This document shows positions 1 to 53,526 of a DNA stretch of 53,526 nt, in pieces (positions within the stretch are counted from its first letter, which is position 1; each line of letters opens with the position of its first letter). The DNA comes from Alphaproteobacteria bacterium (GTDB lineage: Bacteria > Pseudomonadota > Alphaproteobacteria > UBA9219 > RGZA01). Both the position numbers and the translations under genes were made by a program. The DNA lies in NCBI GenBank assembly GCA_028278105.1, contig JANQEX010000030.1, forward strand, positions 1-53,526. Reading direction: 5' to 3'. The notes under the pieces are model-generated. The model ran no database searches and was not told the origin of the DNA. It was given only the letters and a program-made list of their open reading frames with translations.

Positions 1-68
1 TCCATCAGGCGCGCGAGCTGGGCGCGGCTTTCGATGGGCGTGAAGTCTTCGGCGGCGGCAGCGGGCAT
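1..68 (-). CDS. gshA: glutamate-cysteine ligase, N-terminal fragment (runs off window)
   Basis: Minus-strand ATG at 68..66 reads MPAAAAEDFTPIESRAQLARLM, resembling the start of alphaproteobacterial GshA (TPIESRAQLV...); next to rsmE. Confidence 0.6.
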   Translation of the reverse strand, partial: MPAAAAEDFTPIESRAQLARLM

Positions 69-91
69 GCGGAAGGAGTGATGCAATGATA

Positions 92-186
92 AAGTGAAAA
101 GTGAAGCGTGAAGAGTGAACAAGGAACCGGCTTGTCTTGAGATTCTATTCTGATTTCTGGTTTCCGGCTTCCGGTTTCCGGTTCCA
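92..186 (-). repeat. Word-array element, families B and A: GAAACCRGAA array (142..186, minus sense) followed by inverted GTGAARR array (92..120)
   Basis: Plus strand: aagtgaaaagtgaagcgtgaagagtgaac ... ttctgatttctggtttccggcttccggtttccggttcc. Confidence 0.8.
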
Positions 187-897
187 GTCGCCCCAGGCGG
201 CCTGCGCCAGGGCCAGGGCCGCGATGGATGCCGTGTCGGCGCGCAGAAGGCGGGGACCAAGGCGCACCGGATGGATATAGGGCCTTGCCCGCAATTCGCC
301 AAATTCTTCTTCCGTGAAGCCTCCTTCCGGTCCCGTCATGACTGCCAGGCTGCCGGTTTTCAGGCTTTTGACCGCTTCCAGGAAAGGCCTGGCCTCGCCC
401 GCCTCGGCGCAGAGCAGAAGGGGCCGGGCGGCGTCCCAGCCATCCAGGAGACGAAGAAGCGGCTGGGCCTGCGCGACGTCCGGCACGGTAAGACGGCCGC
501 ATTGCTCGGAAGCCTCAATGGCAATCGCGCGATAGCGGTCAACCGGAACGCGGGGAATGACCGTGCGTTGCGTGGTAACGGGAAGCAGACGGGACACGCC
601 AAGCTCGCTCGCTTTTTCGACGGCCAGATCGCCATGCCCCCGCTTGATGGGGGCGAAGGCCAGCCACAGATCGGGGCCGGAGGCCTGGGGCCGTGTCTGC
701 TCGCGCACCTGCAAAAAAGAGGCCCCTTTTTCAAGCCGCTGCACCACCGCGTGCCATTCCCCGTCGCGGCCGTTGAAAAGCAAAAGAGGTTCCCCCGCCG
801 CGAGGCGCATGACATGGGCCAGATAATGATGGCGCGCGTCGCCCAGCGCTATCGTGGCGCCGGCATCGAGGCTGTCTTCGACAAAAAGGCGGAGCAT
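145..897 (-). CDS. rsmE: 16S rRNA (uracil1498-N3)-methyltransferase RsmE
   Basis: MLRLFVEDS... HYLAHVMRLAAGE, EKASELGVSRLLPV, MTGPEGGFTEEEF, LGPRLLRADTA motifs. Internal ATG at 897 preferred over the 963 TTG start, which lies in repeat DNA. Confidence 0.93.
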   Translation of the reverse strand: MLRLFVEDSLDAGATIALGDARHHYLAHVMRLAAGEPLLLFNGRDGEWHAVVQRLEKGASFLQVREQTRPQASGPDLWLAFAPIKRGHGDLAVEKASELGVSRLLPVTTQRTVIPRVPVDRYRAIAIEASEQCGRLTVPDVAQAQPLLRLLDGWDAARPLLLCAEAGEARPFLEAVKSLKTGSLAVMTGPEGGFTEEEFGELRARPYIHPVRLGPRLLRADTASIAALALAQAAWGDWNRKPEAGNQKSE

Positions 898-902
898 GAA
901 GG

Positions 903-1035
903 AGGGTCGATCAAAAGGGTCGATAGGGTCAAAAGGGTCGAAGGTAAAAAGCAAGTTTTGCAATTTTGGTTAAGAGTTACAACGCCTCACGTTTTGACCC
1001 CTTGTTCCGACCCTCTTTTCGACCCTCTTGCCCCT
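903..1035. repeat. Word-array hairpin, family C (GGGTCRA): direct array 903..944, inverted array 992..1035
   Basis: gggtcgatcaaaagggtcgatagggtcaaaagggtcgaagg ... ttttgaccccttgttccgaccctcttttcgaccctcttgcc. Confidence 0.8.
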
Positions 1036-1047
1036 TCATTTACATGC

Positions 1048-1076
1048 TTGACGCCCACAAGCCGAATCCCTAGTAT
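1048..1076 (+). promoter_or_regulatory. Candidate sigma70 promoter for rpsL operon (TTGACG-N17-TAGTAT)
   Basis: ttgacg at 1048..1053, 17-nt spacer, tagtat at 1071..1076; upstream of rpsL. Confidence 0.65.
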
Positions 1077-1293
1077 CCGCCCGCTTTTGAGGTTTCCTTA
1101 AGGGCTCTGAACGCGGGTCAGGATGTGCTGATCCAAATCCGCAGGGCATGATTTTCGAGAGAAGGCGCGGGAGCCGTTGCGGTCTTCCGTTTCTCTCCAC
1201 CAAGTCCGGAACAGCCACGCGCTTCCGGCGTTTTTGTTTTGTGGATTGCGCGAATGACCGCGCGAATTTTTTTGAAGGTTGGGTAACGAAGAA

Positions 1294-1665
1294 ATGCCGA
1301 CGATCAACCAGCTCATCCGCAAGAAGCGGACCGCGCCCGGCGCGCGCGACAAGGTGCCGGCGCTGAAGCGGTGCCCGCAAAAGCGCGGCGTGTGCACGCG
1401 CGTCTACACCACCACGCCCAAGAAGCCGAACTCGGCCCTGCGCAAGGTGGCCCGCGTGCGCCTGACCAACGGCTTCGAGGTTATCAGCTACATTCCGGGC
1501 GAAAAGCACAACCTTCAGGAGCACTCCGTGGTGATGATCCGCGGCGGCCGCGTGAAGGACCTTCCCGGCGTGCGCTATCACATCATCCGCGGCACGCTGG
1601 ATACGCAGGGCGTCACGGCCCGCCGCCAGCGCCGCAGCAAATACGGCGCGAAACGGCCGAAATGA
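1294..1665 (+). CDS. rpsL: 30S ribosomal protein S12
   Basis: [12 protein letters not shown]...[23 protein letters not shown]...[13 protein letters not shown]...[10 protein letters not shown]. Confidence 0.98.
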
Positions 1666-1700
1666 GGGCTTTTCCTGCCGAGCGGAGCGAAGCTGGAAAA

Positions 1701-1803
1701 ACCCCGTCCCGGCGAAAGCCGGGATCCAGAAAAGAAGAGAACGGGAAACAGGTTACGAAAAGCCAATTACGAGATTAAACACGAACGAGATTGAACGCGA
1801 GAT
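1701..1803. repeat. REP-like palindrome (cccggcgaaagccggg) plus CGAGATT word array
   Basis: gtcccggcgaaagccgggatccag; then acgagattaaacacgaacgagattgaacgcgagattg. Confidence 0.6.
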
Positions 1804-1818
1804 TGTCAGGAAAATCCC

Positions 1819-2295
1819 ATGTCACGCCGTCACAGAGCCGAGAAACGCGAAATCCTGCCCGATCCCAAATTCGGCGATCTGGTGCTGGGCAAGTTCATGA
1901 ACGTCCTGATGTTTCAGGGCAAGAAATCGGTGGCCGAGCGCATCGTCTATGGCGCGCTCGACAAGATTACCAAGGTGCTCAAAGGCGCCGAAAACGCGCT
2001 GGAGCTTTTCCACAAGGCGCTCAACAATGTGCGCCCCTATCTGGAAGTGCGCTCGCGCCGGGTGGGCGGCGCCACCTATCAGGTGCCGGTCGACGTGCGC
2101 CCGGAGCGCGGCGTGGCGCTGGCCATGCGCTGGCTCATCAAGGCGGCCCGCGCGCGCGGCGAGAAGACCATGATCGATCGCCTGGCCGGCGAGATTCTGG
2201 ACGCCCTCAACAACCGCGGCGGCGCCATCAAGAAGCGCGAGGACACCCACCGCATGGCCGAGGCCAACAAGGCCTTCGCCCATTACCGCTGGTGA
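1819..2295 (+). CDS. rpsG: 30S ribosomal protein S7
   Basis: [20 protein letters not shown]...; between rpsL and fusA. Confidence 0.98.
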
Positions 2296-2316
2296 GGAAT
2301 TTTTCAGGAACGCATC

Positions 2317-4394
<2,078 letters not shown>

Positions 4395-4395
<1 letters not shown>

Positions 4396-4473
4396 GGTAC
4401 GAAGGTGCGAGGGTTCGTGGGTTCGCGGTTTGTTTGTCACCTCGCACCCTCGAACCCCCGGACCCGCGAACCC
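4395..4473. repeat. Word-array hairpin, family E (GGTTCGNG) between fusA and tuf
   Basis: gggtacgaaggtgcgagggttcgtgggttcgcgg tttgtttgtcac ctcgcaccctcgaacccccggacccgcgaaccc. Confidence 0.85.
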
Positions 4474-4509
4474 AGGGGTGAAAAACAGGGCTCAAAAGAG
4501 GAGTAACAC

Positions 4510-5697
<1,188 letters not shown>

Positions 5698-5704
5698 ATG
5701 ACGT

Positions 5705-5965
5705 TTGGGTCCGGGCCGTCCGGTTTTTTCGCCGGACGTCCGGCCGGGTTCAGCAAAGAGGTTCAACGGCCTCATGACGGAGACGGGGGAATTTCCGCCA
5801 CGTCCGTCAGGGCTGGAGGTTTTTGAATGGAACAAGGCGCTTTTGGCAGGTAAGAGGTCAGTTTGGATAAATCACCCCCGCCCCCGCTTTCGCGGGGACA
5901 AACTCCGGCGGGGGTCCCAGGTGTTTTCTATAAAACAAATGGGATGCCCGCCTTCGCGGGCATGA
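5705..5965. repeat. Palindromic spacer: gtccgg-rich hairpin plus REP-like palindromes
   Basis: cgtccggttttttcgccggacg; cccccgctttcgcggggac; gatgcccgccttcgcgggcat. Confidence 0.65.
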
Positions 5966-6090
5966 ATATAAAGGCAAACGGACCCGCTACCTTTTGGCGC
6001 AACATCTTATCTCCTCCCAAAGGGAGGGGTGAGAAGATTGCGCCGCGTGAGGCGGCTTTTTCCAGGGTTGTTCAGGAAAGGCGAAGAGCC

Positions 6091-6405
6091 ATGGATGCAC
6101 AGGTTATCCGCATACGCCTCAAGGCGTTCGACCATCGCGTGCTCGACACGTCGGTGAGCGAGATCGTCAGCACCGCCAAGCGCACCGGCGCGTCGGTGCG
6201 CGGGCCGATCCCGCTGCCCACGCGCTTCGAGCGCTTCACGGTCAACCGCGGCCCGCATGTGGACAAGAAATCGCGCGAGCAGTTCGAAATCCGCACGCAC
6301 AAGCGCCTTCTGGACATTCTGGAAGCCACGCCGCAGACGATTGACGCGCTGATGAAGCTCGACCTCGCAGCCGGCGTGGATGTGGAGATCAAGTTGCAGG
6401 GTTGA
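6091..6405 (+). CDS. rpsJ: 30S ribosomal protein S10
   Basis: [34 protein letters not shown]...; longer ORF upstream is translated repeat DNA. Confidence 0.98.
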
Positions 6406-6410
6406 GTGGG

Positions 6411-6556
6411 AAGTGAAGAGTGAAAAGTGAAGGGTGAAGAGTGAAAAGGAGGGGTTGAGGATTGGAATGGAATGAAGATGAAGAACCGGCGCCGTCGCGG
6501 CGGCAAGCCCTTTTCACTCTTCACTTTTCACTCTTCACTCCGGTCACCCTTCACTC
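6411..6556. repeat. Word-array hairpin, family A (GTGAARR) between rpsJ and rplC
   Basis: Perfect 20-bp inverted repeat gtgaagagtgaaaagtgaag (6413..6432) / cttcacttttcactcttcac (6519..6538). Confidence 0.9.
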
Positions 6557-6570
6557 CGAAAGGAAACGAG

Positions 6571-7353
6571 ATGCGTACCGGAGTATTGGCAGAAAAGGTC
6601 GGGATGACCAAAATTTTCGACGCCGAGGGGCGTCATGTGCCCGTGACCGTCCTGAAAATGGACGGCTGCGCGGTGGTCGCCGTCCGCAGCCCGGAAAAAA
6701 ACGGCTATGCCGCCGTGCAGCTCGGCTATGGCGCGGTTAAGGCCAGGAATGTCGGCAAGGCGCTCCGGGGCCATTTCGCAAAGGCGGGCGTCGAGCCGCG
6801 CCGGAAGCTGGCCGAATTCCGCGTCTCGGAAGACGCGCTGCTGGAGGTGGGGGCCGAGCTTTCGCCGTCGCATTTCGTGCCGGGCCAGTTCGTGGACGTG
6901 ACCGGCGCCACCATCGGCAAGGGCTTTGCCGGCGTCATCAAGCGCCATCATTTCGGCGGGCTTCCGGCCAGCCACGGCGTGTCGATCTCGCACCGCTCGC
7001 ACGGCTCCACCGGCAACCGCCAGGATCCCGGCCGCGTCTTCAAGAACAAGAAAATGGCCGGGCATCTCGGCGATGCGCGCCGCACGATCCCCAATCTTTC
7101 CGTGGTGTCGGTGGATGCGGACAGCGGGCTTCTGTTCGTGCGCGGCGCGGTGCCCGGTTGCGAAGGATCGTTCGTGAGGGTGCGCGACGCGGCGAAGAAG
7201 GCCCTGCCCAAGGACGCGCCGTTTCCCGCCGGCCTGCGCGAGAAAAGTGAAAAAGCCGAAGTCTCTGCCGCGGCCGCGGCCGAAAGCGCGCCCGCGCTTG
7301 AAGCCGGAGCGCAAGGGGCCGGAACAGAAGGGGCCGGGGCGAAAAAGGAATAG
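6571..7353 (+). CDS. rplC: 50S ribosomal protein L3
   Basis: [20 protein letters not shown]...[50 protein letters not shown]. Confidence 0.98.
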
Positions 7354-7356
7354 GCC

Positions 7357-7998
7357 ATGACCAGCATCAAAGCCAAAATCATCAATCTGGAGAACAGGCC
7401 GGTGGGCGAGTTGGATCTCGCGCCGGAGGTTTTCGGCGTGAAGGTCCGCGCGGATCTTCTGGCCCGCGCCATCCAGTGGCAGCGCGACAAGCGCCGCGCC
7501 GGCACGCACAAGGTCAAGCAGATCGGCGAGATAAGAGGCACCACCAGGAAGCCCTATAGCCAGAAAGGCACCGGCAACGCGCGCCAGGGCAGTTTGCGCT
7601 CGCCGCAGTTCCGCACGGGCGCGGTGATCTTCGGCCCCGTGGTGCGCAGCCATGCCACCCGCCTCAACAAGAAGGTGCGCGCGCAGGCCCTGTGCTGCGC
7701 CCTTTCCTCGAAGCGGGAGGAGGGCAAGCTGGTGGTGCTGGACGCCGCGAAGGCGGACGCCATCAAGACCAAGGCGGCGGCCGCGGCGCTGAACAGGATC
7801 GCGGGCCGGGCGTCGGTGCTGATTATCGACGGCGCCAATCCCGACGAAAACTTCGCCAAAAGCGTGCGCAACCTGCGCGCCGTGGACCTGTTGCCCGAAC
7901 AGGGCGCCAATGTGTACGACATCATGCGCCGCGAGGTTCTGGTGCTGACCCGGAACGCGGTCGAGCAGCTTTCCGGGCGCCTGAAGGAGGCCGTCTGA
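7357..7998 (+). CDS. rplD: 50S ribosomal protein L4
   Basis: [48 protein letters not shown]. Confidence 0.98.
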
Positions 7999-8342
7999 TG
8001 TTCAAGCCGAAGAAACCCGCCGCGAAGAAGGACGAAACCGCGCCCGCCGCGCCGAAGCCGCGCGACTACGCCGCCATCATCCGCCCGATGATCACCGAAA
8101 AGGCCACCGGCGTCTCCGCCCATGGCCAGGTGGTGTTCGAGGTGGCGCTTTCCGCCACCCGGCAGGATGTGAAGAACGCCATCCAGAGCCTGTTCAAGGT
8201 CAAGGTGGTGGGCGTCAACACCCTGCGCCGCAAGGGCAAGACCAAAAATTTCCGCGGACGGTCCGCGCGCCGCGCCGATATCAAGCTGGCCTATGTCACC
8301 CTGGCGGAAGGCCAGAACATCGACGTTTCGGCGGGCATCTAG
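7998..8342 (+). CDS. rplW: 50S ribosomal protein L23
   Basis: [16 protein letters not shown]...[22 protein letters not shown] overlaps rplD stop. Confidence 0.96.
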
Positions 8343-8366
8343 GAGCAGAATCAGGGAACGGGAATC

Positions 8367-9203
8367 ATGGCGCTCAAGACTTTCAAACCGGCAAGCCCCG
8401 GACTCCGCACGCTGGTGCTGGTCGATAAAAGCGAGCTTTGGAAAGGCCGTCCCGTGAAGGGATTGACCGAAGGCCTGCGCAAGGCCGGCGGCCGCAACAA
8501 TACCGGCCGCATCACCGTGCGCCATGCCGGCGGCGGGCACAAGAGGCTTTACCGCAAGGTGGACTTCAAGCGCGGCATCCGCGACGCGGAGGGCACGGTC
8601 GTGCGCCTGGAATATGATCCCAACCGCACGGCGTTCATCGCGCTGGTCGATTACGGCGACGGCCGGATGAGCTATATCCTCGCCCCGCAGCGCCTGAAGG
8701 CGGGCGACACGGTGATGGCCGGCGCCCGGACCGACGTCAAGCCCGGCAACGCCATGCCGCTGAAGAACATGCCCATGGGCACCATCATCCACAATGTGGA
8801 GATGCGTCCCGGCAAGGGCGGGCAGCTTGTGCGTTCGGCCGGCGGCTATGCCCAGCTCGTGGCGCGCGACAGCGGCCGGGCGCAGATCAAGCTGGCCTCA
8901 GGCGAGGTCCGCCTGGTGCATGAGGACTGCATGGCCACCATCGGCGCGGTGTCGAATCCCGATCACGTCAACGTCGCGCTCGGCAAGGCCGGGCGCAAGC
9001 GCTGGATGGGCGTGCGCCCCACCGTGCGCGGCGTGGTGATGAACCCCATCGACCATCCGCATGGCGGCGGCGAAGGCCGCACCTCCGGCGGCCGCCACCC
9101 CGTGACCCCCTGGGGCAAGGGCACCAAGGGCACCAAGACCCGCAAGAACAAGCGCACCGACCGGATGATCCTCGTGCGGCGCAAGAAGAAGAAATCCCGG
9201 TAG
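8367..9203 (+). CDS. rplB: 50S ribosomal protein L2
   Basis: [27 protein letters not shown]...[29 protein letters not shown]. Confidence 0.99.
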
Positions 9204-9217
9204 AGGAGAAGGCTCTT

Positions 9218-9502
9218 ATGGCACGCTCAGTCTGGAAAGGCCCGTTCGTGGACGGGTATTTGCTCAAGAAGGCCGACAAGGTTCGCGCCTCGGGCCGTCA
9301 TGACATCATCAAGACATGGTCGCGGCGCTCCACGATCCTGCCGCAGTTCGTGGGCCTGACCTTTGCCGTCCATAACGGCCACAAGTTCCTCCCCGTGTCG
9401 GTGACCGAGAACATGATCGGCCACAAGTTCGGGGAGTTCGCCCCCACGCGCGTTTTCGTCGCGCATGGCGGCTCCGACAGGAAAACCGAGGAAAGGAAGT
9501 AG
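9218..9502 (+). CDS. rpsS: 30S ribosomal protein S19
   Basis: [21 protein letters not shown]...[25 protein letters not shown]. Confidence 0.98.
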
Positions 9503-9509
9503 GCCCGCC

Positions 9510-9971
9510 ATGGGAAAACAGGCCAATCCGCGCAAGGTGAAGGACAACGAGGCGCTGGCGATTGCCCGCACCCTGCGCACCAGCCCGCGCAAGCTTAATC
9601 TCGTGGCGCGGCTCATCCGCGGTTGCAAGGTGGGCGAGGCGCTGCGGCGGCTCAGCTTCGACAAGCACCGCATGGCGCTTGAGGTGAAGAAGGTTTTGCA
9701 ATCGGCGGTGGCGAATGCCGAGAACAACCACCAGCTCGACGTCGACCGTCTGGTCGTGGCCGAGGCCTCGGTGGGCCGCGCCTTTGTCATGCGCCGCTAC
9801 CATGCCCGCGCGCGCGGCCGCGGCGCGCCGGTGGAAAAGCCGTTTTCAAACCTGCGCATGGTGGTGCGCGAGGAGGACCGGAAACCGGAAGCCAGAAACC
9901 AGAAATCAGAAACCAGAAGTCGGAAGTCAGAAAAGAAGAAGAAAACGGAAAACCGGAAAAAGGACGTGTAA
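9510..9971 (+). CDS. rplV: 50S ribosomal protein L22 with repeat-derived C-terminal tail
   Basis: [20 protein letters not shown]...[28 protein letters not shown] then [31 protein letters not shown]. Confidence 0.95.
9876..9935 (+). repeat. Word array, family B (GAAACCRGAA), inside the rplV 3' end
   Basis: gaccggaaaccggaagccagaaaccagaaatcagaaaccagaagtcggaagtcagaaaag; near-copy of the rsmE 3' end element. Confidence 0.85.
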
Positions 9972-9972
9972 C

Positions 9973-10056
9973 ATGGGCCGGAAAGTCAACCCCCGCGAGC
10001 GAGCGGTTGCGCGCAGCGCAGAGCGAGCCGCAATTAAAACGAAAAGGAACTCCTGA
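9973..10056 (+). other. Small ORF duplicating the rpsC translation start ([27 protein letters not shown])
   Basis: atgggccggaaagtcaacccc repeats the authentic rpsC start atggggcagaaagtcaacccc at 10058; both preceded by an AAGGA-type SD. Confidence 0.7.
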
Positions 10057-10057
10057 C

Positions 10058-10738
10058 ATGGGGCAGAAAGTCAACCCCGTCGGCTTGCGCCTCGGCATCA
10101 TCCGCACCTGGGATTCGCGCTGGTTCGCCGGCAAGGATTACGGCGCGCTTTTGCACGAGGATTTCAAGATCCGCGCCTACCTCACCGAGAAGCTGGAGCA
10201 GGCGGGCGTGTCCCGCGTGGTGATTGAGCGCCCGGCGAAAAAGGCGCGCATCACCATTCACTCGGCGCGTCCCGGCGTGGTCATCGGCAAGAAGGGCGCC
10301 GATATCGAAAAGCTGCGGTCCGACATCGGCGGGATGACGTCGTCCGAAGTCAACCTGAACATCGTCGAAATCCGCAAGCCGGAACTGGACGCCAGGCTGG
10401 TCGCCGAAAACATCGCCCAGCAGCTTGAGCGCCGCGTGGCCTTCCGCCGCGCGATGAAACGCGCCGTGCAGTCGGCGCTGCGCCTGGGCGCGCTTGGCAT
10501 CCGCATCAATTGCGGCGGCCGTCTGGGCGGCGCCGAAATCGCCCGCATGGAATGGTACCGCGAAGGCCGCGTGCCCTTGCATACGCTGCGCGCCGACGTC
10601 GATTACGGCACCGCCACCGCCTTCACCACCTATGGCACCTGCGGCGTGAAAGTGTGGATCTTCAAGGGCGAGATTCTCGACCACGACCCCTACGCCATCG
10701 AAAAGCGCCAGGCCGAAGGCGCGCCGCAGCGGACGTGA
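10058..10738 (+). CDS. rpsC: 30S ribosomal protein S3
   Basis: [24 protein letters not shown]...[18 protein letters not shown]. Confidence 0.98.
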
Positions 10739-10784
10739 GGAACTGAGGACGGAATGAGAACAAACAATCAAACGAAGGAAACGG

Positions 10785-10808
10785 GATGCCCGCCTGCGCG
10801 GGCATGAA
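10785..10808. repeat. REP-like palindrome (gatgcccgcctgcgcgggcatg)
   Basis: Same core as gatgcccgccttcgcgggcatg in the tuf-rpsJ spacer. Confidence 0.6.
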
Positions 10809-10820
10809 CAAGGCAAGAAA

Positions 10821-11234
10821 ATGTTGCAGCCAAAGAAAACCAAATACCGCAAGGCGCATAAGGGCCGCATTCACGGCGCGGCCCGCAGCGGTTTCACGCT
10901 GGCGTTCGGCTCCTACGGGCTGAAATCGCTGGAGCCGGAGCGCGTCACCGCCCGCCAGATCGAGGCCGCGCGCCGCGCCATCGCCCGCCACATGAAGCGC
11001 CAGGGCCGCGTATGGATCCGCGTGTTTCCCGACGTGCCGGTGTCGACCAAGCCCGCCGAAGTCCGCATGGGGTCCGGCAAGGGCGCGCCCGAATACTGGG
11101 TGACGCGCGTGCATCCCGGCCGCATCCTGTTCGAGATCGACGGCGTGCCGGACGGAATCGCGCGCGAGGCGTTCGCGCTGGCGGCGGCCAAGCTGCCGGT
11201 GAAAACCCGCATCGTCACGCGGCAGGCGGCGTAA
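10821..11234 (+). CDS. rplP: 50S ribosomal protein L16
   Basis: [16 protein letters not shown]...[30 protein letters not shown]. Confidence 0.98.
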
Positions 11235-11245
11235 GGAGAAGGATC

Positions 11246-11470
11246 ATGGCCCCCAAATCAACCCGCGCCAAAATCGGCGATCTTCGCGCCAGGTCCGACA
11301 GCGAGCTGAGGACCCGCCTGGCCGATCTGCGCCGGGAGCAGTTCAACCTTCGCATCCAGAAGGCCACGGGGCAGCTTGCCAACGTGGCGCGGGTGGCGCA
11401 GGTGAAGCGCGAAATCGCGCAGGTGCAGACCTTGCTGGCCGAAATGAAACGCAAGGCAAAAGCGGCTTGA
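11246..11470 (+). CDS. rpmC: 50S ribosomal protein L29
   Basis: LRARSDSELRTRLADLRREQFNLRIQKATGQLANVARVAQVKREIAQVQTLL. Confidence 0.96.
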   Translation: MAPKSTRAKIGDLRARSDSELRTRLADLRREQFNLRIQKATGQLANVARVAQVKREIAQVQTLLAEMKRKAKAA

Positions 11471-11491
11471 GAGATTTAAAGGAGTCCAAAC

Positions 11492-11782
11492 ATGCCACGC
11501 AGGGTTTTACAGGGTGTCGTCGTCAGCGCCAAGGCGGCCAAGACCGTCACGGTTCTGGTGGAGCGGCGCGTGATGCACCCCGTTTACAAGAAATTCGTCA
11601 AGCGCTCGAAGAAATATCTGGCGCATGACGAAAACCGCCGCGCCAAGCCGGGCGATACGGTGGAGATCGTGGAATGCCGCCCGCTGTCCAGGCGCAAAAG
11701 CTGGATTCTGGTGGGCGACGCGCCGGCAAGGACGGAAGCGCAGGCGCGCGCGGCCAAAAAGACCGCCCGCAAGGCCGGTTAG
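11492..11782 (+). CDS. rpsQ: 30S ribosomal protein S17
   Basis: [47 protein letters not shown]. Confidence 0.97.
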
Positions 11783-11800
11783 GAGAAGGAATGGTGTGAG

Positions 11801-12169
11801 ATGATACAGCAGGAAACCTGCCTTGAGGTTGCCGACAACAGCGGCGCGCGCAAGGTCCAGTGCATCAAGGTGCTGGGCGGCACGCGGCGCAAGTTCGCAA
11901 CCGTGGGCGACATCATCGTGGTGTCGGTGAAAGACGCCATTCCGCGCGGCCGCGTGAAAAAGGGCGACGTGCACAAGGCGGTGATCGTGCGCACCCGCTT
12001 CGACGTGCGCCGCGAGGACGGCAGCGTCATCCGCTTCGACCGCAACGCGGCGGTGCTGATCAACAAGGACAAGGAGCCCATCGGCACCCGCATTTTCGGG
12101 CCGGTGGTGCGCGAGTTGCGCGCGCTGGGCTTCATGAAGATCATTTCTTTGGCGGGCGAGGTGCTGTGA
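11801..12169 (+). CDS. rplN: 50S ribosomal protein L14
   Basis: [48 protein letters not shown]. Confidence 0.98.
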
Positions 12170-12489
12170 TGGCGGCGCGGATCAAGAAAAGCGACAAGGT
12201 CATTGTCCTGTCCGGCAAGGACAAGGGCAAGACCGGCGAGGTTTTGAAGGTGCTGCGCAAGCAGAATCGCGTGGTGGTGGCGGGCGTGAACATCGTGGCG
12301 CGCCATGCCAGGCCTTCCGCGCGCGACGCGGGCGGCATCCGCCGCGCCGAGGCGCCGGTTCATGTCTCGAACGTGGCGCATGTGGATCCCAGGGGCGGCA
12401 AGGCGGCGCGTGTCGGCGTGAAGGTTCTGAAGGGCGGCGAGAAATCGCTTGTCGCGCGGAAATCGGGCGAAGAAATCCGCCGCATATAG
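12169..12489 (+). CDS. rplX: 50S ribosomal protein L24
   Basis: [29 protein letters not shown]...[14 protein letters not shown]; overlaps rplN stop. Confidence 0.96.
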
Positions 12490-12498
12490 GAGCAGGTC

Positions 12499-13038
12499 AT
12501 GGCAAGGTTGAAGACATATTACGAAGAGGTCATCCGGCCCAGGCTGATGGAGCGGTTTGCTTACCGCAACGTCATGGAAGTGCCGCGCCTGGAAAAGATC
12601 GTGCTCAACATGGGCGTGGGCGAGGCCGTCAACGACAACAAGAAAGTGCAGCAGGCGGCCGAGGAGCTGACGCTGATCGCCGGCCAGCGCGCCGTGGTCA
12701 CCCGCGCCCGCAAGGCCATCGCCAGCTTCAAGATCCGCGCCCGCCTGCCGATCGGCTGCAAGGTGACGCTGCGCCGCGCGCGGATGTACGAGTTCCTGGA
12801 CCGTCTGGTGAACATGGCGCTGCCCCGCGTGCGCGACTTCCGCGGCGTTTCCACGCGCAGCTTCGACGGCCACGGCAATTACGCCATGGGCCTGAAGGAG
12901 CAGATCGTGTTCCCCGAAATCAATTACGACAAGATCGGCGACATCCGCGGCCTCGACATCATCTTCGTCACCACGGCCCGGACCGACGACGAGGCCCGCG
13001 CCCTGCTGGAGGGCTTTTCCATGCCCTTCATGAAGTAA
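12499..13038 (+). CDS. rplE: 50S ribosomal protein L5
   Basis: [25 protein letters not shown]...[27 protein letters not shown]. Confidence 0.98.
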
Positions 13039-13050
13039 CGGAGCAGACTT

Positions 13051-13356
13051 ATGGCAAAAACAAGCAGCATCCAGCGTGACCTCAAGCGCCGCCGCATGGT
13101 GAAAAGCCATGCCGGCAAGCGCGCCCGGCTGAAGGCCATCGCCGCCAACCGCACCCTGCCGATCGAGGAGCGCTTTGCCGCCACGCTGAAGCTGGCGCAG
13201 ATGCCGCGCAACTCCAGCCGGACCCGCATTCACAACCGTTGCGAACTCACCGGGCGTCCGCGCGGCTTTTACCGCAAGTTCCGGCTTTGCCGCATCAAGC
13301 TGCGCGATCTGGCCGCGATGGGCCGCATCCCCGGCTGCGTGAAGTCAAGCTGGTAG
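13051..13356 (+). CDS. rpsN: 30S ribosomal protein S14
   Basis: [38 protein letters not shown]...GCVKSSW. Confidence 0.98.
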
Positions 13357-13375
13357 TTTGAAGGAGACAACAGAC

Positions 13376-13771
13376 ATGAACCTGACGGATCCCATTGGCG
13401 ATATGCTCACCCGCGTCCGCAACGGCCAGTCGGCGAAGCTGGCGGCGGTGGAATCGCCGTCGTCCGCCTTCCGCAAGCGCGTGCTGGAGGTGCTGCTGCG
13501 CGAGGGCTATATCCGCGGCTTCTCCGAAGAGGACCGCGGCGGCCACCCGACGCTGGTGATCGAGCTGAAATATCACGAGGGGGAGGCCGCCATCCGCCGC
13601 ATCGACCGCGTGTCCACGCCGGGCCGCCGCGTTTACGCGCGCCTGAAGGACCTGCCGCGCGTCTATAACGGCCTTGGCATTTCCATCCTGTCCACGCCGG
13701 CCGGCGTGATGTCGGACAACGAGGCGCGCGCGGCCCATGTGGGCGGCGAGATCCTCTGCCGGGTGTTCTGA
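13376..13771 (+). CDS. rpsH: 30S ribosomal protein S8
   Basis: MNLTDPIGDMLTRVRNGQ...GLGISILSTPAGVMSDNEARAAHVGGEILCRVF. Confidence 0.97.
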   Translation: MNLTDPIGDMLTRVRNGQSAKLAAVESPSSAFRKRVLEVLLREGYIRGFSEEDRGGHPTLVIELKYHEGEAAIRRIDRVSTPGRRVYARLKDLPRVYNGLGISILSTPAGVMSDNEARAAHVGGEILCRVF

Positions 13772-13776
13772 TGCTT

Positions 13777-13902
13777 GGGGGAAAAGTGAAGAGTGAAAAG
13801 CAAAGAGCGGGAAGTGAAAGGAAAGCGAAGTGAACGGGTGAAAGAGGGCGATGAAGCGAGGGGGTTTTCCCTTTGCTCTTCACTCTTTATTCTTCGCTTC
13901 AA
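13777..13902. repeat. Word-array hairpin, family A (degenerate) between rpsH and rplF
   Basis: gtgaagagtgaaaagcaaagagc ... tttgctcttcactctttattcttcgcttc. Confidence 0.75.
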
Positions 13903-13914
13903 AAAGGTGTGAAC

Positions 13915-14448
13915 ATGTCGCGCATAGGACAAAAACCGGTCGCCGTGCCGAAGGACGTCACGGTGGACATCAAGGGCCAGGCGGTTTCCGTCAAGGGCCG
14001 GCTGGGCGCGCTGGCGCTCACGCTGGACCGCGACGTGGACCTTGCGCTGAAAGACGGCGCGATCACCGTCGCGGCGCGGAACGAATCCCGCCGCGCGCGC
14101 ATGATCCGGGCCACCTCGCGCAATTTGCTGGCCAACATGGTCCAGGGCGTGAGCGAAGGCTTTAAAAAGACGCTTGAGATCGAAGGCGTGGGGTTCCGCG
14201 CCGCCGTTGCCGGCAAGGATCTGGTGATGCAGCTTGGCTTCAGCCATGAAGTGCGCTTTCCCATCCCGCCCGATGTGGCGATCAAGGCCGAAAAGCCGAC
14301 CACGCTTTCCGTTTCCGGCGCCGACCGGCAGCGGGTGGGGCAGGTGGCCGCCGAAATCCGCGCGTTGAAAAAGCCCGAACCCTACAAGGGCAAGGGCATC
14401 CGCTACGCGAATGAGTGGATCCAGCGCAAGGAAGGGAAGAAGAAATAG
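13915..14448 (+). CDS. rplF: 50S ribosomal protein L6
   Basis: MSRIGQKPVAVPKDV...GLRPYKGKGIRYANE-type C-terminus. Confidence 0.97.
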   Translation: MSRIGQKPVAVPKDVTVDIKGQAVSVKGRLGALALTLDRDVDLALKDGAITVAARNESRRARMIRATSRNLLANMVQGVSEGFKKTLEIEGVGFRAAVAGKDLVMQLGFSHEVRFPIPPDVAIKAEKPTTLSVSGADRQRVGQVAAEIRALKKPEPYKGKGIRYANEWIQRKEGKKK

Positions 14449-14700
14449 GGGCTAGAGGCTAGGATCTAGGGGCTAGGTTCAATGGACAATTGAACTCAAG
14501 TTGTTGGAAAGATTAAATGAACATTCCGGGCAAGGTTGCGCGGCAACCGCGACCCGGAATCCCGTTTGTTTTTGAAAACAAATGAGATTCCCGCTGGAGT
14601 TTACCCCGGCGAAAGCCGGGGCGGGAATGTTCGTGTTGGTAATTGTCCGTTGAACCTGGAAAAACCTTTATCCCCGCGAAAGCGGGGATCGGGAAAAGGG
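14448..14700. repeat. Family F word array (GGGGCTA) plus REP-like palindromes in the rplF-rplR spacer
   Basis: taggggctagaggctaggatctaggggctagg; ccccggcgaaagccggggcggga; tatccccgcgaaagcggggatcggga. Confidence 0.7.
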
Positions 14701-14738
14701 ACGGGAAGGCAAAAGAAGGTTTTTGAGGAGATGGTCCG

Positions 14739-15107
14739 ATGAAAGACAAGACAAGTTTCACGCGGCGCAGGCAGCGCATTCGCGCCCGCCTGAAGCGGGC
14801 CGGGGAAACCGGCAAGGGCCGGCTGCGCCTTTCGGTGTTCCGCTCCGCGAAGCACATTTCGGTTCAGGTCATCGACGACGGGAAGGGCGTCACGATTGCC
14901 GCGGCCTCCAGCCAGGACAAGGACCTGCGCGGAAAGCTGAAAAGCGGCGCCAGCCGCGCGGCGGCGCAGGCGGTCGGCCGGCTTGCGGCGGAACGCGCCG
15001 TGAAGGCCGGCGTGAAGCAGGTGGTGTTCGACCGGGGCGGTTACCTGTATCACGGGCGCGTCAAGGCTTTGGCCGACGGCGTCCGCGAAGGTGGATTGGA
15101 ATTTTAG
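14739..15107 (+). CDS. rplR: 50S ribosomal protein L18
   Basis: [39 protein letters not shown]...[20 protein letters not shown]. Confidence 0.97.
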
Positions 15108-15205
15108 GTTCGGAGGTTCGCAGGTTCGAAGGTTCAGGGGTTCAGAGGTTCGTGACGTCATTAATTTTGAACCTCCGAACCTTCGAACCTGCGAACCTCA
15201 AAACA
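15108..15205. repeat. Word-array hairpin, family E, between rplR and rpsE
   Basis: Perfect 23-bp inverted repeat gaggttcgcaggttcgaaggttc (15113..15135) / gaaccttcgaacctgcgaacctc (15177..15199). Confidence 0.92.
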
Positions 15206-15234
15206 GGTTAACAGGAAGAAGACAGGAAACAGAC

Positions 15235-15822
15235 ATGGCACGTCCCCGCAAACAAGGCGAAGAAGACAACGCCGACCGCGCGCATGACGAGCCCCAGTTC
15301 ATCGAGAAGCTGGTGGCCGTCAACCGCGTCGCCAAGGTGGTGAAAGGCGGCAAGCGCTTCGGCTTCGCCGCGCTCATCGTCATCGGCGACCAGAAGGGCA
15401 AGGTGGGCTTCGGCTCCGGCAAGGCGCGCGAGGTGCCCGACGCCGTGCGCAAGGCCACCGACGCCGCGCGCCGCCGCATGATCCGCATCCCCTTGCGCGA
15501 GGGGCGCACCTTGCATCACGATGTTTTCGGCCATTTCGGCCCCGGCAAGGTGGTGCTGCGCGCCGCGCCCCCCGGCACAGGCATCATCGCCGGCGGTCCG
15601 ATGCGCGCGGTGTTCGAAGCGCTGGGCGTGCAGGACGTGATTTCCAAATCGGTCGGCACGTCCAACCCGCACAACATGATCCGCGCCACGCTGGCGGCCC
15701 TGACCGCCACCATGAGCCCGCGCCAGGTGGCCGCCCGCCGCGGCAAGAAGGTCAGCGACGTCATCGGCAAGCAGAAGGAATATGGCGGGCCGGTGAAGAA
15801 GGAAGGCGAGAAGGAGGAGTAA
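15235..15822 (+). CDS. rpsE: 30S ribosomal protein S5
   Basis: [51 protein letters not shown]. Confidence 0.98.
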
Positions 15823-15823
15823 G

Positions 15824-15907
15824 GTTTAGAGGTTCGGGGGTTCAGAGGTTCATAGGTTCAAGGTGAAATGCTTACGAACCTCTGAACCTTCGAACCTTTG
15901 AACCTCT
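15824..15907. repeat. Word-array hairpin, family E, between rpsE and rplO (where rpmD is normally found)
   Basis: aggttcgggggttcagaggttcataggttcaagg ... ttacgaacctctgaaccttcgaacctttgaacctc. Confidence 0.88.
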
Positions 15908-15922
15908 CCAAAGGAGAAAAAA

Positions 15923-16399
15923 ATGAAGCTCAACGAAATTCGTGACAACAAGGGCGCCCGGCGCAAGAAGATGACGGTGGGGCGCGGCATCGGCTCCGGC
16001 AAGGGCAAGACCTGCGGCCGCGGCGTGAAGGGCCAGAAGGCGCGCGCCGGCGTGGCCATCAAGGGCTTTGAAGGCGGGCAGATGCCCATTCACCGCCGTT
16101 TGCCCAAGCGCGGCTTCAGGAATATTTTTGCCGTGGAGCATGGGATCATCAATCTGGGCCGGCTGCAAAAGGCGCTGGATGACAGGCGCCTGGATGCGTC
16201 CGAGACCATCACCGAGGACATGCTGGTGGGCAGGGGAATCGTGCCGCGCGCCGAAGGCGGCGTGCATCTGCTGGGCAAGGGCGAGTTGAGGACGAAAGTG
16301 ACCATCATTGTCACCCGCGCCTCCAGATCGGCCATCGCCGCCGTGGAAAAGCTGGGCGGCAGCGTGAAAACCACGCAAGAGACCGAAAAGGCGGCATAA
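15923..16399 (+). CDS. rplO: 50S ribosomal protein L15
   Basis: [44 protein letters not shown]. Confidence 0.97.
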
Positions 16400-16456
16400 C
16401 GGACTCGCGTCGATTTCATGATGGTCCGGATTCCAGGGCCATAAGCGCGCATGACT

Positions 16457-16595
16457 GGAAACGCTTCTTTTTAAGGAAAGGCCGTTCCTCCCCGAAACCC
16501 TCTTTCGCCTCCGCTCTCCGGGCTTCGGCGGGCGCATTACCCGGAGAGACCCGCCGAAGTTCTGGCGAAGACGGGCCGGAGGAAAAGGCTTTTTG
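16457..16595. repeat. Complex palindromic spacer between rplO and secY with two mutually exclusive stems
   Basis: ctctccggg (16514..16522) / cccggagag (16540..16548); cttcggcggg (16523..16532) / cccgccgaag (16550..16559). Confidence 0.8.
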
Positions 16596-16692
16596 GGCAT
16601 TGCCCTTTGCAAGGACATGCCCTTAATTTAAATAATGCAAATCCCCCGGTCCTGAGCTTCCAGCCCAAACCCCATACCCGGCACCCTCAATC

Positions 16693-18036
16693 ATGGCCTC
16701 TCCCGCAGAACAGCTTGCCGCAAGCGTCAACCTCTCCGCCTTTTCCAAGGCCACCGACCTGAAAAAGCGCCTGTGGTTCACCCTGGTGGCGCTCGTCATC
16801 TACCGGGTGGGCACCTATATCCCCATGCCGGGCATCGATCCCGTCGTGCTGGAGGAGTTCTTCCGCCAGCAGTCGCGCGGGGTGCTGGGCATGGTCGATA
16901 TCTTCGCGGGCGGCGCGCTCAGCCGCATGACCATCTTCGCGCTGTCCATCATGCCCTACATCTCGGCCTCGATCATCGTGCAGCTCATGGCCGCCGTGGT
17001 GCCGAAGCTGGAGGCGCTGAAAAAGGAGGGCGAGGCGGGCCGTGCCAAGCTTAACCAGTACACCCGCTACCTGACCGTCGCCCTTGCGCTGGTGCAGTCC
17101 TTCGCCCTGTCCACGGGGCTGGAACACATGATGGGTCCCTCCGGTCCCGCCGTGCCGGAGCCGGGCCTGATTTTCCGTTTTACCACGACCGTGACGCTGA
17201 CGGCGGGAACCATGTTTCTTGTCTGGCTGGGCGAGCAGATCACCAGCCGCGGCGTGGGCAACGGCACGTCGCTGATTATCTTCTCCTCCATCGTCGCGGG
17301 GGTGCCCAGCAGCATCGCGGGGGCCCTGGAGCTGTCGCGCACCGGCGCGCTGTCGGCGGGCTCCATCATCTTTCTGACGGCCATCATCATGGTGGTGATC
17401 GCCTGCGTGGTGTTCGTGGAACGCGCGCAGCGCCGCATCCTGGTGCAGTATCCCAAGCGCCAGGTCGGCAACAAGATGTTCGGCGGCGAGGCCACGCATC
17501 TGCCCCTCAAGCTGAACTCGGCCGGAGTGATCCCGCCCATCTTCGCAAGCTCGCTGCTGCTCCTGCCGCTGACGCTGGTGGGCTTTTCGGGGGCCGACGC
17601 CACCCAGGACTGGGCGCAGTGGATTTCCACCCATCTGGGCCATGGCCGCCCGCTGTTCATGGTTTTGTATGCGGCGCTCATCATCTTTTTCAGCTTTTTC
17701 TACACGGCGGTGGTGTTCAACCCGAAGGACACGGCCGACAACCTGAAAAAATACGGCGGCTTCATTCCCGGCATCCGCCCCGGCAACAACACCGCCGATT
17801 ATCTGGATTACATCCTCACCCGTCTGACGGTGGTGGGCGCCGTCTACATGGCGCTGGTCTGCCTGCTGCCGGAATTCCTGACGGCGGAATTCGCCATACC
17901 CTTCTATTTCGGCGGCACCAGCCTTCTGATCGTCGTCTCGGTGACGATGGATACGGTGGCGCGCATCCAGGCCCAGCTCATCGCGCATCAGTATGAGGGG
18001 CTCATCAAGAAGGCCAATCTGACCGGAAAGAAATAG
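16693..18036 (+). CDS. secY: protein translocase subunit SecY
   Basis: AEQLAASVNLSAFSKATDLKKRLWFTLVALVIYRVGTYIPMPGID; multiple TM segments. Confidence 0.98.
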   Translation: MASPAEQLAASVNLSAFSKATDLKKRLWFTLVALVIYRVGTYIPMPGIDPVVLEEFFRQQSRGVLGMVDIFAGGALSRMTIFALSIMPYISASIIVQLMAAVVPKLEALKKEGEAGRAKLNQYTRYLTVALALVQSFALSTGLEHMMGPSGPAVPEPGLIFRFTTTVTLTAGTMFLVWLGEQITSRGVGNGTSLIIFSSIVAGVPSSIAGALELSRTGALSAGSIIFLTAIIMVVIACVVFVERAQRRILVQYPKRQVGNKMFGGEATHLPLKLNSAGVIPPIFASSLLLLPLTLVGFSGADATQDWAQWISTHLGHGRPLFMVLYAALIIFFSFFYTAVVFNPKDTADNLKKYGGFIPGIRPGNNTADYLDYILTRLTVVGAVYMALVCLLPEFLTAEFAIPFYFGGTSLLIVVSVTMDTVARIQAQLIAHQYEGLIKKANLTGKK

Positions 18037-18136
18037 GGTGTTGGGGGATTAGAGGATATTGGGGTGTTCGGGTATTGGGGTATTAGGGTATTGATCCGCA
18101 CTTTCCACCCCAATATCCTCTAATCCCCCAGCACCC
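18036..18136. repeat. Word-array hairpin, family G (GGGTATTR / GGGGATTAGAGG) between secY and adk
   Basis: Perfect 25-bp inverted repeat tgggggattagaggatattggggtg (18042..18066) / caccccaatatcctctaatccccca (18106..18130); about 31 bp with one mismatch. Confidence 0.95.
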
Positions 18137-18153
18137 GATACCCCGGCATCGGC

Positions 18154-18822
18154 ATGACAGCACAGGCAGCAAACCCCATTATTCTTCTCGGCCCGCCGGG
18201 CGCCGGCAAGGGCACGCAGGCGCGCCTTCTGGAAGAAAAGCACGGGCTGATTCAGCTTTCCACGGGCGACCTGCTCCGCGCCGCGGTGAAGGAGGGCTCG
18301 GCCCTGGGGCGCGAGGCCAAAACCTATATGGAAGCCGGAAAGCTGGCGCCCGACGACCTGATGATTCGCATGATCGCCGACGGGTTGCAAAAGCCGGAAG
18401 CCCGGCGCGGTTTTATTCTGGACGGTTTCCCCCGCACGGTGGCCCAGGCTGCGGCGCTGGACGCCATGCTGGAGCAAAAGGGCTTGTCGCTCGGCCATGT
18501 AATCGTGATGGCGGTGGATGAAGAGGCCCTCATCACGCGCATCACCGGCCGCATGACCTGCGCCAAATGCGGCGAAGGCTATCACGACAGCTTCAAGCCG
18601 ACCGCAAAGCCGGGGGTGTGTGACAAATGTGGCGGAACATCCTTTATCCGCCGTCCCGACGACAACGCCGAAACCATGAAAACGCGGCTTGCGGCCTATC
18701 ATGCCCAAACCGCGCCCATTATTCCCTATTATGAAAAGCGCGGCATATTAAGGAGAGTGGACGGCATGGCCGGAGTGGACGCGGTCGCCTTGCAGATCGA
18801 GAAGGTTTTGGGAGCGGTTTAA
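18154..18822 (+). CDS. adk: adenylate kinase (Cys4 zinc-lid type)
   Basis: IILLGPPGAGKGTQARLLEEK, LDGFPRTVAQA, CAKCGEGYHDSF...CDKCGG lid. Confidence 0.97.
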   Translation: MTAQAANPIILLGPPGAGKGTQARLLEEKHGLIQLSTGDLLRAAVKEGSALGREAKTYMEAGKLAPDDLMIRMIADGLQKPEARRGFILDGFPRTVAQAAALDAMLEQKGLSLGHVIVMAVDEEALITRITGRMTCAKCGEGYHDSFKPTAKPGVCDKCGGTSFIRRPDDNAETMKTRLAAYHAQTAPIIPYYEKRGILRRVDGMAGVDAVALQIEKVLGAV

Positions 18823-18954
18823 TTGTAGGGTCTCAAGGGTCGATAGGGCCGGCAATCCCCGGCAAAGCTGTTCCAGGTTAACCGCCCGGCAACCATTTCG
18901 TGGCAGAAGATAGGATGCTTCGCATCCCGCCTTCGTTTCCAGGTCGTTTCCCCC

Positions 18955-19383
18955 GTGTCCCTTGATCTTCCCAGCCTTCGCCTGTTGGTCGCCGACGATC
19001 ATTTTCTGATCCGGCAATTCGTGCGCCGCAGCCTGCTTGATGCCGGCTTCAAGCATGTCGACATGGCCAATGACGGAAACGAGGCCATCGATTTCATCAA
19101 CAGCAGCTTCCAGACAAACCTGCTTTATGACGCGCTGTTTCTCGACTGGAACATGCCCACGCTCTCCGGCATCGACGTGCTGGCCTATGTGCGCAGCAAG
19201 CCCATCTACCGCAGTTCGGCGGTGGTGATGTTCACCGCCGAATCCGAAAAGGCGAATATCATGAAGGCGATCAAGATGGGCGCCACCTCCTACATCCTGA
19301 AACCCATCTCGCCCGCCGAATTCTCGCGCAAGATCCGCGAGATCACGGAATGGCTGGAAGAGCGGCGGGTCGGGAAGATCTAG
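18955..19383 (+). CDS. CheY-like single-domain response regulator
   Basis: LRLLVADDHFLIRQFVRR, LFLDWNMPTLSGIDVL, MFTAESEKANIMKAIKMGATSYILKPI; GTG start. Confidence 0.9.
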   Translation: MSLDLPSLRLLVADDHFLIRQFVRRSLLDAGFKHVDMANDGNEAIDFINSSFQTNLLYDALFLDWNMPTLSGIDVLAYVRSKPIYRSSAVVMFTAESEKANIMKAIKMGATSYILKPISPAEFSRKIREITEWLEERRVGKI

Positions 19384-19391
19384 ACAGTTTC

Positions 19392-19907
19392 ATGAGCCGG
19401 AATCTTACCCTTTCCCTTGGCGACCAACTGGCCCGCGATATTGCGCAGGCCGTGGCGGACTCTTTCGGCATGACCTTCGGCATCAAGGTCGTCCCCGGCC
19501 GCTATTCCGTTGCCGAGGGGCCGGTGCGTCTGGGCGGGGATGTCTCCGGCCTGGTCGGCCTGACGCAGGACCGGCTGGAAGGCACGCTGACCGTGTGTTT
19601 TTCCCTGGACACCATGCAGAAAATCGTTCCCCGCCTGATTGGCGGGGATATCAAGGTCACGCCCGACATCGCCGCGGATTCGGTTGGCGAAATCACCAAT
19701 ATGGTCTTCGGCCAGATCAAGACCCGGCTGAACGAGCGCGGCCACAATATCCGCCTCAGCCTGCCCAGCGTGGTGCGCGGCCCCAGCCATTTCATCAACC
19801 ACCTGCACGAAGGCCGCTACATGCTGATGCCTTTTGATGTGGATGGCAGCGCCTTCCAGGTCCATCTGGCGGTTCACCGCGATGGCGGGGAAAACGGCGG
19901 CGCCTGA
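19392..19907 (+). CDS. CheX/CheC-like phosphatase family protein
   Basis: SVGEITNMVFGQIKTRLNERGHNIRLSLPSVVRG; CheX-type E..N motif. Confidence 0.75.
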   Translation: MSRNLTLSLGDQLARDIAQAVADSFGMTFGIKVVPGRYSVAEGPVRLGGDVSGLVGLTQDRLEGTLTVCFSLDTMQKIVPRLIGGDIKVTPDIAADSVGEITNMVFGQIKTRLNERGHNIRLSLPSVVRGPSHFINHLHEGRYMLMPFDVDGSAFQVHLAVHRDGGENGGA

Positions 19908-19918
19908 CGGGTCCTTCC

Positions 19919-21604
19919 ATGCCGCCATTCCGCAAGCCCTCCCCCGCCATCCGCCAGATCGAACTGATCCATACCAGTCTCGGCGGCCTGTTGCTGATGT
20001 GCATGGTGCTGACGGCCGGGCTGCTGTTGCCGGTCTTCGGGTTCAACGGCCTCAGCTCGCCCCTCGTGGCGGCCTGCATCATTGTGACGGTGGCCGTGGG
20101 CGCCGGCGCGCTCTATGCCCAAAATCTCGGCGCGCACCGCGCGTTGCTGGACCAGGCCCGCCTGACCGAGGTGCTGATCAACAGCCTGGGCCAGGGCTTT
20201 TTGAGCTTTGACGCGAAGGGCGCATGCGGGCCGGTCTATTCGCAGGCCTGCCATGCGCTGCTTTGCGTCGACGACGTCGCGGACCGGCCCGTCACCGAGG
20301 TGCTGCGCGTGACGGGCTCTCCGGCGGCCGAGTTCGTGGAATGGCTGGACATTCTTTTCATGCAAGGCCATGCGTTGAGCTTCGAGGATGCCGTGCGGTT
20401 TCTGCCCGACCGCGCCGCGCGCGACGACGCCCGGACCGTGGAACTCACCTACCGGCCGGTGCGCGACAAGGAAGGCCTGTTGACCCGCGTGGTGCTGATC
20501 GCAACGGACCGCACCGAGGAAATGGAGGCGCAAAAGCGCGCCGACCAGGAACGGCAATTCGCCGCCATGGTCTGCGCCATCTTCGCCGAGCGCCCGGCCT
20601 TTGCCGTAACCATGAAGCAGATTTCGACCCTGCTGGAGCGCCTGACCCGCTTTGATGAAGGCGTCCTTGCGCCCGATTTCTTCCGCGAGGTCCACACGGC
20701 CAAGGGCGCCGCCTTGCACTTCAAGATGGATGCGCTGGCCACGGCCCTGCACGGCCTGGAACAGGAATTGAAAACCGGGAAAAGCCGTCCGCTTGATGAA
20801 GCCCGTTCCTGTATCGACAGCAATCGCGCCCTGGTGCAGCGCGAATTCGGCCGCATCCAGAACACGTTGCGCGATATCGCCGGCGCCGACGCCGGCGCCG
20901 AATCCCGCGGCCTGATCGAGGTGGACGAGGAATCCATCTATCGCTTCGCGCGCCTTCTGAAGCAGCACAATGTTTCGCCGGACCTGATCTATGCCTATCA
21001 GGCCGGGGTGTTGTCGGTGCCGCTGTTCGGTCTTTTGAAAACGCTGGACCGCCACATGCTGCCGCTGGCGGAAAGACTGGAAAAGCGCGTACGGCCCATT
21101 TCCTTTACCGGCGAGGATGTGCGCCTGCCCGCCCGCCCGCTGCAACCCCTCTTGCTGGCGCTCACCCATGTGGTGCGCAACGTCGTCGATCACGGCATCG
21201 AGCCGCCGCTCAGCCGCATGGCCAAGGGCAAGGACCCGCAAGGCAGCGTGGTTGTCGATGTGCGTTGCGGCAAAAGCGACAGTTCAAGCGAGGACTGGCT
21301 GATCATCACCATCAGCGACGACGGCGCCGGCATCGATCCGAACAAGGTGCGCGAACGCCTGTCCAAGCTTGATCCCGAAGGCGACTGGCGCTTCGACGAC
21401 GATACCACGGTCATCCAGCAGCTTTTGACCCGTGGTTTTTCCACCAAGGAGGAAACCTCCCTTCTCTCCGGCCGCGGGGCGGGCCTTGCCGCCGTTTACC
21501 AGCAGGTGCTGAATCTGGGCGGCCGCGCCCGCCTGGTTTCCGAGATGCATAAAGGCACCCGGTTGACCGTTGAATTACCGGCGCGGCTGAAAGCCTGCGA
21601 ATAA
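19919..21604 (+). CDS. Membrane HPt/CheA-like histidine kinase (2 TM, PAS-like, HPt, HATPase; no CheW-like domain seen)
   Basis: Two N-terminal TM helices; FFREVHTAKGAALHFKM (HPt); HVVRNVVDHGIEPP, DDGAGIDPNKVRERL, GRGAGLAAVYQQV, KGTRLTVELPARL (CheA-type ATPase boxes); ends just after the ATPase. Confidence 0.8.
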   Translation: MPPFRKPSPAIRQIELIHTSLGGLLLMCMVLTAGLLLPVFGFNGLSSPLVAACIIVTVAVGAGALYAQNLGAHRALLDQARLTEVLINSLGQGFLSFDAKGACGPVYSQACHALLCVDDVADRPVTEVLRVTGSPAAEFVEWLDILFMQGHALSFEDAVRFLPDRAARDDARTVELTYRPVRDKEGLLTRVVLIATDRTEEMEAQKRADQERQFAAMVCAIFAERPAFAVTMKQISTLLERLTRFDEGVLAPDFFREVHTAKGAALHFKMDALATALHGLEQELKTGKSRPLDEARSCIDSNRALVQREFGRIQNTLRDIAGADAGAESRGLIEVDEESIYRFARLLKQHNVSPDLIYAYQAGVLSVPLFGLLKTLDRHMLPLAERLEKRVRPISFTGEDVRLPARPLQPLLLALTHVVRNVVDHGIEPPLSRMAKGKDPQGSVVVDVRCGKSDSSSEDWLIITISDDGAGIDPNKVRERLSKLDPEGDWRFDDDTTVIQQLLTRGFSTKEETSLLSGRGAGLAAVYQQVLNLGGRARLVSEMHKGTRLTVELPARLKACE

Positions 21605-21857
21605 AGCGGCCTTTTCCGGTTCGTCCGCCATAAAACCCTTTGGAAACAGGGATTAAATCGGGGGATAAGTTCTTGACTCACCCCCCCTCGCGCCGTTAGT
21701 TTCGCGGCGGATTGCAAGGCGAGCTTAAAGCCGGGCAAGGGGTTCCGATCATCATTCCGGTCAAACGGCAAAACCCGTCCGCCTGTCCCAAGAGGGACCG
21801 GGTAGAGGGGCGTTTTCGTTTACGGAAAAGAAAGCGGATTGTTTCAGGAGAGCAAGC

Positions 21858-22238
21858 GTGGCACGTATCGCAGGCGTCAACATTCCCACGGGCAAGCCGG
21901 TCTGGATCGCGTTGCGCTACATCTATGGCGTGGGGCCGAAGCGCGCGCGCGCCATTTGCGACGCGCTGAAAATCCCGGACGCCAAGCGCGTCAACCAGCT
22001 TACCGATGGCGAGATTTTGAAAATCCGCGAATTCATCGACCAGAATTACAAGGTGGAAGGCGACCTGCGCCGCGACATCGCCATGAACATCAAGCGCCTG
22101 ATGGATCTCGGCTGCTATCGGGGCCTGCGCCACCGCAAGGGCCTGCCGGTGCGCGGCCAGCGCACGCATACCAACGCGCGCACCCGCAAGGGCCCCGCCA
22201 AGCCCATCGCCGGCAAGAAAATGGCGACCAGGAAGTAA
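21858..22238 (+). CDS. rpsM: 30S ribosomal protein S13
   Basis: [26 protein letters not shown]...[20 protein letters not shown] start. Confidence 0.98.
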
Positions 22239-22442
22239 AAACCGGAGCGAGAATGGGACGCCGATTTGTTGGAAGGGAAACGGAAAGACCATCGGGTGCT
22301 CGACGGTTGCCCCATGATTTTTATCGTGCGGAAACGATTGAACCTCCATCGCGGGATTGCTGGGAAGTGAAAGCGTTGCGGGCGCCCCCGGAAGAAATTG
22401 AGGAGAGAAAGCGAAGAATGCAAGGAATAAGGGCATATAGAC

Positions 22443-22865
22443 ATGGCTGATCCGAAACCGGCAAAACAGGAAGGCGCCAAATCCGCGGCCCCCCGCACCA
22501 AGAAGCGCGAGCGCAAGAACGTGGTGGCGGGCGTGGCGCATGTGAACGCCACCTTCAACAATACCCTGATTACCATTTCCGACATGGCGGGCAATGCGGT
22601 GGCGTGGAGTTCGGCCGGGACCATGGGCTTCAAGGGCTCGCGCCGTTCCACGCCCTATGCCGCGCAGGTCGCCGCCGAGGACGCCGGCCGCAAGGCCATG
22701 GAGCACGGCGTGCGCACCGTCGAGGTGGAAGTGAAAGGACCCGGCGCGGGGCGCGAATCCGCGCTGCGCGCCTTGCAGGCCGTGGGCTTCATCATCACCG
22801 CCATTCGGGACGTGACGCCCATTCCGCATAACGGCGCGCGTCCGCCCAAACGGCGCAGGGTCTAG
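22443..22865 (+). CDS. rpsK: 30S ribosomal protein S11
   Basis: [51 protein letters not shown]. Confidence 0.98.
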
Positions 22866-22903
22866 TCGAGACAGGTTTTACTCAAAGGCAGGGAACGTCC
22901 ATC

Positions 22904-23926
22904 ATGTCGCTGATGTTGCAGAAAAACTGGAAACAGCTCATTCAGGCCAACAAGCGGATCAACACCGGCGACGACGCCGCGCGCGGCGCCACGCTCATGG
23001 CCGAGCCGCTGGAGCGCGGCTTTGGCACCACGCTCGGCAACGCGCTGCGCCGCGTGCTTTTGTCGTCCCTGCAGGGCGCGGCCGTCACCGCCATCCAGAT
23101 CGACGGCGTCTTGCATGAATTCTCTTCCATTCCCGGCGTGCGGGAAGACGTCACCGACATCGTGCTGAACGTGAAGGCCCTGGCGCTGCGCATGCACAGC
23201 GAAGGCCCGCGCCGGATGCGTCTTGCGGCCGAAGGTCCCGGCGAGGTGAAGGCCGGCGCCATCCAGACCGGCGCCGACATCGACATCCTCAACCCCGATC
23301 TGGTCCTGTGCACGCTGGATGCCGGCGCGCATCTGTCCATGGAGTTCACGGTGGAAACCGGCAAGGGCTATGTGCCGGCGTCCCAGAACCGCAAGGAAGA
23401 CAGTCCCATCGGCCTTATTCCGATTGACGCCCTGTATTCGCCGGTGCGCAAGGTGTCTTTCCGCGTCGAAAACAGCCGCGTCGGCCAGGTGACCGACTAC
23501 GACAAGCTGTCGCTGCAGGTCGAGACCAACGGCACCATCCCGCCGGAGGACGCCGTGGCCATCGCCGCGCGCATCCTGCAAGACCAGTTGCAACTCTTCA
23601 TCAATTTCGAGGAGCCGAAGGCGCATATCGCGGAATCGCCGCGCGACGAGTTCCCCTTCAACAAGAACCTGCTGCGCCGCGTGGACGAACTGGAGCTTTC
23701 GGTGCGCTCGGCCAACTGCCTCAAGAACGACAACATCATCTATATCGGCGACCTGGTGCAGAAAACGGAAGCCGAGATGCTCCGCACCCCCAATTTCGGC
23801 CGCAAGAGCCTCAACGAGATCAAGGAAGTCCTGGCGCAAATGGGCCTGACCCTTGGGATGGAAGTCTCCGGCTGGCCGCCGGAAAATATCGACGAGCTTT
23901 TGAAAAAGATGGAGGAACCGTTTTAA
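22904..23926 (+). CDS. rpoA: DNA-directed RNA polymerase subunit alpha
   Basis: [14 protein letters not shown]...[31 protein letters not shown]...[14 protein letters not shown]. Confidence 0.98.
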
Positions 23927-23998
23927 GGTTCGAAGGCACGAAGGTGCGCAGGTTCGCAGTTTCTTCGAACCTCCGAACCTTCGAACCTCCGAACCTTC
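23926..23998. repeat. Word-array hairpin, family E, between rpoA and rplQ
   Basis: aaggttcgaaggcacgaaggtgcgcaggttcgcag ... cttcgaacctccgaaccttcgaacctccgaacctt. Confidence 0.85.
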
Positions 23999-24012
23999 CC
24001 GGTTAGATTCAA

Positions 24013-24447
24013 ATGCGTCACCATAAAGCCAACCGCAAGCTCGGCGTCACCTCCAGCCACCGCAAGGCCATGTTCCGCAACATGGCGGTGGCGCTTTTGA
24101 AGCACGAGCAGATTTCCACCACCCTGTCCAAGGCCAAGGAGTTGAAGCCGGTGGTGGAAAAGCTGATCACGCTTGGCAAAAAGGGCGGCCTTGCCCGCCG
24201 CCGCCTGGCCTTCGCCGAACTGCGCGACGCCGGGATTGTCGCCAAGCTGTTTGGCCCTCTGGCCGCGCGCTATGCGACGCGCGCGGGCGGCTATGCCCGT
24301 GTGCTGAAATCAGGTTTCCGCGCGGGCGACGCGGCGGCGACCGCCGTCATCGAGCTGATGGACCGCGACGCGGACGCCAAGGGCAAGGACAGCGGCCCGG
24401 AAAAAACCAAAACCGCCGAAGACGCCGATGCCACGCAAGCGGCCTGA
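24013..24447 (+). CDS. rplQ: 50S ribosomal protein L17
   Basis: [58 protein letters not shown]. Confidence 0.98.
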
Positions 24448-24460
24448 TCCGCCTTTTCCC

Positions 24461-24787
24461 ATGCGCCCTGCCATGGCGGGGGGCCTGCCGTTTTTTGTCC
24501 TGTTTGCCTTTATTGTTTTGCCGGTCTCGCCGCTTCCGGCGCAGCGCGATTTTGCGCATGACGACGCCTACACCGCCAACGAGCTTTGCATCAAATCCTG
24601 CAACCGCGGCCATGATATCTGCATGGAATCGAGCAGCGCGCGGCTGGAAAATTACGGCGAGCCGCGCCATGTGGTCGGCGCGGCGGCCGCCTGCGACCGC
24701 GCGCTGCGCGCTTGCCTGCGCCGCTGCGCCACGACCCTGCCGGACGGGCACCCCACGGCGCCCGGCCGGGCCGGGTCCTCGCCCTGA
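24461..24787 (+). CDS. Small exported Cys-rich protein, unknown function
   Basis: Signal peptide LPFFVLFAFIVLPVSPLPAQ; CX3CX6C ... CX6CX3C cysteines. Start could be 24428. Confidence 0.6.
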   Translation: MRPAMAGGLPFFVLFAFIVLPVSPLPAQRDFAHDDAYTANELCIKSCNRGHDICMESSSARLENYGEPRHVVGAAAACDRALRACLRRCATTLPDGHPTAPGRAGSSP

Positions 24788-24811
24788 CGGGCTTTTCCGG
24801 GCGGGAGCGTC

Positions 24812-25132
24812 ATGGCCTGGCTTTATCTTCTTTGCGGCGGGTTTTTCGAGATCGGCTGGGTGGGCCTGTTGAAGGTCCATGGCCTTCATGTGTCGCGGCC
24901 GTTTCTTTCGGGGTTGACGATCCTGCTGATGCTGGTTTCGCCCCTTTTCCTTAATCTTGCGCTTAAAACCCTTCCGATAAACATCGGCTATGCGGCTTTC
25001 GTGGGCATCAATGCCGTGATGGTCCTGATCGGAAGCTTTGTCATTTTCCGTGAAACGCTCAGCCTGCCGCAGTTTCTGTGCGTGGCGATGATCGTGGGCG
25101 GCGTGGTGGGCCTGAGGCTTCTGGAAGGCTGA
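24812..25132 (+). CDS. SMR-family small multidrug/guanidinium-type transporter
   Basis: MAWLYLLCGGFFEIGWVGLLK...INIGYAAFVGINAVMVLIGSFVIFRE; four TM segments. Confidence 0.87.
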   Translation: MAWLYLLCGGFFEIGWVGLLKVHGLHVSRPFLSGLTILLMLVSPLFLNLALKTLPINIGYAAFVGINAVMVLIGSFVIFRETLSLPQFLCVAMIVGGVVGLRLLEG

Positions 25133-25297
25133 AAGAGGCTTGCCGTATGGCATAAGCCTTTGCACCCTTTGTTTGCGCTGCTGACGGTGGCGTTGAGGGT
25201 GATCGCGCCGCTTTTTCCGAAACTTGGCTTGAAAATTCTTCAAAAAACGATGAAAAACAAATAGTTGAGAAGTTGATGGCTTTAATAATATGTCAAG

Positions 25298-25327
25298 TTG
25301 ACAGGTGTAGTATACATACCATATTAA
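25298..25327 (+). promoter_or_regulatory. Candidate TA-operon promoter/operator (TTGACA-N17-ATATTA, partly palindromic spacer)
   Basis: tgtcaagttgacaggtgtagtatacataccatattaat just upstream of 25335. Confidence 0.6.
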
Positions 25328-25334
25328 TAGGCGG

Positions 25335-25658
25335 ATGGCAGAGATCATCCGTTTTCCAGAATCAGCCCGAAAAGGGCCGACGGCCCAGGAACTGGCCGAG
25401 AAGGTACGGGGCTTACTGGAAAGGGATTCCGGGAATATGAAATTCGAGCATCCTCATTTTCAAGAGCGTCTTGAAAAAAGAAACGTGAGCATGAGGCAAG
25501 TGCTGGATGTGATTAAAAATGGAGAACCGGTCGGGGGGCCGAAGCTGGATCAATGGGGAGACTGGAGAATAAAGCTTTACAGAAAGACTGCGGGGAGGAA
25601 AGTGCAGGTGGTGGTCGCTGTTAAGGAAAATCACTTTGACCTGGTCACGGTGATTTAG
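25335..25658 (+). CDS. DUF4258-like protein, putative toxin of a TA pair
   Basis: FEHPHFQERLEKRNVSMRQVLDVIKNGEPVGGP...GDWRIKLYRKTAGRKVQVVVAVKENHFDLVTVI. Confidence 0.7.
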   Translation: MAEIIRFPESARKGPTAQELAEKVRGLLERDSGNMKFEHPHFQERLEKRNVSMRQVLDVIKNGEPVGGPKLDQWGDWRIKLYRKTAGRKVQVVVAVKENHFDLVTVI

Positions 25659-25667
25659 GAGGGAGCC

Positions 25668-26114
25668 ATGACAGCAAACGAAAAAGCATATCGCTACAGG
25701 GAATGCGGGCTGGACAATGTCTACCTGCAAAATGGCTTCGAGATTGTTGGCAACAAGGTGTCCATCAAGAACATCGAGGACCTTCATGATGCCATCGGCC
25801 GTTTTCTTGTGGAACATAAAAAGGATTTAACCGGAAAAGAGCTGCGCTTTTTGCGGCATGAGATGCTCATGTCGCAAGCGACCCTGGCCTATTTTCTGGG
25901 CGTGGGATGGCAGTCGGTAAATCGATGGGAAAACGGCAGAACCAGGTTCCCCAAAGCTGCGGAAGCCTTAATGCGCCTTCTCTATAGGGAGCATCGGAAT
26001 GAGGGAAGCGAGATCAAGAAGTCTTTGAAAACAATCGCGGACCTGGAAGATCAGTTGTCACGGAAGCTGACAATGAGCAAAACCCCGAAAGGATGGCAAC
26101 CTTTGGCGGCTTAG
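25668..26114 (+). CDS. MqsA-like XRE/HTH antitoxin-type regulator
   Basis: YRECGLDNVYLQNGFE; HTH RFLRHEMLMSQATLAYFLGVGWQSVNRWENGR. Confidence 0.75.
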   Translation: MTANEKAYRYRECGLDNVYLQNGFEIVGNKVSIKNIEDLHDAIGRFLVEHKKDLTGKELRFLRHEMLMSQATLAYFLGVGWQSVNRWENGRTRFPKAAEALMRLLYREHRNEGSEIKKSLKTIADLEDQLSRKLTMSKTPKGWQPLAA

Positions 26115-26233
26115 ATGGCTCTGGAGAGTTGAAAAGCAATAAATCCGTTTAACCTGTTGTCGGGGACTTGCAGGCTGTGCCGTGGGGCGCAAAATGACGG
26201 AGTCTCGCCATTTTTTCCTGCCATAAAAAGCTC

Positions 26234-27643
26234 ATGGGATTCCCGCCGAAAACTTTCCTTCTGCTTCTGGCGCTTCTATGGATGGCGGCGCCGGCCCATG
26301 CGCAGGAGGCAGCGCCGAAAAGCCGGGCGGAGATCGCGCTCAGCTTCGCGCCGGTCGTCAAAAAGGTTTCGCCGGCCGTCGTCAATATCTACACCCGCGC
26401 CACGGTGCGGCGGGTCCGGTCGCCTTTCATGGATGATCCGTTGTTCCGCCATTTCTTCGGCGACGCCTTTCCGGGCGGACTCACGCGCGAGCGGGCGCAG
26501 CATTCGCTGGGCTCCGGCGTGATCGTCAGCGCGGACGGCGAGGTGGTCACCAACAACCATCTGGTCGAAGGCTCGCAAAAGGTGACGGTGGCGCTCGCCG
26601 ACCGGCGCGAATTCGAGGCCGAGGTGGTGTCCGCCGATCCCCGCACCGACATCGCCATTTTGCGCATGAACGCGCCCGGCGTGCGCTTCCCGAAGCTTGA
26701 CCTGGCCGATTCCGACGCGGTGGCGGTGGGCGATCTGTGCCTGGCCGTAGGGAATCCCTTCGGCGTCGGGCAGACGGTCAGCCTTGGCATTGTCTCGGCG
26801 GTGGCGCGCGCGGCGGCGGTGCATGCGGGCGACGTGAATTACTTCATCCAGACCGACGCCGCCATCAATCCCGGCAATTCGGGCGGCGCGCTGGTCTCGG
26901 CCGGAGGAAAGCTGATCGGCGTGCCCTCGGCCATTTATTCGCGCGATGGCGGCTCCATCGGCATCGGCTTTGCCATTCCCTCCAACCTGGTGCGGGCGGT
27001 GCTGGCCTCGGTGGGCAAGGAAGGGCGCGTCGTGCGCGGCTGGACCGGCATCGCGGCGCAGACGCTGACATCCGGCCTTGCCCGCTCCATCGGCATGTCC
27101 CGGCCCGGCGGGGTGATCGTGAAAAAGCTGCATCCCGCCTCGCCCGCGAAAGAAGCGGGCCTGCGGCCGGGCGACGTGATCCTTGCCGTCAACGATCATT
27201 CCATTGACGACCGCGAGGCTTTCCTGTTCCGCCAGGCCACGGCCTCGGTCGGCACGGAGATGAACCTGCGCATCTGGCGCGAGAACGGCGAAGACGAAAT
27301 CTATTTCCGCCTGATTGCCGCGCCCGAAAATCCGCCCCGGCGCGAGCGCCTGTTGCAGGGCCGCCAGCCCTTGGCGGGGGTGCATGTGGCCAACCTGTCG
27401 CCGGCTCTCGCGCAGGAGCTGGGGCTGGAGGATGATTCCAGCGGCGTGATCGTGCTGAAGGTTGACCGGCCCAGCCCCGCCGCGGCGCTTGGCGTGCGGC
27501 GCGGCGACCTTGTGCTGGAAGTCAACGGCAAGCGCGTGACCAGCGTGGCGCGGCTTGAAGGGCTGATCGCGCCTTCCGCCAGGGGTTGGCGCATCACCCT
27601 TGCGCGCCGGGGCGCCGCCATCACCGTCGTGGTGGGACCGTGA
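26234..27643 (+). CDS. DegP/HtrA-type periplasmic serine protease with two PDZ domains
   Basis: Signal peptide; VTNNHLVEGS, ADPRTDIAILR, NPGNSGGALVSAGGKLIG. Confidence 0.93.
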   Translation: MGFPPKTFLLLLALLWMAAPAHAQEAAPKSRAEIALSFAPVVKKVSPAVVNIYTRATVRRVRSPFMDDPLFRHFFGDAFPGGLTRERAQHSLGSGVIVSADGEVVTNNHLVEGSQKVTVALADRREFEAEVVSADPRTDIAILRMNAPGVRFPKLDLADSDAVAVGDLCLAVGNPFGVGQTVSLGIVSAVARAAAVHAGDVNYFIQTDAAINPGNSGGALVSAGGKLIGVPSAIYSRDGGSIGIGFAIPSNLVRAVLASVGKEGRVVRGWTGIAAQTLTSGLARSIGMSRPGGVIVKKLHPASPAKEAGLRPGDVILAVNDHSIDDREAFLFRQATASVGTEMNLRIWRENGEDEIYFRLIAAPENPPRRERLLQGRQPLAGVHVANLSPALAQELGLEDDSSGVIVLKVDRPSPAAALGVRRGDLVLEVNGKRVTSVARLEGLIAPSARGWRITLARRGAAITVVVGP

Positions 27644-28938
27644 GCACCCTGTTTTCGGCCCAGGCCCCCCGCCCGCTCGCCGACCGGCTGCGGCCGGAAA
27701 GGCTGGAAGAGGTGGTGGGCCAGGACCATCTTTTAAAGGACGATGGCCCCATCGCCCGCATGGTGGCGGCGGGCCGCCTGGCCTCGCTTATTTTCTGGGG
27801 ACCGCCCGGCAGCGGCAAGACGACGCTGGCGCGGCTTCTGGGCGAAGCGGCCGGCCTGACCTTCGAGCCGGTTTCGGCCGTGGCTTCGGGCGTGGCGGAG
27901 TTGCGCCGCGTGTTCGAAGCGGCGTCAAGACGCCGCGAGGCCGGGCGGGGCACGCTGCTGTTTGTTGATGAAATCCACCGTTTCAACCGCGCCCAGCAGG
28001 ACGCCTTTCTGCCCCATGTGGAAAGCGGCGTGGTGACGCTGGTGGGGGCCACCACCGAAAATCCTTCGTTCGAGATCAATGGGGCTCTTTTGTCGCGTTG
28101 CCAGGTCCTGGTGCTGAACCGGCTGGAGGACGCCGCGCTGGAAATCCTTTTGAAGCGGGCGGAGGAGGATGCGGGCAAGCCCCTGCCGCTGGAGAGTGAG
28201 GCGCGCGCCGCGCTGAAAGCCCTGGCCGATGGCGACGGGCGCTATCTTCTTGCGCTGTGCGAGGATTTGCTCTCCTCGCCGCCGCCGGAGCCTCTGGATT
28301 CCAGGGGCCTTGCGGCGCGCATGCAAAAGCGCGCCCCGCTTTACGACAAGGCGCAGGAAAGCCATTACAATCTTGTCAGCGCCCTGCACAAGGCCCTGCG
28401 CGGCAGCGACGTGGACGGCGCGCTGTACTGGTTCGCGCGCATGATCGCGGGCGGCGAGGACCCGCATTACATCGCCCGGCGCATGCTGCGTTTTGCCAGC
28501 GAGGATGTGGGCATGGCCGATCCCGGCATCGTTGTGCGCACCCTGGCCGCCTGGCAGGGCTATGAGCGCCTCGGCGCGCCGGAAGGGGAGTTGCTGCTGG
28601 CGCAAAGCGTGGTCGATCTGGCCCGCGCGCCGAAATCAAACGCCTGCTATGCGGCCTATGGCGCGGCCATGCGCGCCGCGAAGGAAAGCGGCTCGCTGAT
28701 GCCGCCGCGCCACGCGGTCAACGCGCCCACGCGGCTGATGGCCGAAATGGGCTATGCGGAAGGCTATGAATATGACCACGATGCCGCGGAGGGCTTTGCC
28801 GGCCTGTCCTACTTTCCCGAAGGCATGCGGCGGCGGCAATTCTACCGCCCCACGGACCGGGGACGGGAGAAAGAGATCGGGGCCTATCTGGAATATTTGG
28901 AGGAGATAAGGAGGGGAAGAGGGAAAAGTGAAGAGTGA
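27640..28938 (+). CDS. rarA: Replication-associated recombination protein RarA (MgsA) AAA+ ATPase
   Basis: FWGPPGSGKTTLARLL, LFVDEIHRFNRAQQDAFLPHVE, GATTENPSFEINGALLSRCQV; GTG start overlapping the upstream stop; 3' end lies in a GTGAARR array. Confidence 0.95.
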   Translation: MSTLFSAQAPRPLADRLRPERLEEVVGQDHLLKDDGPIARMVAAGRLASLIFWGPPGSGKTTLARLLGEAAGLTFEPVSAVASGVAELRRVFEAASRRREAGRGTLLFVDEIHRFNRAQQDAFLPHVESGVVTLVGATTENPSFEINGALLSRCQVLVLNRLEDAALEILLKRAEEDAGKPLPLESEARAALKALADGDGRYLLALCEDLLSSPPPEPLDSRGLAARMQKRAPLYDKAQESHYNLVSALHKALRGSDVDGALYWFARMIAGGEDPHYIARRMLRFASEDVGMADPGIVVRTLAAWQGYERLGAPEGELLLAQSVVDLARAPKSNACYAAYGAAMRAAKESGSLMPPRHAVNAPTRLMAEMGYAEGYEYDHDAAEGFAGLSYFPEGMRRRQFYRPTDRGREKEIGAYLEYLEEIRRGRGKSEE

Positions 28939-29560
28939 AGGGTGAAGGGTGAAAAAAGCGTCATCCCGGACATCGCCGCAGGCGATGATCCGGGACCTCT
29001 TCCCCATAGTGGCCTGAGATTCCGGGTCATGGCTCGTGCCCGCTCGCCATGCCCGGAATGACGGCTTTGGAGGAGCGGAAAGTGAAGGGTGAAGGGTGAA
29101 AAAAATGGGCGTCATCCTGGAAAACGCGCGAAGCGCGTTTATCCAGGACCTCTTTCCCTTAAAAGCACAAGATTCCGGGTCATGGCTCGCGCCCGCTCGC
29201 CATGCCCGGAATGACGGCTTTGGAGGAGCGGAAAGTGAAGGGTGAAGAGTGAAAAAAATGGGCGTCATCCCGGACATCGCCGCAGGCGATGATCCGGGAC
29301 CTCTTCCCCATAGTGGCAAAAGATTCCGGGTCATGGCTCGCCTCTGCTCGCCATGCCCGGAATGACGGCTTTGGGGGAGTGAAAAGTGAAGGGTGAAGAG
29401 TGAAAAAAATGGGCGTCATCCCGGACATCGCCGCAGGCGGTTATCCGGGACCTCTTTTCCATAGTGGCAAAAGATTCCGGGTCATGGCTCGCATCCGCTC
29501 GCCATGCCCGGAATGACGGTCTTTTTTCACTTTTCACCCTTCACTCTTCACTTTTCACTG
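28926..29560. repeat. Composite array: four ~151-bp units, each with two palindromes plus a GTGAARR word run; inverted word array caps the right end
   Basis: gcgtcatcc landmarks at 28960, 29111, 29264, 29415 (spacing 151, 153, 151); right end ttttttcacttttcacccttcactcttcacttttcac. Confidence 0.93.
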
Positions 29561-29586
29561 TCCTTTGTTCCCTCTAGACTGCCCCC

Positions 29587-31149
29587 ATGAAAAACAAAGG
29601 CGGCATCGTTATCATCGGCGCGGGCATCGGGGGGCTGGCAACGGCTCTCAGGCTTGCGCCCATGCCGGTCACGCTCGTGGCCGGCGCGCCGATGGGCCAG
29701 AACAATTCAAGCTCCTGGGCGCAGGGCGGCATCGCCGCCGCCCTTGGCAAGGGCGACAGCGCCGAAGCCCATGCCGAAGACACGATTGCCGCCGGCGGCG
29801 GGCTCGTGGATCGCGCGCGCGCCCTGCATCTGGCGCGGAACGGAAAAAGGCAGATCGACTGGCTGACGGAACTGGGCGCGCCTTTTGACCGGGACGATCA
29901 GGGCAATCCCGTCCTGGGGCGCGAGGCGGCGCACCGGGTCAACCGCATCGTCCACGCGGATGGCGACGGCACCGGCGCGGTGGTGATGAATACCCTTATC
30001 CGCCATGCCCGCGCCACGCCCTCCATCGATTTTCTTCCCGGCTGGCAGGCGCTGGATCTTGACGTGGCGGAGGGGCGCGCGCGGGCGGTGATTCTGGCGG
30101 GCCCCAAGAAATTCGCCCGCCTGCCCTGCACGGCCATCGTGCTGGCCACCGGCGGTCTGGGACAGCTTTTTTCCTGCACCACCAACCCGCCGGCGGCCTG
30201 TGGCGACGGGCTGGCGATGGCGGTCCGCGCGGGCGCCCGCCTTGCCGACCTGGAATTCGTGCAGTTTCATCCGACCGCCCTTGCCACGGGCCGCGATCCC
30301 TTGCCCTTGCTGACCGAGGCGTTGCGCGGCGACGGCGCGGCGCTGGTCAATGCCGAGGGCGAACGCTTCATGGAAGGCGAGCATGCGCAGGCCGAGCTGG
30401 CGCCGCGCGACGTGGTCGCCCGCGCCATCTGGCGCCAGTTGCAGGAAGGCCGGAAGCCGGCGCTGGACACCCGTGAAATCTTTCGCAAGAAGCGGAACCG
30501 TTTCCCCCTGATCCGCGCCATTTGCGTTGAAGCGGGGTTTGATCCCGCGCAGGATCTTCTGCCCGTAGCCCCCGCCGCGCATTACGCCATGGGCGGCGTG
30601 GCGGTCGATGAAAAAGGCCGCGGCAGTCTTGACGGGCTTTATGCCTGCGGCGAGGTGGCCTGTACCTTCGTGCATGGGGCCAACCGCCTGGCCAGCAATT
30701 CCCTGCTGGAGGCGCTGGTGTATGCCGAAGCCATCGCCGCCGATCTTGCGCAGGACGGGGCCGGCGCGCCAGCGGGTCTGGAAGACTGTCCCGGCCTGTC
30801 CCAGGGCATGGAAGCCGGAAAAGAGCCTATTCTTCGCGCCCAGCTCCGGCAGCTCATGTATGACCGCCTGGGCCTCGTGCGCGACGAGGAAGGCATGCGC
30901 GAGGCGCTCCGGCAACTGGCCGGGTTCGCGGGCGCGATTCCGCCGCGCACGCCCCTGGCCGCGCATGTGCTGGTGGCGTCGATGATCGCGCTTTCGGCGC
31001 TGCGGCGGCCGGAAAGCCGCGGCGCCCATTTCCGTCTCGACCATCCGAAACCGGAGGAAGAGGCGCGCCACAGTTTCTACACGCTTGATTCCTTCCGCGC
31101 CGCCGCGGCCGGGGAATTGGGCCGTCCCTGGCCCGGGGCCGGGATATGA
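29587..31149 (+). CDS. nadB: L-aspartate oxidase
   Basis: GGIVIIGAGIGGLATALRL, NNSSSWAQGGIAAALG, FVQFHPTAL, AAHYAMGGVAVDEKG, VHGANRLASNSLLEALVYA. Confidence 0.96.
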   Translation: MKNKGGIVIIGAGIGGLATALRLAPMPVTLVAGAPMGQNNSSSWAQGGIAAALGKGDSAEAHAEDTIAAGGGLVDRARALHLARNGKRQIDWLTELGAPFDRDDQGNPVLGREAAHRVNRIVHADGDGTGAVVMNTLIRHARATPSIDFLPGWQALDLDVAEGRARAVILAGPKKFARLPCTAIVLATGGLGQLFSCTTNPPAACGDGLAMAVRAGARLADLEFVQFHPTALATGRDPLPLLTEALRGDGAALVNAEGERFMEGEHAQAELAPRDVVARAIWRQLQEGRKPALDTREIFRKKRNRFPLIRAICVEAGFDPAQDLLPVAPAAHYAMGGVAVDEKGRGSLDGLYACGEVACTFVHGANRLASNSLLEALVYAEAIAADLAQDGAGAPAGLEDCPGLSQGMEAGKEPILRAQLRQLMYDRLGLVRDEEGMREALRQLAGFAGAIPPRTPLAAHVLVASMIALSALRRPESRGAHFRLDHPKPEEEARHSFYTLDSFRAAAAGELGRPWPGAGI

Positions 31150-32021
31150 GTGGCCGGAAAACGGATTTCCTGAGCCTGAATTCCAAAGACCTCCCGTCCG
31201 CCGAACTGGAAAAGATCGTTCGCGCCGCGCTTGCGGAAGACTGGGGCGCGCGGGGCGATATCACCAGCCGGGCGGCGGTCGATCCCGCCTCAAGCCGCGC
31301 GGCCCGTCTTGTCAGCCGCGCCGGAGGGGTGGTGTGCGGCCTGGAATGCGCGCGCCTTGCTTTTTTCCTGAGCGATCCGGCCCTTGTCTTCAAGGCCGAA
31401 AAAAAGGACGGCGACGCCGTCCGTCCCGGCGATGCCGTGGCGCGCGTTTCAGGGCCCGTCCCTGGCCTTTTGAAGGCCGAGCGCGTGGCGCTGAATTTCA
31501 TGACGCATCTTTCGGGCGTCGCGTCGCTGACCCGGAAATTCGTCGACGCCGTCGCGGGCACGGGGGCGGTGATCGTCTGCACGCGCAAGACCCTGCCGGG
31601 GCTGCGGGCCTTGCAGAAATACGCGGTGCGCATGGGAGGGGGCCTGAACCATCGTTTCACGCTGGATCAGTCGGTACTCATCAAGGACAACCACATCGCG
31701 GCTTCGGGAGGCATCGCCCAGGCCGTGGCGAAGGTCCGCGGTCTTCCCGGTTATGCGGGCCGCGTGGAGGTGGAATGCGACACGCGGGCGCAGGTGGAGG
31801 AAGCGCTTTCGGCGAAAGCCGATATCATCATGCTGGATAATTTTTCGCCGGACGAGGTAAGGGCGGCGGCGGCGCTTGCCGCCGGACGGGCGGTGATCGA
31901 GGTGTCGGGCGGCGTGACCCTTTCCAATGTCCGCGCCCATGCCGAGGCCGGGGCGGAGATGATCGCCGTCGGCGCGCTGACCCACAGCGCGCCGTCTCTT
32001 GACCTTGGCCTTGATTTTTAG
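31146..32021 (+). CDS. nadC: nicotinate-nucleotide pyrophosphorylase (carboxylating)
   Basis: ALAEDWGARGDITS, VALNFMTHLSGVASLTRKFVDAV, CTRKTLPGLRALQKYAVRMGGGLNHR, IKDNHIAASGG. Confidence 0.97.
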   Translation: MSGRKTDFLSLNSKDLPSAELEKIVRAALAEDWGARGDITSRAAVDPASSRAARLVSRAGGVVCGLECARLAFFLSDPALVFKAEKKDGDAVRPGDAVARVSGPVPGLLKAERVALNFMTHLSGVASLTRKFVDAVAGTGAVIVCTRKTLPGLRALQKYAVRMGGGLNHRFTLDQSVLIKDNHIAASGGIAQAVAKVRGLPGYAGRVEVECDTRAQVEEALSAKADIIMLDNFSPDEVRAAAALAAGRAVIEVSGGVTLSNVRAHAEAGAEMIAVGALTHSAPSLDLGLDF

Positions 32022-32246
32022 GGTAATTTTTCAAGGCAAGCATCATACCGGAATCGAACCGGTTTAAGGGATGTCGCCGAGTCGCGCCGGGTTTGCAACG
32101 CCGGAAAATATGCGGCGGCCATTCCAAAAAGGCGGCTCCCTGCTGTTAAGCGTTTGTCAACTTTAACGCTCCTTAATGATTCATTGCCGTAACAGGATTG
32201 CGAATCAGCCCGGCGGCTGAGGCGCGTCTTATCCCAGGTCGCTGCA

Positions 32247-33974
32247 ATGAATCCGTCGCGTCAGGTTCATACCGAAGGAAAGCCCGCCTTCCGGCGGCCG
32301 GCCGTTCGCGGCCTGTGCGCGCTTTTGCTGTGCGGATTTTTGTGCGGCTGCACCTATACGGGCCCCGGCATCGATCCGCCGGAATATGTGCGCGAGCGCA
32401 AGGTAAAGATCGACGACATTCCCGGCCGCAAGGAGACCGTGCGCGGCACCGAAGACCCGCCCATCGTCACCCTGCAACTCGGCTCCGCGCTCAAGCCCCA
32501 GCGCCTGCGCGCCACGGACGACCTGCCAGCGGCCGTCACGGTCGGCAACACGAACCTCAACAACGTGCCGGTCACGATTGCCTTGCAGGCCGTGCTGGCG
32601 GACACCGACGTCACGCTGCTGTGGGACAAGGCCGAGTTGCAGGACCACACGGTCACCCTCATGAACCTGAAAGGCCCGCTTCCCAGGGTGGTGGACCGCA
32701 TTTGCCGCGCCGCCAAGCTGCTCTGCGCCTACCGCAACGGGGCGCTGGAACTGATGGAGGAGGACACCTTCGTGGTCGAGCTTCCCGCCGTGCCCATGCC
32801 GGTCGGCGGCGGCACAAGCACGGCCAACGACACCATCACCGAGACCATTCAGGCCCTGATCGGCGGGAAGTTCAAGGTCGACAAGACCGGCGGGAACCTT
32901 ATCTACACCACCGATTCCGACGGGTCGGAGCGGGTGCAAAGCTACCTCACCCAGTTGCGCAACGGGCGGCCGCTGATCGTGCTGCAGCTTTATATCTGGC
33001 AGGTCACGCTGGACGACAGCCAGCAGCTTGGCATCAACTGGTCGCAACTGGACGCCAGCAAGTTCGGCGGCCATGTCGAAAACCTCAAGCTAAGCTCCAC
33101 CTCGGCCCTGAAAACCATTTCTTCCGGCTCAGGCGTCAGCCTGGGCGCGGTGTTCACCGGGCTGGTCGACGCCAACGCGCTGCTCGGCTTCCTGTCCACG
33201 CAAGGGCGCGTGCAGAATATCAGCAGCCCGCAGCTTACCTTCGTGTCGGGCACCGGCGCCAAGTTCGAAACCGGCGGCGTGCAGCGCTTCGTCTCGCAGG
33301 TGGGCACGCTGGTCAGTTCCGTTTCCGGCAGCACCAGCAGCACGTCCGGCGTCAGCAACAACACGATTTCCACCGAAGACCTCAAGCTGGGCCTGTCGGT
33401 GGTCGCCACCGGCAGTTATGAAAGCGGCGTGGTCTTCGCCAATCTTGAGATCAAGACCACCGATCTCGTGAAGGTCAACGAAGTCAGCGCGGGCGGCACC
33501 ACGCTGCAACTGCCGCAAACCAACGACCGCACCGTCAACACCGTGCTGCGGGTCCGGCCCGGCGACAACCTGGTGCTGGCCGGCCTGCAAACCTCGACCG
33601 ACACGCGCGCGCGCGACGGCCTGCCGGGCGGCGGCACGGGCGGCACCCTGCCGCTGTTCTCGTCCAACGTGCTGTCCAATTCCGAAACCGTCATCCTGGT
33701 AAAGCCGTCGGTGGTGTTCTTCAGCGACCGCGACCTGCCCGTCACCCGCACGGTCGAGCGCGTGCGCCAAAAGACAAAAGCCGCCGCCGCAGCCGCGGAG
33801 CCGGCGACGCCGGCGCGGCCGGTTGAAAATGTTGCCCTGCCGGCCCATCCCGGCGCCCTTCAGGATGAATTCGGCGCCGTGGTCGAGCTGTTCGAAAATA
33901 TCCACGCGCCCCCCGCGCCGGTCGCGCAGGCGGCATCCGGAACCGGGCTCGCACGTGAGGTGAAGGCCCCATGA
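32247..33974 (+). CDS. Type IVb pilus / T2S-like secretin lipoprotein (PilN/BfpB-type)
   Basis: Lipobox LLCGFLCGC; LIVLQLYIWQVTLDDSQQLGINW; SSPQLTFVSGTGAKFETGGVQRFV; VLRVRPGDNLVLAGLQ; SETVILVKPSVV. Confidence 0.85.
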   Translation: MNPSRQVHTEGKPAFRRPAVRGLCALLLCGFLCGCTYTGPGIDPPEYVRERKVKIDDIPGRKETVRGTEDPPIVTLQLGSALKPQRLRATDDLPAAVTVGNTNLNNVPVTIALQAVLADTDVTLLWDKAELQDHTVTLMNLKGPLPRVVDRICRAAKLLCAYRNGALELMEEDTFVVELPAVPMPVGGGTSTANDTITETIQALIGGKFKVDKTGGNLIYTTDSDGSERVQSYLTQLRNGRPLIVLQLYIWQVTLDDSQQLGINWSQLDASKFGGHVENLKLSSTSALKTISSGSGVSLGAVFTGLVDANALLGFLSTQGRVQNISSPQLTFVSGTGAKFETGGVQRFVSQVGTLVSSVSGSTSSTSGVSNNTISTEDLKLGLSVVATGSYESGVVFANLEIKTTDLVKVNEVSAGGTTLQLPQTNDRTVNTVLRVRPGDNLVLAGLQTSTDTRARDGLPGGGTGGTLPLFSSNVLSNSETVILVKPSVVFFSDRDLPVTRTVERVRQKTKAAAAAAEPATPARPVENVALPAHPGALQDEFGAVVELFENIHAPPAPVAQAASGTGLAREVKAP

Positions 33975-35446
33975 TCCCGCGCGGCGCGACATTTGTTGCA
34001 TTTGGACTGACGGCCGTGCTGCTGGCGGCCGCGCCGACGGCGGCGCAAGGCCGCAACGCGTCCTTTATTGATCCTTCGGCGATGCCCGGCAAGGACGGAA
34101 AGAACACGGCCATGATGGCCAGCACCGTGGCGGCCGATCCGCCGCAGACCGACGCCGGCGAAACGCTGGTCAACGTGGCGCGGCGGGTGACGGTGTTTTT
34201 TTTCAACGGGGCGCGCAACGCGGTCCAGCTCAAGCAGCTGACGATCAATGCCGACGGCAATGTGCGCAGCAAGGTCCTGGCCGACGATTGCCGCAGCCTG
34301 CGCACCCTGCCGCCGCTGGACCGGTGCTCGATTGCGATGGAAGTGGTGCCGACCAGTCCGGGCCCGTGGTCGGTCGAGGTGCTTTTGAACCATTCGGGGC
34401 CGGGGCGCATCGCGCGGGGCGAGATCCTCGGCACGACCCTGGGCAAGACCGACGGCCGGGCCGAAGGGCTGACGGTCAGCAAAAAAATCGCCGCCGCGCT
34501 TGAGTTCGGCGACGTCCGGGTGGGCGTGGAAAGCGTGGCGCGCACCATGCTGATTGAGAACGACTCAAGCGACCCGTTGGACATCGACTCCATCGACCTG
34601 GTGGATAACGGCGATTCCAGCCTGCGCCTGCGCGATTCCGGCTGCCAGAGAGGCGACTCGCTCCGGTCCGGGGAATCCTGCCCCATCACCATCATGTGGA
34701 CGCCCCGGCGGCGCGGCAGTATCGCCACCGACCTGATCGTGCATCACAGCGGCAATCTTGGTTTTGTCGTGGTGCCCATCCGTGGCAAGGCGGTGGTTGA
34801 TGAGGAGGGGACGGATGGCGGGTCCGGCTCCGCGTCCCGGACGGATTCCGGATCCTCCGGCGCATCGCTTGTTCCGAAAGGCGGGGGAGAGATGCAGGCG
34901 CGCGTCGCGGGTGCGATCCTGGCGCCGCCGTCCGCGCCCGCGCCGCCATCCGTTTCGGACATCGTCAAAAGCCTGCCGAAAATCAAGGATCACCGGCTTT
35001 CCCGGAACAAAAGCGCCGGGGACGCCACGCCGGGCCCGGCGCTGAGCCTGATCGGCACGGTGAACAACCGCGCCATTCTTGGCAGCGTGGACGGCCAGAC
35101 CTATGTGATCGGCCTCGGCGAGACCGCCGTGATCAATGACGAGGTCGTGGCGCTGCTTCAGCTTGATCCCACCCGCGCGGTTGTCAATATTTCCGGCGCG
35201 CGCCGGGTGCTTGCGCTGCGGCAGGCCCCGACCATACGCAAATCCTCCACCGCCCTTGGCGGCGCGTCATCCAGCCCTTCGGCGAGCAGCACCTCGGAGC
35301 CGCTCGGCACGGTTTCAGCCCCGGAGGCATCTTCAATTTCCGCTCCTCCGGTCACGGCGCCGCCGTCCATGGCCGCGCCGGAAACAAGCCTGCCGCCGCC
35401 TCCCGCCGCGCCGACCCTGAACGGGCTTCCTCCCGGATCAGGCTAG
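33971..35446 (+). CDS. Exported protein with ASH/Ig-like repeats and a C-terminal PilP-like domain
   Basis: Signal peptide; FGDVRVGVESVARTMLIENDSSDPLDIDSIDL; C-terminal LSLIGTVNNRAILGSVDGQTYVIGLGETAVINDEVVALL. Confidence 0.6.
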   Translation: MIPRGATFVAFGLTAVLLAAAPTAAQGRNASFIDPSAMPGKDGKNTAMMASTVAADPPQTDAGETLVNVARRVTVFFFNGARNAVQLKQLTINADGNVRSKVLADDCRSLRTLPPLDRCSIAMEVVPTSPGPWSVEVLLNHSGPGRIARGEILGTTLGKTDGRAEGLTVSKKIAAALEFGDVRVGVESVARTMLIENDSSDPLDIDSIDLVDNGDSSLRLRDSGCQRGDSLRSGESCPITIMWTPRRRGSIATDLIVHHSGNLGFVVVPIRGKAVVDEEGTDGGSGSASRTDSGSSGASLVPKGGGEMQARVAGAILAPPSAPAPPSVSDIVKSLPKIKDHRLSRNKSAGDATPGPALSLIGTVNNRAILGSVDGQTYVIGLGETAVINDEVVALLQLDPTRAVVNISGARRVLALRQAPTIRKSSTALGGASSSPSASSTSEPLGTVSAPEASSISAPPVTAPPSMAAPETSLPPPPAAPTLNGLPPGSG

Positions 35447-35456
35447 GGGACATGTC

Positions 35457-37238
35457 ATGGACGATATCGTCGAACAGCAACCGGCTCCGGCCCCGTCGAC
35501 ATCGCCGCCGGAAAACCGCTTTATCCTGCTGCCGCGCCATTTCAACATGGCGCTGGCCGAGCAGGCGGTGCACCGCGCCCGTGGCCGCCATCTGAGCGTC
35601 GAGGAAATCCTCAAGCGCAACGGCTTCCGCCAGGAAGACGAGGACAAGGGCGCGGCCGCTCCCGGCGCGGCGGACGCCCATCGCACGCGCCATGCCGACC
35701 TGAACATGCAAAATCTTCGCCTGTATGTGCCGTCGTCGGTGCAGGCGGCGATGGGACTTTGCCTGCTGGACCTGAAAAGCGGCGTGTTGCGCATCGCGGT
35801 GGGCGACCGCTTCGGCGTGGAAGAGCAGGAACGCATTTTGCAGGCGCTCAAGCGCGGCAACTGCGTGGTCACCCGTGTCGAAGCCGAACCCTGGGACCGC
35901 GCCGAGCTGGCGCGCCTGATGCGCGAGCAAACCGAAGTGGCGGGCGAGCGCCTGATCCGCATTTTCGCCACGCTGGCGCGCGATCCCGACAACGGCACGC
36001 TGGTCGAGCAGGCGGTGCACGACATTCTGGCCGAAGCGCTGCAAGGCCGCACCTCGGATATTCACCTCACCTTGCAGGAAGACGACGCGCGCTGCTGGAT
36101 CCGCTACCGCGTGGACGGCGACGTGATCTACAAGCACCTGATCCCCAACCGCGTGATGGCGCCCATCATCACCCGCATCAAGACCGACGCCAAGATGGAC
36201 GCCGCCGACCGCCAGCATCCCCAGGACGGCCGCCTGTCCTTCGAATGGCAGGGCCGCATGATCGACATTCGCTGCGCCTCGCTGCCGGTGGCGCCCAGCG
36301 GCGAGAAGCTCACCCTTCGCCTTCTCGACCGCGACAACCTGCGCTCGTTCGACGAGCTTTTTTCCAACGCCCCGACGGTGGCCGAACGTCTGCGCCGCAC
36401 CTTGCACGGCGCGGTGAAGGACGGCGGCCTGATCGTGGTCAGCGGCCCGACCGGGTCCGGTAAATCCACCACGCTTTACGGCATCATCCAGGAAATCGAC
36501 CGCTCGGCGCGCGCGGTCTATTCGGTGGAAGCGCCGGTGGAATACGACATGCCGCTGGTGGACCAGACCTCGGTCACCGATTATTCAAAGAACACCATCG
36601 CCGACATGATCCGCGCCCTGATGCGCCACGATCCCGACATCATCATCATCGGCGAAATGCGCGACAGCGACACGGTGGAAGCGGCCCTGCGCGCCACCGA
36701 ATCGGGCCACCTCGTTATCACCACCGTGCACGCGGTGGACGCGCTGCACGTGCTGGACCGCATGGACGGCTTCCTGTCCAGCGCCTACCGCACCAGCGGC
36801 CTGTATATTCTGGGGCATGCGCTGATCGGCTCGCTGTCCCAGCGCCTCGTCAAGACGGTCTGCCCGGCCTGCCACCGCAAGGTCCGCGCCGCCGAAACCT
36901 ATGGCGACGAGGCGCGCTGCCAGGATATCGGCGTGGCGCCGGACGATCTTCTGGCGGTGGCCGAGCGCAAGGGCTGTGATCTTTGCAACCATACCGGCTT
37001 TCTGGGCCGTACGCTGGCGCTGGAAGCGCTGTTCCCGCCCGAAGACCAGGCCAGCCGCCGGGCGCTGACCGAGATGATCGTCTCGAACGTCACCAGTTCA
37101 ATCGTCGATATTCCCGGAACCATCTACATTCCGCGCGAGCAGTCGATCCGCGATCTTGTCCGCCGGCGGGTGATCGACGCGCATATGGGCGCCTCGCTCC
37201 TCGTCGAGGAACTGGCCGCCAAGGCAGGGCGGCGATGA
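35457..37238 (+). CDS. GspE/PilB-superfamily assembly ATPase
   Basis: Walker A GPTGSGKSTTLYGI; DILAEALQGRTSDIHL; DPDIIIIGEMRDSDTVEAALRATESGHLVITTVHA; Cys4 site CPAC...CDLC. Confidence 0.92.
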   Translation: MDDIVEQQPAPAPSTSPPENRFILLPRHFNMALAEQAVHRARGRHLSVEEILKRNGFRQEDEDKGAAAPGAADAHRTRHADLNMQNLRLYVPSSVQAAMGLCLLDLKSGVLRIAVGDRFGVEEQERILQALKRGNCVVTRVEAEPWDRAELARLMREQTEVAGERLIRIFATLARDPDNGTLVEQAVHDILAEALQGRTSDIHLTLQEDDARCWIRYRVDGDVIYKHLIPNRVMAPIITRIKTDAKMDAADRQHPQDGRLSFEWQGRMIDIRCASLPVAPSGEKLTLRLLDRDNLRSFDELFSNAPTVAERLRRTLHGAVKDGGLIVVSGPTGSGKSTTLYGIIQEIDRSARAVYSVEAPVEYDMPLVDQTSVTDYSKNTIADMIRALMRHDPDIIIIGEMRDSDTVEAALRATESGHLVITTVHAVDALHVLDRMDGFLSSAYRTSGLYILGHALIGSLSQRLVKTVCPACHRKVRAAETYGDEARCQDIGVAPDDLLAVAERKGCDLCNHTGFLGRTLALEALFPPEDQASRRALTEMIVSNVTSSIVDIPGTIYIPREQSIRDLVRRRVIDAHMGASLLVEELAAKAGRR

Positions 37239-38458
37239 GGCTGTGGAGCGTGCGTTACGCCGTGCCGATGCCGGGCGGATTCATCACCGTGCGCGAGGAC
37301 GACTTTTACCTTCCCTCGCCCGGCGACGTGCGGCACACCCTGCGGGCCAAGGGCTGGTGGCCGATCCGGATCAACGAGCGGAAGCCGCCGATGTTCGAAT
37401 GGATGGACGTGCGCAACGCCGCCTGGCAGTTGCAGCTTTTGCGCGCGCTGCGTTTCCAGTCGGCGACCTCTTCGACCGGTACCGCGCTGCTGAACATCAT
37501 CGAGGCGGAGACCGATCCCCGCAAGCGCCTGGCCTTTCTGCCCACCCGTTCGGTGCTGAAAGGCGGCGGCTCGTTTTCCGAGGCGCTCAAGCAGCTCAAG
37601 TTGCTTGACGCCGCGACGCTGGCCATCATCATCGCTGGCGAGCGGGCCGGCGACCTGAAAGGCGTGATTCACCAGGCCATCCAGCACGTCGAGGAAAAGG
37701 GCAAGCAGATGAAGGTGGTGATGGCGGCGCTGGGCTGGCTGTCCTTCGACATCATCTCCATTGTTTCCACGATTTTCGGCGCGCAGTTCAGCTTCATCCC
37801 TTATTTGAAGGATTCCGCGACCAAGAACAACACCGACAAGGAAGCCCTGGCCGAGTTCGAATCCGCCATCCAGGCGGTCAGCATCGTCAATTTCACGCTC
37901 ATGATTCTGACCGTGGGCGGATCCCTGGGCCTGACCCTGTTGGCCATGATCTTCTGGCGCAACCGCCACAAGCCGGAGCATTTCGCCTCGCGGATGGTGG
38001 CGAAGGTGCCGCTGATCAGCACCTATATGCGCGACTCCAACATGCATGACAGTTGCATGCTCATGGCACGCCTGCTGCGCGGCGGCGTGCCGCTGGACGA
38101 GGCCATCCGCATCATCATGGATTCCAGCATCGAGCCGACGGTGCGGAAATACTGGAAAAGCTGTCTTGACCGGCTGATGGCGGGCGTCGATAGCGCCAAG
38201 GCGCTGGCCCGCGACCCGCTCACCCGCGCCGAAACGGATCAGGTGCGGAGCATTCAGTCCATTGACCAGTTGGCCGAAGTGTTCGAAGGTATCGCCGAGG
38301 AGCGCAAAAGCGCCTCGAAAATCGGCCAGCGCAAGATCATGATGGCGGGCCTGTTCATCATGATGACGCTGTTTGGCGCGGTGGTGCTGACCATGATCTG
38401 GCTGCTGATGATCCAGAACCAGGGCTTCATGGAAAGCCTCAAGAATGTGCAGGGTTAG
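37235..38458 (+). CDS. GspF/PilC-like (PilR/BfpE-type) inner-membrane platform protein
   Basis: Multiple TM segments; DSCMLMARLLRGGVPLDEAIRIIMDSS; ATG overlaps ATPase stop. Confidence 0.8.
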   Translation: MRLWSVRYAVPMPGGFITVREDDFYLPSPGDVRHTLRAKGWWPIRINERKPPMFEWMDVRNAAWQLQLLRALRFQSATSSTGTALLNIIEAETDPRKRLAFLPTRSVLKGGGSFSEALKQLKLLDAATLAIIIAGERAGDLKGVIHQAIQHVEEKGKQMKVVMAALGWLSFDIISIVSTIFGAQFSFIPYLKDSATKNNTDKEALAEFESAIQAVSIVNFTLMILTVGGSLGLTLLAMIFWRNRHKPEHFASRMVAKVPLISTYMRDSNMHDSCMLMARLLRGGVPLDEAIRIIMDSSIEPTVRKYWKSCLDRLMAGVDSAKALARDPLTRAETDQVRSIQSIDQLAEVFEGIAEERKSASKIGQRKIMMAGLFIMMTLFGAVVLTMIWLLMIQNQGFMESLKNVQG

Positions 38459-38463
38459 ATTCA

Positions 38464-39432
38464 GTGAGTTTCGATCTTGCTTCCGAAAGCGCCGCGGGCG
38501 CGGAGAATGAAGGCCTTGCCGAAAGCGGGTCCGGCCTTGTCCAGACCTATCATTTTCCGGGCGAGTTGATCGGCGGCTCGTCGCCGCTGGTCAAGGGGGA
38601 GGAGGAGGCGCTCGCCTGGCAGGCGGCCGCCGAGGCCTGCGATTCCGAGCGGATTCATTTTGTCTGGCGCGCGCAGGAGGGGCGCGTGTGGTATCTTGCC
38701 GTCCGGTCGCAGGACCTTGCGTCCTTCCCGCGCTCGTGGTGCCCCTTTGCCTCGTTGCTGCCCGGCATGCCCGATGCGCGGCCCGCGCCGGTGATCTACA
38801 CCTTTTTCAGCGACGAAGCGGCGGCGCTGATGGCGGTGGACAAGGACAGCCTGCAGATCATCCGCGGCACGCCGTCCATCATCCGCGCCAAGGCCGAGCG
38901 CATGGCCCGCGAGATGAACGGTGCCGGCGTCGTCGATCTTCAGCCCGACGTCATCGTCAAGCTGAAGGCCGTGGAATGGGAATCCCTGTCGTTGCTGGAG
39001 GACCGCGCCCGGCGCTTTCTTGGGGCGCTTTCGGTGGTGTCGGGCCTGCTGGTGACCGCGGGCGCTTTTTTCGTCTGGTTCATGGCGTCGATTGCGCAAA
39101 TCACCTATCACGCCGACCTGGACGATCTGCGGCAGCGCAGCACCAAGGCGTCGTATGAGTTGCAACAGTCCGCCCTGGTCCTGCGCGCCAGCGGCATGCG
39201 CCAGCAGATTGCCGCCTTTAACCGGATCAATGACGGGCTGGTCGGCCTGCAAGGCTGGCTGAAGCTTTATCTGATCAAGGGCAACGCCGTGAAATGGTGG
39301 GCGGTCGTGCCGGCCAATCTTACGGCGGAGCGCATCTCGGAGCTGGGCGCGCAAACCATTGAAGCCGTGCCCGACGGTCTCGTGATCGCCAATGCCAAGG
39401 GATCCTATGTGCGAGAGAAAGAAATAAAGTGA
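38464..39432 (+). CDS. Single-TM pilus-locus protein, unknown (PilO-like position)
   Basis: Cytoplasmic domain, TM FLGALSVVSGLLVTAGAFFVWFMA, periplasmic coiled segment; GTG start; contiguous with pilus genes. Confidence 0.55.
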   Translation: MSFDLASESAAGAENEGLAESGSGLVQTYHFPGELIGGSSPLVKGEEEALAWQAAAEACDSERIHFVWRAQEGRVWYLAVRSQDLASFPRSWCPFASLLPGMPDARPAPVIYTFFSDEAAALMAVDKDSLQIIRGTPSIIRAKAERMAREMNGAGVVDLQPDVIVKLKAVEWESLSLLEDRARRFLGALSVVSGLLVTAGAFFVWFMASIAQITYHADLDDLRQRSTKASYELQQSALVLRASGMRQQIAAFNRINDGLVGLQGWLKLYLIKGNAVKWWAVVPANLTAERISELGAQTIEAVPDGLVIANAKGSYVREKEIK

Positions 39433-40046
39433 AGTTCTCCCTGGACGAAAGCCTGTCATTCCTGAAAAAGCCGGCGCAGGCGTCGCTGCAAAGCGCCGCC
39501 CGGCTGGATCTTCGCATGGGCGAGGTCTCGCGCTACTTTTCCGGGGCTGTTTTCCAGAAAGCGGCGGCGATGCTCGACAAAGCCACCCTCTGGATCATCC
39601 TTATCACCTGGATTGTGGCCACGCTGTCAATCGGGGCCGCCTTCATGTCGGTGCGCGCGGCCGCCGATCTCAAGATGAAGGCGGACACGGCCCGCGCCTT
39701 GCAGCCGGTGATCCCGAAAATCACGCGCGCGCCGCTGACGCGCGGGCAATACATGCCGCTCTACGAGCGAATCAAAAAGGAATTTCCAACCCTGACTTTC
39801 GAAGTCACGGCCCGGCCCGGTCTGAGGATTTTCAGCAACAATGGAGATGATTTTAGCAGTTGGCTAAACGCCATCGGTTTTGCGGATTCCATGGTGCCGA
39901 CCATTCGCTGGGACATGATTTTCTTTTGCGCCGGCACCGAATGTCCCGGAACGCCGCTTATGGCCGCGGAGCTGGTTGCCGAGACAATTACCATAACGGG
40001 ATCGGAAGGAAGTATGGAGGCAGCCTTGTCCGAAGTTTCCAAATAA
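39429..40046 (+). CDS. Single-TM pilus-locus protein, unknown
   Basis: TM LWIILITWIVATLSIGAAFMSV; ATG overlaps previous stop. Confidence 0.55.
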   Translation: MKFSLDESLSFLKKPAQASLQSAARLDLRMGEVSRYFSGAVFQKAAAMLDKATLWIILITWIVATLSIGAAFMSVRAAADLKMKADTARALQPVIPKITRAPLTRGQYMPLYERIKKEFPTLTFEVTARPGLRIFSNNGDDFSSWLNAIGFADSMVPTIRWDMIFFCAGTECPGTPLMAAELVAETITITGSEGSMEAALSEVSK

Positions 40047-40162
40047 AACGGCTCTACGTTGCGAATCGGACATATTTCGTTTCTGCGCTTTTGGGTTCTC
40101 CGGTAACAATTGTTTAACAAACCCTACCTACGCTTTACAGGTTGTTTCTTCTGGAGTTTTGC

Positions 40163-40786
40163 ATGCGGCACAGTCCTTCCCGTATGAATCGCACGGCGGG
40201 CATCGCCATCGGCCCCATTCTGTTTATTGTGGCCATTCTCGCCGTTCTGGCCACGGCCATCGCCGCGGGGTCCAGCACGTTTGCGACAAGCTCAAGTGGC
40301 GAAACAAACCGCACCAATGCCGCGGCCCTGATCCAGATCGGGCAAAACCTGAAAATGGGCGTGGATCGCATCGTGGCGCTGGGCACGCCGATGACCAGCG
40401 TGGTTATCAATGCGAGCAACACGGTAAACAACGCCGACCTGTTTTCGCCGACCGGCGGCGGCCTGGTTCCGCCCGCGACAACGCTTTCGTCCACCGGTTC
40501 GGACGCGTGGGCATACGGTTATGCGGTTGTGACCAATCTGGGCACCACCACGAATGACCGCGTGGCCTTTTTGAAGGTTACGCAAGGGGTGTGTGACCAG
40601 ATCAACAGCCAGACGGGGGGCGTGGCCACGGCGGGCGCCACGCGCAACGCCGACCTTGGCGGTAACATGGAGGCCAACATCACCAACACCTGGCCCACGG
40701 GGCAGGCCGGAAAGATGGTGGGGTGTATCGTCAACACCAATGGCACGCCGGCTCATTACTTTTACCAGATTCTTGGCGTGCAATAG
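40163..40786 (+). CDS. Pilin-like protein 1
   Basis: N-terminal hydrophobic GIAIGPILFIVAILAVLATAIAAGSSTF; C-terminal Cys pair; paralogous to the next gene. Confidence 0.7.
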   Translation: MRHSPSRMNRTAGIAIGPILFIVAILAVLATAIAAGSSTFATSSSGETNRTNAAALIQIGQNLKMGVDRIVALGTPMTSVVINASNTVNNADLFSPTGGGLVPPATTLSSTGSDAWAYGYAVVTNLGTTTNDRVAFLKVTQGVCDQINSQTGGVATAGATRNADLGGNMEANITNTWPTGQAGKMVGCIVNTNGTPAHYFYQILGVQ

Positions 40787-40921
40787 CGGTCCGGGAACAT
40801 CATTTCAGGCCCGGTGCAAAAAATGGCCTGACAAGCCTATGCGAATTGCCTAAACTTGCGCAGAAGTTTGTCGTAACGACACATGTTTGGTCCGCGCCTG
40901 TTTTTGTAAAGGGTTCTGTTC

Positions 40922-41539
40922 ATGCTGCCTCGTCCTTCGTCCCGGTCCGGCGTCGCCATCGGCCCGATCCTGTTTATCGTGGCGATACTGGCCGTTCTGG
41001 CCACGGCCATCGCCGCGGGGTCCAGCACGTTTTCCACCAACTCCAGCCAGGAAACAAACCGCACCAACGCCGCCGCGCTGATCCAGATCGGCCAGAACCT
41101 GAAAATGGGCGTGGACCGCATCATCACCCTTGGCACGGCGGTTGAGAATGTCGTCATTAACTCCGCCAACACCGTCAATAGCGCGGATCTGTTCTCGCCC
41201 ACCGGCGGGGGGCTGATTCCGCCCGCCACCACGCTGTCTTCCGATGGATCACAATCCTGGATTTATAGCTGGGCGGACATTACGGGACTTGGAACCTCGT
41301 CCCTGGAGCGTATTGCCCTGCTGAGGGTTACCTTGGGCGTTTGCAACCAGATCAACACCCAGGCCGGCAATCCCGGCGACGCCACCAACGACACGAATGG
41401 CGATTTCGGCAGTAACATGGAAGTCAACATCACCGCCAACTGGCCGTCCAACCTGGACAGAAAAATGGTCGGGTGCATCGACAATATTAACGGCAGCGGC
41501 AACGCCTATTACTTTTATCAGGTTCTGGCCGTCCAATAA
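40922..41539 (+). CDS. Pilin-like protein 2 (paralogue)
   Basis: GVAIGPILFIVAILAVLATAIAAGSSTF...; same length and architecture as pilin-like 1. Confidence 0.7.
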   Translation: MLPRPSSRSGVAIGPILFIVAILAVLATAIAAGSSTFSTNSSQETNRTNAAALIQIGQNLKMGVDRIITLGTAVENVVINSANTVNSADLFSPTGGGLIPPATTLSSDGSQSWIYSWADITGLGTSSLERIALLRVTLGVCNQINTQAGNPGDATNDTNGDFGSNMEVNITANWPSNLDRKMVGCIDNINGSGNAYYFYQVLAVQ

Positions 41540-41670
41540 TTTTCTGAAAGTAATTTATTTGATTGAAGAAAAGCGCCGTTTTGGGCATAAGTTCCGTCCT
41601 CAGGCCTGCGGTCGCCCGCTCGTGAGCATCCCGGCCTGGCATCTTTTCCCATCGTGAAAGGTAGCGCGGC

Positions 41671-42231
41671 ATGGAGAATATCCTGTCAGGTAAAAAGATT
41701 TGCATATTGGTGGCCAGTGGTTTTTCCGAAGACATATTCAGCCGGATCCAGAAAACCCTTAACAGGACGGGCGCCGTTCTCAAAACGGTGGCGCCGGAAA
41801 ATGGCCTTGTCCATGGCTGGCATGACAGGGACTGGGGGCATTATTTCCCGGTCGACATTCACCTGGCCGAGGCGCTGGGTTCCGATTTCGACGGGCTGGT
41901 TATTTGCGGCGGCGCGCGCGCGGTCGAGAAGCTGAAGGGCAACCTTCATACCCGCCGCATTCTCCGTCATTTTTTCGAGGCGCAAAAGCCCGTGGCCGCG
42001 CTGACGGAAGGGGTGGAGCTTCTGGTGCCATGCGAAGGGCTTTCCGGCCGGGAAGTGGGCGCGTGTGAATCGGCGCGCGCGGCGCTCGCCGCCGCCGGCG
42101 CCACGGTTGTCGATGACGAACCCGCGGTCATCGACGGCTTTTTGCTCAGCATGTCCGCGTTCGGGGAAGACAGCATCGAGATCATGATTCAGCATCTGGC
42201 CGAAGATCCCAGCTTGCAGCACGCGGCCTGA
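41671..42231 (+). CDS. DJ-1/PfpI superfamily protein lacking the usual Cys nucleophile
   Basis: KKICILVASGFSEDIFSRI, FDGLVICGGARAVEKLKG, KPVAALTEGVELLV (normally ICHG), AAGATVVDDEPAVIDGFLLS. Confidence 0.7.
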   Translation: MENILSGKKICILVASGFSEDIFSRIQKTLNRTGAVLKTVAPENGLVHGWHDRDWGHYFPVDIHLAEALGSDFDGLVICGGARAVEKLKGNLHTRRILRHFFEAQKPVAALTEGVELLVPCEGLSGREVGACESARAALAAAGATVVDDEPAVIDGFLLSMSAFGEDSIEIMIQHLAEDPSLQHAA

Positions 42232-42247
42232 TTCGAATGCCGGGAAA

Positions 42248-43045
42248 TCAGCGGTCCGTGTCCGGTTTCCGGTCCCGGATCCCGGACGGGCGGCTTCGGA
42301 CGGCGACATGCGCCTTCGACGGGGAATCTTCCTCAAACAGCACCGCCGCGTGCCACAACAGTTTCAACGCCGATTGCAGTCCCTCCGTGCTGTCGTCCAG
42401 GGCGATGCGCACGGCGGCGGCGCGCAGGGTCAGCAAGGTCAGATCATGATTCTCAAAAGCCTGCCGCTGCTGCAACAGCCCGGCCAGCGCGCGCAGGGCG
42501 TCGCCGCGTTTGCCCTTCGGATCTTCCTGCAGGTTGTGGCGCAGCACCGAAAGCGCCCGCGCCAGCGGCTGGGTGAAGCGCTTTTCCGGCAAGGTCAGCG
42601 CGAGGACCGGGCTTGTTCCGGTTCGCCCATCGATGTCGGTTGCGACAACCTGCACCGAGACGCGCTTGCCTGCCAGATACGAGCCGGAAAGGTCGATGTC
42701 GCTGTCCCAGTCCACCACGCGGCTGCTGCCGGGCCAGCCGGTGATGCTATGCGTTTCCTCAAGGGATTCGCCGTTCTTTTCCGAGGAAAGCGGCGAAAGC
42801 CGGATGTCCAGGCTTTGCAGCGGCGCGGCGGCCTCAACCTTGAAGGCAAGGCGCAAATGATTCCCTTCCGCCTGGACCTTGCCGGCCGGGGACCAGCGTA
42901 CGCCCGGCGGCGCGAGCCTGGAATAGGCCCAGGACGTGCTGTCGGATGCAAATGGCGCGGGCACGGGCTCGCGCAGGGCGAACCCGATGGCCAGCGCCCC
43001 GGCGCCGATGCCGGCAAGAAGAAGGAGGGGAAGGGTTGTGCGCAT
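42248..43045 (-). CDS. Short DUF4175-like protein, N-terminal TM
   Basis: LALTLPEKRFTQPLARALSVLRHNLQEDP resembles the DUF4175/TIGR02302 segment; start overlaps lysA stop. Confidence 0.55.
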   Translation of the reverse strand: MRTTLPLLLLAGIGAGALAIGFALREPVPAPFASDSTSWAYSRLAPPGVRWSPAGKVQAEGNHLRLAFKVEAAAPLQSLDIRLSPLSSEKNGESLEETHSITGWPGSSRVVDWDSDIDLSGSYLAGKRVSVQVVATDIDGRTGTSPVLALTLPEKRFTQPLARALSVLRHNLQEDPKGKRGDALRALAGLLQQRQAFENHDLTLLTLRAAAVRIALDDSTEGLQSALKLLWHAAVLFEEDSPSKAHVAVRSRPSGIRDRKPDTDR

Positions 43046-44322
43046 CAATCTTTCGCAACGGGCCGTTCGAGCCAGTCCGGCACAGTCTCCCATGCCATTT
43101 GCTGTTCAATCGTTAATCTAGGGCGAATGAGCGCGAAATTCTTCCCCGAAACCAGAATTTCCGGGATCAGGGCTCTGGAATTATAGGTCGAGGCCATGCA
43201 GGCCCCATAGGCGCCGGCGCATAAAATGGCAACAAGATCATGGGCTTGGCAAACCGGCAGTTGACGGTCAAGGGCGAAATAATCCCCGGTTTCGCACACG
43301 GGGCCTACCACGTCATAAACATCGCTGGGACCGGAGGGGTTCCAGATCACCGGCTCGATGGCATGCCAGGAATCGTAAAGGGTCGGGCGGATCAGGTCGT
43401 TCATGGCCGCGTCCACGATCATGAAGTCCTTCACCGTGCCGTGCTTGATATAAAGCACCTTCGTCACCAGGATTCCGGCTTCCCCCACCAGAAAACGCCC
43501 CGGCTCCAGCTTCACCGCGCAGCCCGTGCGCTCCGCGAAGCCGCGCGCCAGCTTTCCGTACTCTTCCAGTTCAATATTCTCGCCGCGATAGGAGATGCCG
43601 AGCCCGCCGCCCAGGCTGGCGTGCTCCACCCTATGCCCGGCCTTGCGAAGGCGGGCGATCATGTCTTCCATGCGCGCGGCGGCCCGGACATAAGGCGCCG
43701 CGCTGACGATCTGCGAGCCGATATGCATGCTCAGGCCCTTCAGCTCCAGTCCCGGCAGCGCTTCGGCCACGGCATAGGCCTTTTCCACCTGGTCCCAGTT
43801 GATGCCGAATTTGTCCTCTTCCTTGCCGGTGGAGGCCTTGGCGTGATGCCCGGCCTCCACTTCGGGATTCATGCGCAGCGCCACGGGCGCCGTCCGCCCC
43901 AGTCTTTGCGCCGCGCGTGAAACGGCGTCCAGTTCCGGCAGGGATTCCACGTTGAACTGGCCGATGCCGGCCAGGAGCGCCGCCTCGATCTCTTCGGCGC
44001 TTTTGCCCGCGCCGGAAAACAGGATGTCGCCGGCCTTGACGCCCGCCTTCCGGCAGCGGGCCAACTCGCCGCCGGAAACAACATCCATGCCGCAGCCGCG
44101 GTTCGAGAGCAGGCGGATCACGGCAAGGTTCGAATTGGCCTTGACCGCGTAGTGGATTTTCACCTTCGGATGATCCACGGCCGCGGCAAAGTTGCGGCAG
44201 GCCTCTTCCATCGCCGCCCGCGAGTAGCAGTAAAAGGGCGTGCCGGTTTGTCCGGCGAGGCCGGCCACGTCAACATTTTCAACGCAAAGGCGTCCTTCGC
44301 GGCGGGCGATGAATTTGTTCAT
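43045..44322 (-). CDS. lysA: diaminopimelate decarboxylase
   Basis: HYAVKANSNLAVIRLLSNRGCGMDVVSGGELARC, GLSMHIGSQI, EPGRFLVGEAGILVTKV. Confidence 0.96.
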   Translation of the reverse strand: MNKFIARREGRLCVENVDVAGLAGQTGTPFYCYSRAAMEEACRNFAAAVDHPKVKIHYAVKANSNLAVIRLLSNRGCGMDVVSGGELARCRKAGVKAGDILFSGAGKSAEEIEAALLAGIGQFNVESLPELDAVSRAAQRLGRTAPVALRMNPEVEAGHHAKASTGKEEDKFGINWDQVEKAYAVAEALPGLELKGLSMHIGSQIVSAAPYVRAAARMEDMIARLRKAGHRVEHASLGGGLGISYRGENIELEEYGKLARGFAERTGCAVKLEPGRFLVGEAGILVTKVLYIKHGTVKDFMIVDAAMNDLIRPTLYDSWHAIEPVIWNPSGPSDVYDVVGPVCETGDYFALDRQLPVCQAHDLVAILCAGAYGACMASTYNSRALIPEILVSGKNFALIRPRLTIEQQMAWETVPDWLERPVAKD

Positions 44323-44324
44323 GG

Positions 44325-44504
44325 CTATTTTCCGGGCGGAGTGTAATGACCCGGCGGATCCAGCGCGGTGTCGGGATAGGACCGGGGATAGGCGGCGGCG
44401 TCCGATCCTTCCGGCGGGTCCATCACCGAAGGCCGTCTGCCGCAGGCCGCAAGGCTTGCCAGCAGCGCCGCGGCGCAGATCAGGGCCAGGAAGGGGCGTA
44501 TCAT
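44325..44504 (-). CDS. Small lipoprotein (LptM/YifL-like position and size)
   Basis: [26 protein letters not shown] lipobox; between argH and lysA. Confidence 0.7.
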
Positions 44505-45916
44505 AAAAACCGCCTTTTTGCCTCGGCCAGCGCTTCCTTCACCCGCAGGGGCGCGGTGCCGCCGAGGCTGGCGCGGCTGCTCATGGAGGCTTTCGGGCTC
44601 AGCACCTCGAACACGTTCGGCCCAATGCGCGGCTCGACCGTTCGCAGGGAAGAAAGCGGCAGGTCCGGCAACCCGCATCCCTTCTCTTCGGCCAGTTTCA
44701 CGATGCGGCCCGTGACGTGATGCGCGTCGCGGAACGGCAGATTCAGTTCACGCGCCAGATAATCGGCAAGATCGGTGGCGGTGGCGAAGCCCTTGCCCGC
44801 CGCCTCTTCCATGGCTTCCTTGTTCACGCGCAGGCCGCCCACCATGGCCGTCATGGCGGACAGGCAGAGATCAAGGGTTTCTTCCACCATGAAGGTCTGT
44901 TCCTTGTCTTCCTGCAGATCCTTGGCGTAAGCCAGCGGCAGGGCCTTCAGGAGGCACAGCATCTGCACCAGCGCGCCGAACACGCGCCCCGCCTTGCCGC
45001 GCACCAGTTCCGCCGCGTCGGGATTGCGCTTTTGCGGCATGATGGACGAGCCGGTGGTGAGATCATCGCCCAGGGTCACGAAGCCGAATTGCGGGTTCAT
45101 CCAGAGAATGATTTCCTCGGCAAGGCGCGACAGATGCAGCATCGCCATGCTGGCGGCATGGACATAATCCAGCACGAAATCCCGGTCCGACACCGCGTCC
45201 AGCGAGTTGGCGCAAGGGGCGTCGAAGCCAAGCTCCCGCGCGGTCTGGCGGCGGTCGATGGGCCAGGGGGTGCCGGCCAGCGCCGCCGCCCCCAGGGGAC
45301 ATTCGTTCAGCCGTGCGCGGGCGGCGCGCGCCCGGTCGCGGTCGCGGCCCAGCATTTCCACATAGGCCAGCAGGTGATGGGCGAAGCTGACCGGCTGGGC
45401 GGTCTGAAAATGGGTCAGTCCCGGCATCACCGTGTCGACATGCTGTCCGGCCTGGGCGATCAGGGCGGCCTGGAGGGCTTTCAGTTTTTCGTCCAGATGC
45501 TCCAGCGCCTCCCGCGTCCACAGGCGGAACCCGGTGGCCACCTGATCGTTGCGCGACCGCGCGGTGTGCAGCTTTTTCCCGGCCTCGCCAATCGCGTCGA
45601 AAAGACGGCTTTCGATGTTCATGTGAACGTCTTCCAGCGCGTCTTCAAAGGGGAAGGTGTTCTTCTTTACCTGCGCCTCGATGGCCGCCAGCCCGGCCAG
45701 GATCCTGTCCACGTCCGGCGCCGGGAGAATCCCCTGCCTGCCCAGCATGCGCGCATGCGCCCGCGAGCCCCGGATATCGTGCAGCGCCAGCGTCCGGTCG
45801 AAGCCGACCGACACGTTGATCGCCCGCAGGATGGCCGACGGTCCGGCGGCAAAGCGTCCCCCCCACAGGCGGTTGCGGGATCCGGCGCTTTTCTCTTTAC
45901 TGGTCTTGTGTTTCAT
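44501..45916 (-). CDS. argH: argininosuccinate lyase
   Basis: [62 protein letters not shown]. Confidence 0.97.
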
Positions 45917-45940
45917 GGATTGCTCGCGCGCGGTTATCAT

Positions 45941-46483
45941 ATGCAAAGATACGGGTTTCTTGCAATTCTTCTTGTCCTGGCGGGACCGGGGGCCGGGCCG
46001 GTTCTGGCCGCGCCGCCGCCGGACGCGCCTGCCGGCTTTATCCTGCATGAATCCCGCCGCTCCCTGGACAGGGTGTTGTTTCTTGACGCCCGTGGCGCGA
46101 CGGTTTCCCTGGAAGCCTTCCGGGGAAGGCTGGTGGTGCTGAATTTATGGGCCACCTGGTGCCCGCCCTGCCGGCTGGAGATGCGGTCCCTGGACCGGTT
46201 GCAGGACATGCTGGGCGGGCAGGGGCTGGCGGTGCTGCCGGTCGCGGTGGAGGAGAAGGGGCAAAGGCTGGCGCCGGAATTTTTCCGCAGGAATCGGCTG
46301 AGCAACCTGCCGGTCTTTTTCGATCCCCGCAAGACCATCCTGCGCAGCCTCCGGGTCCGCGGCATTCCCGCCACTCTCATCATCGGCCGCGACGGCCGGG
46401 AAATCGCCCGCTTCAACGGCGGCCATCACTGGACCGGCCCGAAAACCGTGGCGTTCCTGCGCCATCTTTTGCGGATGCCGTGA
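45941..46483 (+). CDS. TlpA-like periplasmic thioredoxin-fold protein
   Basis: Signal peptide; [41 protein letters not shown]. Confidence 0.9.
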
Positions 46484-46627
46484 CAGAGGTTTTGGAGAAT
46501 GTGAAGGCCAAATAGAACGAAGTCATACCCGCCCCTGCCGGGGCCTTGGCGAGAGCGGGCCAGAGAGAGGGGAGAATGTTACACCGGAATCTTTTCCGGC
46601 GCGGTGGCGGCAAGGCAGACAAACAAC

Positions 46628-46743
46628 GCTCCCCTCCCTTTGGGAGGGGCCGGGGGAGGGAGGACCTTTCCCGGAAGACATAAAGGCTCCCATAGTTCTT
46701 TCTCGTGGACCCTCCCCTAACCCCTCCCAGAGGGAGGGGAGTT
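46628..46743. repeat. Long inverted repeat (cccctccctttgggaggggc / ccctcccagagggaggggag)
   Basis: ctcccctccctttgggaggggccgggggagggagga ... ggaccctcccctaacccctcccagagggaggggag. Confidence 0.8.
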
Positions 46744-46794
46744 TAGTTGTTGCCTGTCCTTGAAACCTTTCCCCATATCGTTCAGGGATTTGTT

Positions 46795-47541
46795 CTAGGC
46801 GCTGGCTGTCGTCTCGGTATCATCGTCGCCGGGCGTATCCGGCTCCTCCGTGACGCCGATGGTTTCAACATCGCCGTTCAGGCGCGTCTGCACCGAAAGC
46901 ACGTCGCCGGGCGCGATGCTTTTTTCGGTCAGCGACAGGGTGGTGGTACCGCTTGCGTCGGTCGACACGCTGTGCACCACGCCGAAAGACGTGACCGCCG
47001 CCGTGCCTTCGCTGCCGTCGGCGGCCTTGGTGGTCACCGTTACCGTGTACAGCCCGCCGTCCAGTTGGTTGCCGCCGGTGTCGGTGCCGTCCCAGGCGAC
47101 CTGATGCTTGCCCGCCGTGGTGCTGCCCGACACGTTGCGCACGACATGGCCGTCCGCGTCCTTGATGGTGATCGTCGTTTCCGCCGCGGGGCCCTCAAGC
47201 GTGTACGAAAAGCCCGCCTCGCCGTTGACCAGCGTCAACTCGTTGCTGTCGACCTCCACCACCGAGCCGATATAGCTGAGCGCCATCTGGGCCATGCCCG
47301 CCTGCTGCAAGGCGATGAGGCTGGTGAGGTTGGTGTTGGCCTTGATCTGCTGCTCCACGCCGGCGAATTGCACCAACTGATTGGTGAACTGCGATGAATC
47401 CATCGGGTCCAGCGGATCCTGGTTCTGCAACTGGGTGGTCAGCAGCTTCAGGAAGGTGGTGTAGTCCTGCGACAGCGCGGAAAGATCGCTGGTGTCGGCC
47501 GGGGCGCCTGGAGTGTCGGATACGTTGCTGACGCTGGTCAT
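46795..47541 (-). CDS. flgD: flagellar basal-body rod modification protein FlgD
   Basis: YTTFLKLLTTQLQNQDPLDPMDSSQFTNQLVQFAGVEQQIKAN. Confidence 0.95.
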   Translation of the reverse strand: MTSVSNVSDTPGAPADTSDLSALSQDYTTFLKLLTTQLQNQDPLDPMDSSQFTNQLVQFAGVEQQIKANTNLTSLIALQQAGMAQMALSYIGSVVEVDSNELTLVNGEAGFSYTLEGPAAETTITIKDADGHVVRNVSGSTTAGKHQVAWDGTDTGGNQLDGGLYTVTVTTKAADGSEGTAAVTSFGVVHSVSTDASGTTTLSLTEKSIAPGDVLSVQTRLNGDVETIGVTEEPDTPGDDDTETTASA

Positions 47542-47551
47542 GGCCGTTTCC

Positions 47552-49102
47552 TCATACCGTCAGGTTCACGCGGCCGGGCGCGACGGTGTAATGGGTTGTC
47601 TTTGTGCTTTCCGTGTCCGGCGCGATGGCGGGATCGCCGCTCCATCCTTTTCCGGCGGGGGTGTTGGCGAAAAGATTGTGCCGCCCGCCGCCGTTTTCGC
47701 CGCGCAGGTTGAAGTCGAGCGAGTTCGCGTCCGTCTCCAGCCCGGCCTGTTGCAGGACTTTTTCCAGCGCGCGGCCGTCTTTTTGCAGGATTTGTAGCGT
47801 GGCCGGGTTGTCGGCCGTGACCGAGGCCCGCGCCACGCCGTCCTTGATTTCAAGGCGGATGTTCACCCGTCCCAGTTCCTGGGGATGAAGCTGCATGTCG
47901 AAACGGTCGATCCCGTTTTTCGCCATGCGGGTCAGGGCAATCGTGACCTGCGCGGCCGGGAGTGACGGCGCGGCGCGCGAAGGCGCCGCGGCTTTGGCAA
48001 GGCCCGCGGCGGCGTTTTCGGAAGCCATGGTCTGGGCAAGGGCGAGCCCGGTTGTTGCGCCCGTAGAGGCGCCGGCGCCCGGAACGCCCGGCGCGCCCGC
48101 GCCCGGACGGGAAACGCTGCCGCCGGGCCCGGCTGGGGTGGGAGAGGCGACGCTCAAAAAGGCGTTCGCGCGGGCTCCGGCGGCGGGGAGAGGGGGTGAA
48201 ATCTCGCCGGAAGGCGCGGCGTCCTTGCCGGCGAGAACGTCTTTTTTCTCCTGCGGCATGCCCTTCAGAAGGGCGGTGAAATCAGTGCGCCGCGTTTCCC
48301 TGGACGCGGGATCGTCCTGGGCCTTTGCCGTGGGCAGGGCCGGGCCGTCGCCGGCTCTTTCCGCTTTTTCTTTCGCGGCGGCGTCACTTGCCGTTTTTTT
48401 CGCCGCCTCGCTCAGGGGGGTGTTTTGCTTTCCATCCTCTCCTGTTTCGGCGGTAAGTCCTGCGCTTCCCTGTTTCTTCAGCGCGGCGTCTTCGCCGGAA
48501 GCCTGCACAGGGCGATGCGCGCGCATCTTCGCCTGCGAAAGGATTTCATCTTTTCCGGTTCCGGCCGGGGCGGCTTCCGGGGTTGCCTTGACCGCGATTG
48601 CTTCCGGCGCGGCTTCTTCCGCCGCGACGGGTTTTCCGGCCGGAGCTTCGGCCGCGGTTTTATCGGGGGGCGTTTCGGATTTCTCGGCGGTTTCCTGCCT
48701 GACGGCCGCGTCCCCTTCTTCCCGGACTTCGGCGGCCTTCTTTTCGGCATGGGCAGGCGTGTCGTCCGCATCCGCGCGGTCGGCGCGCGCGGCCGCTTCG
48801 GGCGCGGGCGCGGAATCGCCGGCGTTGGCGGTTTCTGTCGCGTCCTCCCGCGCGTCGCGGGCCGGGACATCGGCAATTTTGTCCCTGGGCCGGGGTGCTG
48901 CGGGCTTTTCGGCCGGGGCCGCTTCGGGCTTCACGTCCAGGCTCGCCGCGCGGTTTTCCCGCGTGGCGGCGAAGATTTTGGCAAAGGCGTCACCGGCGCC
49001 GCTGGCGGAAAAGAGTCCGTCAAGGGAGGCGCGCCGGGCGATCAGCGTCGCGGCGTCAAGACCGGAATCGGCGGGGGAAGCGGTGGGAAGCGTGGCGGCC
49101 AT
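47552..49102 (-). CDS. fliK: flagellar hook-length control protein FliK
   Basis: C-terminal Flg_hook: MQLHPQELGRVNIRLEIKDGVARASVTADNPATLQILQKD; long Ala/Pro/Glu-rich N-terminus. Confidence 0.9.
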   Translation of the reverse strand: MAATLPTASPADSGLDAATLIARRASLDGLFSASGAGDAFAKIFAATRENRAASLDVKPEAAPAEKPAAPRPRDKIADVPARDAREDATETANAGDSAPAPEAAARADRADADDTPAHAEKKAAEVREEGDAAVRQETAEKSETPPDKTAAEAPAGKPVAAEEAAPEAIAVKATPEAAPAGTGKDEILSQAKMRAHRPVQASGEDAALKKQGSAGLTAETGEDGKQNTPLSEAAKKTASDAAAKEKAERAGDGPALPTAKAQDDPASRETRRTDFTALLKGMPQEKKDVLAGKDAAPSGEISPPLPAAGARANAFLSVASPTPAGPGGSVSRPGAGAPGVPGAGASTGATTGLALAQTMASENAAAGLAKAAAPSRAAPSLPAAQVTIALTRMAKNGIDRFDMQLHPQELGRVNIRLEIKDGVARASVTADNPATLQILQKDGRALEKVLQQAGLETDANSLDFNLRGENGGGRHNLFANTPAGKGWSGDPAIAPDTESTKTTHYTVAPGRVNLTV

Positions 49103-49145
49103 GGTGGTGGGGGCCCGTGGTCAGGAAAGGTATCCGAAAAGTCCT

Positions 49146-49161
49146 TGCAGCTTGCGTGCCA
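49146..49161 (-). promoter_or_regulatory. Candidate sigma54 promoter upstream of fliK (TGGCACG-N4-CTGCA)
   Basis: Minus strand tttGGCACGcaagcTGCAagg; one mismatch to TGGCACG-N4-TTGCW, correct GG/GC spacing. Confidence 0.65.
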
Positions 49162-49254
49162 AACGGAGGGGTCGGGGGCTGGGGTTTAAGGTCCGGGGAA
49201 ATGGTCGTTGTTCCTGTGACAAGGGTTCCGCCGCTTGGGAAAAATCTTCCTTCC

Positions 49255-49701
49255 TTAAGCCTGCTGGTTGAAGGCGACGGGCTTGCAGGTGCTTTTGCGC
49301 GCGGCGTCCAGAACGGCGCCGCGGTCGTAACCGCTGTCCTGTTGCTGTTCCTTGCGGACCAGATCCATGATGTTCCGCATCAGGCGTTCCGAGGCGCCAT
49401 GCGCCGCGCGCAGCAGATTGGCGTTGCGTTCGGTCACCGTTTCCAGTGCCCGCCCGGCTTCCACGAGGCTTTGACGCTTCCGCGCGTCAAGCGCGTCTTT
49501 CCCGGCCTGCGACAGGGCCCGGAGCTGGGCGTGATAAAGATGCGTCAGCTCCTGCTTTTGGCGCAGAAGACGGGGCGCTTGCGAGAAATCGCGCTTTTCC
49601 AGCAGGCCGCTTTCCTCCTCCAGCACGGCGCGCAGGCTTTCCACGATCACCATCAGCCGGTCAGGGTCGGGCGGGGGGATGGAAGCGGCCGGGGCATTCA
49701 T
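49255..49701 (-). CDS. FlgN-like flagellar chaperone
   Basis: Helical 148-aa protein, LEEESGLLEKRDFSQAPRLLRQKQELTHLYHAQLRAL; in flagellar cluster next to flgJ-like. Confidence 0.6.
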   Translation of the reverse strand: MNAPAASIPPPDPDRLMVIVESLRAVLEEESGLLEKRDFSQAPRLLRQKQELTHLYHAQLRALSQAGKDALDARKRQSLVEAGRALETVTERNANLLRAAHGASERLMRNIMDLVRKEQQQDSGYDRGAVLDAARKSTCKPVAFNQQA

Positions 49702-50027
49702 GCGGCAAGCTCCTGTATCCTGAGAAGCTCGGCCCTGACCAGGGGCGCGATGCCGAGTCCGCCGCCGCGCGCGGCCGTCTTGCCGTATTCGTTCAGCAGG
49801 AGCGACCGCCAGGTTTCCTCGCCGGAGCCGCCGCCGAAGAAGGGGTCGACCTCAAGGCCCGCCCACATGGGCCGCAGCATTTGCGTGACGAACATCGCCT
49901 CGAAATCCCGCGCGGCGGCGTCGATATCCCCGCCGGGCGGTCGCGCCCGGTTTCCTTTCGCCGCCGCCTCGGCCAGAAGCTCGCCGGCGGGAAAAATCTT
50001 CAGGGCGGGGGTGGGGCCCGATTCCAT
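49698..50027 (-). CDS. FlgJ-like rod-binding protein
   Basis: DIDAAARDFEAMFVTQMLRPMWAG...EETWRSLLLNEYGKTAARGGGLGIA. Confidence 0.85.
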   Translation of the reverse strand: MESGPTPALKIFPAGELLAEAAAKGNRARPPGGDIDAAARDFEAMFVTQMLRPMWAGLEVDPFFGGGSGEETWRSLLLNEYGKTAARGGGLGIAPLVRAELLRIQELAA

Positions 50028-51154
50028 CAGATCACCTCGATTTCGGCCTGCAACGCGCCCGCCGCCTTGATGGATTGCAAGATGGTGATCATGTCGCGCG
50101 GGCCGATGCCGAGCGCGTTCAGCCCCTGCACCAGATCATGCAGGCTGACGCTGGACGGCAGCACGGCCAGCTTGCGGCCCTCGCCCTCGGTGATGTCGAT
50201 GGCGGTGCGGTCCACCACTTGCGTCGTGCCGCCGGTGGAGAGCGGATTGGGCTGGGACACCTGCGGCGTTTCGGTGACGCGGATGGTCAGGTTGCCCTGG
50301 GCGATGGCCACCTTGCTGATGCGCACATTGTCGCCCATCACGATCACGCCCGACTGCTCGTCGATCACCACCTTGGCGACCTCGTCGGGGGTGATGGAAA
50401 GCTGCTCGATCCTGGTGACAAGGGCCACCATGTCGTTTGTCATCTTTGGCGGCACCGCGACCGAGACATTGGCATTGTCATGCGCCACGGCGTATTTGCC
50501 TTTCAACGCCCGGTTGATTGATTTGGCGATGCGTCCGGCGGTGGTGAAATCGGGATTGCGCAGGCCAAGGCGCAGGAAAGGCATGTCGGCCAGGGCGAAG
50601 GGAATCTGCCGCTCCACGGTCGCGCCGTTGGCGATGCGGCCGGAGGTGGGTACGCCCTTGGTGACGCTTTCGCTCTTGCCTTCGGCGGCGAATCCGCCGA
50701 CCGCGATGGGACCCTGGCTCACGGCGTAGACCTCGCCGTCGGCGCCCAGAAGCGGCGTGACCAGCAGCGTCCCGCCCTGGAGGCTTTTGGCGTCGCCCAT
50801 GGCCGAGATCGAGACGTCGATATGCGAGCCGGGGCCGGCGAAGGGCGGCAGGGTGGCCGTGACCATCACCGCGGCCACGTTCTTGGTTTTCAGCGACGTG
50901 CCGCGGATATTGATGCCAAGACGTTCCAGCATGCCCGTCAGGCTCGCCGCGGTGAAGGGCGAGTTGGTCAGGCTGTCGCCCGTGCCGTTCAGGCCGACCA
51001 CAAGGCCGTAGCCCATCAGGCTGTTGTCGCGCACGCCTTCGATGTTCACGATGTCCTTGATGCGCGCCGCTTGCGCCGGAGCGGGGATCAGGACCAAGGC
51101 CCCAAGGGCCAGGACGGCCGCGAATCCGAAAACAGGTTTTAATCCAGGCATCAT
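50027..51154 (-). CDS. flgI: flagellar P-ring protein FlgI
   Basis: IKDIVNIEGVRDNSLMGYGLVVGLNGTGDSLTNSPFT; start placed at internal MMPGLK with SD gggagaga. Confidence 0.95.
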   Translation of the reverse strand: MMPGLKPVFGFAAVLALGALVLIPAPAQAARIKDIVNIEGVRDNSLMGYGLVVGLNGTGDSLTNSPFTAASLTGMLERLGINIRGTSLKTKNVAAVMVTATLPPFAGPGSHIDVSISAMGDAKSLQGGTLLVTPLLGADGEVYAVSQGPIAVGGFAAEGKSESVTKGVPTSGRIANGATVERQIPFALADMPFLRLGLRNPDFTTAGRIAKSINRALKGKYAVAHDNANVSVAVPPKMTNDMVALVTRIEQLSITPDEVAKVVIDEQSGVIVMGDNVRISKVAIAQGNLTIRVTETPQVSQPNPLSTGGTTQVVDRTAIDITEGEGRKLAVLPSSVSLHDLVQGLNALGIGPRDMITILQSIKAAGALQAEIEVI

Positions 51155-51173
51155 TCTCTCCCGCACCGGCGGC

Positions 51174-51189
51174 ATGCGAAGCCCATGCC
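51174..51189 (-). promoter_or_regulatory. Candidate sigma54 promoter upstream of flgI (TGGCATG-N4-TCGCA)
   Basis: Minus strand cgttTGGCATGggctTCGCAtg; GG/GC spacing as in the fliK site. Confidence 0.5.
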
Positions 51190-51385
51190 AAACGGGATTC
51201 AGCGCAACAAATTGAAAGGAAAGGATTTTTCATGAAAAAAACGGAAGAGCGGATTCCCGCGCCTGTCCGCGGGCAGTTCTTGCCCGTTTGCCTTTATGGT
51301 GCGAGGCTTTGTTTTTTAACGCGGTTTTAAAGTCCGGTTTGGCAAAGTAGTCTCCCCGTCCGTCCGCGAAACGACTCCGGAGTGC

Positions 51386-51817
51386 ATGTTCGTGATCAGC
51401 AAAGTCGAAGGACCAGGCAGCGTCAGGAACTCCAGCTCCGTTCGCCGGACGGGAAAAAGCGCGGCCGCGGAAAGCGCGAGCTTTTCCCAGCATCTGGACG
51501 AAGAGGGGATGACGCCCGTGGCGGGGGTGTCGTCGCTGGCAGGCGTGGGCGGAATCGGAGCCATCATCGGCGTGCAGGAAGTCGGCGACGCCACCGAGCG
51601 CGCCGCGCGCGGAAGAAAACGCGCCCACCTGCTTCTGGCCCAGCTTGAAGACCTGCGCCTGGCGCTCATCAACGGCACGCTCGGCATGGACCAGCTCGTG
51701 CGTCTGGCCCGCATGGTCCAGAGCGAAAAGGTCAAGGTGGACGATCCCCATCTGGCCGGGGCGCTGGACGACATCGATCTCAGGGTCAGGGTGGAACTGG
51801 CCAAATACGGATTATAG
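51386..51817 (+). CDS. fliX: FliX-like flagellar assembly regulator
   Basis: MFVISKVEGPGSV...LLAQLEDLRLALINGTLGMDQLVRLARMVQSEKVKVDDPHLAGALDDIDLRVRVELAK; divergent to flgI. Confidence 0.88.
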   Translation: MFVISKVEGPGSVRNSSSVRRTGKSAAAESASFSQHLDEEGMTPVAGVSSLAGVGGIGAIIGVQEVGDATERAARGRKRAHLLLAQLEDLRLALINGTLGMDQLVRLARMVQSEKVKVDDPHLAGALDDIDLRVRVELAKYGL

Positions 51818-51898
51818 GGGGATTCTCCATCCTGTTGCCAAAGGACCCGCGACCGTCCATACAGAACGGATAAAAACAACGCATCAAGGGGATAGATC

Positions 51899-52321
51899 AT
51901 GACCGCCATGACGCTGCCGCCCGACTACCGGCCCGGCGAAAAGGAAAAATACATGAACCCGCGCATGCTGGAATATTTCCGCCAGAAGCTGCTGCGCTGG
52001 AAGGCCGAGTTGTTGCAGGAATCCTCCGAAACCCTGGCCGGGCTCCAGCAGGACGGCGGCATGCAGGAGCCCGACATCGCCGACCGCGCCACGCTGGAAA
52101 CCGACAAATCGCTGGAGTTCCGCACCCGCGACCGCGAGCGCAAGCTGATCGCCAAAATCGACGAGGCGCTGCGCCGCATCGACGAGGGCACGTACGGCTA
52201 TTGCGAGGAAACCGGCGATCCCATCGGCATCAAGCGGCTTGAGGCGCGCCCGGTCGCCACGCTCTCGCTGGAAGCGCAGGAGCGTCACGAACGCATGGAG
52301 CGCACCCAGCGCGATGATTAG
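51899..52321 (+). CDS. dksA: RNA polymerase-binding protein DksA
   Basis: EKEKYMNPRMLEYFRQKLLRWKAELLQES...EGTYGYCEETGDPIGIKRLEARPVATLSLEAQERHER. Confidence 0.95.
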   Translation: MTAMTLPPDYRPGEKEKYMNPRMLEYFRQKLLRWKAELLQESSETLAGLQQDGGMQEPDIADRATLETDKSLEFRTRDRERKLIAKIDEALRRIDEGTYGYCEETGDPIGIKRLEARPVATLSLEAQERHERMERTQRDD

Positions 52322-52383
52322 ACAATCGGCGCCGGTTGAATCCGCGCCGGTTGCATTGAAGGGAATCGCCGGAACGGGCAAGG

Positions 52384-52502
52384 TGAAAATTCCCCTCCCT
52401 GCGGGAGGGAGTCGGGGAGGGGGCATGAGGGTGTATTTCGGAAACGCTTCTTTTTATGGGAAAGTCCTCCCTCCCCAAACCCCTCCCGGAGAGAGGGGTT
52501 TT
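52384..52502. repeat. cccctccct inverted repeat plus ggaaacgcttcttttta motif
   Basis: attcccctccctgcgggagggagtcggggaggggg ... ggaaacgcttctttttatgggaaagtcctccctccccaaacccctcccggagagaggg. Confidence 0.7.
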
Positions 52503-52559
52503 CTGCGCGGCGCTTCGTGGCGGACCTCCTCAAATGAATGCGCGCGGACAACCAAGAGC

Positions 52560-53315
52560 TTGCCGCTTCTTTTAATCCTGGCCGCCGTTTTGGGCAGCGC
52601 CTTTCTGCTTCTTCCATCCATGGCCGCGGCCGCGCCGCCGCCGGCGTCCGCCCCGGCCCGGCCCGCGCTTGGCTCCGATACCACCCAGACACAGGACCTG
52701 GAGGCTCCCGTCGTTCCCAGGATGCCCCCGCGCCCGCCGCCGGCGAAAAAGAAGCCGAAAACGGCCGGCCCGCCCAAGCGCTACGTGCCGCCGGCGCTGG
52801 ACAAGAAGATCAGTCCGAAAAGCAACATCATCCTGCCGCCGCTTTATGGCTGGACGCGCATCGTCATGCACGACCTGCAAATGCCCGCCAGCGACGAAGT
52901 CGTGAACAACTGCGGCATGAAGCAGGACATGATCTTCCAGTTTTTCACCCAGCGCCTGCAAGATGCCGGCGTTCCCATCGTCAGCGTCGACCAGGCGGCG
53001 CGGCTGATCCCCGACGTGGTGACGGTGGAGGCCGAGCCCTCCATCACCTCCATGCAGGACCTTGTCATCAACTGCATTTCCTACGTGCAGCTCCGCGTGA
53101 AGATCGAGATGACTTTCCGCGTGCCGCCCATGATGTACCGCCGCACGGTGCCCTTGCTGCTGTGGAACGACGGCGTGATGGTGTCGTCCGCCAAGTCCAC
53201 CCATAACGGCGCGCTGATCAGCGCCTTCATCGCCATGGCCGACCGCTTCAGGAAAATCTGGAACGAACAGAACTCCCTGGAAAAATACCCGGAGTACTCC
53301 AAGGGGATACAGTAG
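52560..53315 (+). CDS. Exported protein of unknown function (start uncertain; TTG 52560 or ATG 52425)
   Basis: LPLLLILAAVLGSAFLLLPSMAAA signal; Pro-rich linker; conserved-looking domain IILPPLYGWTRIVMHDLQMPASDEVVNNCGM... The frame's 5' part is repeat DNA. Confidence 0.6.
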   Translation: MPLLLILAAVLGSAFLLLPSMAAAAPPPASAPARPALGSDTTQTQDLEAPVVPRMPPRPPPAKKKPKTAGPPKRYVPPALDKKISPKSNIILPPLYGWTRIVMHDLQMPASDEVVNNCGMKQDMIFQFFTQRLQDAGVPIVSVDQAARLIPDVVTVEAEPSITSMQDLVINCISYVQLRVKIEMTFRVPPMMYRRTVPLLLWNDGVMVSSAKSTHNGALISAFIAMADRFRKIWNEQNSLEKYPEYSKGIQ

Positions 53316-53400
53316 GCCGGGACTTGCGCAAACCGCCGTCTCTCTCCCCGTCATTGCGGGCGAAAGGGAGCGCGGCGATCCAGAGCATTAAATATTATCA

Positions 53401-53526
53401 GGCGTTCCCGCGCCCGGCTTTGCCTGTGGCAGCGCCGAGGAAGAGGCGGCGGCCTTTATCAGGTCCGGCAAGGTTAAAAAGCCCGCCGCCGGCTTTATCG
53501 CCGGAGTCACGGCCCCGCCGGGACGG
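53401..53526 (+). pseudogene. sucD-like (succinyl-CoA ligase alpha) fragment without N-terminus; runs off window
   Basis: [42 protein letters not shown]; in-frame stop TAA at 53389..53391 and no start codon between. Confidence 0.65.

Follow-up and report, generated by a model that had tools for sequence, protein, structure and literature searches.

A P5-less CheA-like membrane kinase encoded with a CheY-type receiver and a CheX-type phosphatase: a probable array-independent two-component system in an order of Alphaproteobacteria

Introduction

The closest described relatives of the proteins treated in this work are the chemotaxis kinase CheA, the CheX phosphatases, the orthodox sensor histidine kinases and the Cle proteins. 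A survey of thousands of CheAs has revealed that every one of them has the domains P1, P3, P4 and P5 (PMC10782961). CheX phosphatases have been described in Thermotoga, Borrelia and other bacteria, and orthodox sensor kinases follow the architecture TM-PAS-HisKA-HATPase. The Cle proteins are c-di-GMP-binding CheY-like regulators of Caulobacter, and their signature is a tandem [YF]xGP[DE][RK]R motif (PMC5677366).

Three adjacent genes that combine parts of these systems are found in a stretch of alphaproteobacterial DNA of 53,526 nucleotides, which is called the window throughout this text. They code for a membrane kinase, a single-domain receiver and a predicted phosphatase. The kinase shares with CheA an HPt phospho-acceptor, the CheA-type P4 ATPase and a CheY-type receiver as partner, but it lacks P5/CheW, P2 and a recognisable P3, and it carries its own TM segments and PAS-like input. 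Because P5 and a recognisable P3 are missing, it is not a CheA as defined by the survey (PMC10782961). With the orthodox sensor kinases it has in common the TM region, the PAS-like input, the C-terminal ATPase and a clustered receiver; however, no HisKA/DHp was found in it, the phospho-histidine is located in an HPt and the ATPase is of the CheA type. The trio CheX resembles the described CheX phosphatases in family profile, structure matches and the E-N catalytic pair. It differs from them in standing beside a kinase that is not CheA, and the flagellar locus of one relative (G010) has CheZ instead. The receiver is, like the Cle proteins, an alphaproteobacterial CheY-like protein with a basic C-terminal tail, but it has no arginine-rich motif and its phosphorylation site is intact. 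The original prediction had left room for the trio being an already characterised system; no description of the trio or of its P5-less kinase was found in the open-licence papers searched.

Layout and conservation of the trio

The three genes occupy positions 18955-21604 and lie closely spaced on the same strand between adk and rpsM, as had been predicted (Table 1), with intergenic gaps of only 8 and 11 bp. They are not chance reading frames, since they are conserved in the order to which the window belongs, with kinase identities of 37-65%. The domain assignments made originally for the kinase, the receiver and CheX agree with Pfam profiles and with matches to solved structures, and all the catalytic residues of the phospho-cycle that were checked are conserved.

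Table 1. Coordinates of the trio, of the domains of its kinase and of the neighbouring features in the window.
Feature	Position	Strand	Remarks
adk, upstream neighbour (context, outside the system)	18154..18822	+	Pfam ADK E 2e-54
Conserved upstream element, ~28 bp	18878..18905	+	Consensus TTAACCNTNCRKCAANNWTTTTRTGNCA; window copy TTAACCGCCCGGCAACCATTTCGTGGCA
cheY-type single-domain receiver	18955..19383	+	142 aa; GTG start; basic C-terminal tail; phospho-acceptor D64 at 19144-19146
cheX-type CheY-P phosphatase (predicted)	19392..19907	+	171 aa; E100xxN103 motif at 19689-19700
Membrane PAS-HPt-CheA-ATPase kinase without P5	19919..21604	+	561 aa
Kinase: two predicted TM helices, loop of ~7 residues	19967..20122	+	Residues ~17-68; hydropathy; AF2 helices 9-40 and 48-89
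Kinase: PAS-like domain	20162..20518	+	Residues ~82-200; Pfam PAS_4 E 0.0016 (just under cut-off); alignment; AF2
Kinase: HPt/P1-like bundle	20531..20881	+	Residues ~205-321; Pfam Hpt E 8e-5 (just under cut-off); H259 at 20693-20695
Kinase: CheA-type P4 ATPase	21014..21586	+	Residues ~366-556; N421, D467-D473 box, S508/G518-G522 boxes
rpsM, downstream neighbour (context, outside the system)	21858..22238	+	ORF; syntenic in relatives

The order is probably Micavibrionales, a name to be used with care as NCBI taxonomy places Micavibrio under Bdellovibrionota. The RpoA of the window genome is 78% identical to that of Azospirillum. Conservation in other genomes, by which the prediction could be judged, is high: a CheX orthologue is present in all 21 good genomes of the order and in 26 of the 28 that are at least 80% complete, and the kinase query matched nearly all the order genomes searched, with a partial match in G022 and none in G030 (69% complete). 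Twenty kinase loci were fetched. The trio is complete in 19 of them, the contig of the twentieth beginning within the kinase, and in these 19 loci, where the whole region is on the contig, the three genes are found together and on the same strand.

Several other features of the window were recorded. Intergenic arrays with a period of 8 bp, in which AGGTTCGN is followed by CGAACCTN, are located at 15098-15214, 15814-15913 and 23926-24004, between ribosomal-protein genes and before rplQ; their arms could pair as long hairpins. An array of like build, of the GGGGTATT type, was seen by eye between secY and adk (18036-18153). Positions 24812-25132 code for a SugE-like transporter of the small multidrug-resistance (SMR) family, scoring under the equivalog cut-off. 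A pair of small genes follows at 25335-26114: the first has no NCBIfam match and the second matches a subfamily of MqsA-family antitoxins below the cut-off (E 5e-15), so the pair is a possible toxin-antitoxin system.

Anatomy of the kinase

The C-terminal part of the kinase is a CheA-type ATPase by several measures: it matches HATPase_c with an E of 1.8e-15 (Pfam), residues 352-557 match CheA P3P4 and P4 structures with an E of 6e-26 by sequence, and in the AF2 model the P4 fold matches CheA P4 (1i58) with a Foldseek E of 9e-13 and a TMt of 0.80. The mean pLDDT of this model is 79.5 and its pTM 0.43, so the packing and arrangement of the domains in it are uncertain. The Hpt matches of the kinase paralogues exceed the Pfam cut-off that the kinase itself falls just short of. 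Residues H259, K262, N421, D467/D468/G469/G471/D473, G518 and G520/G522 are invariant both in the order and in the distant homologues.

The membrane anchor and the PAS-like input that had been proposed for the kinase also stand, the former as two TM helices indicated by hydropathy and AF2 and the latter with a weak Pfam match that is consistent with the AF2 model. No extracytoplasmic sensor domain is present, the loop between the TM helices being so short. In the PAS region C103 and H151 are invariant among 20 orthologues of the order and C111 is nearly so; speculatively, these cysteines and this histidine could make the domain a sensor of redox state, metals or cofactors.

At the C-terminus the kinase ends after the ATPase, as predicted. 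A CheW-like domain in it would have spoken against the original reading; the Pfam search found none at E<=1, nor any H-kinase_dim (P3) at the same threshold. Only the short helices 337-349 and 354-365 precede P4 in the AF2 model, and the P3 dimerisation hairpin is apparently absent or very degenerate. Of the 561 residues of the kinase, only 7 follow the last P4 strand, which runs to residue 554; as this leaves no room for P5, the domain is considered absent.

The receiver and CheX

The receiver matches Pfam Response_reg with an E of 5.8e-23 and the structures of E. coli CheY with an E of about 5e-21. It has the DD/D/T/K phosphorylation residues, and D14/D15, D64, T94 and K116 are invariant in an alignment of 17 orthologues; the CheY-like positions T94/Y113/K116 are likewise kept. 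The expectation that its output does not involve a DNA-binding domain is in agreement with its length of 142 aa and with the lack of any other Pfam domain over the cut-off. A Cle-type c-di-GMP receiver was considered and rejected, the tandem signature being absent from the receiver tail in the alignment.

CheX matches PF13690 over the cut-off (E 6e-18) and the solved CheX structures 1squ, 1xko and 3hm4, the last of which is the best match (E 5e-19). Its score lies below the cut-off of the NCBI CheX equivalog, which is a Thermotogales model. Both E100 and N103 of the ExxN motif are invariant in 17 orthologues, and in the AF2 model they are located on helix 91-115.

Relation to chemotaxis and to the flagellar motor

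It had been stated that MCP, CheW and CheB are missing. This is correct for the trio locus but not for the genome (G000): other contigs of it carry MCPs, a full CheA, a stand-alone CheW match, and CheB-like and CheY genes, the CheB-like identity being read purely from sequence and gene order. The CheA from these contigs contains HPt, H-kinase_dim (E 7.7e-15), ATPase, CheW (E 1e-33) and receiver domains. The genome has in them a canonical chemotaxis system separate from the trio, which favours an array-independent trio. Alternatively, the trio could be an accessory arm of chemotaxis: its receiver would bind FliM or be a competitor of the motor CheY, and the kinase would serve as a second flagellar input with CheX as its phosphatase. 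FliM is indeed present in 27 of the 28 order genomes. The CheY-binding motif LSQxEIDxLL is preserved at the N-terminus of FliM, also in G009, where neither MCP nor CheW was matched and no CheY match lies on the fliM contig; the conserved T94/Y113/K116 of the trio receiver point in the same direction.

Against such an arm, two relatives (G006 and G010) already own another CheY in the fliM locus. In a small tree of receivers this motor-locus CheY groups with E. coli CheY (support 93/99), the CheYs of the che operons are placed elsewhere, and the trio receivers form a clade of their own (99/98), so that the trio receiver does not group with the motor-switching CheY; some branches of this tree are long and the fine placement is unsure. 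The G010 motor locus contains a CheY-CheZ pair (L150:9206-10261), where CheZ apparently serves the motor CheY. Besides, no linkage of the trio to flagellar or che genes was seen in the loci examined. We consider an accessory role in chemotaxis rather unlikely.

G009 is of interest here as it has FliM together with the CheY and CheX of the trio. That these two genes are retained where MCP and CheW matches are lacking suggests that a chemoreceptor array is not needed for the trio to be kept. Nevertheless, its kinase frame appears to be split after the TM segment (L051:7727-9488), which makes G009 weak evidence either way. The break may be an assembly error or a real loss, and in the latter case this would be a lineage with no intact kinase.

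Kinases with a free HPt can serve several receivers. Related to this, the kinase might act as an HPt-type phosphodonor for other regulators, with the trio receiver and CheX draining phosphate from it and CheX speeding up the sink. However, when four genomes from the families f2 and f3 are compared, the identity of the trio receivers is 79-83%, versus 67-76% for the CheYs of the che operons. Such strong conservation points to a receiver that binds a specific partner and is more than a sink, which makes this alternative very unlikely.

Genomic context and the upstream element

The trio of the window adjoins both adk and rpsM, as do the trios of 8 of the 20 other loci, and several more have one of the two. 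Neither gene is beside the trio in L041, L044, L048, L050 and L051, and the trio is still one block in them; the context of L041 is limited by the upstream end of its contig, so the trio has been relocated in at least 4 genomes. In L032 (genus g2), adk is separated from the trio by a gene on the opposite strand that codes for a transporter-like protein of 418 aa, and in L033 and L034 the distance between adk and the trio is about as large. From neighbours that vary in this way (one, both, none or an opposite-strand gene), it follows that the insertion probably dates back to the ancestor of the order, with later disturbance in places.

An element conserved among the loci starts 77 bp before the cheY start in the window, and 77-198 bp before the start codon across the loci. 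It is located upstream of the trio at 18 of 20 loci, the window included, and is missing at L050 and L051; at L041, L044 and L048 it has been kept with no adk or rpsM beside the trio. In a leave-one-out matrix scan it scored above all 500 mononucleotide shuffles in 17 of the 19 loci tested, and the eighteenth copy is that at L041:66. No second copy above the threshold was found elsewhere in the 20 fetched loci, and the scan of the window gave 1 match where 0.04 were expected. As the matrix was seeded by a consensus read from the same sequences, these scans describe the element and do not constitute its independent discovery. A cleaner test, though with a pattern of the same origin, is the genome-wide search of six genomes with 1 mismatch allowed: 10 matches were obtained, 5 at the trio and 5 scattered, all three exact matches were at the trio, and the reversed control pattern gave 0 matches.

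The element is probably the promoter or operator of the trio. A flagellar/CtrA regulon shared with other genes was rejected as its explanation: TTAACC occurs within it, yet in full the element is essentially restricted to the trio. Sigma-28 sites and full CtrA sites were looked for and not found, and the loose sigma-54-like matches are scattered and non-canonical. The promoter and terminator scan gave results near chance, and none of the Rfam families matched the window.

According to the original prediction, the position between adk and rpsM would tie the trio to the expression of the ribosomal and RNAP-alpha genes. Read as growth control, this would mean that the cassette is co-expressed with their operon and links signalling to growth rate. 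What speaks for it is the place of the trio, on the same strand, between the two genes of the window, which 8 of the 20 other loci share. The tie was not borne out, given the opposite-strand gene of L032, the relocated trios and the private upstream element; retention of this element while the trio moves as a block argues against coupling to ribosomal expression. It has been reported that gene order created by insertions in the ribosomal gene cluster of other bacteria is often not kept (PMC8046335), which fits a passive insertion. Ribosomal co-expression was rejected as the likely function, and growth control through it seems very unlikely.

Paralogous clusters and distant relatives

Within the order, a CheY-CheX-FIST-kinase cluster is found in this order of genes at L138:6766-10775, and L139 contains the FIST and kinase portion of such a cluster. 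Other paralogous clusters of the order consist of CheY-CheX-kinase (L140) and of CheY, a CheX-like gene and a large sensor kinase (L141). Outside the order, the only version of the trio among the matches listed for the alphaproteobacteria sampled is a distant, FIST-linked one, the CheY-CheX-FIST-kinase cluster of G241 (L180:5788-9801). The FIST-associated clusters share with the trio homologous receiver, CheX and kinase genes, the gene order and the P5-less HPt-P4 core; those of L138 and L180 differ from it in having a soluble FIST gene and no TM segment, and they are sporadic whereas the trio is order-wide. The NO sensor NosP belongs to the FIST domain class. The paralogous CheY-CheX-(FIST)-kinase clusters suggest that inputs are swappable, and the FIST-linked ones are apparently undescribed in the open-licence literature searched.

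In 381 other alphaproteobacteria there were two weak CheX matches among those listed. CheX genes were also matched in Gammaproteobacteria (E ~1e-20 to 1e-25), but flanks of about 1.5 kb around them contain neither a kinase nor a receiver of the trio type. Bdellovibrionota-type MAGs (L056-L062, L064-L066 and L096) contain, among the matches listed, PAS/HAMP-HPt-CheA-ATPase kinases with no P5. These are homologous to the trio kinase over PAS-HPt-P4 with 26-31% identity, but mostly have larger N-terminal sensor regions, and no CheX was detected beside them in the fetched flanks. One more distant kinase match, among those listed, comes from a Fibrobacteria MAG.

The loss of P5, P2 and a recognisable P3 could also be taken as the sign of a decaying chemotaxis operon, i.e. 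a CheA minus P5 with a leftover CheY and CheX, but the active-site residues and gene order maintained across the order and the homologous P5-less kinases in Bdellovibrionota MAGs and FIST-linked paralogues leave this reading next to no credit. Anti-phage defence was rejected as a function, as there is no PADLOC match.

Proposed system

Domains, active-site residues, gene order, conservation, the upstream element and the separateness of the receiver from the other CheYs are features read from the sequences. Taking them together, we consider it likely that the trio, specific to this order and assembled from parts of the CheA type, is a two-component system that works independently of arrays and forms a single transcription unit under its own upstream element. 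In this proposal, the membrane kinase would sense an intracellular or membrane-proximal cue by means of its TM/PAS region and would autophosphorylate H259 in its own HPt using the CheA-type ATPase. The phosphoryl group would then pass from H259 to D64 of the neighbouring receiver; we infer this direction of transfer, and the partnership of the three proteins is deduced from the adjacency of their genes. The phosphorylated receiver would diffuse and, since it has no output domain, would act through protein-protein contact, until the neighbouring CheX strips off the phosphoryl group via its ExxN motif, which would set the lifetime of the signal. The three genes would be transcribed as one unit, independently of chemoreceptor arrays and of adk and rpsM.

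As for the output, it may be guessed that the system switches between motile and attached states in these small-genomed, flagellated bacteria. This guess is based on the near-universal FliM and on published data for a relative named Micavibrio: in Micavibrio aeruginosavorus, flagellar, chemotaxis and two-component genes are up-regulated in the attack phase, and the genome contains at least 41 two-component genes, the text of the genome paper making no mention of CheX (PMC3189940). A bolder version, in which a CheA-derived kinase class with its receiver and CheX would be the order-defining switch between swimming and attachment to prey or surfaces, with a similar role in Bdellovibrionota, is improbable at present.

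The family of the trio kinase keeps P1 and P4 without P5 and apparently without P3, and as such it is a link at the sequence level between chemotaxis and the ordinary sensor kinases. Its near-universal retention, together with a private control element, makes the trio a concrete candidate for a core regulator of lifestyle in small-genomed, flagellated relatives.
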